Shown: piece after piece, positions 1 through 64,000 of the stretch
Layout: each line of letters starts with the position of its first letter
Numbering within the stretch: position 1 is the first letter of the stretch
Assembly: GCF_000004825.1 (NCBI RefSeq)
Contig: NW_008805094.1
Span: 1-64,000, forward strand
DNA: 64,000 bases
Direction: 5' to 3'
Source of the DNA: Heterostelium album PN500
Lineage: Eukaryota; Evosea; Eumycetozoa; Acytosteliales; Acytosteliaceae
Notes under the pieces: model-generated
Databases searched by the model: none
Told to the model about the DNA's origin: nothing
The model's input: the letters and a program-made list of their open reading frames with translations, nothing else
Translations under genes and position numbers: made by a program

Positions 1-3000
1 AGTTTATTTTTGTTTTTTTGTTTTTTTTTTTTTTGGTTTTTTTTTTTTTTATTCTTTAAATTTCCACTTGTTACTTGTTCACCATTTCACACAACTAATT
101 TAATTCCCCACCTCAATTTACCTCGCCGAAACAATATATATTCAGAAATAGCCAATAAAATCGACAGAACTCCACCAAACACTCCACCTTCTCCATAGTT
201 CATTTTCGAGGGAAATTAACTACATATCCACTGTACACATATTAAATTCATATCCGAACAAGAAAAAAAAAAAAAACAAATATATGTACTATAAAAAATA
301 GTAAATTTAATTTAACCCATGTTACATTTATACACTTACAAAACAATCGAATTAATTTAAATAAATATTTATTTACTACTGTTTTATTTAAAGGAGGTAT
401 GGTATTGTGTCCACCAATTTTCTTTTCGATTTGTTTCAAACTGCAGCACCATAATCTCAAAGGGAAAATAAAAAATCAAGCCATCTGACTTGATATGTCA
501 AATCTCCCCTCAGAGGTTATTTTTCCTACTTTACTGATGTCCAAAATAACTTTTCTAGGGTTTATAATTTCAATATCATTGTTGTTTTTCATCATCATTT
601 GCACTCCAATAGATAATATGTGTTTAATTTTAACATGACAAAATGGAATACTTGACATTAGTGGACATTTGAGAGATTAAGGAGTTGTAAGGGGGGTACA
701 TTTTATTTAATTCTGTTATGCTTGTTGTTTGTTGGCAAACAGAGAAGAATTCTTTTTTGTTTTCTTATTTGAACTGTGTATGTTACTACTCCTAAAATAT
801 TTAATGTATATGTTAAAAAATTAAATTAATTAAATTAAACCTATTAATCTTGTTATTTTTATTTCAAACTAAATTTTATTTTAAATTTACAAATTACGTT
901 TTAACACTGTAACCTTTTATTTCATATCATCAAAACAACAACTGTTTCAACAATAACAACAACCATAAAAAACAGAAACAATACTATATTTGGATATTTA
1001 TTAGAATGAATTATTGTGTTGGTTTATGTTGCTGTTGATTGTAGTAAAATCCTTCACATTAGTATTTGTTGTTATCCACTACAATCTAAAAATAGCTTTA
1101 ATTAAAATTGAACAAATATTTTTCATAATCTCCTCAAACTCTATATCTACGACTTGTACTTCTTTATCATTATTATGACAAAAGATTTCTTTTTTAGGAT
1201 ATACCAATAATGTTGGTTTGTTTTCTTGGGTCATTTTTAATAAAATCTGGATGAAGTAATACTCAAAATCTATTTTTTCATTCACTATATAAAATTCATT
1301 GCCAATTAACTTAATTATTTATTTATTTTTTAAGAACAAAATATTTAACTATATAAACTATAATAATAACATTTCCAATCATAATAATTCTATTCAATTG
1401 TTTACCTCATTTAATCATCTTATCAAATATTAACTTTTTTTAAAGATAGTCAACCACAGAAATTCAAAACAAAAATCAAAAAAATCCAAACACTAAATTA
1501 AAAGTAATAATTATAATAGTCGAACTCGTGGACCTATAGTCCTAAATAATTTATTTAACAAAAAAGGTAATGTTCAATATTTTAATTTTATTGTTATTTT
1601 ATTTTATTTATTTATTTTTGTTGAGTTAATTTAAATATTTTATTTTAATACTCCTATTATTTATATTAATTAATTATCTACACAACCCTTTGTAAATTTT
1701 ATTTCTTTTTTTTCCTTTTTTGGTCATTTCTCTCAACTATCCTTATGATTAAACAAACCAATTATATTTTACTCTATCTTTCAAAACCATTTGACTATCT
1801 ATCCAATTTATCCTTTTTTGGATAAAATTGAAGAGGGTGATTAAATCATAAAGATTTAAAATCAATACAATCGATCTGCATATATATCAAAAATCATCAT
1901 AAAAATATGCACAGTGTGATGAGGGAATGCATGGTTGATATCTTATCTTTCAAATTTCTAAATTATATCTTTGTTGATGATAGGTGGATAGTTTACTTTT
2001 ATTTTAATCTCAGTAACATCAATTGAATATCAAACAATAAAAATTTTAACACGAGAATAAAATTTTATCCTCATTGTGTATAATTACATATCAAATGCTC
2101 AATCTTTAAGCTATCAGCTGACCATTCTACCATTTTAATATAATCCTCAATTTCTATCTATCACTCCAAAGTAAAAGACAATGACCACACCACATTCACA
2201 TTCACACCCATACTCACATTCACTCATCAGTTTTTTAATTTTCCTTCAATCATTTCTTTTCAATCGATCAGCTCTAATACCACAAACCAACCCACCACCA
2301 CCAAATACTAATCCATCCAACTTACTTAAAGAATAAAATCAAAAAAATAAAAATAAAAATGACTATAACCAGATAATATAATACATTTAATTTTTAAAAA
2401 TGGAAATTTATTATTATTTGCAAGTAACCTAGTTATGTCTTTGTGGTGTGTTATTGAATTAATAATAAAGAGAGGTGTTTGTGTGGTGGGGTGTGGTGTA
2501 TTGTGTTGTGGTATGCAATCAATCAACAAAATCATACATAATTGTATATGTTACCTGTTGTTTTAATATGTAATAGACCGATTATTGATTTCGGGATATC
2601 TACACGACAGCTGAGAACAATATCGATACCACATCTCAATAAGCAATAAACAACAAGTGTTGGTTTTTAGCCAGACTCATTGTTGTAAATATATTTTCAA
2701 TATAAAAATTAAAGGAAAGAGCCAAAATAAATAATCAATCAATCAATAACAATATTATTATTATTATTAACAACATCAACAATAAATTTATAAATATAAA
2801 TTTATAATATTTTTTAATATTCCATTTCAAAAAAGATAAAACAAGAAGAAAAAAAATAAAAAAAAACAAAAAGGTGACTGTTCGGTTTCATCCACAAACA
2901 TTATGAGAGATATATTATCGATAATTTGGTAGTTTTAAACTATCGATTATTAGTTATATTATTATTTGTTTGTTTTTTTTGTACTGTTTGTATTGTTTGC

Positions 3001-5144
3001 TTGTCATGTCATGACTTTTAGATTGCAACATCATCACTCACTCACTCACCAACACCATCACCTACAAAGAAAAACCTAAAAAAGGAGAGATACTTGATAA
3101 CTTTTCCTTATATGTGTTATCTTAAGAGTAAGAGGAGAGTTTAGTAGATGATAGATTATGTGGCCACACCTCCATCAATGTAAAAGTGAGAATTAGGCAT
3201 GGGAATGAACAATACACATTAACGATAGGACACACTTAAATAACATTCTCTTTCTTGTTGAATCGTAGCTACTACGATTACAACAACATCATCGATATAT
3301 TTGTGTTTCGTTGCAATATTCATTGTCATTGTTTGTTTGTTTATGTTTATTTTTAAATTTCTTATTTTTAAAAATCGAAGAGTTTTAAATGTTTGTCACA
3401 CTATTTTTTTAAACAACAACTAACTTAACATAATAATATCTTATTTATTCATTTATAAAATAATAATATCAATTCATTTTACTAAACATTATTTATTAAA
3501 ATCTACAAATCATAAATATTAAAATTAACAAAAAGGTAAAAAGTTTAGTAAATTTCTTCTTTTTTTTTTTTTAACCAAAGAATTATTTGATCTGCAACCA
3601 CACACCATTTTTAAAAAAAATCATGATAAATCACACCAATTCCATGAAAGATAGTTTTAAATAACATCACATATCTCTATTTTCTATTTAAACCTCTTTT
3701 TCTTTTTTAAATCCCCAATAATGAGAGTGGGTTATTATTAAAAATTTGCTAAAGATACTAATCTTGATTCTATATATTACAGTTAGATAAACGATCCTGT
3801 TGTTACAACTATAGTATCCACAACCTCTTTTTTTTTCTACCACTCTACCCTGCAAATAAGCAACTCTTGGTCCGAAAACTGAAACGACAACAACCTTTCC
3901 AACACTCAGATACCAATTGTCAAAAACCAAACCGCTGATCAAAAAAAATTTTTTGTCTCCAGACATAGTAAAAAAAAAAAAAAAAACATCATCAACCCAC
4001 AAGAATTCTTTTGCAAAATTCAGTGGTGACCTTGCTTTTTTTGTTTGACAAACACACCCAACTTTGCAACTTTTTTAAATAACCAATTTTTTGTTTTTTT
4101 TTTTTTTACACCACACACTTTATTAATAAGTTTTTGATTTCAATCAGCAACATCAATCAGGTGCTTGGCCCGCCCAATAATTGTGTTTTGTGATAAATAT
4201 AAATCATATCAAAATAATATTGTATTGTCTATCAACAAACAAACAACAATAACAATCACATAAATACTTTACTTTCAACAATAACAGTTCAGAAGAATCA
4301 ATCGACCTTCATATATACAACTACCACCACCACACCAATTTCTTCTTCATCTTCTTCTTCTCTTCATTCATTTTTTTATTTGTTGAAACAAAACAGTTAG
4401 GTTTTTCAAGTCATTTCCTGAAGTTGTTTAGTTTTTTAATTGTTGTTGTTTTTTTGTTTTGCGCCCAATTTAACACCCATCAAGTCAATCAACTTTGTGA
4501 ATACCAACCACAAACAGCAATATTCATCCCTGGTTGTATTTTTCCCACAGCGATTTCCAAAACAATCAAACAAAGCAAAAAGTGAAAACACTTTAAAGTT
4601 TTCTCGTCAGTCATTTGTTGCTTATAGTACAATTTCCAATTAACTTTCGTCAACATCAGTGACACCGACATCATTTCAGTATCAAAGTCGACACAAGTAT
4701 CAACAAGCAATAACATAGCAACAACAACAACAACCAGCACTACTTTTGGTCAGTAACTAAATTACCAAACCGGTGACGAAACATTTCACCTCCTCACCCA
4801 CACACCACCAACCACCCCATTACTTTTAATCGAGTGACAGGACTGGAAAGAGAGACTCTTTTCTTACCATCATCGATTGAAGTTGGATTCCAAAAGTATA
4901 GCATCCAAACAAAACAGAGAGCAAACCAGTCAATCAGACAAGTCAGCCACCAGCTACAACAAACCTTAAATACATATAATCTATATATTATTATATGTAT
5001 TTTACTCTATATATAACACAACCACAAACTATATAATCAATCTACTTACTATATATATATATATCATATAACTATAATCATATATACTTTTATCACTCAC
5101 CACACACTCTCTCAATATATAATATAACACATACACAATAAAAC
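1..5144. other. Long AT-rich non-coding region upstream of the NF-YA gene
   Basis: I see no recognisable protein or RNA gene in this stretch. It is made of A/T homopolymers and short AT repeats. From about 4200 onward it becomes rich in CA/CAA motifs, as is common in 5' leaders and promoters of dictyostelid genes, so this part probably contains the NF-YA promoter and 5' UTR. Short minus-strand open frames at 476-658 and 1079-1285 have no recognisable family and no convincing splice partners. Several ATCGAT-centred sites occur (for example a 12-bp palindrome at 2914-2925). A candidate small ORF at 3688-3966 is listed separately. Confidence 0.6.
3688..3966 (-). CDS. Candidate small ORF, unknown, about 92 aa
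   Basis: From the ATG at 3966 (protein start MSGDKKFF) an uninterrupted frame runs to TAA. Its codons are less AT-biased than the surrounding DNA and the composition is not low-complexity, with several Gly, Val, Tyr and Cys residues. An upstream in-frame extension encodes only a poly-Phe run and is unlikely to be used. I do not recognise any domain. It lies antisense to the NF-YA gene, about 1.2 kb upstream of its start codon, and could be a chance frame in a less AT-rich patch. Confidence 0.15.
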   Translation of the reverse strand: MSGDKKFFLISGLVFDNWYLSVGKVVVVSVFGPRVAYLQGRVVEKKRGCGYYSCNNRIVYLTVIYRIKISIFSKFLIITHSHYWGFKKEKEV

Positions 5145-5571
5145 ATGTCATACTCACATATATATATGCCACATGCCGATAAAGGCTATTCTCACCACCT
5201 TGGTAAGTACAAATCTACAAATAGTATAAATAGTTTAATTAAAACTAACTTTGCTATTGTTTAATTAATTTAGATCTACTAAGTGGATCACAAATGAATT
5301 ACTCTCCGGATCACATGATGACACCTGAAGATGATAAAAGATATGAGTACTTAAAATGTGTAAGTATACTTTACTTTTTAAAAGATTCCAAGTTATCATT
5401 GTATTTAACCAACATGTTGCTATAACAGGCTCCATTTATGAAATATCAACCAGCTGAAGAGGAACCATTATATGTAAATGCAAAACAATACGCAAGAATT
5501 ATGAAACGAAGACAAGCAAGAGCAAAAACAGAATCTGATAAACCACCTAAAGTTAGAAAGGTATGTTGTTC

Positions 5572-5608
<37 letters not shown>

Positions 5609-6211
5609 GAGTAAATTACTAAAGTATAAACTAACTAATCTTTTAATTCTTTCTACTATTTTATTAATAATTAGCCATACCAACATGAAAGTAGACATCA
5701 ACACGCAATGAGAAGACAAAGAGGTAACGGTGGTAGATTCTTGACTGCCAAAGAGAAAGAGAATTTGTTGAACGAAGAGAAGTTGAAAGCAGAACAACAA
5801 GGTGGATCTCCAAAAGGAGATGCATCACCACCATCTTCCAACACCACTTCACCACCTCTCATTGACAATATAACCAATAATAAAAACAAATCAAATAATA
5901 GTAACAAGAATAACAATAATCAAACAACACTTGGACAGCATCCGTCACCATACCCAACAGCACCGCACTACAGTCTTCAACATCAACAACAACCACACCC
6001 AAACACTTTTTCAACACAAACATTACATCCTCAACAACAACAACAGAATTTAGATGAACTATATCTTGTTAATACATCATCACCACCATCCTCGCCAAAT
6101 CCAGCCTATGAAGCCAACGGACTCAACAGCAGCAACGATCACCAACCACAATTTACTTATCACGCCAACAATAACTACCATCTTTACCAGAATGGAGTAT
6201 TGAACAAATAA
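5145..6211 (+). CDS. nfyA: Nuclear transcription factor Y subunit A (NF-YA/CBF-B/HAP2)
   Basis: NF-YA joins the NF-YB/NF-YC histone-fold dimer and inserts into CCAAT boxes to control transcription in the nucleus. Four exons fit: 5145-5202, 5274-5359, 5429-5560 and 5675-6211, giving 270 aa; all donors are GTAAGT or GTATGT type. The hallmark subunit-interaction helix (YVNAKQYARIMKRRQARAK) is in exon 3. The DNA-binding part (RKPYQHESRHQHAMRRQRG, then GGRFL) spans the exon 3/4 junction, with intron 3 splitting the linker between the two halves. The C-terminal half is a low-complexity Asn/Gln/Pro/Ser tail that may act as an activation region (inference). The start is the first ATG, with a short Tyr/His-rich N-terminus. 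Introns are AT-rich; intron 3 carries a (TTA)n microsatellite. The family match is unambiguous. Confidence 0.95.
5575..5608. repeat. (TTA)n microsatellite in NF-YA intron 3
   Basis: About eleven TTA units occur inside the third intron, between the two halves of the conserved NF-YA domain. It is a length-variable simple repeat with no coding effect. Confidence 0.9.
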
Positions 6212-6530
6212 ATATACAGAAAAAAAAACATATATAATAGTATATAGAATGTAAACATTTAACAAATATATAAAACGAAAATTAACTTTAAATTTATTTA
6301 ATTAGACTGTTTCTTTATTTAATTACCAAAAATAACAAACATATAACAATCATTAGTTAAATATAATTCGATATATTTATATATATTGTAATTTTATTAG
6401 ATTGATTGTATCAATACATAAATGAGATGTGTTGTAAGAATCTGTTTCTTTTTTTTTTTGTATATATATATATTTTGGGTTGTTTTTCTTAATTAATTTG
6501 GTTTGTGTAGAGGTTGTCTCTCGTTGTAAA
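6212..6530. other. Convergent intergenic region between NF-YA and the 6531-7450 gene
   Basis: These 319 bp lie between two converging 3' ends. The DNA is AT-rich with AATAAA-like sequences just after the NF-YA stop and a T-run at 6448-6459. I see no gene here; it should hold both 3' UTRs. Confidence 0.6.
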
Positions 6531-7450
6531 CTATTCATCATCACTGTCGAGTAGATCTAAATCGGTGTATAAACCATCTGTGAAAATCAAAGAATTATCA
6601 TTTGTGAATACCAATGTTGAATCTTTAACAACCGAGTCAACTAATTATATTATTAAATATTTGAAATTGAATTAGATATTAGTCAATCAATCTTATTATT
6701 TGAAATGATCAATAATGATCTTTTGATTTGATTTTTTTTGAACGAAAAATTTGTAAAAACAAAAAAATAACTGCAACCACCAAAAACAACACGCTCGTTG
6801 CCAAGCTTGCATCTTTCTTTTTGTTTTGCTTGCTGATGTTTCTAATAAACAAGTAGTCAAAGTTTGTGCAATGAAATGAAATAATATTTACCTAAAAATA
6901 AAAGAGCATCCTCCATGGATACCGGTGTTTTGAATTTATGTTGTTTAGAAGTGGATACCAACTTGGCACCTTTAGTGATGAAGGCATATTTAACTTTCCA
7001 CTCTGAGATCTTCTTCCAAATGTCATCGGGTATCGACTGACGAATGCCGTCGAATGTGATTGTGCTTGCAGCTTGTTGTTGTTTCTTTCTTTCAAATGAG
7101 TTGGTTCTTACAATCTTGTTGGCCGCACTAGCACCACCACTGATTCTAATATTTTTACATGTTTCTTCACTATTATTACAATTATTATTTGATACACTAC
7201 TACTATTATTATTATTTTCATTTTCTTGTACATTTTCTTCATCACTATATTCATTCTCGTCGTCATCATCATCACTATATTGATTTTGTTGTTGTTCCAT
7301 ATGATTTTCATCAACTGCCAATGAAAAAGATGCTGCCTTCTTTGTTGGTGTTACTTTTGTATTGTTATCGTCAGAGATGACAACTTTGGTAGCAATGTCA
7401 TCGACGACCTCACTGAACCTCAGAGAAGATGGTGATTTTGGTGTTGACAT
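6531..7450 (-). CDS. Acidic, Asn-rich protein of unknown function
   Basis: Two exons, 6892-7450 and 6531-6577, give 201 aa. The donor is GTAAAT at 6891 and the acceptor CAG at 6578-6580; splicing joins ...LLFL to DGLYTDLDLLDSDDE and the stop. The N-terminus is Ser/Thr-rich, the middle (about residues 55-95) is a highly acidic Asp/Glu/Asn stretch, and the last 70 residues look folded (motif IPDDIWKKISEWKVKYAF, then a Lys-rich part). I do not recognise the family. The acidic stretches suggest a nuclear or nucleic-acid-associated factor, but this is only inference. It is convergent with NF-YA and divergent from MED13, so its promoter lies in 7451-8477. Confidence 0.7.
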
Positions 7451-8477
7451 TGTTTTTTATTTATTTTTATAATTATTTTTTTAAAACTAAAAAAGTTTCT
7501 TTCTATTAAATAAATATTATATTTATATTGTTATTTTTTATTATATTATTATAGATATATATATTGTATGTTTATAAACAATGAATAAAAATAGTTTAGT
7601 TTTGATGATTGAAAAAGTTTTACCTGAATTGTTATTATCCAGGCTAAAAAAAAATAAATCTAAAAAAAAGATCTTTTAATTTTCTATTTTTTTAATTTTT
7701 AATTTTTATTTTTAAAAATTGGAGATAATCTTTGTAAAATTTGTTCACATAAATGATTGTTTTATTTATTATTGTAACTACAACTCATAAATAATCAAAT
7801 AAATTTTCAAATATTAATCAGAAGTTAACTGAGATATTCACTCAGATTAGATTCAGATATGATGATGATAATGATGTGATAATACCTATTTTTAAATTGA
7901 ATCCATCATTATTTTTATAATTAATAGACTTTTTTTTTTTTTTTTTGTTCTCTTTATGATTTATGTTAGAACATCAAAAGTTATAAACTGAGTATTCATT
8001 GTTCATTTAATTGGAGTACACCTAAGTAATGCAAAAAGAATTGTGATGTTTGCCAAGAAAAAAAACAAAAAAATAAAAATAAAACAAAAATTTTTTTCAA
8101 GCATAATAATAATTATTTAATTTGAATAACTGAACTTAACTGATGATTATATGATTCATCAAATACTAAATTAATTTAATCAAACTCATTATATTTAGAA
8201 TTCATACTACTGTATATTGAGATATATAAGCTAATAGATAAAGAATAAATTTAAAATATATATATAGACAGTAACATTTTGTTACATTCATATTTTATAA
8301 AAATATATTCATAAATTATTCAATTCATGATATAATTATATTTAATAATCAATCATCATTCAGTTCAACAATAGTATAATCTAAAACACCAACTTTATAA
8401 TAGATAATAGTAAAGATAATAATCAATTGATAAGATAATAATAAGATAGTATATAGCAAAAGGTAGATAGATAAATC
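7451..8477. promoter_or_regulatory. Divergent promoter region of the acidic protein and MED13
   Basis: About 1 kb of AT-rich DNA separates two divergent start codons. It contains poly-T and poly-A runs (for example 7927-7945) typical of dictyostelid promoters. No coding region or distinct operator could be identified; the assignment rests on gene orientation. Confidence 0.5.
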
Positions 8478-11400
8478 ATGACTGATAGTAATAGTGGATC
8501 AGTTCCAATGAATGTATCTACTCCTGGTGGTGGTGGTGGTAATGGAGAGCCTCAATTAGGTACTCATTATATATTTTCAAATATTTATAATACTGTAAGT
8601 TGAATTAGAGATTGTTATCATCATCAAAGTATTAATATTTATATATTCTTGATATCAATATTTGTATAGGCATTGAATGATGTACAATGGATACATTATA
8701 GATCGGTGATTCAAGACAACAATGAGTTGTTTATTAACGAACCTATTATACTTGCTTATCTAAAGTTGATAGAAGCAAACATTCCATGTATTTGGATAAA
8801 GTCATATAAACAACAACAACGAAATAACAACAACAACAACAACAATAGTAAAATGAATAATAATAGTAACAATAAATCAAGCAATAATTCACCATCGCCA
8901 CCATTATATAGTTCAAAATCATCAGTGGGTACAAGTAAAGGTAGTAATATTGTAAAGACACCGACTGCTACTACTACTACTACTACCGCTACTACATCGA
9001 CAACAGCAAATACAAATACACCAATATTGAGAAGTTCAACGACAACAACGACGACAACAACTAATGGCAATGTAATGACACCTATTTCACCTGTATTATC
9101 AGCCAACTCACCGCATTATAATGTACCAACATCACCTACTGCTAGCACAGTGGTAAACAATCAACATCTTCAACAACAACAACAACAACAACAACAGCAT
9201 ATAATAGATAGCAATATGATGTCAATAGATAGTACACCATTTTCAATAGATACTATTAATAACGATTCAATAGATCTATGGATATTCCCAATACATAATA
9301 TTAATAGTGGAATTGCAAAGACAACAACAACAACAACAACAGATTCAAATACAGATGACACTTCATCGACGACGACGACATCAACAACGCCTTTTGACAT
9401 TAATTCAATTATTGAATTACAATCAATAACTAGTAAGTTGTAGCAATTAATAGTCAAATTATAGTATAATATAATACTAACACTCTCTTTCTCTCTCTCT
9501 TAGAAATTGACAGTGGAAAATGGGATACAGCTGAACCCAATCAAAATCCAATTTTAACGAATCTATTTTATAAATCATTATTCAATTTAATCGAACAGTA
9601 TGTAATCAATAAGATATTAGATGTTCGCTAGCGTACTTTAGCAGGTTCTAATTATAATGTGTTTCTCTCTATTTTTAGTCAATTGATTCAAACCAACAAT
9701 TTCGTTAGGGTTGGTAACTCATTTATAAGAAAGAATTCCATAGATAAAAAGACTGTAAAAAAAGATCCATACTTTGAAGGTTTAAGACAATTGTAATTAT
9801 TATTATTATTATTATTGATCAACATACATATATAAAATCATTACTAATTATCTATCTATATTATTTATATATATTTTGTAGAAATAACGATGATATTAGT
9901 GAGCTTTCATTTTCATTCTCTTTCTTTCTTGCCAATAAAACACTGTTGTTTCATTTGTTTGTAGAGAGAAAGAGGATACAAAACCTTGGCAACCTCTCAA
10001 AGTTGGATTATTTAAAATCACCAAGTAAGATATGAGCTATTTATAAACATCATTATTGAATCGATTGCTTATTCTTCTTTTTTTTTTTTTTTATATTGCA
10101 ATATAAATACTTAAACTATATATATAGTTATTACATCACCTAATTGTTATTTTGGATATCAAAGATTAACAAAGCAACAACAGCAACAATCATTACAATC
10201 ATCGAATGGAAATAGTAGTAGTATTTTTACAAATGGTAGTAGTAGTAGCAATCATATTAATATCAATGCATCGGATCCAAACTTTACTTTGACATCTAAT
10301 CAGTGGAAACAACTATTCAATATCAATCTAAAATCATCAATGAATAGTAGTACAAGTCATTTACATCATCATCATCAATTAATGAATAGTAGTGCTGGTA
10401 GTACTACAAATGGATTAAAAGATAGCACCAATAGTAATAATATAAAGAGTATACACTCACTCTCGATATCAAGTTCATCATCTAGTACACCTACAACAAC
10501 AACAACAACCACCATCAATAATAATAGTACAAATAACTCTTACTATATAGACAGACCGAAGCAGTTGGAACTCTATGGTATCTCAACTAGACATGGAATG
10601 TACTTCCCAACAGAGTTACTCTATCGCTATGTTCCGTACACCTCCGATGTCTCTGCCAAGTTCTATCACGAGAAGATGCGTGAATTTGGTTTGGAGAATG
10701 AAGATCAAGGTGTTTTATCATATATTGAACGTGGATTATCTTTATTTGGTAGAAGACAACAACAACAACAACAAAATAATAATAATAACAATAGTAATAA
10801 TAATAATAAGAGTATAGATTATTGGAATTATCAAATACCATTTATATTTCCAAAGGATCAACAACAGCAACAACAACAACAACAACAACAGCAGAATCAA
10901 CAGTCTTCCGATCAACAGCTTATGAATAAACAGATGTTTTCACCATCGACCAACTCACCGTTTCCATCGTCGCCAAGTCAGAATCAAGCAACTACATCAG
11001 CACTACAATCTCCATTCACCAACTCACCGAAATCACCTGCCACTTCACCAATGGCTTCGCCAGATGAACAGCCATCTCCGGCCGATCCCATGGATGCAAC
11101 GAAGAAGAGATCGTCAACTAAATCAGCTTCCAGCCAAAAGAAAGGAAGAACAACCAAGAGAAAGAAAGATGATGATCCAGAGCCAACTGCATCAGGTAAA
11201 CCACCATTACCACCACAAGCAGAAGTCAAACAGCAACAGCAGCAACAGCAACAGCCTTTAATTCCACAACAGCAACAACAACAGGTACAGCAGCAACAAC
11301 AACCAGTTTCTCAACCACAGCAACCAGCATCTCAACCAGTTTTACAACAACAAAATTCATTCGGTTCAATGGATTTGTTTGGATCGGATTCACTTGGTGA

Positions 11401-12667
11401 TGCTCTGTCATTTAAGAAGGATGATGATCTTATGCATCTGTCAGACACTGATATCGATTTGGACTCTTGGACCAATCATTATTCATCTTCATCATTTCCA
11501 CCTCAACAGAGACCGAATGCATTGGCATCTGGTGGTGGTGGTATCAACAACATACAATCAGTACCCAATATCTCTGATTCATTTGTACCCAACAACAATA
11601 ACAATCAAAATATGCAACAACAAAAGACAAATGTTAATAAACCAAATGATAATCAACAACAGCAACAGCAGCAGCAACAACAACAACAACCATTACAGTC
11701 ACAGACAAATCCAATGACTTTGAACGATTTGAATACCCAACAAAGACAACAAACAATGGATATCAATAATACTACTGCTGCTCAAATGATGAATCAGCAA
11801 CCATTACAACAGCAACAACCATTACAGTCACAGCCAGCACAGATGTTAAACCAAGCGAATCTACCACAACAACCACCACAACCTCTAACATCACAACCAA
11901 CACAACTAATTGCCGGTGGCGCGACTACCAATGCAAATACATCCTCGACAATGCCAATCGATCATACCAAATCACCTATACATCCAGCTTATCTCGTACC
12001 ATACAAAGCACCATCTCTCAGCCAGGCAAATATTCCAACAATGCCAGACGTTGTTCCTGAACTCTTTGGAAGTGGTGGAAGTGGATCACATCATCTCTTT
12101 GCACACGATGTTCGTGAGATCAATGGAAGTGGAAGTGAGTCATCCTCTTCCAACTCACTGCTGCTCTCTGGCGGAGCGAGTGGACTTGGCGGTCACCAGA
12201 AAACACTGTCCAATCTGCAGTACACTCCAGAGGGAACATCGTCTGCCTCGCTAGCACAATACCTCCAGCAACTCACTCAATACAAAGAGCACACTCTACA
12301 CTCATCGCTCGATGATTCCGTCGAGGGACTGACCTCTGTCTATAGTACACTCGCCGTTTCCAAGCTTGGCGAACAACAGATCTCTAATTCCACCGCCAAG
12401 AGCAAGTCGTCTTACTACTGTCCACCCTCTTACAAACCTATCGATGAGACAACTCTTCCATTTCACACAAACAAGCTGGAGTATAGCTATGTCCCATTGT
12501 CCAAATCTCTATCGTCAACCTCTTCAAATGTTAAATATACCCCAACAACTCTTACCAGTCAACCATCGGCTCTGTCGTCACAACTGACAAGTTCAAGTCT
12601 GGCTGCAGTCAAACCATCGTCATCTAATTCCACCAATAGTTTGTCACGCAGTCAATTACAACTACAA

Positions 12668-12698
<31 letters not shown>

Positions 12699-15549
12699 AA
12701 CAACAATCACAACTTAAACTATCACAATCGACAGTGACTGTTAACAATCTACCGAATTCACCTATATTCTCTTCACCAGCATCACCAGTTCTTTCGAATA
12801 GCCAAGCCAACTTGTCCGATAACGGATCGTCAGATTCTGATCCCAATCAACAGTCATCGGCTTTATTTACATTTGACAATGTACTTTCACCAGTGACCAA
12901 CTCTTATATTCAACAATCGATAAGTGGACAGAGAATAGTACACCAAGCATTCTCCTACGAGAAGACCATGACTGCCGAGGAATGCCAAGAGTTTGCTAAT
13001 CTCATCCAACAGATGGCTATCTCCAACTATGACATCAACCAAGGTTACTCTGTTGAAAACTCTCCACTCACCAAACTAACAGTGGAAATGCTATTGGAAG
13101 AGTGGATCAAGTCGTTGGTTGCCACCGATGGCAATCTCTACAGTCCGACACTTCAATACCACGCACTCACCGAAGAGGTCAACTCTGAGTCAGTCTATGC
13201 TGCACTCAATCCAATGTCGAAACCAGTGCTTCTCAATCTTACGGCACGTTCACTCTTTGGATTCTCATCGATTCTCTCCAACATCTTTAAGAACGAAGAG
13301 ATGGAAACCAACTCACCGCTCTCACTATCGGACACTGACATATTCTCTGGCGTTGAATGGATGCCTGCTCCACGCTTGATGGTTGGCTACAAGGAGGAAT
13401 GGATGGAGGCTCCATCCACCATCATAAGACACTGGGACAAAGCACTGATAGAACCATACTCACCAAAGAAGAATATCACCTACTATGTGCTCTGTCCAGA
13501 CACTCAGGTAATGCGAGTACACATACCACCATTCTTCTCGGATGTTAGTAACATCTATGAGATCAACCATCTCGGTCACCACCAACACTTTACCACCACC
13601 CTCACAGTCACCACTACCGTACCAAACACCAACTTCAACGCTAACAACCAGTATCAAAACAAGCATCATCATCATCACCAACAACAACAACAACAAACAA
13701 CCACAACCACATCGATAAACAATACAGCCTACAGTGGATTGTTCCCACAAGGTATCTACTATATTCCAACGTTGGCGTCAACAGCAGCACCACTAAACTC
13801 ATCCACTCAGCAAACACAACCACCACCACAACCACCACAACAACAACAATCACAACAACAACAACAACAAGATCCTAATCAACTGTTGATGAATAGCTAC
13901 CTCACTGCATGCTCTAAACTAAGTGATCATCTTAAGGAAATCTCATTACAATACAATGAAAACAATTGTATTGTCGTATATATTGTTAATCCATTCACAG
14001 AATCATCTCAGTTTGGCACCAACAAGGAGAATACCAATGGCGACTCTGACTCTGTATTCCTAAGACAGAGAGAATCTCTAATGTTTATAAATTCATGTTT
14101 CCGTACAATTATGAAAGAAACTTATTCAAATGAATCATTAAATATAATGGTACAAGTATGTATTATAATAATAGCTGTAGAATTTATAATAATGTAATGT
14201 ATTAATTTATTATTATTTTAATATATAGTCAATTCCAATTGAACAAGTATTTTTAGATGATTCACAAACTATTCCAATTGCCAAAGAGATTGCATTTTCG
14301 ATATTTAACAAATGTCGTAGAATTTCAACACTTTCGCCGATACTCAATGGTGTTCCACCAACAAACAATTTCACCAATTGGTGTCAGAGATTCGCCGATA
14401 AAATATTCGAACCAATATTTATACTTTCACAACCAAGACAGCCACAGGCATTGCAATCATATCAACCCAACAATATCCATGTGTCCTATATGTTGAGCGA
14501 CAACAATCGATGGGTTGCATGCACGATCACCGATGATCGTGGTGAGATGTTAGAGTCCAAACTGATACCGGCAATCATGTCAGAGTATACCGGCGAGTTG
14601 GTGTGGCGCGATACACTCACCAGTGTCTGGACATTCATTTACGATACCATCAATCTTATTCTACTCTCAAACGGAATCACAGCGAGAGCTGTCATTTCTA
14701 AATTTGGACTCATCTCCAAAGAGGAATACGACGAATGGCAACGACTGGTCTTGAACATTCCCGATAGAAATCCTCTAGAGCATGTTTTATTTGTCAACTT
14801 TACTATGCATCCATATCTTCAATTATTCTCCTCAGAGTTTTTCAATGGTAATGTTTTAACAATAATAATATTAATATATTGATAAACGCTCTAATTATTA
14901 ATATAAATATTTTCAATTTCCATTTTTAGATACATTCTCAAAATCACAAGATACACTTATTTTACCAGTATTTTCACTTAAAGGTCAATCATATGCCGTT
15001 TATCCAAAATCACCATTTATTTATAACTATCATTTAAATAATCCGTTGCCGTTGGTATCCTCTTTCGTTGTGACTTCTCATTCGAATAATGCAGTGTTGA
15101 GTCAACAGCAATCCAATTTCGAGAGTAAAAAAGAATGGCCAGTTGTCTATATGATTTCGATTATTGGTGAACAGAGTGTAAAGCAACAGACGATCAATGT
15201 CGATCAGCAAACGACATCCGATCTCTCAGAGTCGATCAAACAGATCACAAAGATCTATCATCGATTGTCGTACCTGAACCTCTCACCACGTTATCCCGAC
15301 CGTTACTCTGTGCTGCCAATACACCACACCGTAACAAAGAGAATGAGCAGACTAGCAGGATTCGTTGCACCCAAATCACCAAAACCATTCCACCTTCAAC
15401 AACAACAAAAGACACCCATCAACAATTGGTCGGCGAAAATGCACAATCTCTCACCACTCACCAACAATCCTACATCGCCACAATCAATATCCTCAGCAAC
15501 AGGATCCTCTCCGATAAACACAATAAAAGATGATACAATGTCATCTTAA
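8478..15549 (+). CDS. med13: Mediator complex subunit 13 (MED13/SRB9; AmiB-like)
   Basis: MED13 links the CDK8 kinase module to core Mediator and modulates RNA polymerase II transcription. In D. discoideum, as I recall, the orthologue is AmiB, needed for the growth-to-development transition. Nine exons fit in phase: 8478-8594, 8670-9432, 9504-9597, 9679-9792, 9882-9898, 9965-10024, 10128-14155, 14229-14847 and 14930-15549, totalling about 2143 aa. The N-terminal MED13_N part is split over exons 1-7 (IHYRS..., CIWIKSY, NFVRVGNSFIRK, SPNCYFGYQRL). The MID/PIWI-like C-terminal part starts near residue 1465 (PAPRLMVGYKEEWMEAP, NITYYVLCPDTQVMRVHIPP) and continues through exons 8-9 (NIHVSYMLSDNNRWVACTIT, TARAVISKFGLIS). 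Between them lies about 1000 residues of low-complexity sequence with many polyQ, polyN and Ser/Pro tracts. Exon 5 is only 17 nt. AATAAA motifs follow the stop. Confidence 0.9.
12659..12706 (+). repeat. Poly-Gln (CAA/CAG) tract in MED13
   Basis: This is one of the longest of many CAA/CAG runs in MED13 exon 7; others lie near 10758-10770, 10857-10892, 11231-11250, 11655-11690 and 13680-13697. Such runs are usual in dictyostelid regulatory proteins and are length-variable. Confidence 0.9.
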
Positions 15550-16180
15550 AATTAATAAATAAATAAAAAAAGTAGTACTTTAATAATTAAACTTTTAAAA
15601 AATATTATTTATTTATTCAATTTGTCCAATTCACAAGACGCAAACTGTTATAGAATATATTAATCGATCTAGAATTTCCTAACCTGGTGAGACATCAGAT
15701 AAAAAGTGTGCTTATCCAATACCAACCAATGTAATCGAATGCTTCCAAGACATTTTGAAAATACGAATAGTAAATCATTGACAACAAGTCAATGATGACA
15801 AAGAAGTTTAACGCGCCGCTAATGACCAACAGGTACGTTTGATACTGTCATTCTGTGGATCTGGGGTAATTACCTCAGATCAAAGTTTCTATATCATTGC
15901 TAAAGAAAAAAACACGAGTAAATTTTCATCTGCTGACTAGATATAATACATACTATTTACTGTGAGTTACTTAACTAAATTCTAGATCGAATAATACATA
16001 GTTTGCGGTTTGTGAATTGAAGAGTTCATTTGATGACGAACGACGTTTAAAAAGCTATTTTATAAGAAATCACTTTCCCTCCTTTTTTTTAAAAAAAATC
16101 AATTGTTTTTGATTTTTTTTTTTACTTTCATTTAGTGAAGTTAAAATTGACTGGTCATTTAAGTTATAATATTTTAAAAG
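15550..16180. other. Intergenic region between MED13 and SLD5
   Basis: The flanks are AT-rich, with MED13 3' AATAAA-like signals at 15553-15570. The central part, about 15640-16040, is clearly less AT-rich and contains a decayed reading frame (see 15683-15940). The last 100 bp with T/A runs should hold the SLD5 promoter. Confidence 0.5.
15683..15940 (+). pseudogene. Possible decayed coding fragment
   Basis: One frame of 86 codons reads as protein-like sequence (CAYPIPTNVIECFQDILKIR, later QQVRLILSFCGSGVIT) but is broken by TGA at 15779 and TAA at 15809 before the final TAG at 15938. Base composition is nearer to coding than to intergenic DNA. I do not recognise the family. It lies on the other side of SLD5 from the P-loop pseudogene at 17408-18126, so the two could be debris of the same multicopy family, which is inference only. 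Confidence 0.25.
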
Positions 16181-17089
16181 ATGAATGTATTAGATGAGAA
16201 TATTTTAATTGAAGTTAATAAGCTGCAAAAGCTAAAACAATCATGGATCAACGAAAAATCAACACCCGATATATTACCGTATAGAAGAGAGTTGGTCTCG
16301 GATATCATGGAGGAGATCCAAACAAAAGAAGAACTTTGTACATCTGATATTAAGAATCCTGCAATGCAGTTCACAGCCAATATATATGAAATGGAGATTG
16401 AAAGATTAAAATATTTAATAAAATCTTATCTAAGAACAAGATTACAAAAGGTATGTTCTAAATTTTTATTGTTATAAACAACAAAATAATTTCTAACATA
16501 CAATATATTGATATAGGTAGAGAGATATCACTCATATATATTAAAACATGAGAGTATAAAAGTTAAACTATCTGATTCAGAATTACAGTATTGTCAAAAG
16601 TAAGTTTGATACTAGTTCATTCTTCTTGATAATCATTTTAAAATTCGTCAAACTAATTGCAGGCTTTTCTTCTTAAATCAATCAATCTAATAGGTATTCA
16701 AATTTAATAGAAAATCATTTTAATCAATCATTTCTGCATCATATACCCGGTTTTTCAAGGATAGAGCCTAATAGTTGTAGGTTATCAACTTTTATCATTT
16801 AGATTATCGATTCAATTTAAATTAACCAAAGAAACTCTTTATAGATCAATCACCTTTTGTTGATGGTTTTATATTTTGTTCGCCAGCTGAAAATATTGGT
16901 ACAGTTCAAATGGATGAGTATGTATTTGATTTCTTTATTTTTCATTTCAAAGACTAATACTTAGTCTTCTTTTTTATTTCCAACCAAAACAGTGATTTCA
17001 GCATCGATTTTCAAAAAGGTGAAATCTATTTAATTAAATATAGCTCTATCTTTTCATTAGTGGAAAACGGTAAAATGAATCTGATATAG
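16181..17089 (+). CDS. gins4: DNA replication complex GINS subunit SLD5
   Basis: SLD5 is one of four GINS subunits; GINS joins MCM2-7 and CDC45 to form the CMG replicative helicase in the nucleus. Exons: 16181-16450, 16517-16599, 16694-16773, 16845-16917 and 16993-17089, giving 200 aa (human SLD5 is 223). The A domain shows the family pattern WINEKSTPDILPYRRELV and MEIERLKYLIKSYLRTRL. The C-terminal B domain reads SPFVDGFIF, then DFSIDFQKGEIYLIKY and ends VENGKMNLI, matching the usual SLD5 C-terminus. The exon 3 donor is the least certain: the in-phase choice is GTTGTA at 16774, whereas GTTATC at 16781 would put the next exon out of frame. Family assignment is firm; the third intron boundary is provisional. 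Confidence 0.88.
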
Positions 17090-17407
17090 AATATTCACTA
17101 TCAGAATCTTTATCATCACCATTGTAATCATCATCATCATCATCTTCTTCTTCTTCTTCTTCATTGTTGTCATCACAATGAAAACTATTTCACAAGTATA
17201 TTTAGATGAAACTTCACAGACAAAAGACATCTTTCACTTTTATACACTAGTAGTGACTTGAAACATGTTATTTCAATTCTATAGACCAGAAGAAAGAATT
17301 TATCTCGATCACATAAAATAATAAAACTTTTTTTTTTTTTAATAAAGCTCAATGATTTTATATAGTCAATATATTAATAACTTATTATTACATATACACT
17401 CTTATCA
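17090..17407. other. Intergenic region after SLD5
   Basis: This stretch contains an (ATC)/(TTC) run at about 17127-17163 and otherwise AT-rich sequence. On the minus strand the run could be read as an acidic tract, but no gene structure surrounds it. I see no gene here. Confidence 0.5.
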
Positions 17408-18126
17408 ATGATATTATCAAAAAGTCATAAAAGTAACCTCTTCTCTCTTACTAAGAGAATGTCCTCTGTGTACAACACCAACCTTACCATACAGAATAAA
17501 TATCACCAATCATTTATTGTGCGCCGCTTTACATCCAATGATGACAACAACAACAACTATGCCTCTACCATCAGCAATCACTTGAAGAACATCAAAATGC
17601 ACAAGATCCCTACCCAGAAGATTCAACTACTAAATATCCAACAATGATTTTACTTCATACTCTTAATTCTGACTTTTGTTTATAGCACCAGAGAAGCAGC
17701 CCTGATCGATTTGATCCTAAATGGGATCACTTGCGATCTCTGGAGTCTCAGCTCCATGATTGGTAAGACCATTCAGTTGCCAGGTTTTTCAAGGAAATAC
17801 CTTCCAAAAGAGATGAAGCTTGAACAATTTGATTCCTTTCTCTTAACACAAGAGGGATACAACCTCGTGGTGAAGTTTTGGAAAGTATCAAATGTCAGAG
17901 AAGGATGTCGATGGAGACGAGAACAATGGCATCATCTTGTCGGTCCCACTGGATGTGGAAAAACATTTGAATCATATCTTGCTTATGTTAACAATTCCAT
18001 TGTTACTTACATCGTAAGTAGCTTCTTTGTTTGATGTTATGTCTCACAGAATACTCACAATTAATAACACAGGGAAGAGCACTTGAATGGGCAAAATTAA
18101 AGACTGATCCAAATACAAGAACATGA
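17408..18126 (+). pseudogene. P-loop NTPase-like gene remnant with in-frame stop
   Basis: A frame starting with ATG at 17408 (basic, Ser/Arg-rich N-terminus with IVRRF, resembling a targeting or leader segment) meets TGA at 17645. The same frame continues open on the far side (TREAALIDLILNGITCDLW) to a Walker A motif, VGPTGCGKT, at about 17937-17965. A GTAAGT donor at 18014 can be joined to an acceptor before 18073, after which the product ends at TGA 18124. No GT donor lies near the first stop, so splicing cannot easily remove it. The layout, a conserved upstream block then a P-loop with aromatic/basic residues just before it, resembles Crinkler/RHS-type multicopy NTPases of protists, but that family call is tentative. 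It is short and appears truncated beyond the P-loop. Confidence 0.45.
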
Positions 18127-18336
18127 TTATCATTGACAAGAATTCTTGTGAAAAAGACCTCAACATTTCAATTAGCTCATTTGCATTTTTGTCCGAAATC
18201 ACAGGAGAATAGATTTTTTTTTGAGTGAGAAAACTTTTAAATAATAAATCTTTGGAAATATCTTTTCATATTTCATTTCTTCAATAATAATATTATTCTA
18301 TTATTTTAATATTTATGTTAGAAATACAATGTAAAT
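18127..18336. other. Short convergent spacer
   Basis: AT-rich DNA between the end of the P-loop remnant and the 3' end of the IBtk-like gene. After the stop at 18124 the remnant's frame stays open for about 35 more codons to about 18230, consistent with decay of a longer gene. Confidence 0.4.
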
Positions 18337-21300
18337 TTAACCAAAGAACCAAGATTTCTTTGGTTTTTCTTGGTTCTTTGGCTTTCTTCTATAATGTCTT
18401 TGTTCTTGAGATGCCGAGTCGGGTGTCGATGAACGGAAACCTTCAACTTTTGGTGGCGCTTTAGCGCAATTCTCTTTAACAAACTTTTGATTTTCTTCTG
18501 TGAGACGATCGAATCCTTCGAGTAGCTCTGCGTTTGGAACTTGAGAGATTCTAGATTCACACCAGACAGTAAGGGATTTAAGATCGTATTGCTTTGAGAA
18601 TTGAAACATGAATAGCAGTGAAGTGTTGTCAATCGATGGTCTGATCACGGCGGAACACAACTCCTTTGCTCTTGCGATCTGATGGAAATCCGCTAAGATC
18701 ACCAGCTCGAAACAATCGTTGGGGTCACTCGGTACTTCGTTACAATAGAAATAGTGTAGTAGATCTTTAAATGAGGAGATAGAGACGTCGTGGATATTAA
18801 TGGAATTCATTGATCCTTCAATAAAACTACCACTCAACATCATCTTGAAATATTTCGAACGCAAACATAACATCACCTTGAATGATTGAACCTCGGCAAT
18901 ATTTCCAGATGGTTCGTGTACCTTGAAAGTAATGTCATACAACGATTCGGCAAATGTTGGATCACTGAGTTTCTTGAAATCCTCTGACAAATTTGAAGAT
19001 GGAATCGATTCCAATGATTTGGTTTTACCTAACACTAAATTACATAAAAATGCCAATCTTTCAACTCCCAAGCATGTCGACAACATTCCAATTTCATCGA
19101 CATAATGTTGAATCTATATATAATAAAAGATTAATTAGTCTCAATTGCTAATAAATTATTCCTTCTTATATATGTTTTTTAACTTACCAATGGAACATGA
19201 TCAGTATAAATGAATTTAATGAATAGTTTCAATGATTCAAATGAAATTTGTTTGAAATCTATGTAGATAATTTTGTTAATGGTTGATGCGGTAATCTTAG
19301 AGGTGATTGAAATCTCGTGAGAGTTGTCTGAGTTTGGATTCTTTATCTCACTGGAGATCAATGGCAACAGTTTTGGAACTCTACAAGCAACCACTGCTCG
19401 ATGACAATTTACATATTGAGCGGTATCTCCATTTACAATGAATCTCAAATCCACTAATGACTCATCGGTGAGCAGCGATGCCAATTCGGAACCATAGATG
19501 TTGTGACCACTGGAGAGTGAGATCAACGATGAGTTTCCACCGGCAGCGATCTTAAAGACAGTGGAATTATCTGGAATCTTTACTCTTGTGAAGTTGCATA
19601 CCTCCTTGATTGCTTCACCAACACCACATTGCATCATTGAATTATCTCCAAAAGTGAATACTTCACCAGTGTCTGTCAAGACGACAACATGTTCATAACC
19701 AACCTCAATCGTACTAATTGGGTATGGAAGCAATGTCTTTACAACCTGTGGTTCACCAGTGTAATTTCTATGATCTGGCAGCAAAACACCGAGCTGACAA
19801 TGTATATTGCTTCCCCAGGTATAAATAGCATTCGATTCCGAAAGAACGGCATTGAAATTGGCACCAGCACCGATCTTCTTAATTTTACTTCCGATTTGCA
19901 CCATAGTTGGTGTGCTACCATTTCCGCTGTGACCAAGACGGCAATCGATATTTGAACCAAAAGTATAGACATCACCAGATTTACTGAGTACCATGGAATG
20001 CCAGTTTCCACAAGAAATCTGTGAGGCAGGTGGAAGCATTGGAATCACTTTCGGTGTCGATTGGGAGAGCATAGTGCTTACATCGTAACCCAGATTTCCA
20101 TGAAGACCTTTACCCCATGAGAAGACCTTTCCAGAATCTGACAGAGCCAGCGAGAACTCTTGTCCACAGGCAATCGAAGTGATTTTCTCATCTTCGAAAT
20201 GCGGTATGATCTTTGGAATGCTTACGACCTCACTGTTTCCAAGACCAAGTCTTCCACCGGATCCATTTCCCCATGCATAGACGACACCGATTTCATCCAA
20301 TGCCAAGCTGTGATCTTTACCACAGGCAATCTGTGTAATTTGTTTGTTCTTGAATGCGCTAATCATCGATGGAATAGAGATATCGTTCTTTGTTGGATGA
20401 CCTAGTTTTCCATAACTACACAAACCCCAACTATAAACGCCACCGGTATCGGTCAGCATCACAGCGAAATTCTGACCGAATTTGATGGTTGTTGGCGAGT
20501 GTTCTTTCTGGTTGAACAACACCCCTGTTGGTGTGCCAGTAGCAATCAACGATAGTGACGGACACAACATCTGACCCCATTGATAGATTGGAACACTTCC
20601 ACCGGTTCCATTGCTTACTGTCATCTTTGAACTGCGTAAACTCGTCAATAGATTTATACATTCTTTCTTGTCTAACCAAACGGCAATATCCAACGCCGTC
20701 AAATTTCTATTATCGACAAGACTACCATCTACTTGCAATCCAACCAAACTTCTAATATATTGAATATTTTGATGCATAGCAGCTAAATGTAATGGTGTCT
20801 AAAAATAATATTTATAAAATATTCCAGGTTAATTTTCAAAACATAAAATTTGAATAACTAAACAACAACTTACTTCATCATTTATATTTCTTTGAGTTAG
20901 TAGATTTTGAAGATCCGCACTTATATTGTAGTCAAGCTTTCTAAGAAGTATTCGTATATCATTGATGAAATCATCGCGTGGAGGACAAAATGCAGCAGTA
21001 TGGAAAATAGTGTTTTGATGACGATCGTATCTTGTGAGAACAGCCATAACAATACTGATACTACTGTTTCTCAGAAAGTACATAAAATTTGGGTGATGAA
21101 AATTGATCACCTCTTGCCAATCCAATTGTTCGGCTTCCAACATCGCTGCAATCGTTTCCATCGTATTTGAATGATATTGTTTATTTGATTCCCACATTCT
21201 ACTTAAATAAAGGAAATTTGAAACTATATCACTAAATATATTATTATTTATATTATTATTGCTATTATATAAATTATTATTTTCTAAATCTATACTATTA

Positions 21301-21437
21301 TTATTATTGTTGTTGTTGTTGTTGTTGATGTATGTTAATCTATTTTTTAAATCTCTTAAAAGATTTAACAGAAAAGAAAGAAATGAAAATAAATAATAAA
21401 AAAATTTAAATATGTTAAAAATATAATTCATATACAA
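18337..21437 (-). CDS. IBtk-like protein: ankyrin, RCC1 repeats and two BTB domains
   Basis: Three exons (20874-21437, 19188-20798, 18337-19113) give 983 aa. Domain order: a hydrophobic N-terminal segment (residues about 4-27), a poly-Asn stretch, ankyrin repeats ending with TPLHLAAMHQN and LTALDIAVWLDKKECINLL (about 100-245), at least six RCC1 blades with the repeated pattern SWGxGxxGxLG and IACGxxHSLAL (about 255-600), a first BTB domain (about 610-730) and a second BTB with BACK-like tail (about 780-900). This order is that of IBtk, the inhibitor of Bruton's tyrosine kinase, which in animals is a CUL3 substrate adaptor; a CUL3-adaptor role here is inference. The long C-terminal region of animal IBtk is missing. 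The N-terminal hydrophobic stretch makes the start codon uncertain; a later Met (MWESNKQY) is an alternative. It is divergent from hslV. Confidence 0.85.
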
Positions 21438-21982
21438 GAATAGATTTTAAAAAGGAATAGAGTTGATACTCATTGATTGTGACCACAATCAAACCCTAAA
21501 ATAAACCTAAAATAATTCAATATATTAAAAATTGTAAAAATCGGAAATTTTTTTGATCAAAAATTCATTGAATTTTTTTGGAATTTGGCAAACAATAATA
21601 AAAATAATAATAATGAAATAAAATATGTTTTCTGGTTTATTAAAAAAGAATCATAAATTAAAAAATAAAAATAAATGGTTTTTATCCTAAATCGTAGAAG
21701 ATCTATCCCATTGATCAGAAAATTGAATAAATATACCTAAAATTTAATATCTTATTGGTTTTAAAAACTAAGTTTGCAAAAACAAAAGATTTGGTTTTAT
21801 CACAAACACAAAATATTTTTCGTAATAATTTAAATTTTGTTATGCAAACTACTTTTTATTAAGCTGATTTTTGTTGACCATCATATATCATTATTTATTT
21901 AATTCACCACCACAGAATATATATAGATAGATAGATAATTAGATAAGATATTTGATATAGATATACATACAGAAGTTAAAGA
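21438..21982. promoter_or_regulatory. Divergent promoter region of IBtk-like gene and hslV
   Basis: This is 545 bp of very AT-rich DNA between two divergent start codons, with T and A runs and a (ATAG)n stretch at about 21918-21940 just upstream of hslV. No distinct binding site can be named. Confidence 0.45.
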
Positions 21983-22855
21983 ATGTCGAAATATATAAAT
22001 TTATTAAAGAAAACAGATGTTATTATACCTTCGTTGAGAGAATCTTCACAGAATGGTATAAGAAGTTTTGTAAATAGTAGTAGTAACAATAGTAATACGA
22101 TCAATATGGTAGGGCAATTGTCATCTGAAGTTGGTAGAATGAATTACTATTCTGGTGGTCACTACGGTGGACACCCACAGTTCTATGCAAACTACCCTGC
22201 CGATCCAATGCGAAAGAAAGCAACTACCATTCTCTCGGTGCGTCGTGGTAACAAAGTGGTGATCATCGGTGACGGTCAAGTATCACAGGGACACTCTATC
22301 GTCAAGCCAAACGCAAAGAAGATAAGAAGATTGGCAGACGGCAAGATCGTTGCGGGTTTCGCCGGTTCGGTAGCTGATGCCTTCACACTGTTTGAGTTGC
22401 TCGAGAAGAAGCTCACCGAACACCGTGGACTGCTGCTAAAGTCGTGTGTTGAACTCGCACAGCAGTGGCGTACCGACAAGTACTACCGTCGTCTCGAGGC
22501 AAGTCTGATCGTTGCCGACAAAGACATAACACTGAACATCGATGGTAACGGTGATGTTCTCGAGCCAAACGATGGTGTACTTGCAATCGGTAGCGGTGGT
22601 GAGTTTGCTCTTTCCGCAGCGAGAGCACTACTAACCGTACCAGACCTAGATGCCGAGGAGATCGCCAGACGTTCAATGAAGATCGCCGCCGACATTTGTA
22701 TATACACAAATCACAACTTTATTTTAGAGACAATCGAAATCGACCCATCGAAATCACCATCGACAGCTTCAACTCAATACTCTCAACAATTAGATTTATC
22801 ACAAGCGCCACCAACCACAAAAGATGAAAATAATAATAATAACAATCAAAAATAA
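21983..22855 (+). CDS. hslV: HslV/ClpQ peptidase, mitochondrial
   Basis: HslV is the threonine-protease half of the bacterial HslUV (ClpYQ) protease; the HslU ATPase unfolds substrates and feeds them to the HslV dodecamer. This intronless gene encodes 290 aa. The first about 80 residues are an extra leader (Ser/Asn-rich with basic residues) not present in bacterial HslV, consistent with a mitochondrial presequence removed to expose Thr81. The mature part begins [19 protein letters not shown] and continues with family motifs [53 protein letters not shown] and DICIYTNH, so the active-site Thr and surrounding residues are intact. A short Asn/Gln-rich tail follows. Eukaryotic HslV occurs in few lineages (dictyostelids, kinetoplastids, apicomplexans). 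The partner hslU is not in this window. Confidence 0.95.
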
Positions 22856-24777
22856 ATTAATATATATAAATGTCTATACACACAAAGTTTATTGTTTATA
22901 AATTTATAATAATGATAATCAAATCGAGCAAATTAATTTATCATAGATTGACTGATGCAACCTTTTATTAGGTAATGTTTAAAAAACTAGTACTTTTAAT
23001 AAAAAATAACAAACCACAACACAACTTCTTTAAAGTCAAAATGTTGAACATTGGCTGTCTGTTCAGACTTCTATTTATAATATCACTATTTTAATGTTGT
23101 TGTTTTATTTCTTAACATATAAAAACCAATAAAATCATGCTTTGTTGTGTTTTATTTTATTTATTATTTAGGTTTTAATAACAAACAACAATAACAACAA
23201 CAGCGGTAGAATTGTTCAAAGCTAAACACATACTTTGAATATATTAAAGATAGAAAGTGTTATTGTGATCAATCATAGACTATTTAGGTATTTCTGTTTC
23301 AATGTAGGGTGTTATCAACAAAAACAAAAAAAAAAAAAACAAACAAAACAAAACACATAATAATATTAAACCACAAATAAAGGTATAAAACAACTATATA
23401 AAAATGATCAACAAAGGTTGGTTGTGTATGAATTTAATTAAAAACACATTTCAAAATAATCGAAAAAGGGTGTGTTTAAGTGTGTGGGTTTGAATTAAAC
23501 AACACTAACTAAAGAAAAACATAATAATACTTATATATGTTGGTGTGGGTAGTTATTATGATCAAGTATATATGTTGCGAGATAGTTTGGAGAGTGGAGA
23601 TTCACTTTCGATGAAGGTACAATTTTTAAATATGACTTCATATTTAAATATTTAATTTGAGGGGTATTTTGTTTTTTTTTGAAAAGGTTCAATTGTGTTA
23701 AGTTGTATTGATTCATATGATAAATATAAATATTCTTGTGTGATTCTTTATAAAGTGGGTGATCTACTATGATGAGAAAAAAGTGAATGATTGATTGACA
23801 TCAATTCTTAAAATAATAATTATTTCAATATCATATGTATTAATTTAATTTAATTAATTTAAAAGAACAAGAAATAAGAAGAGTAATAAAATATATTTTG
23901 GAGCTATTTGTCCATTTTTTATTATTCTTAATTTCATTTATATTTTTATTTATATTATATATTTAATTTTCTATAACTTTTTTAGAAATTTTATTAAAAT
24001 AGTTTGCAAAGAATAGATAAAAGTAAGAATTTTTAAATTTCAAAAATTAAATTCGATTAGAATTAAAATCTAATTAAAAATAGTAATATTAAATCACCAT
24101 CTATTAATTGTTGTTTTATTTTAATTTTTAATAACTTGATAAAGATGTCATGAACAAGTAGAATTTATATATCCCCTCAAGATTCTATCAATATTTATTT
24201 TTGATTCCACTACCCACTTCATTCCAATCAACCACAATTCAAAAATTTTCTACTTTTTGTTGAGAAACAAAAAAACAACAAATAATTGTATTTATGTATG
24301 GTATATCATCCTTTTTTTAATTGATAAAATTAAAATGTCATCACACCAAACAATAAATAATAAACTCATTAATAATTAAATCATATTCAAAACTGACAAT
24401 CAAACAGATATACTACTTGATACTGACTATACTTTGTTAAATATAATTTATAATATTTTTGGGCTGATACGGAAATACACCCTCACGTTAATATAAAATA
24501 TTTATCTAAAAACTGAATAATTAATTATTAATCAATTTCCATGCATTTCACACCTAAATCTACACCACATCCACTCTAAATCAAATCACTAAAACATTAA
24601 TTATCCATCCAAATATTTACTTTATAATTATTCTTTTTTTTGTTTTGTTTTTGTGATAAAATTAACTTAATCCATTTATATATTATAATCCATTTATTAA
24701 TTACAATTTAAATATTATAGTTTTTTTTTTTTATAATATAGTTTTTATTAAATAATAAATTTCAAAAAAAAAACAAA
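22856..24777. other. AT-rich intergenic region
   Basis: I find no gene in these 1.9 kb. AATAAA-like sequences follow hslV. The sequence is dominated by poly-A/T runs. Immediately before the next start codon, a T-run (about 24721-24731), TATAATATA and an A-run (24764-24776) resemble a typical dictyostelid TATA/oligo-T promoter. Confidence 0.55.
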
Positions 24778-25773
24778 ATGGAAACATTAGATGTTGAAAA
24801 TAATAATAATATTAATAATAGTGATGGTGGATTATCTACACCATCAAATGTATTAAATAATATTGAAAATGTCAGTAATCATGATGGAGAAGAAGAGAAT
24901 CTAATGGTGGAGAATGACGACGAGTATGCCGGAATTGAAAATTTGTCTCAAGAGGAATTGATAGATATTATTAAAGAGATTAGAGAAGAGTATTTCAATT
25001 TGAAGGACAAACATCGAGGTTTGAAGACTTCACTTCAGGAGAGTCAAAAAGAAGTTCAATTCCAGCGAAACTTGTGCGCCGAACGTGAGGATCTCTTGTT
25101 GCAACTACAGTGGGATCCATCGCAAGACAAATCATATATTCACGACGAAGATGAAATCAAGCAACAGAGAAACCAAGCACTGCTCGACCAGATGCGTATC
25201 ATGGAGAAGGGTATCTTTGATCGTGACGACAAGATAACAAGTCTCCAGAAGACCATAGAGAATTTGATTGTCAATCAAATCAATGCTGGATCGCTGCCAT
25301 CCGACTTCCAACCATCCAACACAAATATAGAGTTGAACGCCATCAACAATAATTCGCAAGCATCGAGTAGTAACCAATCGACTCCACTCAATCAATCGCC
25401 AAGCAATGCCATTCCACCGGTTACCAAGAAGATATCAGAGTACCCGCTGAACTACAAACAACAGGATGTCGTAGAGTTGTACACTCCCGACTACCAATTG
25501 CCTGCAGGTAAAGCACCAACTCGTAGTCCATCCTTCTGGCAATCACCAACAGGATTCCTTTCATACTGGGTCGGTTGGGATACTCCAATGGAAGAGATCG
25601 CCGATAATAGCAACGATGACACAGCCAGCAGCTCTAGCTCTGCACCAAAACCAAAACCACCACAATCCTACCCAATTACCAAGACATTTGAAGAGAAAGC
25701 ACCAATCAAAACATTTTCACCGTCGTCATCTCAACCAAACCCAGTTTTAATTCTACCTGCTTCTAAAAAATAA
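24778..25773 (+). CDS. Coiled-coil protein of unknown function
   Basis: This intronless ORF encodes 331 aa. After an acidic, Asn-rich N-terminus (residues 1-60), residues about 60-165 form a probable coiled coil with heptad-like spacing (LIDIIKEIREEYFNLKDKHR, LKTSLQESQKEVQFQRNL, QALLDQMRIMEKGIF). The C-terminal half has a conserved-looking aromatic block (SFWQSPTGFLSYWVGWDTP) followed by Ser/Pro/Lys-rich sequence. I do not recognise the family and assign no function. A TATA plus oligo-T promoter precedes the ATG and TAA-rich AT sequence follows the stop. Codon use is like that of neighbouring expressed genes, which supports a real gene. Confidence 0.8.
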   Translation: METLDVENNNNINNSDGGLSTPSNVLNNIENVSNHDGEEENLMVENDDEYAGIENLSQEELIDIIKEIREEYFNLKDKHRGLKTSLQESQKEVQFQRNLCAEREDLLLQLQWDPSQDKSYIHDEDEIKQQRNQALLDQMRIMEKGIFDRDDKITSLQKTIENLIVNQINAGSLPSDFQPSNTNIELNAINNNSQASSSNQSTPLNQSPSNAIPPVTKKISEYPLNYKQQDVVELYTPDYQLPAGKAPTRSPSFWQSPTGFLSYWVGWDTPMEEIADNSNDDTASSSSSAPKPKPPQSYPITKTFEEKAPIKTFSPSSSQPNPVLILPASKK

Positions 25774-25918
25774 ATTAAAAACTAATAATAATAATAATAA
25801 TAAAACAAAATGCAAAATGTAATAAAAAAATACAAAAAAAGATATTTTTTAAACAAAAAACTTATTGTTTTTTTCTGATTAATTAAATGATCATTCTTTT
25901 GAATTATTTTAATATTAA

Positions 25919-27082
25919 ATGTCAATGATTAATAATTTAATAAAACAACAATCAAGATCTATTTATTTATATAAAAATAGTTATATTAAATTATATTTTT
26001 CAAGTAAATCTAAATTAACTACATTATCAGCTACAAGAAATAAAGTTGTTAAAGATCATCATTTAGCAGATAATAATACAAGAGTAAAAAGTAAAGATGA
26101 AGATAATAATAATCATTTAAAAGTTGTACATGATTCATTCATTTCATTGGCAGACCTATCACCTGTTTCAAAGGTTTCATCTACGACAACATCTAAAGCG
26201 AAAAAGATTAGTTTAAAAGATGATAGCAAAGCAGTTGATAAACCAGCAGAAATCAAATCAAACAGTAAACCAAAAACTAATGAAAAGAATAACAATCCTA
26301 AATGGATGTCAAAGAAATGGTTTACAACTACTGATATTGATATTGACAATGATATTAATAGTTTAAATCTAAATGATAATAATGAACAAAAAGAAGTAGA
26401 AGAAGAAATAATAGCAGAAGAAGAAGAAGTACAATTGGAACTACTAGTAGAGAAATTAGAAGAAGTAGAAAAGATAAATAATGTAAAGAAAGGAACAGAT
26501 TTTGAATTGTTAAGTATTAATGCTCTATCGAAATATGGTTTCGATTTGAAGAGAGTTGGTGGTGCTGGTGATAAAGGAATAGACTTTACTGGTGTTTGGA
26601 GACTGCCAGAAAGTAGTAGTAGTAGTAATGGCGGTGGTCATAGTAAAAGTAGTAATCAAGAATTTAATATAGTTGGACAATGTAAACATTATAAAACAAG
26701 AATAGGTCCTGTTGTATTAAGAGAGTTTGAATCAACATTACAAAGATTCATTGATAACAATAATAATAATAATAATAATAATAATTGCAATCAATCACAA
26801 CAACAACAATTTAACTGTATAGGAATCCTAACAAGTTATACAAGATTCTCTGATATCTTACAATCAGAAATCGATTCAATTAACAATCCATTGATTCTCT
26901 CTCAGATAACAGAAAAAGGTATACTTGCATTCATTATGAACAAAACCGCAAGAAAACTATTACCATCACTCTTGATAGTCAGTAGAAAACAACCATCCAA
27001 TTACAACAATAGAATCAATAATAATAATAATAGTTTAAAAGATAAATATCAATCAACCGTTGAATTATGTTATACTAAATAA
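25919..27082 (+). CDS. RRG7/DUF2034-like mitochondrial PD-(D/E)XK nuclease-fold protein
   Basis: Intronless, 387 aa. The N-terminus (MSMINNLIKQQSRSIYLYKN) is basic and lacks acidic residues, as in a mitochondrial presequence. A long Lys/Asp/Glu/Asn-rich linker follows (about 40-185). The folded part begins KGTDFELLSINALSKYGFDL and contains KRVGGAGDKGIDFTGVW and, after a Ser/Gly insertion, VGQCKHYK...GPVVLREFE. Asp222 and Gln254-x-Lys256 correspond to the D...(E/Q)xK catalytic pattern of Mrr/PD-(D/E)XK enzymes and match the DUF2034 family that includes yeast RRG7, required for respiratory growth and located in mitochondria. A C-terminal strand/helix part (CIGILTSYTRFSD, KGILAFIMN) completes the fold. 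Nuclease activity and substrate are inference. An Asn tract sits inside the domain. The stop is 17 bp from the stop of the convergent neighbour. Confidence 0.8.
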   Translation: MSMINNLIKQQSRSIYLYKNSYIKLYFSSKSKLTTLSATRNKVVKDHHLADNNTRVKSKDEDNNNHLKVVHDSFISLADLSPVSKVSSTTTSKAKKISLKDDSKAVDKPAEIKSNSKPKTNEKNNNPKWMSKKWFTTTDIDIDNDINSLNLNDNNEQKEVEEEIIAEEEEVQLELLVEKLEEVEKINNVKKGTDFELLSINALSKYGFDLKRVGGAGDKGIDFTGVWRLPESSSSSNGGGHSKSSNQEFNIVGQCKHYKTRIGPVVLREFESTLQRFIDNNNNNNNNNNCNQSQQQQFNCIGILTSYTRFSDILQSEIDSINNPLILSQITEKGILAFIMNKTARKLLPSLLIVSRKQPSNYNNRINNNNNSLKDKYQSTVELCYTK

Positions 27083-27099
27083 AATATGTTTATTTATTC

Positions 27100-28786
27100 T
27101 TATGACCATACATCTAAAAGATATCTCTTTTCTTTTGACCAATTAACCCAGATTTCAGATGCACTGTTGTCATCTGTGATATCCAATTGTTCTTTTATGA
27201 TCTCTATGAAACTCTGTCTTACTCCGACTGACATACCTTTGGCATCGCCACAGATGTAAACATAGGCACCACCGGTGTGCATGAGATCAAATAGTGCTTT
27301 CGAATGATTCTTTATCTTCTCTTGTACATAGCCAAGAGTCACATCTTTCGTCGACGACTGCTCGCTCAACTCTCTTGAGAATGCAGTTACCAAGTGTTTA
27401 AGAGTATTATTCTCCAAAAATTGATTGAATTCCTTTTGATAAATAAAATCTTTTGTTTCACTTCTACATCCAAAGAATAACCATGTTTCATTGTTATTAT
27501 TATTATTATTATTATCTTTATCATGTCGTTTGTTTAGTATTTCTAAATGTTGCAAGAAACCAATGAATGGAGCAACACCTGTGCCTGGACCAATCATAAT
27601 GATTGGCTTTGCGAGACAGTCTGTCGGTAGATGGAAATGTGGTGATGATTTAAAGTTGTAAGGAATATAAACTGGTTGTTGTTGTTGTTGTTGTTTGTCA
27701 TCGTTTGTAAGTGAAAGTCTTGAAAGTGTAGATTCAAGATTGTTATTATTATCATCTAATTGAGATGATGATATTAATAGTTGATTATCTTTACAGATTG
27801 ATTCTAACCATGTTGTACACAATCCGTAGATATGCTTGCCATCGACATTCGGGTAGTCGACAACGCTAAACACAAACGATGCTTTGGTGGGATCGATCAA
27901 TGGCGACGAGCAGATCGAGTAGTCACGAGGTGCTTGCGGTGAGATGATCTCAATGAGATGTTGAATCGATGGTGGTTTCACAGATGGGAATCTTTCTAGT
28001 AACGATAGCAGGTTGACACGCTCCTCAAGGAATTTTGCATATATATCTTTTCCTTCGATGGTCGCACTCTTTAGCAACACAGACTTCTCTTGTTCATCTG
28101 TTGCCAGCTCTCCAAGCAAACGAAGCAATCTCTTTGGTACGATTCCACAGATATCCAATTCGTTTGTCAGTAGATAACGAATTGATCTTCCACTTGCACG
28201 TTGCAAGTTAACAGGTAATGTTACTGTATTAGTTGTTGCTGCTACTGTTGGTGTAGTTGTTGTGGCTGTTGTTATTACAATGATTTGTTCGCCGTCATTC
28301 AGATCTAATCTAGCTAAAAGACGATCTACTACCACATGAGGATTAGGAGAGAATACGGAAATGTAGTCACCGGGCTGGTAATGTACATCATTTTCCAAAT
28401 CCAACTTGATTTCAATTACTCTCTTGATACTACCGAGTTCAACATTATCAAACTTTGTAAGATATCTGTGTTACAGTTAAAAAGGTAATGTTAAAATTTT
28501 AAAGAATAAGAAGAGTAAGTACAACAATAATATCTTACTTTGCACTTAATATTCTTGCTCTTTTATGATCACAGTTATTAAATGTATTTAAATTAGGTGT
28601 TGTTGTTGTTGTAGTTGTTTCATCTGATGTCGGTTTTGAAATGATTTGAACTTCATATTTTAAAGGATCATTTAATACACTGGTTGAAGCCACAGCAGAT
28701 CGTCTTAACACAATCTTTTTCTTTGCAGGTGCAGGTGGCTGTACAGATGTAACCTCTTTATCTTTCTGTGTATCTATATCAGTCAT
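27100..28786 (-). CDS. mtrr: Methionine synthase reductase-like flavoprotein lacking the FMN domain
   Basis: Two exons (28539-28786 and 27100-28465) give 537 aa. Methionine synthase reductase uses NADPH, FAD and FMN to reactivate oxidised cobalamin on methionine synthase. Present here are the FAD-binding and connecting domains (QPGDYISVFSPNP; SGRSIRYLLTNELDICGIVP; the RxYS motif PRDYSICSSPL) and the NADPH-binding domain (MIGPGTGVAPFIGFLQ, LFFGCRS, YICGDAKGMSVGV), ending EKRYLLDVWS, the characteristic MTRR C-terminus with the FAD-shielding Trp. The N-terminal flavodoxin (FMN) domain, about 150-200 residues in animal MTRR, is absent: the first 80 residues are a Thr/Lys-rich leader, with an in-frame stop just upstream of the ATG. 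It may work with a separate FMN protein (inference). A diflavin reductase relative cannot be fully excluded, but the C-terminus favours MTRR. Confidence 0.85.
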
Positions 28787-29193
28787 CCTGTGCCTATACT
28801 ATGTGTTTGTTCGATTCAGCACCCGAATTGCAATTATCATTATTTTTATATCAAAAAAAAATATAAAAAAAAATAAAAAGGTTCTTTATTTAGTTCTATA
28901 GAGCCTACAACAAAAAATTTGGTGTCATAGAAGATTAATATTGTAGAATTTATTCTCATATTATCACAGTAAATTATTGTTATAATTTTGAAATAAATTA
29001 TGGTGGTTCAATAAATCTTCTGAAGATAAACATTTTTTTAAATGAGAATCATATTTTTAATTTTGTCAGTGTATATAATAGCAATCAACACTCTTTTATA
29101 ACTTATCCCTAATATTATTTATTACTTATGAAGAAAATAGAATAAAATAAATAAATACCAATAGTTTGAATATTATAAAAATAGATTACAAAA

Positions 29194-29265
29194 AATTATT
29201 TATTAATAAATTTTTGATCATTATCACAATATTTATTTATTAATAAACTTTTGTAGATTATCAAT
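29194..29265. repeat. Imperfect tandem duplication of about 36 bp
   Basis: Two adjacent copies share the core TTATTTATTAATAAA(T/C)TTTTG followed by a similar ATTATCA segment. A partial third copy (ATTTATTAATAATTTATTATTAAC) begins at about 29266. It is AT-rich and lies in the 3' half of the gap between the MTRR-like gene and dgcA. No function is assigned. Confidence 0.5.
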
Positions 29266-31851
29266 ATTTATTAATAATTTATTATTAACATCTTCATAAG
29301 TCCATTATCGCAACATCACAATCTAGTATGAACAATTAATGTTATTGATTGAACACTTAATTCGTATGAAAATAATATTCATTGTATTGTTCAAAAAGAG
29401 TATTATCGTTTTTGGTCAGGAAGAGCAAAGATGTTTATTTATCTCTATCAAAGAGTATGGATGTTAATCTCTTTATATATTAAAAATTGAATGAAAGAGC
29501 AATGACAATGAGATTTAATCTTAATATGTGTATACATATATAGGAATACCATTATTTTGTCAAAGGAATAGACAGGTGATTAACTTGTTATGAGAGGTTA
29601 TTTTTATTATTCAATTTGAGAAGAGATCATTTCACTCATAGGATATAGAACTGATAAGGTTATTTTTGTCTATATTTGGTTATAGAAATAGTTCAAGATT
29701 CAAACCACTGTCCAATCAATTAAATCTATCGTTAATCAATCAGAAATGAATAAATAGATACTATATTGGGAAAAAAATCAATTTATTATGACTGATATAG
29801 ACAGATTCAAAATATCTATTTCATAAATGATCGAGGTGTGAAAGATTTAACTGAACCAAACTATTACCAAAATGGTGGGTATAATTATTTGATCAATCTC
29901 CAACCGAATAAAACAACAAAAATCAAAATAACCCACTTTCTTCTTTTATCAAAAAATTGATATCTATACACATGCCTGTATCTCTCTCAAAATTGAGGAT
30001 GATTCGACTGTTTTTTATACTAGATCTAAAATGTATGGACCATATCCATTTTAAATTAACATAGACTTTTATTTTTATGGAGAGATATAGATTATTATTT
30101 TGCTTGAATTGTAAGCGTCAAAGGACATTGATTTTACCAAAACGATACAACTAACGGTTGTTCTTATAATTATTGAAATCGTTGCAAGCACATGGGGATT
30201 GTTCGGAACTGACAGAACTTTTTTGGTTCGACAATTAAAACAACTAACTACAGTATAATTCCTAAAGGTTAGGGTTTACTCGTGTATCTGTAAAAGCAAG
30301 AGCTTATAACAAAGTAAAAGAAAAGAATTTAAAATAATACAACGCGATCACATAATGATCACATGATCTCATTAATAATGTTACCATTTATCTTAATCAA
30401 AAGATCAAGTTATTGGAATTTGATCACTAAACCATCGAAACAAAAAAAACTACCCAACAACCAAAGCACAATAAAACACAAATGTAATGGTTGATATCAA
30501 AACCTACAATGACGGTTGTTGTAACGATTAGGTTAAGGTACTTGAAAATGAATTACCCTTTTATAGAATAATCAATCGTTGGTGCAAACTCTATAGAGTG
30601 TACATGAGGTTGTTGTTATTCTAGAAATATTTGCCAAGAGATATGGTGTTATGGCTCATTCGATCAGCAAAGCACAAGGTTGTTGCTAGCCATTAGTGAA
30701 ACATAACGATCAGGCACCGCTCCGCTTTCACGCTCCGGTACTAAAGAAACCAAAGTATGAATGTGCAACATTCTCTTTTCTTTCATGAAAAATAAAACAA
30801 AATACACTGTGTCATTATATCTAATAATTTATTATTACTTTGGATCGTTGGTTTATAAAAAATTGGAAAGATTTTTGAAACTAATAGTAAGATTAAAATT
30901 TTAAAAAAACTTGACACTCAACAAATCTAATCATAATAATGCACAATCAAACAAACACTTTAACACACACACACAGACTTATTATTTAAAGAAAATCTTT
31001 AGTTTATGATACGAAACATATGATCAATTATGTTGATGTGATTGAGCGAGATGGGTATGTAATTCTCATATATAATTTATTTTAATAGCACCAACAATCA
31101 CACACTAAAGATTATCAAGTTATGACATAATTGATAATTCTGTCCAGCATTGGACACTCTAATATAACACACACTATCATCAGTATTGGTGTTTGAGTGC
31201 ATGTGTTGTGTGGTGTGTGAAATGTGTGGTGTGTTTATATCATTCTGACTTAACAAACACACAAGTTTTTGTTCTTTATGTAGTAAAGAGAAAGTCTGTG
31301 TTTTTACAGCATAACTAATGACTATCTACAGGGTGTGGAATCGATTTTAAGTAATAAAGTGTTGTAAGGAAAAAGGGCAGGACTGATAGTGCTGATGATT
31401 GATATAATCAAATTAATAAATAATTGGATTCAATTTAATTTGTTTGTGATTGAACGATCGGCTAAAATATAGATAGTGAACTAATCCTTGTTTTTATGAA
31501 TAAGTGCAGCAATAATATTATTGGTATTGATCAGGTGTTAGTTGTTTGTTGTTTTGGACAGACATAAAAATAAATTAATTACAAAAGTATTCATTCTACC
31601 TGGCATGCTCTCTTTCTACAACTATCATAACAACTTAAAGACAAACATGAATTCTCTTTCTCCCCAATACATAAACAAAAGAACACACAACCTTCCAAAT
31701 CCATATCATTATCCAAATCCAAACAACACCAAACAAAAAAACTAAAAAAAGGTTTAGAAAATAATTAATTATTAAAAAGCAATTTGCTACATTTACATTT
31801 GTTTTTTTATTTATTTAGGTGTTGCCATATTGTTATTAATTGCTGAGAGAA

Positions 31852-32079
31852 AGGTTACCTAACCCGCCACACGCGCGCCGCTCACATGTGAGTGTCCTGT
31901 GCGTATTACCTCCCAAAATGAAAAACTATTACTAAGTTGGTGTAAATGCACAGTTGTCAAAAGCTATATAAATGGAATAATTGCGTCTGTTCCATTCGAA
32001 TGGCTCCAATTCAAAGTGAAATATCTTATCTTGTTACAATAATAGAGGTAAGCTTACCTACTCCTCACCAGGTTTACCT
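31852..32079. promoter_or_regulatory. Cluster of perfect palindromes, candidate regulatory module
   Basis: Within 230 bp lie AGGTTACCT (31852-31860, one central mismatch), CTCACATGTGAG (31881-31892), CCATTCGAATGG (31992-32003), AGGTAAGCTTACCT (32046-32059) and AGGTTTACCT (32070-32079). Three of these share the AGGT...ACCT half-site arrangement, and CACATGTG is an E-box-like core. Such symmetric sites fit binding by dimeric transcription factors. They sit about 2.9 kb upstream of the dgcA start codon. Which gene they serve, if any, is inference. Confidence 0.35.
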
Positions 32080-34918
32080 GTAGTTTCTCTGCTTTTCTGA
32101 ACCATGAAAAACTGCTTGCTCTTTCTTTTTATGACTGATAAAGCTATCTACTACTACCTTTCTCTTCGTTTGCAATTGTTATTATTATTGTTGTTGTTGT
32201 ATTTATATATGTGTTCCACTTTCAATATGGTCCAACATATTTGAATGGCAAATGTCTGTTCAAATAGTATGGACATTTCAAATTTCAAATATAATAGACC
32301 ACCCACCTCTTTCTTTATTAGTAAAGATTAATGAATTTATACGATTCTCTGTCTCATATTAATACCAAATTCACCACCAAACAATTAAATTTCAAACAAT
32401 TATTTACTCTACTACCAAGATCTAATAGAAAGATATCTAACACAACCACATGACCACAACACTCACCTCCTCACACACCACCACCAACAACAACAACAAC
32501 AACAACACTAAACACAACACGACAACAATTAACACATTAATTAATAAACACATGATAAAACTAAACACTTTCCAACATTGGCAATATATGATATCACTAT
32601 TCAATAGTTGCATCCTCTATATTCTTAGTAATATAATATATGGTCATTTCCTTTCATATCCAATCCTTTTCACTGGATCACTCACACTACTACTACTTTT
32701 TCTTACTACTTTATATCAATTCCATTGTTCCAATTTTTAACAATTTTCATTAAAAATGTACAGTTTATTGAATTTTCACCATTTATTAGACGCAATCGTT
32801 CTATTCAAATATCTATAGATATATATCTAATCCATCAAATATTGCATCCAAATAATAACTCAATCTATGTATGTATCTAATTTTTTATCTCTATTGCTTC
32901 TGTAATTTTAATCTGTTGTTGCAGCTCTTTATGTTTTATCAATATGTGTGAAATCCAGCTGTAAATAATTTCAAAAAAAATATCATGACATCACTCCAAT
33001 TTTTATACCATCCATCACCAAAACAATTAATTTTGTGAAATATCCAAACACTAAATTTAAGATTTTAGTTTAAAAAAACAATCGTAGTATCTTAGTATGT
33101 ATGGATATCGACAATCATATCATATGTGATATACTATTAATCAATCAGTAGTAGTGTTAATTAATCAATATAATATGAATAGTAATATATGTGGTTTGTT
33201 TTATTATTTTTATATTTTTTGTGTCTCTACTGAAACTCTGGATATCAATCCAATCCATCAATAAATAATACAATAAATATATAATTTCATAAACACCGCG
33301 GTGGAACAAAATCGATAGCCATTGGATAGAGTGTTGTTTTTTATATGCCTCTCCATTAGCTTGTTAAAAGGTTTGCTTCATATGGTTTTGTTTCGGTCCT
33401 ATAACCCGCTCCCTTTACCAAATATGGAGCATCATTGTTAATTTTTTTGGAGCTAGAATCAATTAAGGATGTTTCGTTTGTAAGGGGAATACATAAATTA
33501 TAACTGTTTAGTCACTAGGAGTGAGGTATATACTCCCTTCCACCAAACAATAAAAATCTCTTAGGGTTTGTTGAAATAAATCTCTTAATCTGCACCTCCA
33601 CCTTAATCGTTACCAAACATTTAAACCAACATCATATTTATTTTATTTGTTAAATATTGTTTCCAAATACAAACAAACAAACAGAATTCATTCATTATTA
33701 AATATCTCTAATCCCCAATAGCTTTCAACTATAGTTTTCGATCAGGTATGATTTTACACTTTATATTTATTTTTTAAAACAAATTTTTTTTATAATAATA
33801 ATTTCACTACTATACCAAAATAATATTTATTTAATAATTTAAATCACTCTTTTTATTTTTAAAAGTAACGACAATAGTAACAATAATATTTAAAATAAAC
33901 AAACCATCACCTCAATTTTTTTGTATGATAATTTTATTTTTTGCCAATAACAATTGCCAAAAATATCTTTAATATTAGTAGTGCAAACAGTATTGTATTA
34001 CTATATAAATAATAAAATCAACTCACCACATCATCAACCACAAGTACTTATCAACCATCATTCAACACAAAAAAAATATTGATCATCAACCACCAACCAC
34101 CACCACCACTCATTTAAATGGTAATAAAAAACTTAATCACTCGTCCTATATATATGTGTGTATGATATCATTCACCACCACATCTACTAGAAACATTGTT
34201 TAGTGTAAAAAATTTTCCATAAAAAATAATATTCAACTATACAAACCAATACCAAAAAAAACAAATTTATTAAAACAGCAGTGATCATTAGCAGCTACCT
34301 ATTTTACACATGCTGGTATCACAATAATGAATTTGGCAATTATTAACCATTAATTAATGACCAACACAAAAATTAATTATAAAATCAGTTGTTTGAAAAA
34401 AAACTACTACTTTATATCGATTTTGAAATCTATCAAACGATCTGCACTAGATACAATCAAAAAAGTAGTGGAGGTTTAATTGCAGACATCACCTACACCT
34501 AAAAAAAAATCTCACACTCACGAAGTAACCAAAATCACTGCTCCTATATATGTCTAATTTATATTTTCAGTAAAGGGAATAAACCCTTTTACTAATTGTT
34601 TTTATGATTATATTAATTTTTTTTACCATATTACTATTTAATCACAAACTCATTTTATAATTAATACCATTTTAATTTTAAACCATCCTTTTTAAATAAA
34701 CATATTGATTTTGGCATTATAGTTTTACCTAATGTCCAATTATTATTCAATTCAACAACTATTTCTAACACCAAAATCATTTATTATAATTTTAGTAAAA
34801 TAGACACGAGATCAATTCACTAATTATAATAAAATTAGTAGGAATTGAAATAATAAGAAATATAGTTATCATTAAAATATATAGCTGTGTAGTAGACTGC
34901 CACATAAATTAATTAGTT

Positions 34919-36106
34919 ATGGAATTAATTAAAGAATTATTTTTAGTTCAACAACCAGCCAACAATATAAATTTCAAATCATTTGACCAACACTATACAA
35001 CCATGAATAACTACAATCAACTATATAAATCCTACGATCAGTTCGATGTCAACAATAGTCAAAATGAATGGATAGTGCCAACAACCATCTCGACACCTGG
35101 TTACATTAAAATTGAATATACATCGTCACTTCCAATATATTTAACCATCATTTTTTCAATTGTTATTTGTTGCATCTATAAGTATTTAAAGGCTGATCGT
35201 CAAATCATTCAATATGCCAATACATTCAAAGAGATTTTGGACCACACTCCAACTTTAATTTTGGTCGAAATTTGTTTTTCTGGTCGTCGTCTCGTCAAGA
35301 CTTCCAATCCAGTGTTATCACGTCAATCACAAGATCAAATTCTCTCCTATGATCACCAACAACAATCCATCAACCAATCATCGATTGAATCGTTCTGCGA
35401 GCACTATGGTTTGGATGCCTTCAATTTGGAGCGTGTCCTCTCCACCAGCATGACCCGTGACTCCATTGTCAAGGGTAACAACTCACAGAAATACCGTTTC
35501 ACCGGTACCTACGATTCAAACACCCAAACATTCAAGGGTGTTATTTTTGACATTAGCCAAGAAGAGTCGGAATTGAAACGTCTCAAATATATTTTGGCAC
35601 ACGATCCACTCACTGGATTGCAAAATCGCTATCGTTTGAACCAGAAAATTCAAAAATTTTGCTCAAAGAGCACCACCGACTTGTGTGCCGTCTTTTTCAT
35701 CGATGTAAATAAATTCAAACAAATCAACGACACATACGGTCACGACTCTGGTGACTTGGTCTTGAAGCACCTCTCCGAGCGTCTCCAAGAATCACAAGGT
35801 AACGATACCCTGCCAATCCGTCTTTCTGGCGACGAGTTTCTCGTAGTCAAACGCGGTATCTCATCGATTGAAGATGCCAACCAATATATTGTCAACTACT
35901 TGAATGGAGTCGCCGCCGCTCCAGTCCAAGTCGCAACCGGTGTTTCCATCTACCTTTCACTCAGCTACGGTGGTGTTGTCTTCCAAAAATCCGAAACCGC
36001 ACCACAATCGGTCGACCAAATCATCAAATCCGCCGATGAAAAGATGTATCAAATGAAACGTAGTGGTGCATCAGTTCAAAACGTCACATTGTACCGTCAA
36101 AACTAA
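34919..36106 (+). CDS. dgcA: Diguanylate cyclase DgcA (GGDEF domain)
   Basis: DgcA makes cyclic di-GMP from two GTP. In D. discoideum this is the secreted signal that induces stalk-cell differentiation, and dictyostelids are the known eukaryotes using it. The intronless gene encodes 395 aa. A single transmembrane helix lies at about residues 71-90 (SLPIYLTIIFSIVICCIYKY). The GGDEF domain spans about 220-390, with the entry motif HDPLTGLQNRYRL (228-240), the metal/GTP-binding FFIDVNKFKQINDTYGHDSGD (259-279, Asp262) and the signature SGDEF at 303-307, where Ser replaces the first Gly. The region 100-215 could be a degenerate PAS-like sensor. The allosteric I-site RxxD five residues before the signature is absent (Gly294...Thr297). 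An in-frame ATG at codon 29 is an alternative start. It follows a 6-kb non-coding region. Confidence 0.95.
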   Translation: MELIKELFLVQQPANNINFKSFDQHYTTMNNYNQLYKSYDQFDVNNSQNEWIVPTTISTPGYIKIEYTSSLPIYLTIIFSIVICCIYKYLKADRQIIQYANTFKEILDHTPTLILVEICFSGRRLVKTSNPVLSRQSQDQILSYDHQQQSINQSSIESFCEHYGLDAFNLERVLSTSMTRDSIVKGNNSQKYRFTGTYDSNTQTFKGVIFDISQEESELKRLKYILAHDPLTGLQNRYRLNQKIQKFCSKSTTDLCAVFFIDVNKFKQINDTYGHDSGDLVLKHLSERLQESQGNDTLPIRLSGDEFLVVKRGISSIEDANQYIVNYLNGVAAAPVQVATGVSIYLSLSYGGVVFQKSETAPQSVDQIIKSADEKMYQMKRSGASVQNVTLYRQN

Positions 36107-36605
36107 ACATATGTACTTTTCCACCAAACCTTAATATATAGATCTCCAGCTTTAAAATACAAAACAAAAAAAAACCAACCTGATAATAATAAGTTATCAT
36201 ATACCGATTTAAACTTTACAAATACTTTATTTCATAATAAAGCAATCGACTCAAACAAGGATTAATGTTATAATAAACATAATCCATTGTTGTTTTTACT
36301 TTTAATTTAAATTTCTTTTTTTTTTTTTTTTCAACTGATTGATCAATATATTTATTTCTTTTTTTTTAAAAAAAACAAAACAATCATTTTTTTTTATAGT
36401 GTAATAAATTAAACCACCCAAACAAATATGTGTTTAAAAATGATCAATATTATTTTTTTAATTCACATTATTAATTAAATAGTTTTGAATCACTTATCTA
36501 TACAAGATAAAATTAATGATATAACAATCTTTTTATATTTATTTATTTTTTTATATTTGTTTTTTTTTATTTATATTTATTTAATAGAGATTAAAAACAT
36601 CGATT
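36107..36605. other. Intergenic region between dgcA and a small membrane-protein gene
   Basis: About 500 bp of AT-rich DNA with several T-runs (for example 36317-36331) and AATAAA-like sequences after dgcA. No gene is visible; it should hold the dgcA 3' UTR and the next promoter. Confidence 0.5.
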
Positions 36606-36980
36606 ATGAATATTTTTGGTGAATTATTTACATCAGTAGAAGCATCAGAACATCATGCAAAAGGTATTTATATTCTTGTAAACTAAATAAAACTTTAATA
36701 TTTATTAAAAACAAAAACATATATTTATACTATTAAAGATATAGTTGAAAGTATATCAACAGAGACAATGTTACTATACTTTGTGTACAGAGTCATAATA
36801 AATATATTAATTTTTATAGTTGGATGGACAGCTGTAGCAGCACTTTTATTTTCAATAATATTCTTGGTGATGGCAATATCTGAAGTCTTGTTTTATATTT
36901 TTTCATGGTTATTCCCCAACAATCGATATCTTTTAAAGCATTCTATATTATATAAGCGGGCATGTCCACCTCAAGAATAG
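36606..36980 (+). CDS. Small membrane protein, unknown, 99 aa
   Basis: Two exons, 36606-36663 and 36739-36980, join in phase (GTATTT donor, AAAG acceptor). The product starts MNIFGELFTSVEASEHHAKD and then has a long hydrophobic region (about residues 30-78), enough for two membrane helices (MLLYFVYRVIINILIFIVGW and a second with LLFSIIFLVMAISEVLFYIF), followed by a short basic tail ending ACPPQE. Topology with both termini on the same side fits two helices. I do not recognise the family. It lies between dgcA and thymidine kinase on the same strand, but close spacing in this genome does not imply shared function. The intron signals are slightly unusual, so an unspliced start at codon ATG 36768 is an alternative. 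Confidence 0.6.
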
Positions 36981-37238
36981 ATCACCTGTATAAAATACCA
37001 AACAATTTAATCTATAATTAAAAATAGAATTTACTTTTTCTTTGCAAGTTACTATTAATAATTAAATTTTAAATAAATAATTAATCTTAAAATTAAACTG
37101 TTGCTTCAAAAGTTTTTATTTTATTAAGGAAGTTCCCAAACAAAATTGATGACTAATAAAAATTTCGAAGAAATTATAAAATAGTTTAATTATAAAAAAA
37201 AACACTGTGTTTTATCACAGTGATAAACATCAACAATC

Positions 37239-37968
37239 ATGAAGCATGTACAACAAATGTTTGGAAGAATACAAGTTATTTTCGGACCGATGTTCTCTGG
37301 TAAGACCACTGAACTGATAAGACGTATCAAGCGATTCAACTTTGCCAATAAGAAGTGTCTACTCATCAAATACAGTAAAGATATCAGATACAATGGTGCT
37401 GAAACTGATATACTATATACACATGACAAGTATGCTGTTGTTTTATTTTATTTTTGATAAACATATACAAGTTATATTTATAGATATTGATTTATGATTA
37501 TGATCGATTCTAGACAAAACTACACTGCATTACCATGTTCAAGACTCGAAGAGGTTAAACAACAAGCATTGGAATATGATGTAATCGGTGTAGACGAAGG
37601 TCAATTTGTAAGTAATTCTTTACTTTTTAAACTAGTTATATATTTAGATTAATGTAATCCTCAAGTTCCCAGATATCGTTTCATTCAGTGAAGATTTAGC
37701 AAACAATGGAAAGACTGTTATTGTGGCGGCATTGGATGGTACTTTCCAAAGGAAATCATTCCCAGCACTCGAATTAGTTCCCAAAGCAGAAGAAATAACA
37801 AAACTCTCAGCGATTTGTATGGTTTGCTATAGGGATGCACCATTCTCAAAGAGAATCGTACCCAACGAAGAGATTGAACTCATTGGTGGTGCCGATATGT
37901 ATATCTCTGTATGTAGAGAATGTTACCATAAAGATACAAATGTAAATAATTTAAAATCAAGTAAATAA
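37239..37968 (+). CDS. TK1: Thymidine kinase, TK1 type
   Basis: TK1 phosphorylates thymidine with ATP in the cytosolic salvage pathway for dTTP. Three exons (37239-37429, 37514-37607, 37666-37968) give 195 aa. The P-loop is [17 protein letters not shown] (near the N-terminus), followed by [12 protein letters not shown]. The DEGQFFPDI motif with the catalytic Glu is split by intron 2, and [18 protein letters not shown] forms the substrate lasso region. Two zinc-binding CxxC pairs are present (CMVC and CREC, in ICMVCYRDA and SVCRECYHK). The second intron uses the acceptor TCAAG at 37661-37665 rather than a TAG, chosen because it restores the invariant FFPDI. The N-terminus is short, without the long extensions of animal TK1, and no KEN-box-like degradation signal is visible at the C-terminus. 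Confidence 0.93.
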
Positions 37969-38024
37969 ATATTCTTTTTTTTTTTTTTAAGTAATAATAA
38001 TTCAATGTTTGATTGATTAAATAT

Positions 38025-39212
38025 TTAAACTTTACAATGATGGTTACTATTGTTTATTGTGAATAGAGGTATTGGCATTGGTGCCAATTGCTGTCTTAAC
38101 AATTGATGTTTATATATATTATGTTGAATCTGTTCAATGATAAGTCTACCACTTCCTGTGTCATTGCCAACCAGAATCAAATTCTCCAACGGGAATAGGT
38201 TTGTTGTTGTAGTGGTGGTGGTGATATCTACAGGGGTCATATATGCATCTGTATTTGTACTTGTTCCGTCGATACTTCTTTGTTGTTGGGTATCTACCAA
38301 TAGTTTATTGATCTTTTTTAAACCTTCATCCAATATTTTGTTGTACGACAAGTTGAGTTGGATCGGTTGGACGCGGTGTCTTGATGTCAGCAGAGTGTGA
38401 ATGATTTGATAACTACCCTCTGGTCCTATCCAATTGAACGATAGATCCAAGTGCTTCAACGTTTGATTGTACTTGAACAGTTCAACCAGGTAGACAACGC
38501 AGTCTTTTCCAATGTAGTTACCACTGATATTCAATGATTGTATCGAAGTATTGTAGATCATAGACATTAACAACAACTTGGCGCCTCCGTTGTTCAACTC
38601 ATTGTTTGACAAGTCTAGATGCACAAGATTACATCGCACCGATAGGTATTTCGATAGGTATCTTACACCTGCCAATCCAATTGTATTACCCGATAGATTT
38701 AATTTTAATTTTGGTTTTGATTTTGTAGAGTTGAAATGTGAATTGTCTGATGATGATGATGTAATGAGTGGTTTTAATAACTTAATAGATAGATATGATA
38801 GATAATTATTGGAAAGATTAATAGTTGATAGATCGAAATAGTTGTAGTAATGTGAAAGTGGATTAACTAATGATTGTAGCGATGAACTATCTAAACCGAA
38901 TGTTAATTGTATAGATTGTAATCGAGGTAGTTGACATTTCGATTGCTTTTGGTTATATAGAATCGAGCTTAACGATTCGATTTGTTTGTTTACATAGTCT
39001 CTATTTCTAAAACATCCTCCAATCGTTATTTTTAGAATGAGTGACTCTAATAGTTCTTTCCAAAGTTGGCAGACATTCCTCAACGAACAAAAACTTTTTA
39101 AACTATCAAGTGAAATGTTCGCTCCACCAGTTGATTCACCCAACAAATCCTGTAAGATTATTTCCAAAATTTCATTTGGTAATTTATTGATATCATTAAT
39201 ATAATTTAACAT
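38025..39212 (-). CDS. Leucine-rich repeat protein with F-box-like N-terminus
   Basis: Intronless, 395 aa. The N-terminus (INKLPNEILEIILQDLL, then LRNVCQLWKELLES) looks like an F-box, suggesting a SCF ubiquitin-ligase adaptor, although this is inference. Residues about 165-310 contain ribonuclease-inhibitor-type LRRs with the pattern LxLSxNxIGxxGxxxL (NLVHLDLSNNELNNGGAKLL, SLNISGNYIGKDC, HLDLSFNWIGPEGSYQI, LNLSYNKILDEGLKKI). A Thr-rich stretch and a short Gln/His-rich tail follow. The 3' end is 56 bp from the 3' end of TK1, which is convergent. No specific partner can be named. Confidence 0.8.
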   Translation of the reverse strand: MLNYINDINKLPNEILEIILQDLLGESTGGANISLDSLKSFCSLRNVCQLWKELLESLILKITIGGCFRNRDYVNKQIESLSSILYNQKQSKCQLPRLQSIQLTFGLDSSSLQSLVNPLSHYYNYFDLSTINLSNNYLSYLSIKLLKPLITSSSSDNSHFNSTKSKPKLKLNLSGNTIGLAGVRYLSKYLSVRCNLVHLDLSNNELNNGGAKLLLMSMIYNTSIQSLNISGNYIGKDCVVYLVELFKYNQTLKHLDLSFNWIGPEGSYQIIHTLLTSRHRVQPIQLNLSYNKILDEGLKKINKLLVDTQQQRSIDGTSTNTDAYMTPVDITTTTTTTNLFPLENLILVGNDTGSGRLIIEQIQHNIYKHQLLRQQLAPMPIPLFTINNSNHHCKV

Positions 39213-40253
39213 TTCTAAATAGATATAAAAATAATTTAATTTATTTATAATTTATATAGATATTATTTTTGTATTTAAAATATTAATTAAAAAAATGAAT
39301 AAAATGACAATGATACTATTCTGATTGATTGATTGTGAATATTAATAGAGTATATCAGAAGAAAATTATTACTATTTTTATTATGTTTTAGTATTTATTT
39401 TTATTACATTGGTATTATTCAGTGTTATTGTTAATATTAGCTAATAATATTTTAATTTGAATTGGAAGAATGATGCTATTAAAGTTTGGTGTTAGGGTTG
39501 ATTAGTGGTTGTGTGTTTTGGTAAATATATATTAAATATAGAGTGGTTGGCTATAAGTATATAGTACTATATATTAATTCTAATACATATAAATAAGTAG
39601 ATGTACAAAGAACAAATTAAATTGTTAAAAAAAAAATATATTTAATCTAAAAATAGTTTAAATTTATAAATTAAAAATTTAATATAATAAACCCCCACAA
39701 TCACCAATTCAATTTAAATAAAAAGATTTTACCTTTTTCAGTAATGTTGGAAAGCAAAAAAAAAAAAAAAAAAAGGAAATTGGTTAAAAAATAATAAAAT
39801 AATAAGAGTTGTTGGATAAAAATTATGATAGTCGAGAACAAAAGTTGAACTTTTGTTGCTTGATTAAAAGGTCAGCAAGACAATTGTAAATCTGATCTAT
39901 TATTCTCAAGTCATAATATTAGTTTATTTTATTTTGAATAAATATTTATTGATTCATATGTGTATGTGTGATTGATTGTCAATCAGTTGAAAGATATGTT
40001 TGTTTATTTGGCTCCAATGACATCTTGTCTTGTTGTTCTTTTTGCTTTTTGTTTGTTTTACAAAAGGGGGGGATGCTAATGGATTTTATTTTAAATCTAA
40101 TCTAAATATTATTTTATAGATTGATTCAATTCGATTCGATTCGATTTCGATTAGATTTAAAATATTATTGTTAAATCTATTATTATTATTATTGTTGTTG
40201 TTGTTGTTGTTGTTACTGTAAATCTATATTATTTATTATTTATTAACACTACT
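39213..40253. other. AT-rich intergenic region
   Basis: About 1 kb between the start of the LRR gene and the end of the LIM-kinase gene. It contains an A-run at 39758-39774, a repeated (GATTC)n-like stretch at about 40123-40152 and a (TTG)n run near 40191-40213. No gene was recognised. The first part should be the LRR gene promoter and the last part the kinase 3' UTR. Confidence 0.5.
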
Positions 40254-42325
40254 CTATTTAGACTTGCCAAATAATGAAGAACCTCTCTTTGACTTTACAG
40301 TTAATGATCCGTAGATCTTGTTAAGTGTTGATCTGATCTCTTTGAATTTAGGTCTCTTCTTGGCCTTGTCGACCCAACATGCCTTTATAAGCTTGGCATA
40401 CTCAGAGGGACAGTCAGCGGGCACCACTGGACGTTCACCTTTGCAAACCATCACTGGAATCGACCAACTGTTGACACCATCGTATGGATCTCTGCGACAA
40501 AAGATCTCCCAAAGTACGATACCGAACGAGTAGACATCACACGACTCTGTATATGGTTCATTTCTAAAAACTTCTGGTGCCATCCAACAACTGGTACCCA
40601 AATTCAATGTCATCTGCTTTGACAGATCCAAAGATCTACTCGTACCGAAATCAATGACTTTACCTCTCATATCATCTGTAATTAAAACATTTCCACTGTA
40701 TTGTTGTTTTAAAAAATAAGAAAATATTAATAACCAAGCTACTAGTAAAATAATTATAATAATAATAAAAACATACCTCTTTAGATCTCTATGAATTACA
40801 CCTAATGAATGTAAATACTCCATACCATTAGCAACATCTAAAGCTATTGAAACTTGTTGAGCGTAGGTCAAAGATATCTCTTTGTTCAACAGTATATCTC
40901 TCAAACAACCACCTTTGATCAGCTCACTAACATGAAATAGATAATTGCTCTTCTCTGTATTTGCACCATAAAACTCTGTAAAACACTCGTGATCTACCAA
41001 ACTATTAAATAATAAACAATTTATAAAGAAAGATTAGTTGTTGTTGTTGTTTGTAAATTAAGAAATTATTAAGCAACAACATTCAACTTACCTCATAATT
41101 GAAACTTCTCTATCGAATTCCTCTCTACTGAAACAAATGTTGTCAGCGCTGTAAACTTTGATCGCTACATCTTTACCTTTGTATAGACCTTTGTGAACTT
41201 TACCAGATGCACCGGATGCAATAACTTCACCCAGTGTAATGTCGGTACTCTTTATTTCATTGTGTACTCTGATCTTGTTTCTCATTACGTTGGTCAAGAT
41301 ATCTTCGAATGACTGTGTTCTAAGTAGTTCAGGTAGAGTCTTTCCATTGATCAAAGGTACGAATTTTTCAATCTGTACTTCCGGTGGTGACATTGGAATT
41401 GGTTGTATGGTTGGCGATGATTGTTGTACTGGTCTGGACACTGAGCTATCCGTGGAAATCTGACGACGATGTAAAGCAGGTGAATTATTAGCACTGGTGG
41501 TTGGTGATGATGTTGTTGTTGTTGTTGGATTGATTAATATACCCTCACTACCATTGAGTGAAAGTTGTGATATTTGGTGAGTCAAGTTGGGATTGGAGTT
41601 GTTGACAACGTAGATGGTGGTGTTTGGTGGTAGTTGAGAAAGCACGATGTTAGTGCCTGGAACTTCGATAGAGTTTCTTCCAGTTCCATTCTGAAGATCG
41701 AGTGATTGACGATTATTATTATTATTATTATGTACAAGTGGATGGCTATTGCCGTTGATCAGTGGTATCACTGGTGATGGTGGTGTGTTGGTTCGAGAGA
41801 GTGGCGGTGTGACCGGCGAAGCAGATGCACTGATTGAAATGTTTGGAATGGGTGTTGTTTGTGGTCTTGGTTGCACTGCTGTTGGTGTTGGTGATGGTGT
41901 AGACGATGCTGACTTTGGTTGAGAATCACAGGAATCACAAACAAAACTACCATGTATATAGAAGAATCCTCCTTTTATAATTGTATTACACTATTTATTT
42001 GATATTTTTTATATTAATAACTAATTATATAATTAAACATCTAAAAAATACTTACAGTTGAACATATAAAACATTCTGGATGAAATATTTTACTACGAGC
42101 ATTTACTATTGTGCTTTGAATGGGTAATGTGCAGTGATCGCATTTCTTGGCATAGAGAGCGACTTCACATGGATCACAATATAGTTTACCATCCTTGTAG
42201 AAAAATGATTCTAAAGCAGTGTTACAATTTGAACAAACGAAACACTCCTCGTGGAACAACTTTCCCTTGGCTCTGATTCTAGAGGATTTAATCACTCCAC
42301 CACAAACGTCACATGGATCTGACAT
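40254..42325 (-). CDS. LIM-domain protein kinase (TKL group)
   Basis: Four exons (42056-42325, 41092-41990, 40777-41001, 40254-40695) give 611 aa. Two LIM zinc fingers occupy residues 1-110: CDVCGGVI...FHEECFVCSNC...LYCDPC, then CDHCTLPI...FHPECFICSTC...FVCDSCD, the second split by intron 1. A Pro/Ser/Thr-rich linker (about 110-270) precedes a kinase domain with glycine loop ASGASGKVHKG, VAIKVYS lysine, catalytic HRDLKSGN (spliced across intron 3), DFGTS and GTSCWMAPEV; the subdomain VI pattern HRDLKSGN fits TKL/LISK kinases. The order LIM-LIM-kinase recalls animal LIM kinases, but no PDZ domain is present; cofilin as substrate would be inference. The C-terminus (KSKRGSSLFGKSK) is basic. All introns have canonical donors and acceptors. 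Confidence 0.9.
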
Positions 42326-43711
42326 CTGTTTATATTATTATGATTATTATATGATGATCTGTCGACCTAAAATCTCTGTTGATATATTAATCTAATATCA
42401 AATAGATAAAATATTTAGAATGTGCTGTGTTGTATACTAGTATTTGATGTTAAATAATAGAGTGTAAACTATCTATATTTTGATGTTAAAATGATTTTGT
42501 ATTAGTTTAGTTCATGTAAATAATAAAAAAAAAGAATAGATAATAAACAAAACAAAAAAAATAAAATAAAATAAATAATGGCTAGATTGAATTTGGTTGA
42601 CTGAATAAGGTGGCTGTTTGCGAGTAGATCGGCATCGCTCCTTTTCGATTTGACTGTATCAGATAAAGTGTGAATGGTGACTTTTTTTTTGGTTTTTTTT
42701 AGTTTTTTTTGATTGTTTGGTGTGTGATTTTTTTGATTTACACCAAATTTCATTGGCAGACAGGTTGATTATCTGTTTATTTTATCTTGTGCTAATAAAT
42801 GTGATGTCACATTTGAATTATTATTGGTTTGTTATTAATAGATATATATGTTGTTGCTGTTGTTAATATTGTTTGTAACATTTTACAAACAAGTATAATT
42901 TGATTTTACGCATTTCGAAAAATGCAATCAAATTTGATTGTTTCAATTTAATGTTTATTTGAATGTTGAATTGGAAATGTCTCGACAGTTTATTATTGTG
43001 GATTGGATATATTCACGACATTTTTATTGATTTTATTGCAAATTTAAAATAGGAATTAACTGTTGTTTCAAAAAATAGTGTAAAAATCAACTACTAATAA
43101 TATTATTATCTAATTAAATTGTTATTATCAATACCTTTTATTATTTCTCTATTTCCAATTTTTGTTTAGCTATATATTAATGAAATTCTTGTTTAAGAAA
43201 AATAATAATAATAGATCAATAACAGTCAAAAGTTAACTTTCTTTTTTTTTCACAAATCAAATTTTGTGCCAGACAAAAAAAAATAAATTCATAAAATAAA
43301 AATAAAATAGTTAGAGGTGTGCACAAAGGGGTATGTCAACAATTCAAAGTATAATATTCATAAAAAATTCATACAATTTATTTTTAATTTTTGATCAGAA
43401 AGTGAAAAAGGTGATCGCTGATGTTAGGGTGCACCCCAACATTGCACAAATTGCAAATACAATGAAAAGTTGTTGTTGATTTTTGAAACCGATCGATAAT
43501 CTCTGCTCTAATTAAATACACAATTTTTTTCCAACACGCGCAAGTCACCAAAACACACATGCCCGCAACACAGGTTTTTTAGCCTTTCAAAAACTAAAAG
43601 ATTTTTGTGATCTTCCATCAATCACTCTTTATGCTTTTTTTTATTTTTGCTCATTTTATTATTATTTTTATTTTTTTCATCATTATTTATTATTTGGCTC
43701 TTTAAAATTGA
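42326..43711. other. Intergenic region upstream of the LIM-kinase gene
   Basis: About 1.4 kb between the LIM-kinase start and the STRAP stop, mainly AT-rich. A less AT-rich patch at 43311-43440 contains GTGTGCACAAAGGGG and the perfect 10-bp palindrome GGGTGCACCC (43427-43436). This side should carry the kinase promoter. The open frame at 42502-42753 is poly-Lys/Phe and not credible as a gene. Confidence 0.5.
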
Positions 43712-44860
43712 TTACAACCAAATTCTGATTGTTCCGTCAACAGATCTGTAATATAAAATAAAGAGAGCGATGAGGTGTTAGATAAGGATCTAAAAAAATA
43801 TTGGTGTTTTTTTTTGACAAAACTACATACCCTGAAGCAAAAGATTCACCATCTGGAGAGTAACGACAACAATTTACAGGACCATGATGACCTTTGTTAA
43901 CTTCGATTTCATTTCCAGTATTAAAATCGTAAACGTGAACCCAAAAATCACTTCCACCTGCAATAAATCTAGAATTGTCTGGATGTAAAGATGCACATAT
44001 AACTTCGAACGGCAGTGAATAAACCTTGACTGGGTGGAAGCTGTGGCGATGATGATGATAATAATAATAAATAGGTAAGAATTTGAATCAAATTGATTAG
44101 CGATCGAATTGATCAATACATACTTTTGAGCATTCCAAAAAGTAACTTCATTACCAGCGGTGGTAACCAAATATTGTTTATCTTTGCTAAACTCCATTGA
44201 GGAGATTGGTGCCTTTGCGCATAGTGCCATCTGAGTACCGGAACGTAAATCCATGATTCTGATGACTTCATCGTTACCACCACTCAGAATGACATCATCG
44301 TTGTAAACACTCCACATGGCTGTTTTGATCATTGATTGGTGACCTGGAATCTGAGCCAAAGGTACGTTTGGTTTCTCTAAATCGTATATTCTCAATATCT
44401 TTTCTGCACCACCAGTAACAATTCTATTATTAAATCTTGAGAAATCTGCTGTTTTTACAATTGATTGATGTTCCAACGATAATAATTCACCTCCATTAAG
44501 TGTATCCCATAGTTTACTATATAATTGTTTGTTATTGTTTTTATTGATTAGTTGGTTAGTTAGTTAGTTAGATCATCATCATCATCATCATCATCATTTA
44601 GGTAGGTGATGTGTAACATACACAGTGTAATCTGCAGATGCAGTTAATGCTTGAGTTGCGTTTGAGTTGAACCTAGATGACCATACAGCACCCTTGTGTC
44701 CTTCGAATGTACCAATCCAATCACCGTTGTTTCCGTCTCTCAGCATTGGTTTACCATCTAAACATGCCGATACTATATAACATCCATCTGCACTTTCGTT
44801 ACTGTAAGCTAAATCCGATACTGGTCTCGAGTGACCTGAACAAATCAATGGTTGTTTCAT
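43712..44860 (-). CDS. strap: STRAP/Unrip-like WD40 protein
   Basis: Four exons (44622-44860, 44124-44516, 43831-44040, 43712-43745) give 291 aa. The sequence follows animal STRAP: PLICSGHSRPVSDLAYS, CLDGKPMLRDGNNGDWIGTF, EGHKGAVWSSRFN, ADYTVKLWD (across intron 1), VKTADFSRFNN, ILRIYDLEKPNVP, KGHHGPVNCCRYSPDGESFA and the final DGTIRIWL (across intron 3). Together these make about seven WD40 blades. STRAP (Unrip) associates with the SMN complex in snRNP assembly and with TGF-beta receptor signalling in animals; only the RNA-related role is plausible in an amoeba. The protein stops right after the last blade, without the roughly 50-residue tail of animal STRAP. Confidence 0.93.
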
Positions 44861-45540
44861 CGTATTATATTATTATTATATGTATATATATATATATTTA
44901 CTGACTATTATTACTAACAACAAATACTTTTATTTATTAATTTTTAAAAGAGTTTGTCTCTGTATTTATGTGTGGTGTGTGTATGTGTGTGTGATTAGGA
45001 TTCTGATTGTGATATTTATATTGTTAGATAGTTTACTAATAAATAAATATTATTACTTTTAAAATGATTTAAAAGTATTGATTGCAATGCTAATTAATAA
45101 AAAATAAAAATAATTTGTTTTGTTTGGTTTGATTTGGTTTGGTTTTGTCTTGTTTTGTTTATTTGGTTGATATGATTGATTTGGTTTGATAGAGTGACTG
45201 ATAAACAGTTAAATAGTTGGTTTGATTTGATTGGGTGAGTGTTTGATTGATTGTTTAAATGATCAAGTATAAAAATAGAAAAGAAATCGATTTACAAGAT
45301 TATATGTTAAATATATATGTGTATAGTTTGGTGATTATAAAAAGAAATAAATGATAGTAATCGTATTTAGAAAAAAATAAAAATAAATAAAAAAGTAAAA
45401 AAATTAAATTTTCTAAATTTTAGTTGCAAAAAAAAATTATTATTATTAATAAATCAATCAATTAATTGAATAATTGATTATGATGATGATGTAACACTTA
45501 TCAACCAACTTTATAAATGGTTAGATGTATATTGTTATTA

Positions 45541-45574
<34 letters not shown>

Positions 45575-45949
45575 GATTTATCTTTATTAGTGATTAGTTA
45601 TTATTTATTTTATTTATTGTTTATTATTTGTTATTATTAATAAGTTTATATCTCTAGATAAAGATAAAGATCGATCACAACTGTGAATGACACAACAGAT
45701 TTAATTATTAATACCCATTACAATTTGATTAAATTTTTATTTTTTTATTTTTTATTTTTTTTTGCTTTTATCTTTTTTAAGAATTCCGGAATGTGAGTAA
45801 TTTTTGGTGTTTTCTAGAACTCTGTTTCAAAGGATTGACAAAACTTTGTTTGGTTTAGTTTAGTGATTCAATCATCATCTGATGATGTATAATGAGATTG
45901 TATTGAGTTGGATCGACCAAATTAATATTGCTTTGAGCACTTATTATAT

Positions 45950-45973
<24 letters not shown>
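44861..45973. other. Intergenic region between STRAP start and PUS10 end
   Basis: About 1.1 kb of very AT-rich DNA. It carries TTTGG/TTTGAT-rich stretches near 45120-45250, a (TTA)n microsatellite at 45532-45574 and a TTTA repeat (about 45948-45982) that overlaps the PUS10 stop codon. The open frames in it are low-complexity. The first part should be the STRAP promoter. Confidence 0.5.
45532..45574. repeat. (TTA)n microsatellite
   Basis: About thirteen TTA/TTG units between STRAP and PUS10. It is a simple repeat with no assigned role. Confidence 0.9.
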
Positions 45974-45980
<7 letters not shown>

Positions 45981-48133
45981 TTAGTTGGAATAGGTGGAAA
46001 GTCTAAATCAATATCTAAAACGTCTAGTTGTAGTATATCGGCTTCAGTGTTTAGTAGAGATCCTAGGTTGGGCGTAGTTCTACCGAGATCACCGTGAACG
46101 AATTCTTTGATGTAGGTTCCTGCCGATGCCCAGATGTCTAGCACCATAAAGTGAGGCGTGATCAACTTGAACTTCAATTTCGAAATGGTCTTCTTTCTTT
46201 CCATCAGTGAACGACGATGCATCACTCTGACAGGTGTATTTTGCTTCAACGTTAGACTGCCAACAGAATCCAAAGCAGCGTGCAACTCTGACTCACTGAA
46301 TTCCTTTGCAGTCCACACAGTACATCGATAGATCTTTTGTTTCGATGTTTCACCATCCTTTAATATCGATGTTTGTTTCCTTGATTATTATTATTATAAA
46401 CATTAAATTAGTGAGAATTTCAATAGAAAACCGACCGATATACCAAACTTACTTTGTAATAACTTGTAATCTTGATACTCTAATATCTTGATTTTCATTG
46501 ATCTTATTCTCAATCTCTCTGAAATCATTATATTTCATAAATATTCTATGTGGATTGGTTATCTCCAAGAAGAAAGGTCTACCTTCTCCAAGCATTCTTA
46601 CGTCGATATCCTCACGACCTGATGCAACAAAGTTGGTAGCTAAGTTTTTATAAAAGAATAAATAAAAAGAAATGAATGAGAATCTAGTTTTAAATATTTA
46701 TTAGGTAGATGATACTTACCATCTGCTTTACATAGATCTTTAATTGGTTGACTAATGAATAGATCGACACTATCGATTTCAGAGTCGGGTGTTGCAGCGG
46801 CACCTTTCAATGTCCAAGGTGTTTGACTGAGATTTCTGGCGTACTTATTGTAACGACCGGCAATAAAGATCGGTGCATGCTCAAATGAGAGTGTATAGTC
46901 AAATTTGGTGGTCGGACGACTTGGTGGACATGTTCCATTCATTATGAAGTCTTTCATTGTCAGCTTGTCCAAGACATCCATGATCTGATAACTAGAGTCA
47001 GCAGCACTTCTCTTGTTCTTCTTTTGTTGTTTCAACTTCTTTCTGTCCGGTAGCTTTATATCAAAGAGGAAGAGATGCTCATCTTTAGATTCTTCATGAC
47101 CATAGTTCATATTCATTCTAAAGTCACTCTACAAATAAATAAATAGGTTATTAAGATGATGTTAATATTGTCTAATAATAATAATAATAATAATAATAAT
47201 GTAAATTCTATAGAAAGTATAGTAAAAAAGCTATCTATATAGATATATATATATATATATATAAAGACATACAGATGGTTTAAAATTTAAAGTTAAACTT
47301 TCTACAAATTATTGGACCAAGTACCCATTTAACAGCTTCTTTGATTTCAACGACGTTGTCTTCAGGTGATTCGTGTTTGAATATCTGTGTTTTACTTGTA
47401 TCATCATGATGCTGCTTCAGGTGGTACCACACGGAAAACTCTCTAATGATCGTTGAGTAAGGTACCCACAACTGCAATGAATAGTCTACAAATTCATAAC
47501 CACACTTTGAAACATTCTCCAACAACTTATCAAGGAACTCTGAATCATTGGTATTTTGTAACATTCCAAAGCATGTTACACAAACTAACAACACAAGGTA
47601 AATCAAATAAATATTAATAATTATTATTGTTATTAATATTCAAAGTATTGTTATTAATTGTGATTCTTACTATTATTTAAATTTGTTAAATTTGCTAAAC
47701 TATTATAGTCATATTGGAATTTAATAGGTTTAACATCTTTAACTTCTATTGTTGTATTACTATTACTATTGTTATTATTACTAGTTTCAGTATTATCTTC
47801 TGCTTTAATTTTAGCTTGTACTTGTTCTTGTTCTTGTTGTTGTTGTTTTAGTTTTGATTGTTCATTATTAAAGTTTGTAATTTCTATTATATAGTTTATT
47901 AAGTGATCAAGTGTATTTGATGGTTCTTGATATAGTCCAATCTCTCTTATGTTAAAGAATCTTAGACAACATCTTGAACATACACTGATATTGCATAACT
48001 CAACTAATGCAGGTTGATAAAAATACTTGTTGGTTCTACTATAGAGTGATTCAACTTTCCAAATCAAGTTTCTTCTTTCTACATCATTTGTACTACTACT
48101 ACTACTACTACTATTATTAGTTGTAGTTGTCAT
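45974..48133 (-). CDS. pus10: tRNA pseudouridine synthase Pus10
   Basis: Pus10 converts uridine to pseudouridine at positions 54/55 of the tRNA T-loop. Exons: 47671-48133, 47273-47584, 46720-47128, 46453-46639 and 45974-46379 (about 591 aa). The N-terminal zinc-binding cysteines are CSRCCLRF and, across intron 1, CVTCFGML. The middle has IFIAGRYNKYARNLSQTPWT, and the catalytic Asp lies in SGREDIDVRMLGEGRPFFLE. The C-terminus TYIKEFVHGDLGRTTPNLGS and ILQLDVLDIDLDFPP is diagnostic. With these exons the total is one base too long: exon 2 runs into TAA because of one extra A in the plus-strand A4 run at 47282-47285. Removing one base restores full alignment to the family. An alternative is a GTTTAA donor about 20 nt earlier combined with a shifted acceptor, giving a shorter in-frame product. 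The stop codon lies within a TTTA repeat. Confidence 0.88.
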
Positions 48134-48389
48134 ATCTTATTATTCATTAATTTTGTCGACAACCAGTAAATCAATTTTTTTTTTTTTGAAAAGAACGAAT
48201 GGTTTTCTCATTAAAAATAAAAATCTGTCATAAGTTTTGAGAGAAAATAAAAGAAAGATCATAATATCTTGATTTATTAAACTCAAAGGTTTAATAATCA
48301 ATCTATTAATAGTCATCAAATGAAATTGGTTTAATAAAAAGTACAGAAAATGTAAATTTATGTATATGTAATTAATTAATTAATTTTGT

Positions 48390-48720
48390 TTAGTTATTCT
48401 TTTTGTTAATTGTTTGTTGTTTAGATTTTGGTGATTTGTTGTTGTTGTTGTTGCTGTTTCTATGATGATGGTTATTCGTACTACTCTTGTCATCTTGGAG
48501 GTGTGATGGTGTCTTTTCATTCTCTTCCTCTTCTTCACTGTCACTTCTGATGTCGTCTACCTTGTTTCCTTTGATAAGCTTGGAATATACGATTCTCAAG
48601 ATCAAGTAGAACCAGAACATGTGCAATATCAACAGCAACAGGAGTGCCACATTCGTCGGATAAAACAATGGGAAACTTGTTGAAACAAAGAATGCTTCGA
48701 ATCTATAATAGCAACAAATA

Positions 48721-48777
<57 letters not shown>

Positions 48778-49748
48778 TTGTTAGTAAGTGTATAGATATA
48801 TTAAATGTAAATAACATGATGATTTCTCTATATAGACACATACAATGTTGTTCTAATTAAGACACCTGGTAAGAACATGAGTCTCATAATGAGGAAAGTG
48901 ACGGCAAACATGACAAATAGAAATTCGGCTAAAATGTAGAGTGCTTGGTCCTTTGTCTCCTTCTGAATGTAGTTGAGTGCCTTTGCGCTGTATAAAAAGA
49001 TGTCGCTGACATTGTGGATCCAAAGAATAGCAATACCGATACGGTGATAACGATACCAGTACGATGCTCCCACCAAGAAAAAGGTTGCAATGTGATGTGT
49101 CAGCATTTGATAGAAATCCTTTCTTCTGGTTTCAAAGAAGAGTGCAATAGTACAATGAAGATAGAAGGATAATTCTAATAAGTAATATGTTCTGAATAAT
49201 GTTCTATAGAAATTGAAATAACAACACTAGTGTTAGTTAATTGTATATTTGAAATAGTTAAAAAAACAAACAAACAAACAAGTTATTAATAACACTTACG
49301 AAAAAGGTTGAATTGGCCAACCTAACCAGATATTCATTGTTGGGAATATTGACCATGATTCTTGGCTATATACGTAAGATCCAAATAAAAAGAAGGTAAT
49401 ATAATAGAGTGAGTACCATCCATTCTCAAGGAATCTGGGTACGAATGATTTTCGAATTGAATATGATATTGCTATTGGCTATTATAATAAAAGGAATAAA
49501 CATGATGATTGTTAATAAAACATATGGGTTTGATGGGTAGGTTGATAGATGATGATCTCTGACAATACCTTTAAAATATAATGTTGGTAAAAGAATCTAA
49601 TTAAAAAGAATAAATTGGTTGCCAGAAATAAGAATAATATAGCATTGAGTTCCGACACTAGTTTACGCATCGAAACAAAGATTGAGTTGTCTGGGTTGTA
49701 GTACCTCTCGTACTCGAGCTCCGATATTCCATTTACATCCATCAACAT
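48390..49748 (-). CDS. Ceramide synthase (Lag1/LASS, TLC domain)
   Basis: Ceramide synthases acylate sphingoid bases with fatty acyl-CoA in the ER membrane. Four exons (49569-49748, 49300-49478, 48844-49203, 48390-48702) give 343 aa with about six membrane helices. The TLC domain contains the Lag1 motif with the catalytic His pair (MLTHHIATFFLVGASYWYRY), followed by IGIAILWIHNVSDIFLYSAK, both in exon 3. The final helix (NVALLLLLILHMFWFYLILR) ends in the usual basic/acidic cytosolic tail (SDSEEEEENEKT), then an Asn/Lys/His-rich low-complexity stretch. No Hox-like domain is present, as expected for non-vertebrate enzymes. Intron 3 contains a long (AAT)n run. The gene is divergent from midA across 2.9 kb. 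Confidence 0.92.
48720..48777. repeat. (AAT)n microsatellite in ceramide synthase intron 3
   Basis: About nineteen AAT units inside the third intron of the ceramide synthase gene, the longest perfect trinucleotide run in the window. A shorter AAT run is at 47173-47200 in PUS10 intron 2. Confidence 0.95.
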
Positions 49749-50214
49749 TTTTACTGATTTTATCTGTGTATCTCTATATATATATATATATATATTAGTT
49801 TTCTATCTACCTTTATCTAATTTGTATGTGTGATATATATATATATATTTCTCTCTATATATTTACTTTCACTTTTTTTTTTGTTTTAGTCTTTTTTATT
49901 TTTCTTTGTTGGTAAAAAATAAAAAACTATTACTACTTTTTTTATTAATACTACTTATATATAATGATAGTTATATAAATAGGAATGAAATTAATGTTAG
50001 TTATGATAAATTGATAACTTTAGAGTTGACAAAGAGTTGAAACAAACAAAAACAATCGAACAATCAGACAAATAATAATTAAAATAATCAATTTTCAATG
50101 TGTTGTTGTTGTAGGTGAGTTGTTTTTAGTTTGAATGTATGATGTCAATGTAAGGATACTGGAGTTGACAAGACTTCTGTGCAGTCAAAGTCAGTAAGAG
50201 AGATGCTTTGTTCT

Positions 50215-50287
50215 AAAAATAAAAATAAAAATAAAAAATGAAAAAATAAAAATGAAAAAATAAAAATAAAAATAAAAATAAAAAAAG
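50215..50287. repeat. AAAAAT/AAAAATG tandem array
   Basis: Roughly twelve A4-6T or A4-6TG units lie in tandem upstream of the ceramide synthase gene. It is a simple repeat with no assigned function. Confidence 0.85.
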
Positions 50288-52246
50288 TATAACACTCGAG
50301 TGAGTTGTTTTGCTCTTCAGATGAAGTTTTTTTTTTTTTTTTTTTGTTGATTGGTTGTCTCTGATTAGATTATTTTTAAAATAAAAACTATAAATATCTT
50401 TGTTACTTTTTTTTGTTTTTTACTTTATGAGATCTGTTCCAAGTATTATTTATTTCTGATATGAATTGAATTCAAGAGGACCAAAAAACTAATGAGTGGA
50501 AAAAAAAATATAATATTGTTGTGATTACAAAAAAATTTGATAAGTTTTTGGTTTTGTTTTTTTTTTGACACACAAAAAATTAAAAAATGAAATTAAAAAA
50601 TGTCAAAAAAATTTGTATCGGTGAATCAATCAATCGATAGGCAAGTTGGTTTTTAAAAAGTAATCGCAAGGGTCATATGATGAGACAATGGTGGTGTTTT
50701 TTTAAACTTGTTCAAAACACCTGAATAGGAATTAACATTTTTAAAATAATTGCAATTTTTTTTGCAAAATGCTCCCTGTTCGAAAAAATTCAAAAATATC
50801 TTTAACTCTGTTGTGTTTTGATGATTATTGTTTTCTTATTTTTCCAAGGTGTCGAGACCTGTTGTATAATATATTATATTATTTTTTAATCTGGGAAAAC
50901 CGACTGTACAAACAATTGCTGAACACAATAAAGTGTAAAGATGTTTAATGTTTGTGTCTAGATATGATAGATTTAATAAGATATATTGGTTATAGCATGA
51001 AGTTGAAGAAAGAACATTGTTTGCAAAAGAGAGAAATAGATAGAGTAAAGATTATGTTGTTCTAATACCAAAAATTTTACAATTAATTTATTTGTGTTAT
51101 ATATAGGTGACTTGACTAGGTTATTATTACTGCTTTTGTTATTAGTTGTTGTTGTTGTAGTTATTTTCTTTTTACGTATTGCTATATATACTGGTATTGC
51201 TATCAAGTTACTGATAAATATTGTTTTCATCTATCTCTTCTATTAATAATTAACTCTACTTTTGAAAGGATTTCATTGGCGAGAGTTATGTATCGATAAG
51301 TTATTATTATTATTATTATTATTATTAATTCCACTCAGTTTATTAGCTATGTATTAATTTAAAGTCGAATTCTATAAAGTTATTAAAAATTATTTTGTTT
51401 TACAATATTATTTATTATTTATTTGGAAATTGGATTGAATTTTCAATATTCTAGTTTATTTTATTTTTTATGATGATGAAAAGAGGAAATAAATAATGAA
51501 ATTAATGACATTTAATATTGATATCGATAATATGAAAGATAATAAGATCCAACATCATATTAAATTTGATTTGATTTTTTTTTTTTTTTGGAGTGGTAGA
51601 GATATATAAATAGTTAAATTGGATAATAGTTGTGTTTGCATCATCTTCATTTGTGTTTTTTTTTTAACTCGTGTGTGTCATGATTTTCTTGTTCAGACAA
51701 AAAAAAAAAGTTGGGTGTAGAGTTTGGTGTATACTCGTTTTCAATATCTGGACCATAAAAAAACAAACAGAATCTATGTCTTTTCTTATTATTATCAATT
51801 AAATATTGAAAAAAAAAGAAAAGGATATATAAAATTCACCTACCTTTTTTTTATAAAAAAAAAATGTATTTAAATTTTTAGAATATATTTTAAGTACTTT
51901 ATAATATTTTTTTATATCTACTAATATTTTTTAATTTTCAAAAAGTTAAAATATATAATAATATTATAATTAATTTTATTACAAAAATTGTTTTATTTAT
52001 ATATATAAATATTTAAAGGTTTCATAAAGCCATGATGAATTGAAGCTTACTTCTTAAATAGTTTGAGTAAATTTGGGAGAAACAGAGATCTATGTACTTT
52101 GTTGCAACAATTTCCAAAAATGGCAAAAAAGTTATATCCAAAAAATTAATAATAAAAAAAACTCATTTCTTTTGAGGTCTTGTTGTTTTTAGGGTCCTCT
52201 TAAATTAAGCCTATCCCAATCCAATATGGTGGGGTTCTTTCAATAA

Positions 52247-52365
52247 ACAATGTTACTGTTTTTTTTCTTACTTTTTATAGATTATATAAATTTTAAAATT
52301 AATGTAGATATATAAAATTCGTCATATTTTTCGTTTTTGTATGGGGAATAAACAGTAACATTGTA
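52247..52365. repeat. 15-bp perfect inverted repeat with 89-bp AT-rich spacer
   Basis: ACAATGTTACTGTTT (52247-52261) recurs as its exact reverse complement AAACAGTAACATTGT (52351-52365). The enclosed 89 bp is AT-rich without a reading frame. This could be a tiny MITE-like element, a hairpin-forming transcript or a regulatory palindrome. It lies about 245 bp upstream of the midA start codon. Confidence 0.6.
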
Positions 52366-52609
52366 ATATGAAGTGATCAATTTCAATTAAATATTAAAAT
52401 AATTCCCAAAAAGGGAATTTTGACTACCCAAGCTAAATGACATTTGTCTTTAGAATTTCCAACTTTAAAAATAATAAATGTTTTAACTTAATTAATTTTT
52501 TTTTTTTTTTGTTAACATAAAAATGAAATTCAAATCAAATTTGTTTTTTCTATAAAAAATTTTGTTTTTTCTAATTTTATTGAGTGAGTTAGCTAATATT
52601 AGATTACTT

Positions 52610-54301
<1,692 letters not shown>

Positions 54302-54534
54302 GAAGTTAGTTAATAATAGTAATCAAATATAATAAAAGATATATATTTTGGATAAATCGATATCCTTAATTTAATTTATATACATATAAATCATAATAAA
54401 TGTTATAATTTATTATTCTTTATTCAATATTTATTTATTTAAATGTAAATCCTGCATATGATCTTTTAAGAATAGAAATCCTATAGTTATTGTATAGTAG
54501 TTTGGTTTGTTAGAATTGTGTTCTTTGTGGTTGG

Positions 54535-55570
54535 TTATTCAATGATATTTACGTTAAAACCTGGAGGTGGCATTTCATCACCATATCCACCTTGACGACC
54601 GGATGGCTTCGAACCTGGTGGACCGAATGGATCGAATCTAGCTCCTGGTGGCACTGCACCTCTGGGCAATCTTTCACCAAATGGCAGTCCGCTACTGTCA
54701 TCACCGTGCGGGAAATGAACTCTACCGAATCCTGGGTGATTTGGTCCAATGCTAGTACCGGCGCCAGGGAAGTTGGGACGGAATGAACCACCACCCACCA
54801 TGTTTGGAAGATTTGGTAGACCAGTTGGGTAGAGGTCAGAGTCGCCTGTGCTAAATTGAGGTCTTCCACCTCCCAATGGATATCCTCCAATGCCACCGCC
54901 ACCAACCGGTGAAACCATCGGTGGTGGATTATGCGATTGGGGTGGGTGATCCATATGTGTTGATGAGTGCTCTTGCTCTGGATGTCTTCTCGATTGTGAC
55001 GACGAAGCGGAATGTGACGATTCCTTCAGTGGTGAATCTGGTGCTACGTTGACCAAAATCGAAGTCTCATATAATGCTAAAAGCTGATCTAAATGTTTGA
55101 ATGCATCCTTATAGTTTGCCATTAGTTTGAACGATGGATTAACAAGTTGTGTAATACTAAAATTGATTTATTTTTTAGTAAGTTAATGCATAGAAGTTAT
55201 AAAAATATAAAACTTACTCAATATCTAATGTATATATTTTAGCTGGACTATGGTGTTGCATTGCGTTAACAAGTAGAGTATGTCCGATTCTAAGACACTT
55301 CAAGACGAATGTGACAGCAGGATCTTTGTTATTTTTGTAGACCAATGTGAATGCATCCTTGTTAGCATTCCAACCTGCTGGTGGCTTGTTGTTGGAATCA
55401 TTCTTATTCGTATCCTTTGCACTCTCTTCGATTCCAATGCAGGACCAACCACTCTCTACAGTAGCAAGATGCAACAAATAGACAGTGAGATCAAATTCAT
55501 CTTTCAAACCACTGACAGTTCCATCTCCACCCTGATTCAAAATATTTATAATTTTATCTTTATATTCCAT
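54535..55570 (-). CDS. psmF1: Proteasome inhibitor PI31 (PSMF1)
   Basis: PI31 binds the 20S proteasome and FBXO7-type F-box proteins and regulates proteasome activity or transport. Two exons (55218-55570, 54535-55156) give 324 aa. The N-terminal FP domain (about 1-150) includes DLTVYLLHLATVESGWSCIG, GWNANKDAFTLVYKN and ITQLVNPSFKL, followed by a Ser/His/Pro-rich linker. The C-terminal half is the Gly/Pro-rich PI31 region with the hallmark PRGAVPPGARFDPFGPPGS and a DEMPPPGF ending. Animal PI31 ends with an HbYX tail that docks into the 20S pockets; this protein ends FNVNIIE and has no such motif. The gene is convergent with midA (about 230 bp apart). Confidence 0.9.
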
Positions 55571-57602
55571 TTTTTTGTTTTTAAAAACTACTAATTCTAT
55601 CTATTTAATAATAATAAAATAAAATGAACAAAATAAATTTAATTAAAAAAATTGGACAATGAAGTTGAAAAATTTAAATTAAATAAAAATGTTACCTTCA
55701 AAAGAAAAAAAAAACACCACTTAAGATTATTTTATCTTATATTATCTAGATAATTCAGATGTTGTTTCTTATTGTTTACTCACTTATATAATGTTGGTGG
55801 TGAGGTGTTATCAGTTGAAATGATATAAAGCTGAATAAAAGTGTTTTAATAAGGTTTGTTACAATGAAAAAGAAACCTGTAATAACTATGAGAATTATCA
55901 AATAAATATCCATATATGTATAAAAATATATTTATATTTCTAAAAATAAAATAAACAAAACAAAAAATATTAATTTATTTATAATAGTATAAAGGTCGAC
56001 ATGTCAACAAAATATATTAAAATAATGTAATTTATATATATGGACATGATTTTTAAAAATAATAAATACAAAAAAAGCCAAATTTGGATCTGAAAAAAAA
56101 AAAAAAAAAATCAAAGTTTAAAAAAATTTTTTTATTTGTTTTATTATCTGTAGTTTAAATTTCATGGTCTTTCTTCAAACAGTTCTTTGATATTATTATT
56201 TGATTATTTAAATAAATTTAATATTAAACTTAAATAATGTTTTGTTTTTTTTTTTTTATTTATTTAATCAAAAAAAAAAATTAAATAATCCGAGTTCAAT
56301 GCAACCGATCTAAAAAAAAAAAGTTCAAATAATGAGGTATTTTTATCAGGGTGCTAAACAACAGCTTAAGATGTTAAAAAAAATTATGATGTCAAAAATC
56401 AAATTTAAAAAAAAAATAAAAAACTAAAACAAGAGTGTGATTCACTCTTTTATTAGGTTATATAGTGGTGATAGAATAATGAATCAACTCTAGTTCTGAG
56501 GTGTGACTTTGACAAACATTTAGAATGAAAGGGTAATATCAAGTCGAATTATAATGTAGCATAATGATTGCCACTCACAACATTCAACAGAGTTTATTAA
56601 TAACCTTTGGCTGGGTAGACTTAGAAGTCAAACATGAATGTGTACACTTCAGTGAATCGAAGCATCAGTATGTATAATTTAATAGATTTCACTATTCACC
56701 CACCTGAAGACTATCTAAAAATATTTCATATTACCACACGTCTATTTTATTGATAAGTTGAAACTTGGAGATGCAGGCTGGCTCGTAAAATGACCAAAAA
56801 AGCACCCAGACGCTTGTATATTTAAACTGTTTCAGTGATTTATAGTTTATTTCATTCTTTTCAAAGTTATAAATAAATTTTTATTATAATCATATTCTAT
56901 CATCAAATAATAATAATATTTGTGATTCAATAATTTAATCCCATTATAAATAGATTAAAAATACATAAGAGGGATATTGTTAATTGTGACCCTTTGCCCA
57001 AACTACAAATCAAATATTCATTACCTAATCAAATAATTTGAAAAAAAAATAATTAATTACATAGAGAGAGAGACACTGAGAGATAGATATTAATCAATCA
57101 TAAATAGTAAGTTATTATTTGTTAATTTTATTGGAATTACAGATAATTCGTTTTGTCCATAATTGTTTGTTTATTTTAATAAATATATATTTACACAAAC
57201 GGAAATCACACCCACAATTTTGCATCAACATACACACACACAACAAATTATATAGAATATAACCACAAATTAACAAACAAATAAAAGTGTGAGATTCTAA
57301 ATCAGTCCATAGATAAAATCAATTTTTGCGTTGTGGAGAGATATGTGATGATGTCGTTTCATATTTATTTTATTTAAGAACCTAACGAAATACTTTGTAA
57401 ATGAAAAATGAATAATTATATAATATAAAATATAAAATATAAAAATAATCATTTCATAGTTATACAATTATTATATCATTCACCTCATAAAAATAAAAAC
57501 ACATGTTTTCATTGATCTCCATATTTATTTAATTCATCGAACTTAAGGAATATTAATATTTATTAATTTTTCACCAACTATTTTTATAGTTAAATTTTTA
57601 AA
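55571..57602. other. Divergent intergenic region between PI31 and the ABCA gene
   Basis: These 2 kb are AT-rich with many A and T runs (for example 56093-56110). A less AT-rich interval at about 56415-56830 shows no convincing reading frame or RNA structure. CA-rich sequence at 57205-57270 resembles a 5' leader. No gene is recognised; both promoters should lie here. Confidence 0.5.
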
Positions 57603-60600
57603 ATGGCTTTTGGTTCACAGCTTAAAGTCTTGTTACAAAAGAATTGTTTATTAAAAAAGAAATCAAAAGTTGGAATATGTTGCGATATTGCTTTTCCAGT
57701 TGCACTCATCGTGCTATTAATGGTCATGATGTGTAAGTTTCTCAATTGTCCAAGATCACATAGCTATGTGTTAAAAACAAAAAAAAAAAAAAAAAAACAA
57801 AAAATTAATTTTTTTTCTATCTATTTTATAGCAATTTTTGTTTTATTTAAAGCTAAATCAGAAGATCATCCAATACCAACATTTGGATTACTTGTCCAAA
57901 ATAATACGGTTATCTATGGACCTTCCAGTTCATTGAACACCGAACAAAAGGCAGTCGTTAAATTGATCATCGATCAGGTTAAACTGTTCAATCCGAATGC
58001 AGAGAATCAATTTAAAGGCATGGAGTCACTCGAGCAGATGGACAGCTATTATGCCAACAACAGTGAATCTGTTAAACTTGGATTGTGGTTCCCGACGAAC
58101 CAGACTGCCTCTGCCAACAACCCATTCCAATACTCGATCAGAATGGATTCCGATGTATTGCCACCGACCGATAAGATTACAGAACAATTTGGAAACTCGC
58201 TTGGATATGCTTCAAGAGGGTTTGCTTCGTTGCAAACCGCTGTCGATAATGCAGTTTTAAGTACACTCGGCAACTTCCAACGTAATCTAGGTGTTACCGC
58301 TCGACTCTTCCCAGATCCATTCACCGAGCAATGGCAGACCTGGAGAACTGCAAGAGATTTAATCTATCGTAATATGGCTGGTGTTATCATTACCGCTGCA
58401 ATATTCTTCTTTGGCTACCGTTTGATAGTTGATCTCGTCGTTGAAAAGGAAACAAGAATCCGTCAAGGAATGAAAATGATCGGTATGAGTGACATTGCAT
58501 ACTATCTCTCTTGGCAAATCCAATCACTCTACATTGGTATTCCTATTACCCTTGTCATATTAATCATTCTCTATGCATCCGCGATCATCAAGCATGCCAA
58601 CTTTGGTATAATGTTACTTTTATTCATTTTGTATTTCATTGCATTAATTCAATTGGCATGTGTATTAAGGTAAGTTCTGTTTAATATTTATATTGTTAAC
58701 ATTTTGTAACTAATGAATATAATCAAAACTAGTTTATTCTTTGATAAATCAAAGTTTGCAGGTATTATGTCATTGTTCTTTGTTGTTGGACTTTCTGTTG
58801 CAGGTATATTCGTTGCAAAAGAGAATTTCAGTAAACATTTAAAACTATTGATAAGTTTAATAGCTCCAATCGGTTTCAATTGTGCAATCTATACGGTTGC
58901 TCTGAAAGATTACAATGGTGAAGATCAAGATAAATCAATTTATCCAACAGAGTATGAAGAAACTGGAATGATGTTGTTGGATGCCGTCATTTATGTATTG
59001 CTGTTGGCCTATCTTGACAAGGTCATTCCAGGTGAATTTGGTGTTACCGAGCCATGGTATTTCCCAATCTCTCCAAATTACTGGCGTCCACGTCGTAAGT
59101 CTTACGAATCGATCATGAATGACCACGAACAAAACGATGATGTAGAGATGACACCTGTTGAGTCTGCCTCGAGTGTAACTGTTTCCATTAAGAACTTGAA
59201 AAAGGAGTTCCACACTGGTAACGGTCTGAGAACAGCTGTCGATGGATTGTATTTAGATATGCACTCTGACCAGATTCATGCATTCCTCGGTCATAATGGT
59301 GCCGGTAAATCAACTACTATCGGTATGTTGACAGGTTTGATTCCACCAACTGGTGGTGATGCTTTCATCGATGGACATTCGATTGCATCTCAGATGAGTC
59401 AAGTTAGAAATGTAATTGGTGTATGTCCACAACACGATGTCATCTGGAAAGAGTTGACTGTATTCGAGCACTTGAAGATCTACGCTGCACTAAAGGGTAT
59501 AACTTCGAAGCACGTAGATGAAGAAGCCGAGAAGATGGCATTTGAAATTGGATTGGGTGAAAAGATTAATGCACCAGCTGGTACTCTTTCTGGTGGTCAG
59601 AAACGTAAGCTTTGTCTTGGTATCGCATTCATTGGTCATTCAAAGATTATCTTTTTGGATGAAGTAACCTCTGGTATGGATCCATTGTCGAGAAGAGGTG
59701 TCTGGGATTTCCTTTTGAAATACAAAAAAGGTCGTACCATTATTCTCACAACACATTTTATGGATGAAGCTGATTTCCTTGGTGATCGTATTGCCATCAT
59801 TTCACATGGTCGTCTTCGTTGTGATGGAAGCAGTCTCTTCTTGAAGAAGAAGTTTGGTATCGGTTATCTCTTGACTTGTGCAAAGGTGGCCGATGTATGC
59901 AACACCGCTCAAGTTACTCAGTTTGTTCAACAATTTATTCCAGAGGCAGCCGTCCTCTCTGATGTCGGTACCGAGTTGAGTTTCCGTCTTCCAACATCTT
60001 CAGTTACTCAGTTTGTTCCATTCTTCCGTGAGTTGGATCAACAAAAGATTCTTCTCGGTCTCGGTGGATATGGTATCTCTGTTACTACAATGGAAGAAGT
60101 ATTCCTTCGTATTGGTCAAGAGACTAGAAACAATGCTAAAGGATTCAATTTGAATGCCAACGAGAATCGTAATGAAGCTGCCGTCAAAAAAGCAATTTCA
60201 ACAACATCACTTGAGAGAAGTCCGATGCAGCAATTCAAAGGACTTATTATTAAGCGTCTTCAAACTAGCTACAAAGACTTGAAATCTTTCACACTGTCCA
60301 TTCTACTTCCGGGTATCATTCTTGGAGCAGCGATTGTCGTCTATAAGTTTGTAGGTGAAGATGAGGAAGTACACCCATTGACACCACTCACTTTCAACAT
60401 GTCAGACTTTGGAAACAAAAACTACATTCCAATCAAAACCATCGATAACGATATCCAAGCATTTAGAAGTTCACCGTACTTCAATGAACTTCGTATGGTT
60501 CCGAACGATCTGGATGACTATCTCGAGAAAAACTACACTAATGATGCAGGTGCATTCAATCTCCTTACCTCATTCAACCAGAATTTCACAGCACCCAATA

Positions 60601-62591
60601 CAACCAACTCTACTCTTTCCTACACTGTTTTGTTCAACATTGATTATGTTCATTCGATACCGATGCACATGAATATGCTCACCGATTCACTGCTAAGAAA
60701 TATTACCAACAACATTGGTATAGTTACTACTAGTCTACCATTCAAACATGTTTTGACAACTTTCCAACTTCAATCCCAAGAGGTCAACCGAAATGCTATT
60801 CTCTACTTTATTCTGTTGTTCATGGGTGGCTATTCATTGATGGCTGGTTCATTTGCAGGAAATGTTTGTGCTGAACGTAATTTCAATATCAAACGTCTTC
60901 TCTATATCTCTGGTTGTAAGAAATATGTCTATTGGCTGTCCAATTTAGTATGGGATTATATCTTTGCTCTGATTATCAATATTGTTATTTCTGCAGTTAT
61001 TGTCTCTGTCGTCGATGAGTTCAGTGGTAAATTTGGTTTGATATTCCTAGCTCAAATACTCTACAGTTTCGGTATCATCCCTCTCGCATATTTAATGTCA
61101 TATCTATTCAAGACACATGGAAAGGCAACCGGCTCCATCTTTGGAATTCATTTTGCTTTGGCATTCATTTTCCTATTGACCACAATGAAGATCAGAATAG
61201 ACACTTACCAAAACTCCGACTTGGATCTCCAAAAAAAAGGAGATATTGTTGATTATGTATTCTTTATAATCTCCCCTGTGTTTTGTCTCGCCAAAGTAAT
61301 GATTCTCAATTCTAAATTCCCAGGATTCTCTAGAGTCGGTGAGATGAAGATTGAAAATCAATGGGCATGGAATGCTTGTGGTGCTCCGATCTTGTTTTTG
61401 GCATGTCACATGATTCTCTGGTTATCGTGGCTCTTCATTCTCGATCTCGTTCCAGAGATTCGTGGTAAATTGAAGAACCCAAGAAACAATGCATCTCCAA
61501 ATCCCGAGCCAAACGAAGACTCTGATGTCGCTGCTGAAAGAGTTCGTCTACACAGTCTTGACCACAACCAAGAGGTCGTAGTTATCAAAGGATTACATCG
61601 TGTTTTCAGATCCAAAGGAAAGAATCCCAAAAAGATTGCAGTACACAACACTGCCCTCGGTATTCCACGTGGTCAGACCTTTGGTTTACTAGGTATGAAC
61701 GGTGCCGGTAAGACAACAACTCTTTCAATGTTGTCTGGTGATATCATTCCATCCGCCGGTAGTGCAACTATCAATGGATACGACTTAATTTCAGAGCGAT
61801 CGGAAGCACTTCAATCGATTGGATCGTGTCCACAATTCGACGCTCTAATTCCATTGTTAACAGCACGTGAACAACTCTGGCTCTACTGTCGTATCAAAGG
61901 TATTCCAGAGCATCAAATCGGAGAGACTGTCGAGGCATTCCTCACTATGATGGATTTGCAACCAATTGGAAACAGCAACTGTCACGGTTACTCTGGTGGA
62001 AACAAACGTAAGGTATCACTCTCCATCGCTATGTTGGGCAATCCATCTGTTGTCTTCTTGGATGAACCATCAACTGGTTGTGACCCAGAGATTCGTAGAT
62101 TCATGTGGAATGTCATCTCTGAACTCGGTGCCAACAAGGTTATCATCATCACAACTCACTCGATGGAGGAATGTGAAGCACTCTGTCAACGTATCTCTAT
62201 TATGAAAGACGGTAAATTCACTTGTCTTGGTTCGAATCAACATATCAAATCCAAGTTTGGTTCAGGTTACTCAATTGACATCAAATTCAAGAAAGAGTAT
62301 TACGAAACTGGTATTAATATGGTATTGAGAGAGTTCCCATCGTCTTTCTTGCTGGATCAACACGATCTCATTGCCAACTTTGAACTTCCAAACAATACAC
62401 ACAAACCGATCATGGTATCAGAGATCTTCTCTACTCTCCAAAATCAATTGGCACATATCATGGATGATTACTCTGTCAGTCAAACATCATTGGAACAAGT
62501 ATTCCTCAAGTTGACATCATCCAAACACGAAGAGCGTCTCGATCAATATTCAGAAAGAGAAAGAGAAGGTGAGCAATTACTATATAATTGA
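57603..62591 (+). CDS. ABC transporter, subfamily A (full-length ABCA)
   Basis: Full ABCA transporters move lipids across membranes, using two ATP-binding domains and two membrane domains. Three exons (57603-57732, 57832-58669, 58733-62591) give 1608 aa. The first membrane half starts with a helix near residue 25 (FPVALIVLLMVMM, split by intron 1), an extracellular/luminal loop and a cluster of helices (about 260-470). NBD1 has Walker A GHNGAGKSTT at about 509, signature LSGGQKRKLCLGIAF and Walker B KIIFLDEVTSGMDP. The second membrane half (about 680-1250) has a large loop with N-glycosylation-like NxT/S sites. NBD2 has Walker A GMNGAGKTTTLSM at about 1309, signature YSGGNKRKVSLSIAM and FLDEPSTGCDP. 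The unusual EVTSGMDP in NBD1 is typical of ABCA. Both nucleotide sites look intact. The specific lipid and the dictyostelid paralogue cannot be told. Confidence 0.93.
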
Positions 62592-64000
62592 ACATTTTTT
62601 TTAAATAATATTCTTTCAACAATAACTTAAATAAAATATATAATTAAAAACTTGTATTAAAAAAAACCAAAAAAAAATGTTTTCCTCAACAAAAATATAA
62701 AAAAATCATAAAATTAAACAACAATTATTTGATTATAAAATTTTTTCAAATACAAAAATAAAAAGGTAAATATAATATTAGTTAGAGGTGTATCCTTAAA
62801 AAAGGATATTAAAAGTTGTAACCCCAAAAAATTTGATAATCATTTGAATCATACACCAAAAAATATGAAAAAATCATAATATATTAAGCCTCAATCCAAA
62901 AAAAACGACCAAAAGATTTTTAATTTAAAGATGCAAAAATTACAAAAAAAAAAGTTGTTTATACTACATTTTTTAAAGGGTAAAACTCGTAATTAGTTAA
63001 TGAAACATCAATTCGATATAAGATCTTTTTATGATGCTCAAACAATGTTTTTTGTGATTGTTATTGGGTTCATCCAAATTTATATTTGGGTTTGTGATAT
63101 ATAAAGTAAAAAAAAAATTAATTTAATGTTTTTGCAAAACACAACTGAACCTTTTTAATAAATTCGTTGAATTTAATTTATATAACCACAAAAAAAAGAT
63201 TAATTAAACAATCAGAATCGTCATTGTGCAATTACACAATACTGTGTTAAAGTCAGGAGAACTTCAAATAGTTGCAAAAAAATGAGTAGTTTATATTTTT
63301 TTGCAAAAAAAATGAAAAATTTTAATTGTAACCCCTAACTGATTTACCACTTTTATTTTTACTCGCTTTATTATTCAAGACTCAAATCATAGAGAGTGCT
63401 TAAAAAACCTCAATCTTTAAGAAACAATTTCTGTCAATAAGTATCATTAAAGTTTCTTGGGTTATAAGGAATCGATATAACTCCACTAAAATACACCACG
63501 AAACAAACCAAATCAATCTGATACAATACCCGTCGGTCTGTACACACGCAGACCTCATCAACCAACCATTCATAAATTACCCACCCCCACATACTCATTG
63601 TTCCAACCTATTTATTGTTCTCTATGATTCTCTTGACCCATCTATAATTATATTACCCCATTTTAATTTTCAGATAGTTGACCTATTTATATTTATTGTG
63701 ATTAAAGTATTTTTAATTAATTTTTTTAATTTAATTTTGGGTTAGAGTCAAATCTGAAGGTCAACCAGAAATTAGGAACTATTTCTATATATATTAAACT
63801 TTTAAAGTTGACTAATACAGAAATATACAATTTACAATATATAATAATCTTTAAACTAAATAATTTATAATTTGTATTATTTTAGGTTTTTTTTTTACAT
63901 TAGTTTTCTTTTACAGTTTTAATAGTAATATATAGTTATCTCAATATAAATATTTCAAATCTACTTGAAATATTTAAACTTTTTTTTTTTTATATTTTTT
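62592..64000. other. AT-rich non-coding right end
   Basis: After the ABCA stop there are AATAAA-like motifs and then 1.4 kb of A/T-rich DNA with no recognisable gene. The motif TTGTAACCCC occurs twice (62817-62826 and 63328-63337), about 510 bp apart on the same strand. CA/CCCA-rich sequence at 63530-63600 may belong to the leader of a gene beyond the window. Confidence 0.55.

What the first reader, a model, noticed from the sequence alone, without database searches (positions are those of the whole stretch)
34919..36106. Eukaryotic c-di-GMP synthase gene (dgcA), intronless, in a dictyostelid genome
A complete GGDEF diguanylate cyclase with one membrane helix sits among ordinary eukaryotic genes. 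In dictyostelids this enzyme makes the stalk-inducing signal c-di-GMP. It has no introns whereas most neighbours do, and its family is otherwise bacterial, which fits an old horizontal acquisition.
Basis: partly seen in the sequence, partly recalled or inferred. Interest (0 to 1): 0.7.

Follow-up and report, generated by a model that had tools for sequence, protein, structure and literature searches.

The report
Known slime-mould c-di-GMP synthase gene
This is the slime-mould gene dgcA, a bacterial-type enzyme gene that makes the signal c-di-GMP; it is real, but it has already been described and knocked out, apparently in this very species.

Summary
An intronless 395-codon ORF at 34919-36106 (+) encodes one membrane helix and a C-terminal GGDEF domain (E 4e-33). 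It is the only GGDEF match in its 32.9 Mb genome. Genome statistics and copy number fit Polysphondylium pallidum PN500, whose dgcA (PPL_07541) has a published knockout (PMC10559540). The gene is already known.

Lack of introns is weak evidence for transfer, because three neighbours also look intronless. My tree names no donor (support 2/30).

Added here: the signature is SGDEF, the RxxD inhibition site is absent, and exon-wise searches found no EAL, HD-GYP or PilZ domain in the genome. Residues about 95-212 may be a diverged PAS-type sensor: structure prediction leans that way, but sequence tests were negative and one receiver-domain protein also aligns there. That unproven domain is the only lead of interest.

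The parts
34919..36106 (+). dgcA coding sequence, 395 aa, single exon, stop included
35126..35185 (+). predicted membrane helix, about residues 70-89, followed by the basic stretch KYLKADR (C-terminal side inferred cytosolic)
   Evidence: hydropathy peak 2.10 at residues 68-86; helix 73-89 in the model
35201..35554 (+). residues about 95-212, possible diverged PAS-type domain (unproven)
   Evidence: predicted beta strands 182-185, 191-199, 204-211; PAS-like order of elements when PAS rows were supplied, low confidence; sequence tests negative
35555..35599 (+). linker helix, residues 213-227, joining the middle region to GGDEF
   Evidence: helix 213-227 in both models
35597..36070 (+). GGDEF diguanylate cyclase domain
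   Evidence: PF00990 at residues 227-384; same place in the genome search
35825..35839 (+). active-site signature SGDEF, residues 303-307
35798..35809 (+). place of the primary inhibition site, residues 294-297, reading GNDT instead of RxxD

Best explanation
The feature is the dictyostelid diguanylate cyclase gene dgcA, very probably P. pallidum PPL_07541. The protein is held in a membrane by one helix with its catalytic half in the cytosol. Two GGDEF domains come together and condense two GTP into c-di-GMP. In D. discoideum, c-di-GMP is secreted and activates adenylate cyclase A, cAMP and protein kinase A, which turns prestalk cells into stalk; in P. pallidum it is needed for timely aggregation, side branching and a normal stalk. 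Shown here: the ORF, the GGDEF domain, the catalytic residues, the single membrane helix and the single copy. Published elsewhere: expression, mutant phenotype and the D. discoideum pathway. Inferred: topology, dimer mechanism and activity of this SGDEF version.
Against: The first glycine of GGDEF is serine. Many degenerate GGDEF proteins are thought inactive, and the purified cytoplasmic part of the SGDEF protein MbaA showed no cyclase activity in vitro although it seems to make c-di-GMP in the cell. I saw no activity measurement on the P. pallidum protein. I did not see the EFA79490 sequence, so identity with PPL_07541 rests on genome statistics and copy number. No other dictyostelid sequence was available for a tree.
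Confidence: 0.95

Rival explanations
1. Bacterial contamination of the assembly, for example from food bacteria, and not a gene of the amoeba.
For: The domain is typical of bacteria: the 80 loci kept from the prokaryote genome collection are bacterial by title (that collection holds no eukaryotes).
Against: The gene lies inside an AT-rich contig between eukaryotic genes, some with intron-like breaks. The CDS is 40.0% GC, inside the 26.5-43.6% range of nine other coding stretches of the window. The best bacterial matches are only about 35% identical. A P. pallidum dgcA is published with promoter and knockout data.
Confidence: 0.01
2. A degenerate, catalytically inactive GGDEF protein that acts as a c-di-GMP receptor or scaffold.
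For: SGDEF instead of GGDEF; degenerate GGDEF proteins can be receptors (passages of PMC3974145); purified MbaA, an SGDEF protein, lacked cyclase activity in vitro.
Against: The other catalytic residues checked are kept. AGDEF and SGDEF enzymes can be active. 7 of 73 bacterial rows carry S and 8 of 73 carry A at that place. With no RxxD site, a receptor role through that site is unlikely. P. pallidum dgcA mutants resemble acaA mutants, as expected for loss of c-di-GMP.
Confidence: 0.03
3. A recent, not an ancient, acquisition from a present-day bacterial group.
For: GC3 of dgcA (43.9%) is the highest of the ten coding stretches compared, though only slightly.
Against: Only 1 of 369 gammaproteobacterial genomes has a match at E 1e-26 or better (at most 5 candidates scored per genome), and that match is 35% identical. 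The gene's branch is long, 1.97 changes per column, with no supported partner. Transfer into the last common ancestor of Dictyostelia is stated in print.
Confidence: 0.02

Closest known systems
P. pallidum dgcA (PPL_07541, EFA79490; PMC10559540)
   Same: Same species by genome statistics, single-copy diguanylate cyclase gene, long 5' intergenic region (2.5 kb used as promoter in print; no stop-to-stop ORF of 100 residues or more between about 28.9 and 34.9 kb here).
   Different: No difference known; the record's sequence was not seen.
D. discoideum DgcA
   Same: Dictyostelid single-copy diguanylate cyclase.
   Different: D. discoideum mutants make no stalk at all; P. pallidum mutants make long thin stalks and aggregate late.
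Bacterial GGDEF cyclases (PleD, DgcZ, YfiN/DgcN, PA0861)
   Different: Best-segment identity mostly 28-40%, SGDEF signature, no RxxD site, unrelated N-terminus.

Membership tests
GGDEF diguanylate cyclases (PF00990) | Match above Pfam's curated cut-off over the whole domain | tested here: met
   114.9 bits against 23.8, profile positions 2-159 of 161
GGDEF diguanylate cyclases (PF00990) | Catalytic and GTP-binding residues (D262, N270, D279, E306, K380) and a [G/A/S]G[D/E]EF loop | tested here: met
   These residues are identical in 73 of 73 bacterial rows; loop SGDEF, S as in 7 of 73. Which residues are catalytic is recalled from PleD, from no call.
GGDEF diguanylate cyclases (PF00990) | RxxD inhibition site (common, not defining: about 53% of GGDEFs per a passage of PMC3974145) | tested here: not met
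   GNDT at residues 294-297; 44 of 72 parsed bacterial rows (of 73) have RxxD
GGDEF diguanylate cyclases (PF00990) | Makes c-di-GMP from GTP | not testable with these tools
   No assay of this protein was seen
Dictyostelid DgcA | Single-copy GGDEF gene in a dictyostelid genome | tested here: met
   1 match in the own genome; species inferred from genome statistics
Dictyostelid DgcA | Groups with other dictyostelid DgcA proteins in a tree | not testable with these tools
   No other dictyostelid sequence was available to me
Dictyostelid DgcA | Identity with EFA79490 / PPL_07541 | tested here: inconclusive
PAS-GGDEF proteins | A PAS domain directly before GGDEF | tested here: inconclusive
   Against: no Pfam PAS match at E up to 10; hhalign probability 0.5%; real segment ranks 393 of 1982 scored sequences, itself and its shuffles; DgcR 6zxb, recorded as a GGDEF/response regulator receiver protein, aligns over model residues 149-389, 214 residues at 3.7 A. 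For: three beta strands at 182-211 predicted from an alignment without PAS rows; PA0861 PAS-GGDEF-EAL second in Foldseek
Bacterial donor lineage | Supported sister group in a GGDEF tree | tested here: inconclusive
   Support 2/30 at the fork holding this gene; long branch

The most novel reading that the evidence does not exclude
DgcA may carry a diverged PAS-type sensor domain (residues about 95-212) between its membrane helix and its catalytic domain. The enzyme lacks the RxxD site, and the exon-wise genome searches found no EAL or HD-GYP phosphodiesterase domain. If the PAS reading is right, this amoeba controls c-di-GMP mainly by switching the cyclase on through that domain, not by product inhibition or by breakdown with bacterial-type enzymes. 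That would explain the published mismatch in D. [quoted passage not shown]
Probability: 0.2. Interest if true: 0.45.

Novelty: already known. Interest (0 to 1): 0.15.

Why it matters
DgcA is a well-known case of a bacterial second-messenger enzyme put to work in eukaryotic development. The gene and its role are already published, apparently for this species. What stays open is how DgcA activity is confined to the tip, how c-di-GMP leaves the cell, what senses it and what removes it. A sensor-like domain next to the catalytic part would make the first of these questions directly testable.

Tried and rejected
PAS domain by sequence: Pfam at E up to 10, hhalign of residues 93-217 as a single sequence against 20 bacterial PAS-type segments (probability 0.5%) and hmmsearch against 2000 shuffles of residues 93-222 (1982 of 2001 sequences were scored, the real one ranked 393) were all negative. 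The model made with PAS rows is biased towards PAS by its own alignment, and residues 136-183 there have pLDDT under 50. In the unbiased model a receiver-domain protein (DgcR, 6zxb) also aligns across residues 149-389, so other domain types are not excluded. VIA-align itself warns that parts before residue 203 were barely tested in that run.

Donor lineage: the genome-collection scan (180 stretches, 168 relatives, best 80 kept), 5 whole bacterial genomes (a sixth, that of L013, is not held), 369 gammaproteobacterial genomes (at most 5 candidates scored in each) and a 74-row tree (bootstrap not settled) gave no resolved donor. Alignment A1 and the tree used 73 of the 87 bacterial ORF pieces; 14 near-duplicate, partial or second-copy rows were dropped by hand. 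Alignment A2 used 19 of 20 PAS-type rows, chosen largely by eye; Pfam was run on 10 of the bacterial proteins, not all 10 of which have a PAS match next to GGDEF.

c-di-GMP partners in the own genome: EAL, PilZ and HD_5 gave 0 matches at E up to 1, with positive controls ringing in 7, 5 and 5 of 14 genomes. These searches read exon by exon, so a domain split by introns could be missed. STING gave 0, but its controls were silent in all 14, so that says nothing.

Species by primer sequences: passages of PMC4210663 and PMC13046832 say that primers are in supplements, which I could not read.

Literature on a PAS domain in Dictyostelium DgcA: one search found one paper, a Xanthomonas review seen only as a listing. 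The supplementary figure of PMC10559540 that may show domains was not readable. The search for eukaryotic GGDEF proteins in Amoebozoa found 0 papers. The search with EAL domain listed 10 papers, none Dictyostelium-centred by title. The library lacks most subscription papers; Chen and Schaap 2012 was not seen.

Full report
What is there. The window holds an intronless ORF at 34919-36106 (+), 395 residues. Pfam finds GGDEF at residues 227-384, E 4.1e-33. There is one hydrophobic peak at residues 68-86, followed by a basic stretch, so the catalytic part most likely faces the cytosol (inference). Pfam also lists a UvrA DNA-binding match at E 0.045, below its cut-off, which I take as chance. The genome-wide search of the own assembly (32,926,113 bases, 39 contigs) gives this one GGDEF match and no other.

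Which organism. Published figures for P. pallidum are 32.9 Mb, 52 contigs in 41 supercontigs and 68% AT; D. purpureum has 33.0 Mb in 799 supercontigs at 75.5% AT, and D. fasciculatum 31.0 Mb in 25 (Table 1 of PMC7259674, seen as a passage). D. fasciculatum also has 13 dgcA genes (PMC10559540). The window is 30.7% GC. The genome is therefore very probably P. pallidum PN500 (inference). PMC10559540 names its dgcA PPL_07541, GenBank EFA79490, and reports upregulation after aggregation, a promoter-lacZ pattern, and a mutant with late aggregation, long thin stalks and 87% lower sporulation (parts 1, 2 and 4 of 6 of the text read, plus passages). I did not see the EFA79490 sequence.

Anatomy of the enzyme. 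Against 73 bacterial GGDEF rows, D262, N270, D279, G304, E306 and K380 are invariant. The signature is SGDEF: 58 of 73 rows have G, 8 have A and 7 have S at the first place. Passages of PMC3974145 report an active AGDEF enzyme (VCA0965) and an active SGDEF enzyme (ECA3270). Passages of PMC8079147 say that the SGDEF protein MbaA seems to make c-di-GMP in the cell, although its purified cytoplasmic part showed no cyclase activity. So the serine neither rules activity in nor out. The RxxD inhibition site reads GNDT here, while 44 of 72 parsed rows have RxxD; about 53% of GGDEFs have the motif according to PMC3974145, so its absence is ordinary.

Origin. The best bacterial matches are about 35% identical and spread over many groups. 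One of 369 gammaproteobacterial genomes has a match at E 1e-26 or better. In a 74-row tree this gene sits on a long branch (1.97) in an unsupported group (2/30). That fits an old transfer, as stated in PMC10559540, but names no donor. GC of the CDS is 40.0%, within the 26.5-43.6% of nine other coding stretches; its GC3 of 43.9% is slightly the highest of the ten, so composition gives little evidence of foreign origin.

Wider pathway. The own genome gives no match to EAL, PilZ or HD_5 at E up to 1, while controls ring; intron-split domains could be missed. Passages of PMC10399225 report c-di-GMP concentrated at the tip of D. [quoted passage not shown] a passage of PMC4686194 raises the same possibility. 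This is where the PAS lead would matter.

Surroundings. Upstream, about 28.9-34.9 kb holds no stop-to-stop ORF of 100 residues or more, which fits the 2.5 kb promoter fragment in print. Pfam on ten neighbouring ORFs found FAD/NAD oxidoreductase, thymidine kinase, leucine-rich repeat, protein kinase, RRG7, methyltransferase, ABC transporter and proteasome domains in eight of them and nothing in two. ARAGORN found no tRNA (bacterial settings) and Rfam no match at gathering threshold in the window.

Verdict. It is already known, and apparently already studied in this species. Interest is low, apart from the unproven middle domain.

Noticed in passing
window 21983-22855 (+): A single-ORF proteasome-family protein (PF00227, E 1.1e-25) that by eye resembles bacterial HslV, with an N-terminal extension that could be a mitochondrial targeting sequence; the HslV naming is recalled and was not tested.
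   Followed up: no
window 25919-27082 (+): RRG7-like protein (PF10356, E 3e-13) with a weaker match to the Mrr restriction endonuclease catalytic domain (PF04471, E 6e-7).
   Followed up: no
window 40254-41033 (-): A protein kinase ORF that reads straight through what looks like an in-frame intron after HRDLK (GTATG ... ACAG).
   Followed up: partly
window 28900-34900: About 6 kb upstream of dgcA without a stop-to-stop ORF of 100 residues or more; small or intron-broken genes there are not excluded.
   Followed up: no
own genome (G000): No EAL, HD_5 (HD-GYP) or PilZ domain match at E up to 1 in exon-wise searches, so neither the bacterial c-di-GMP breakdown enzymes nor the common receptor were found.
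   Followed up: partly
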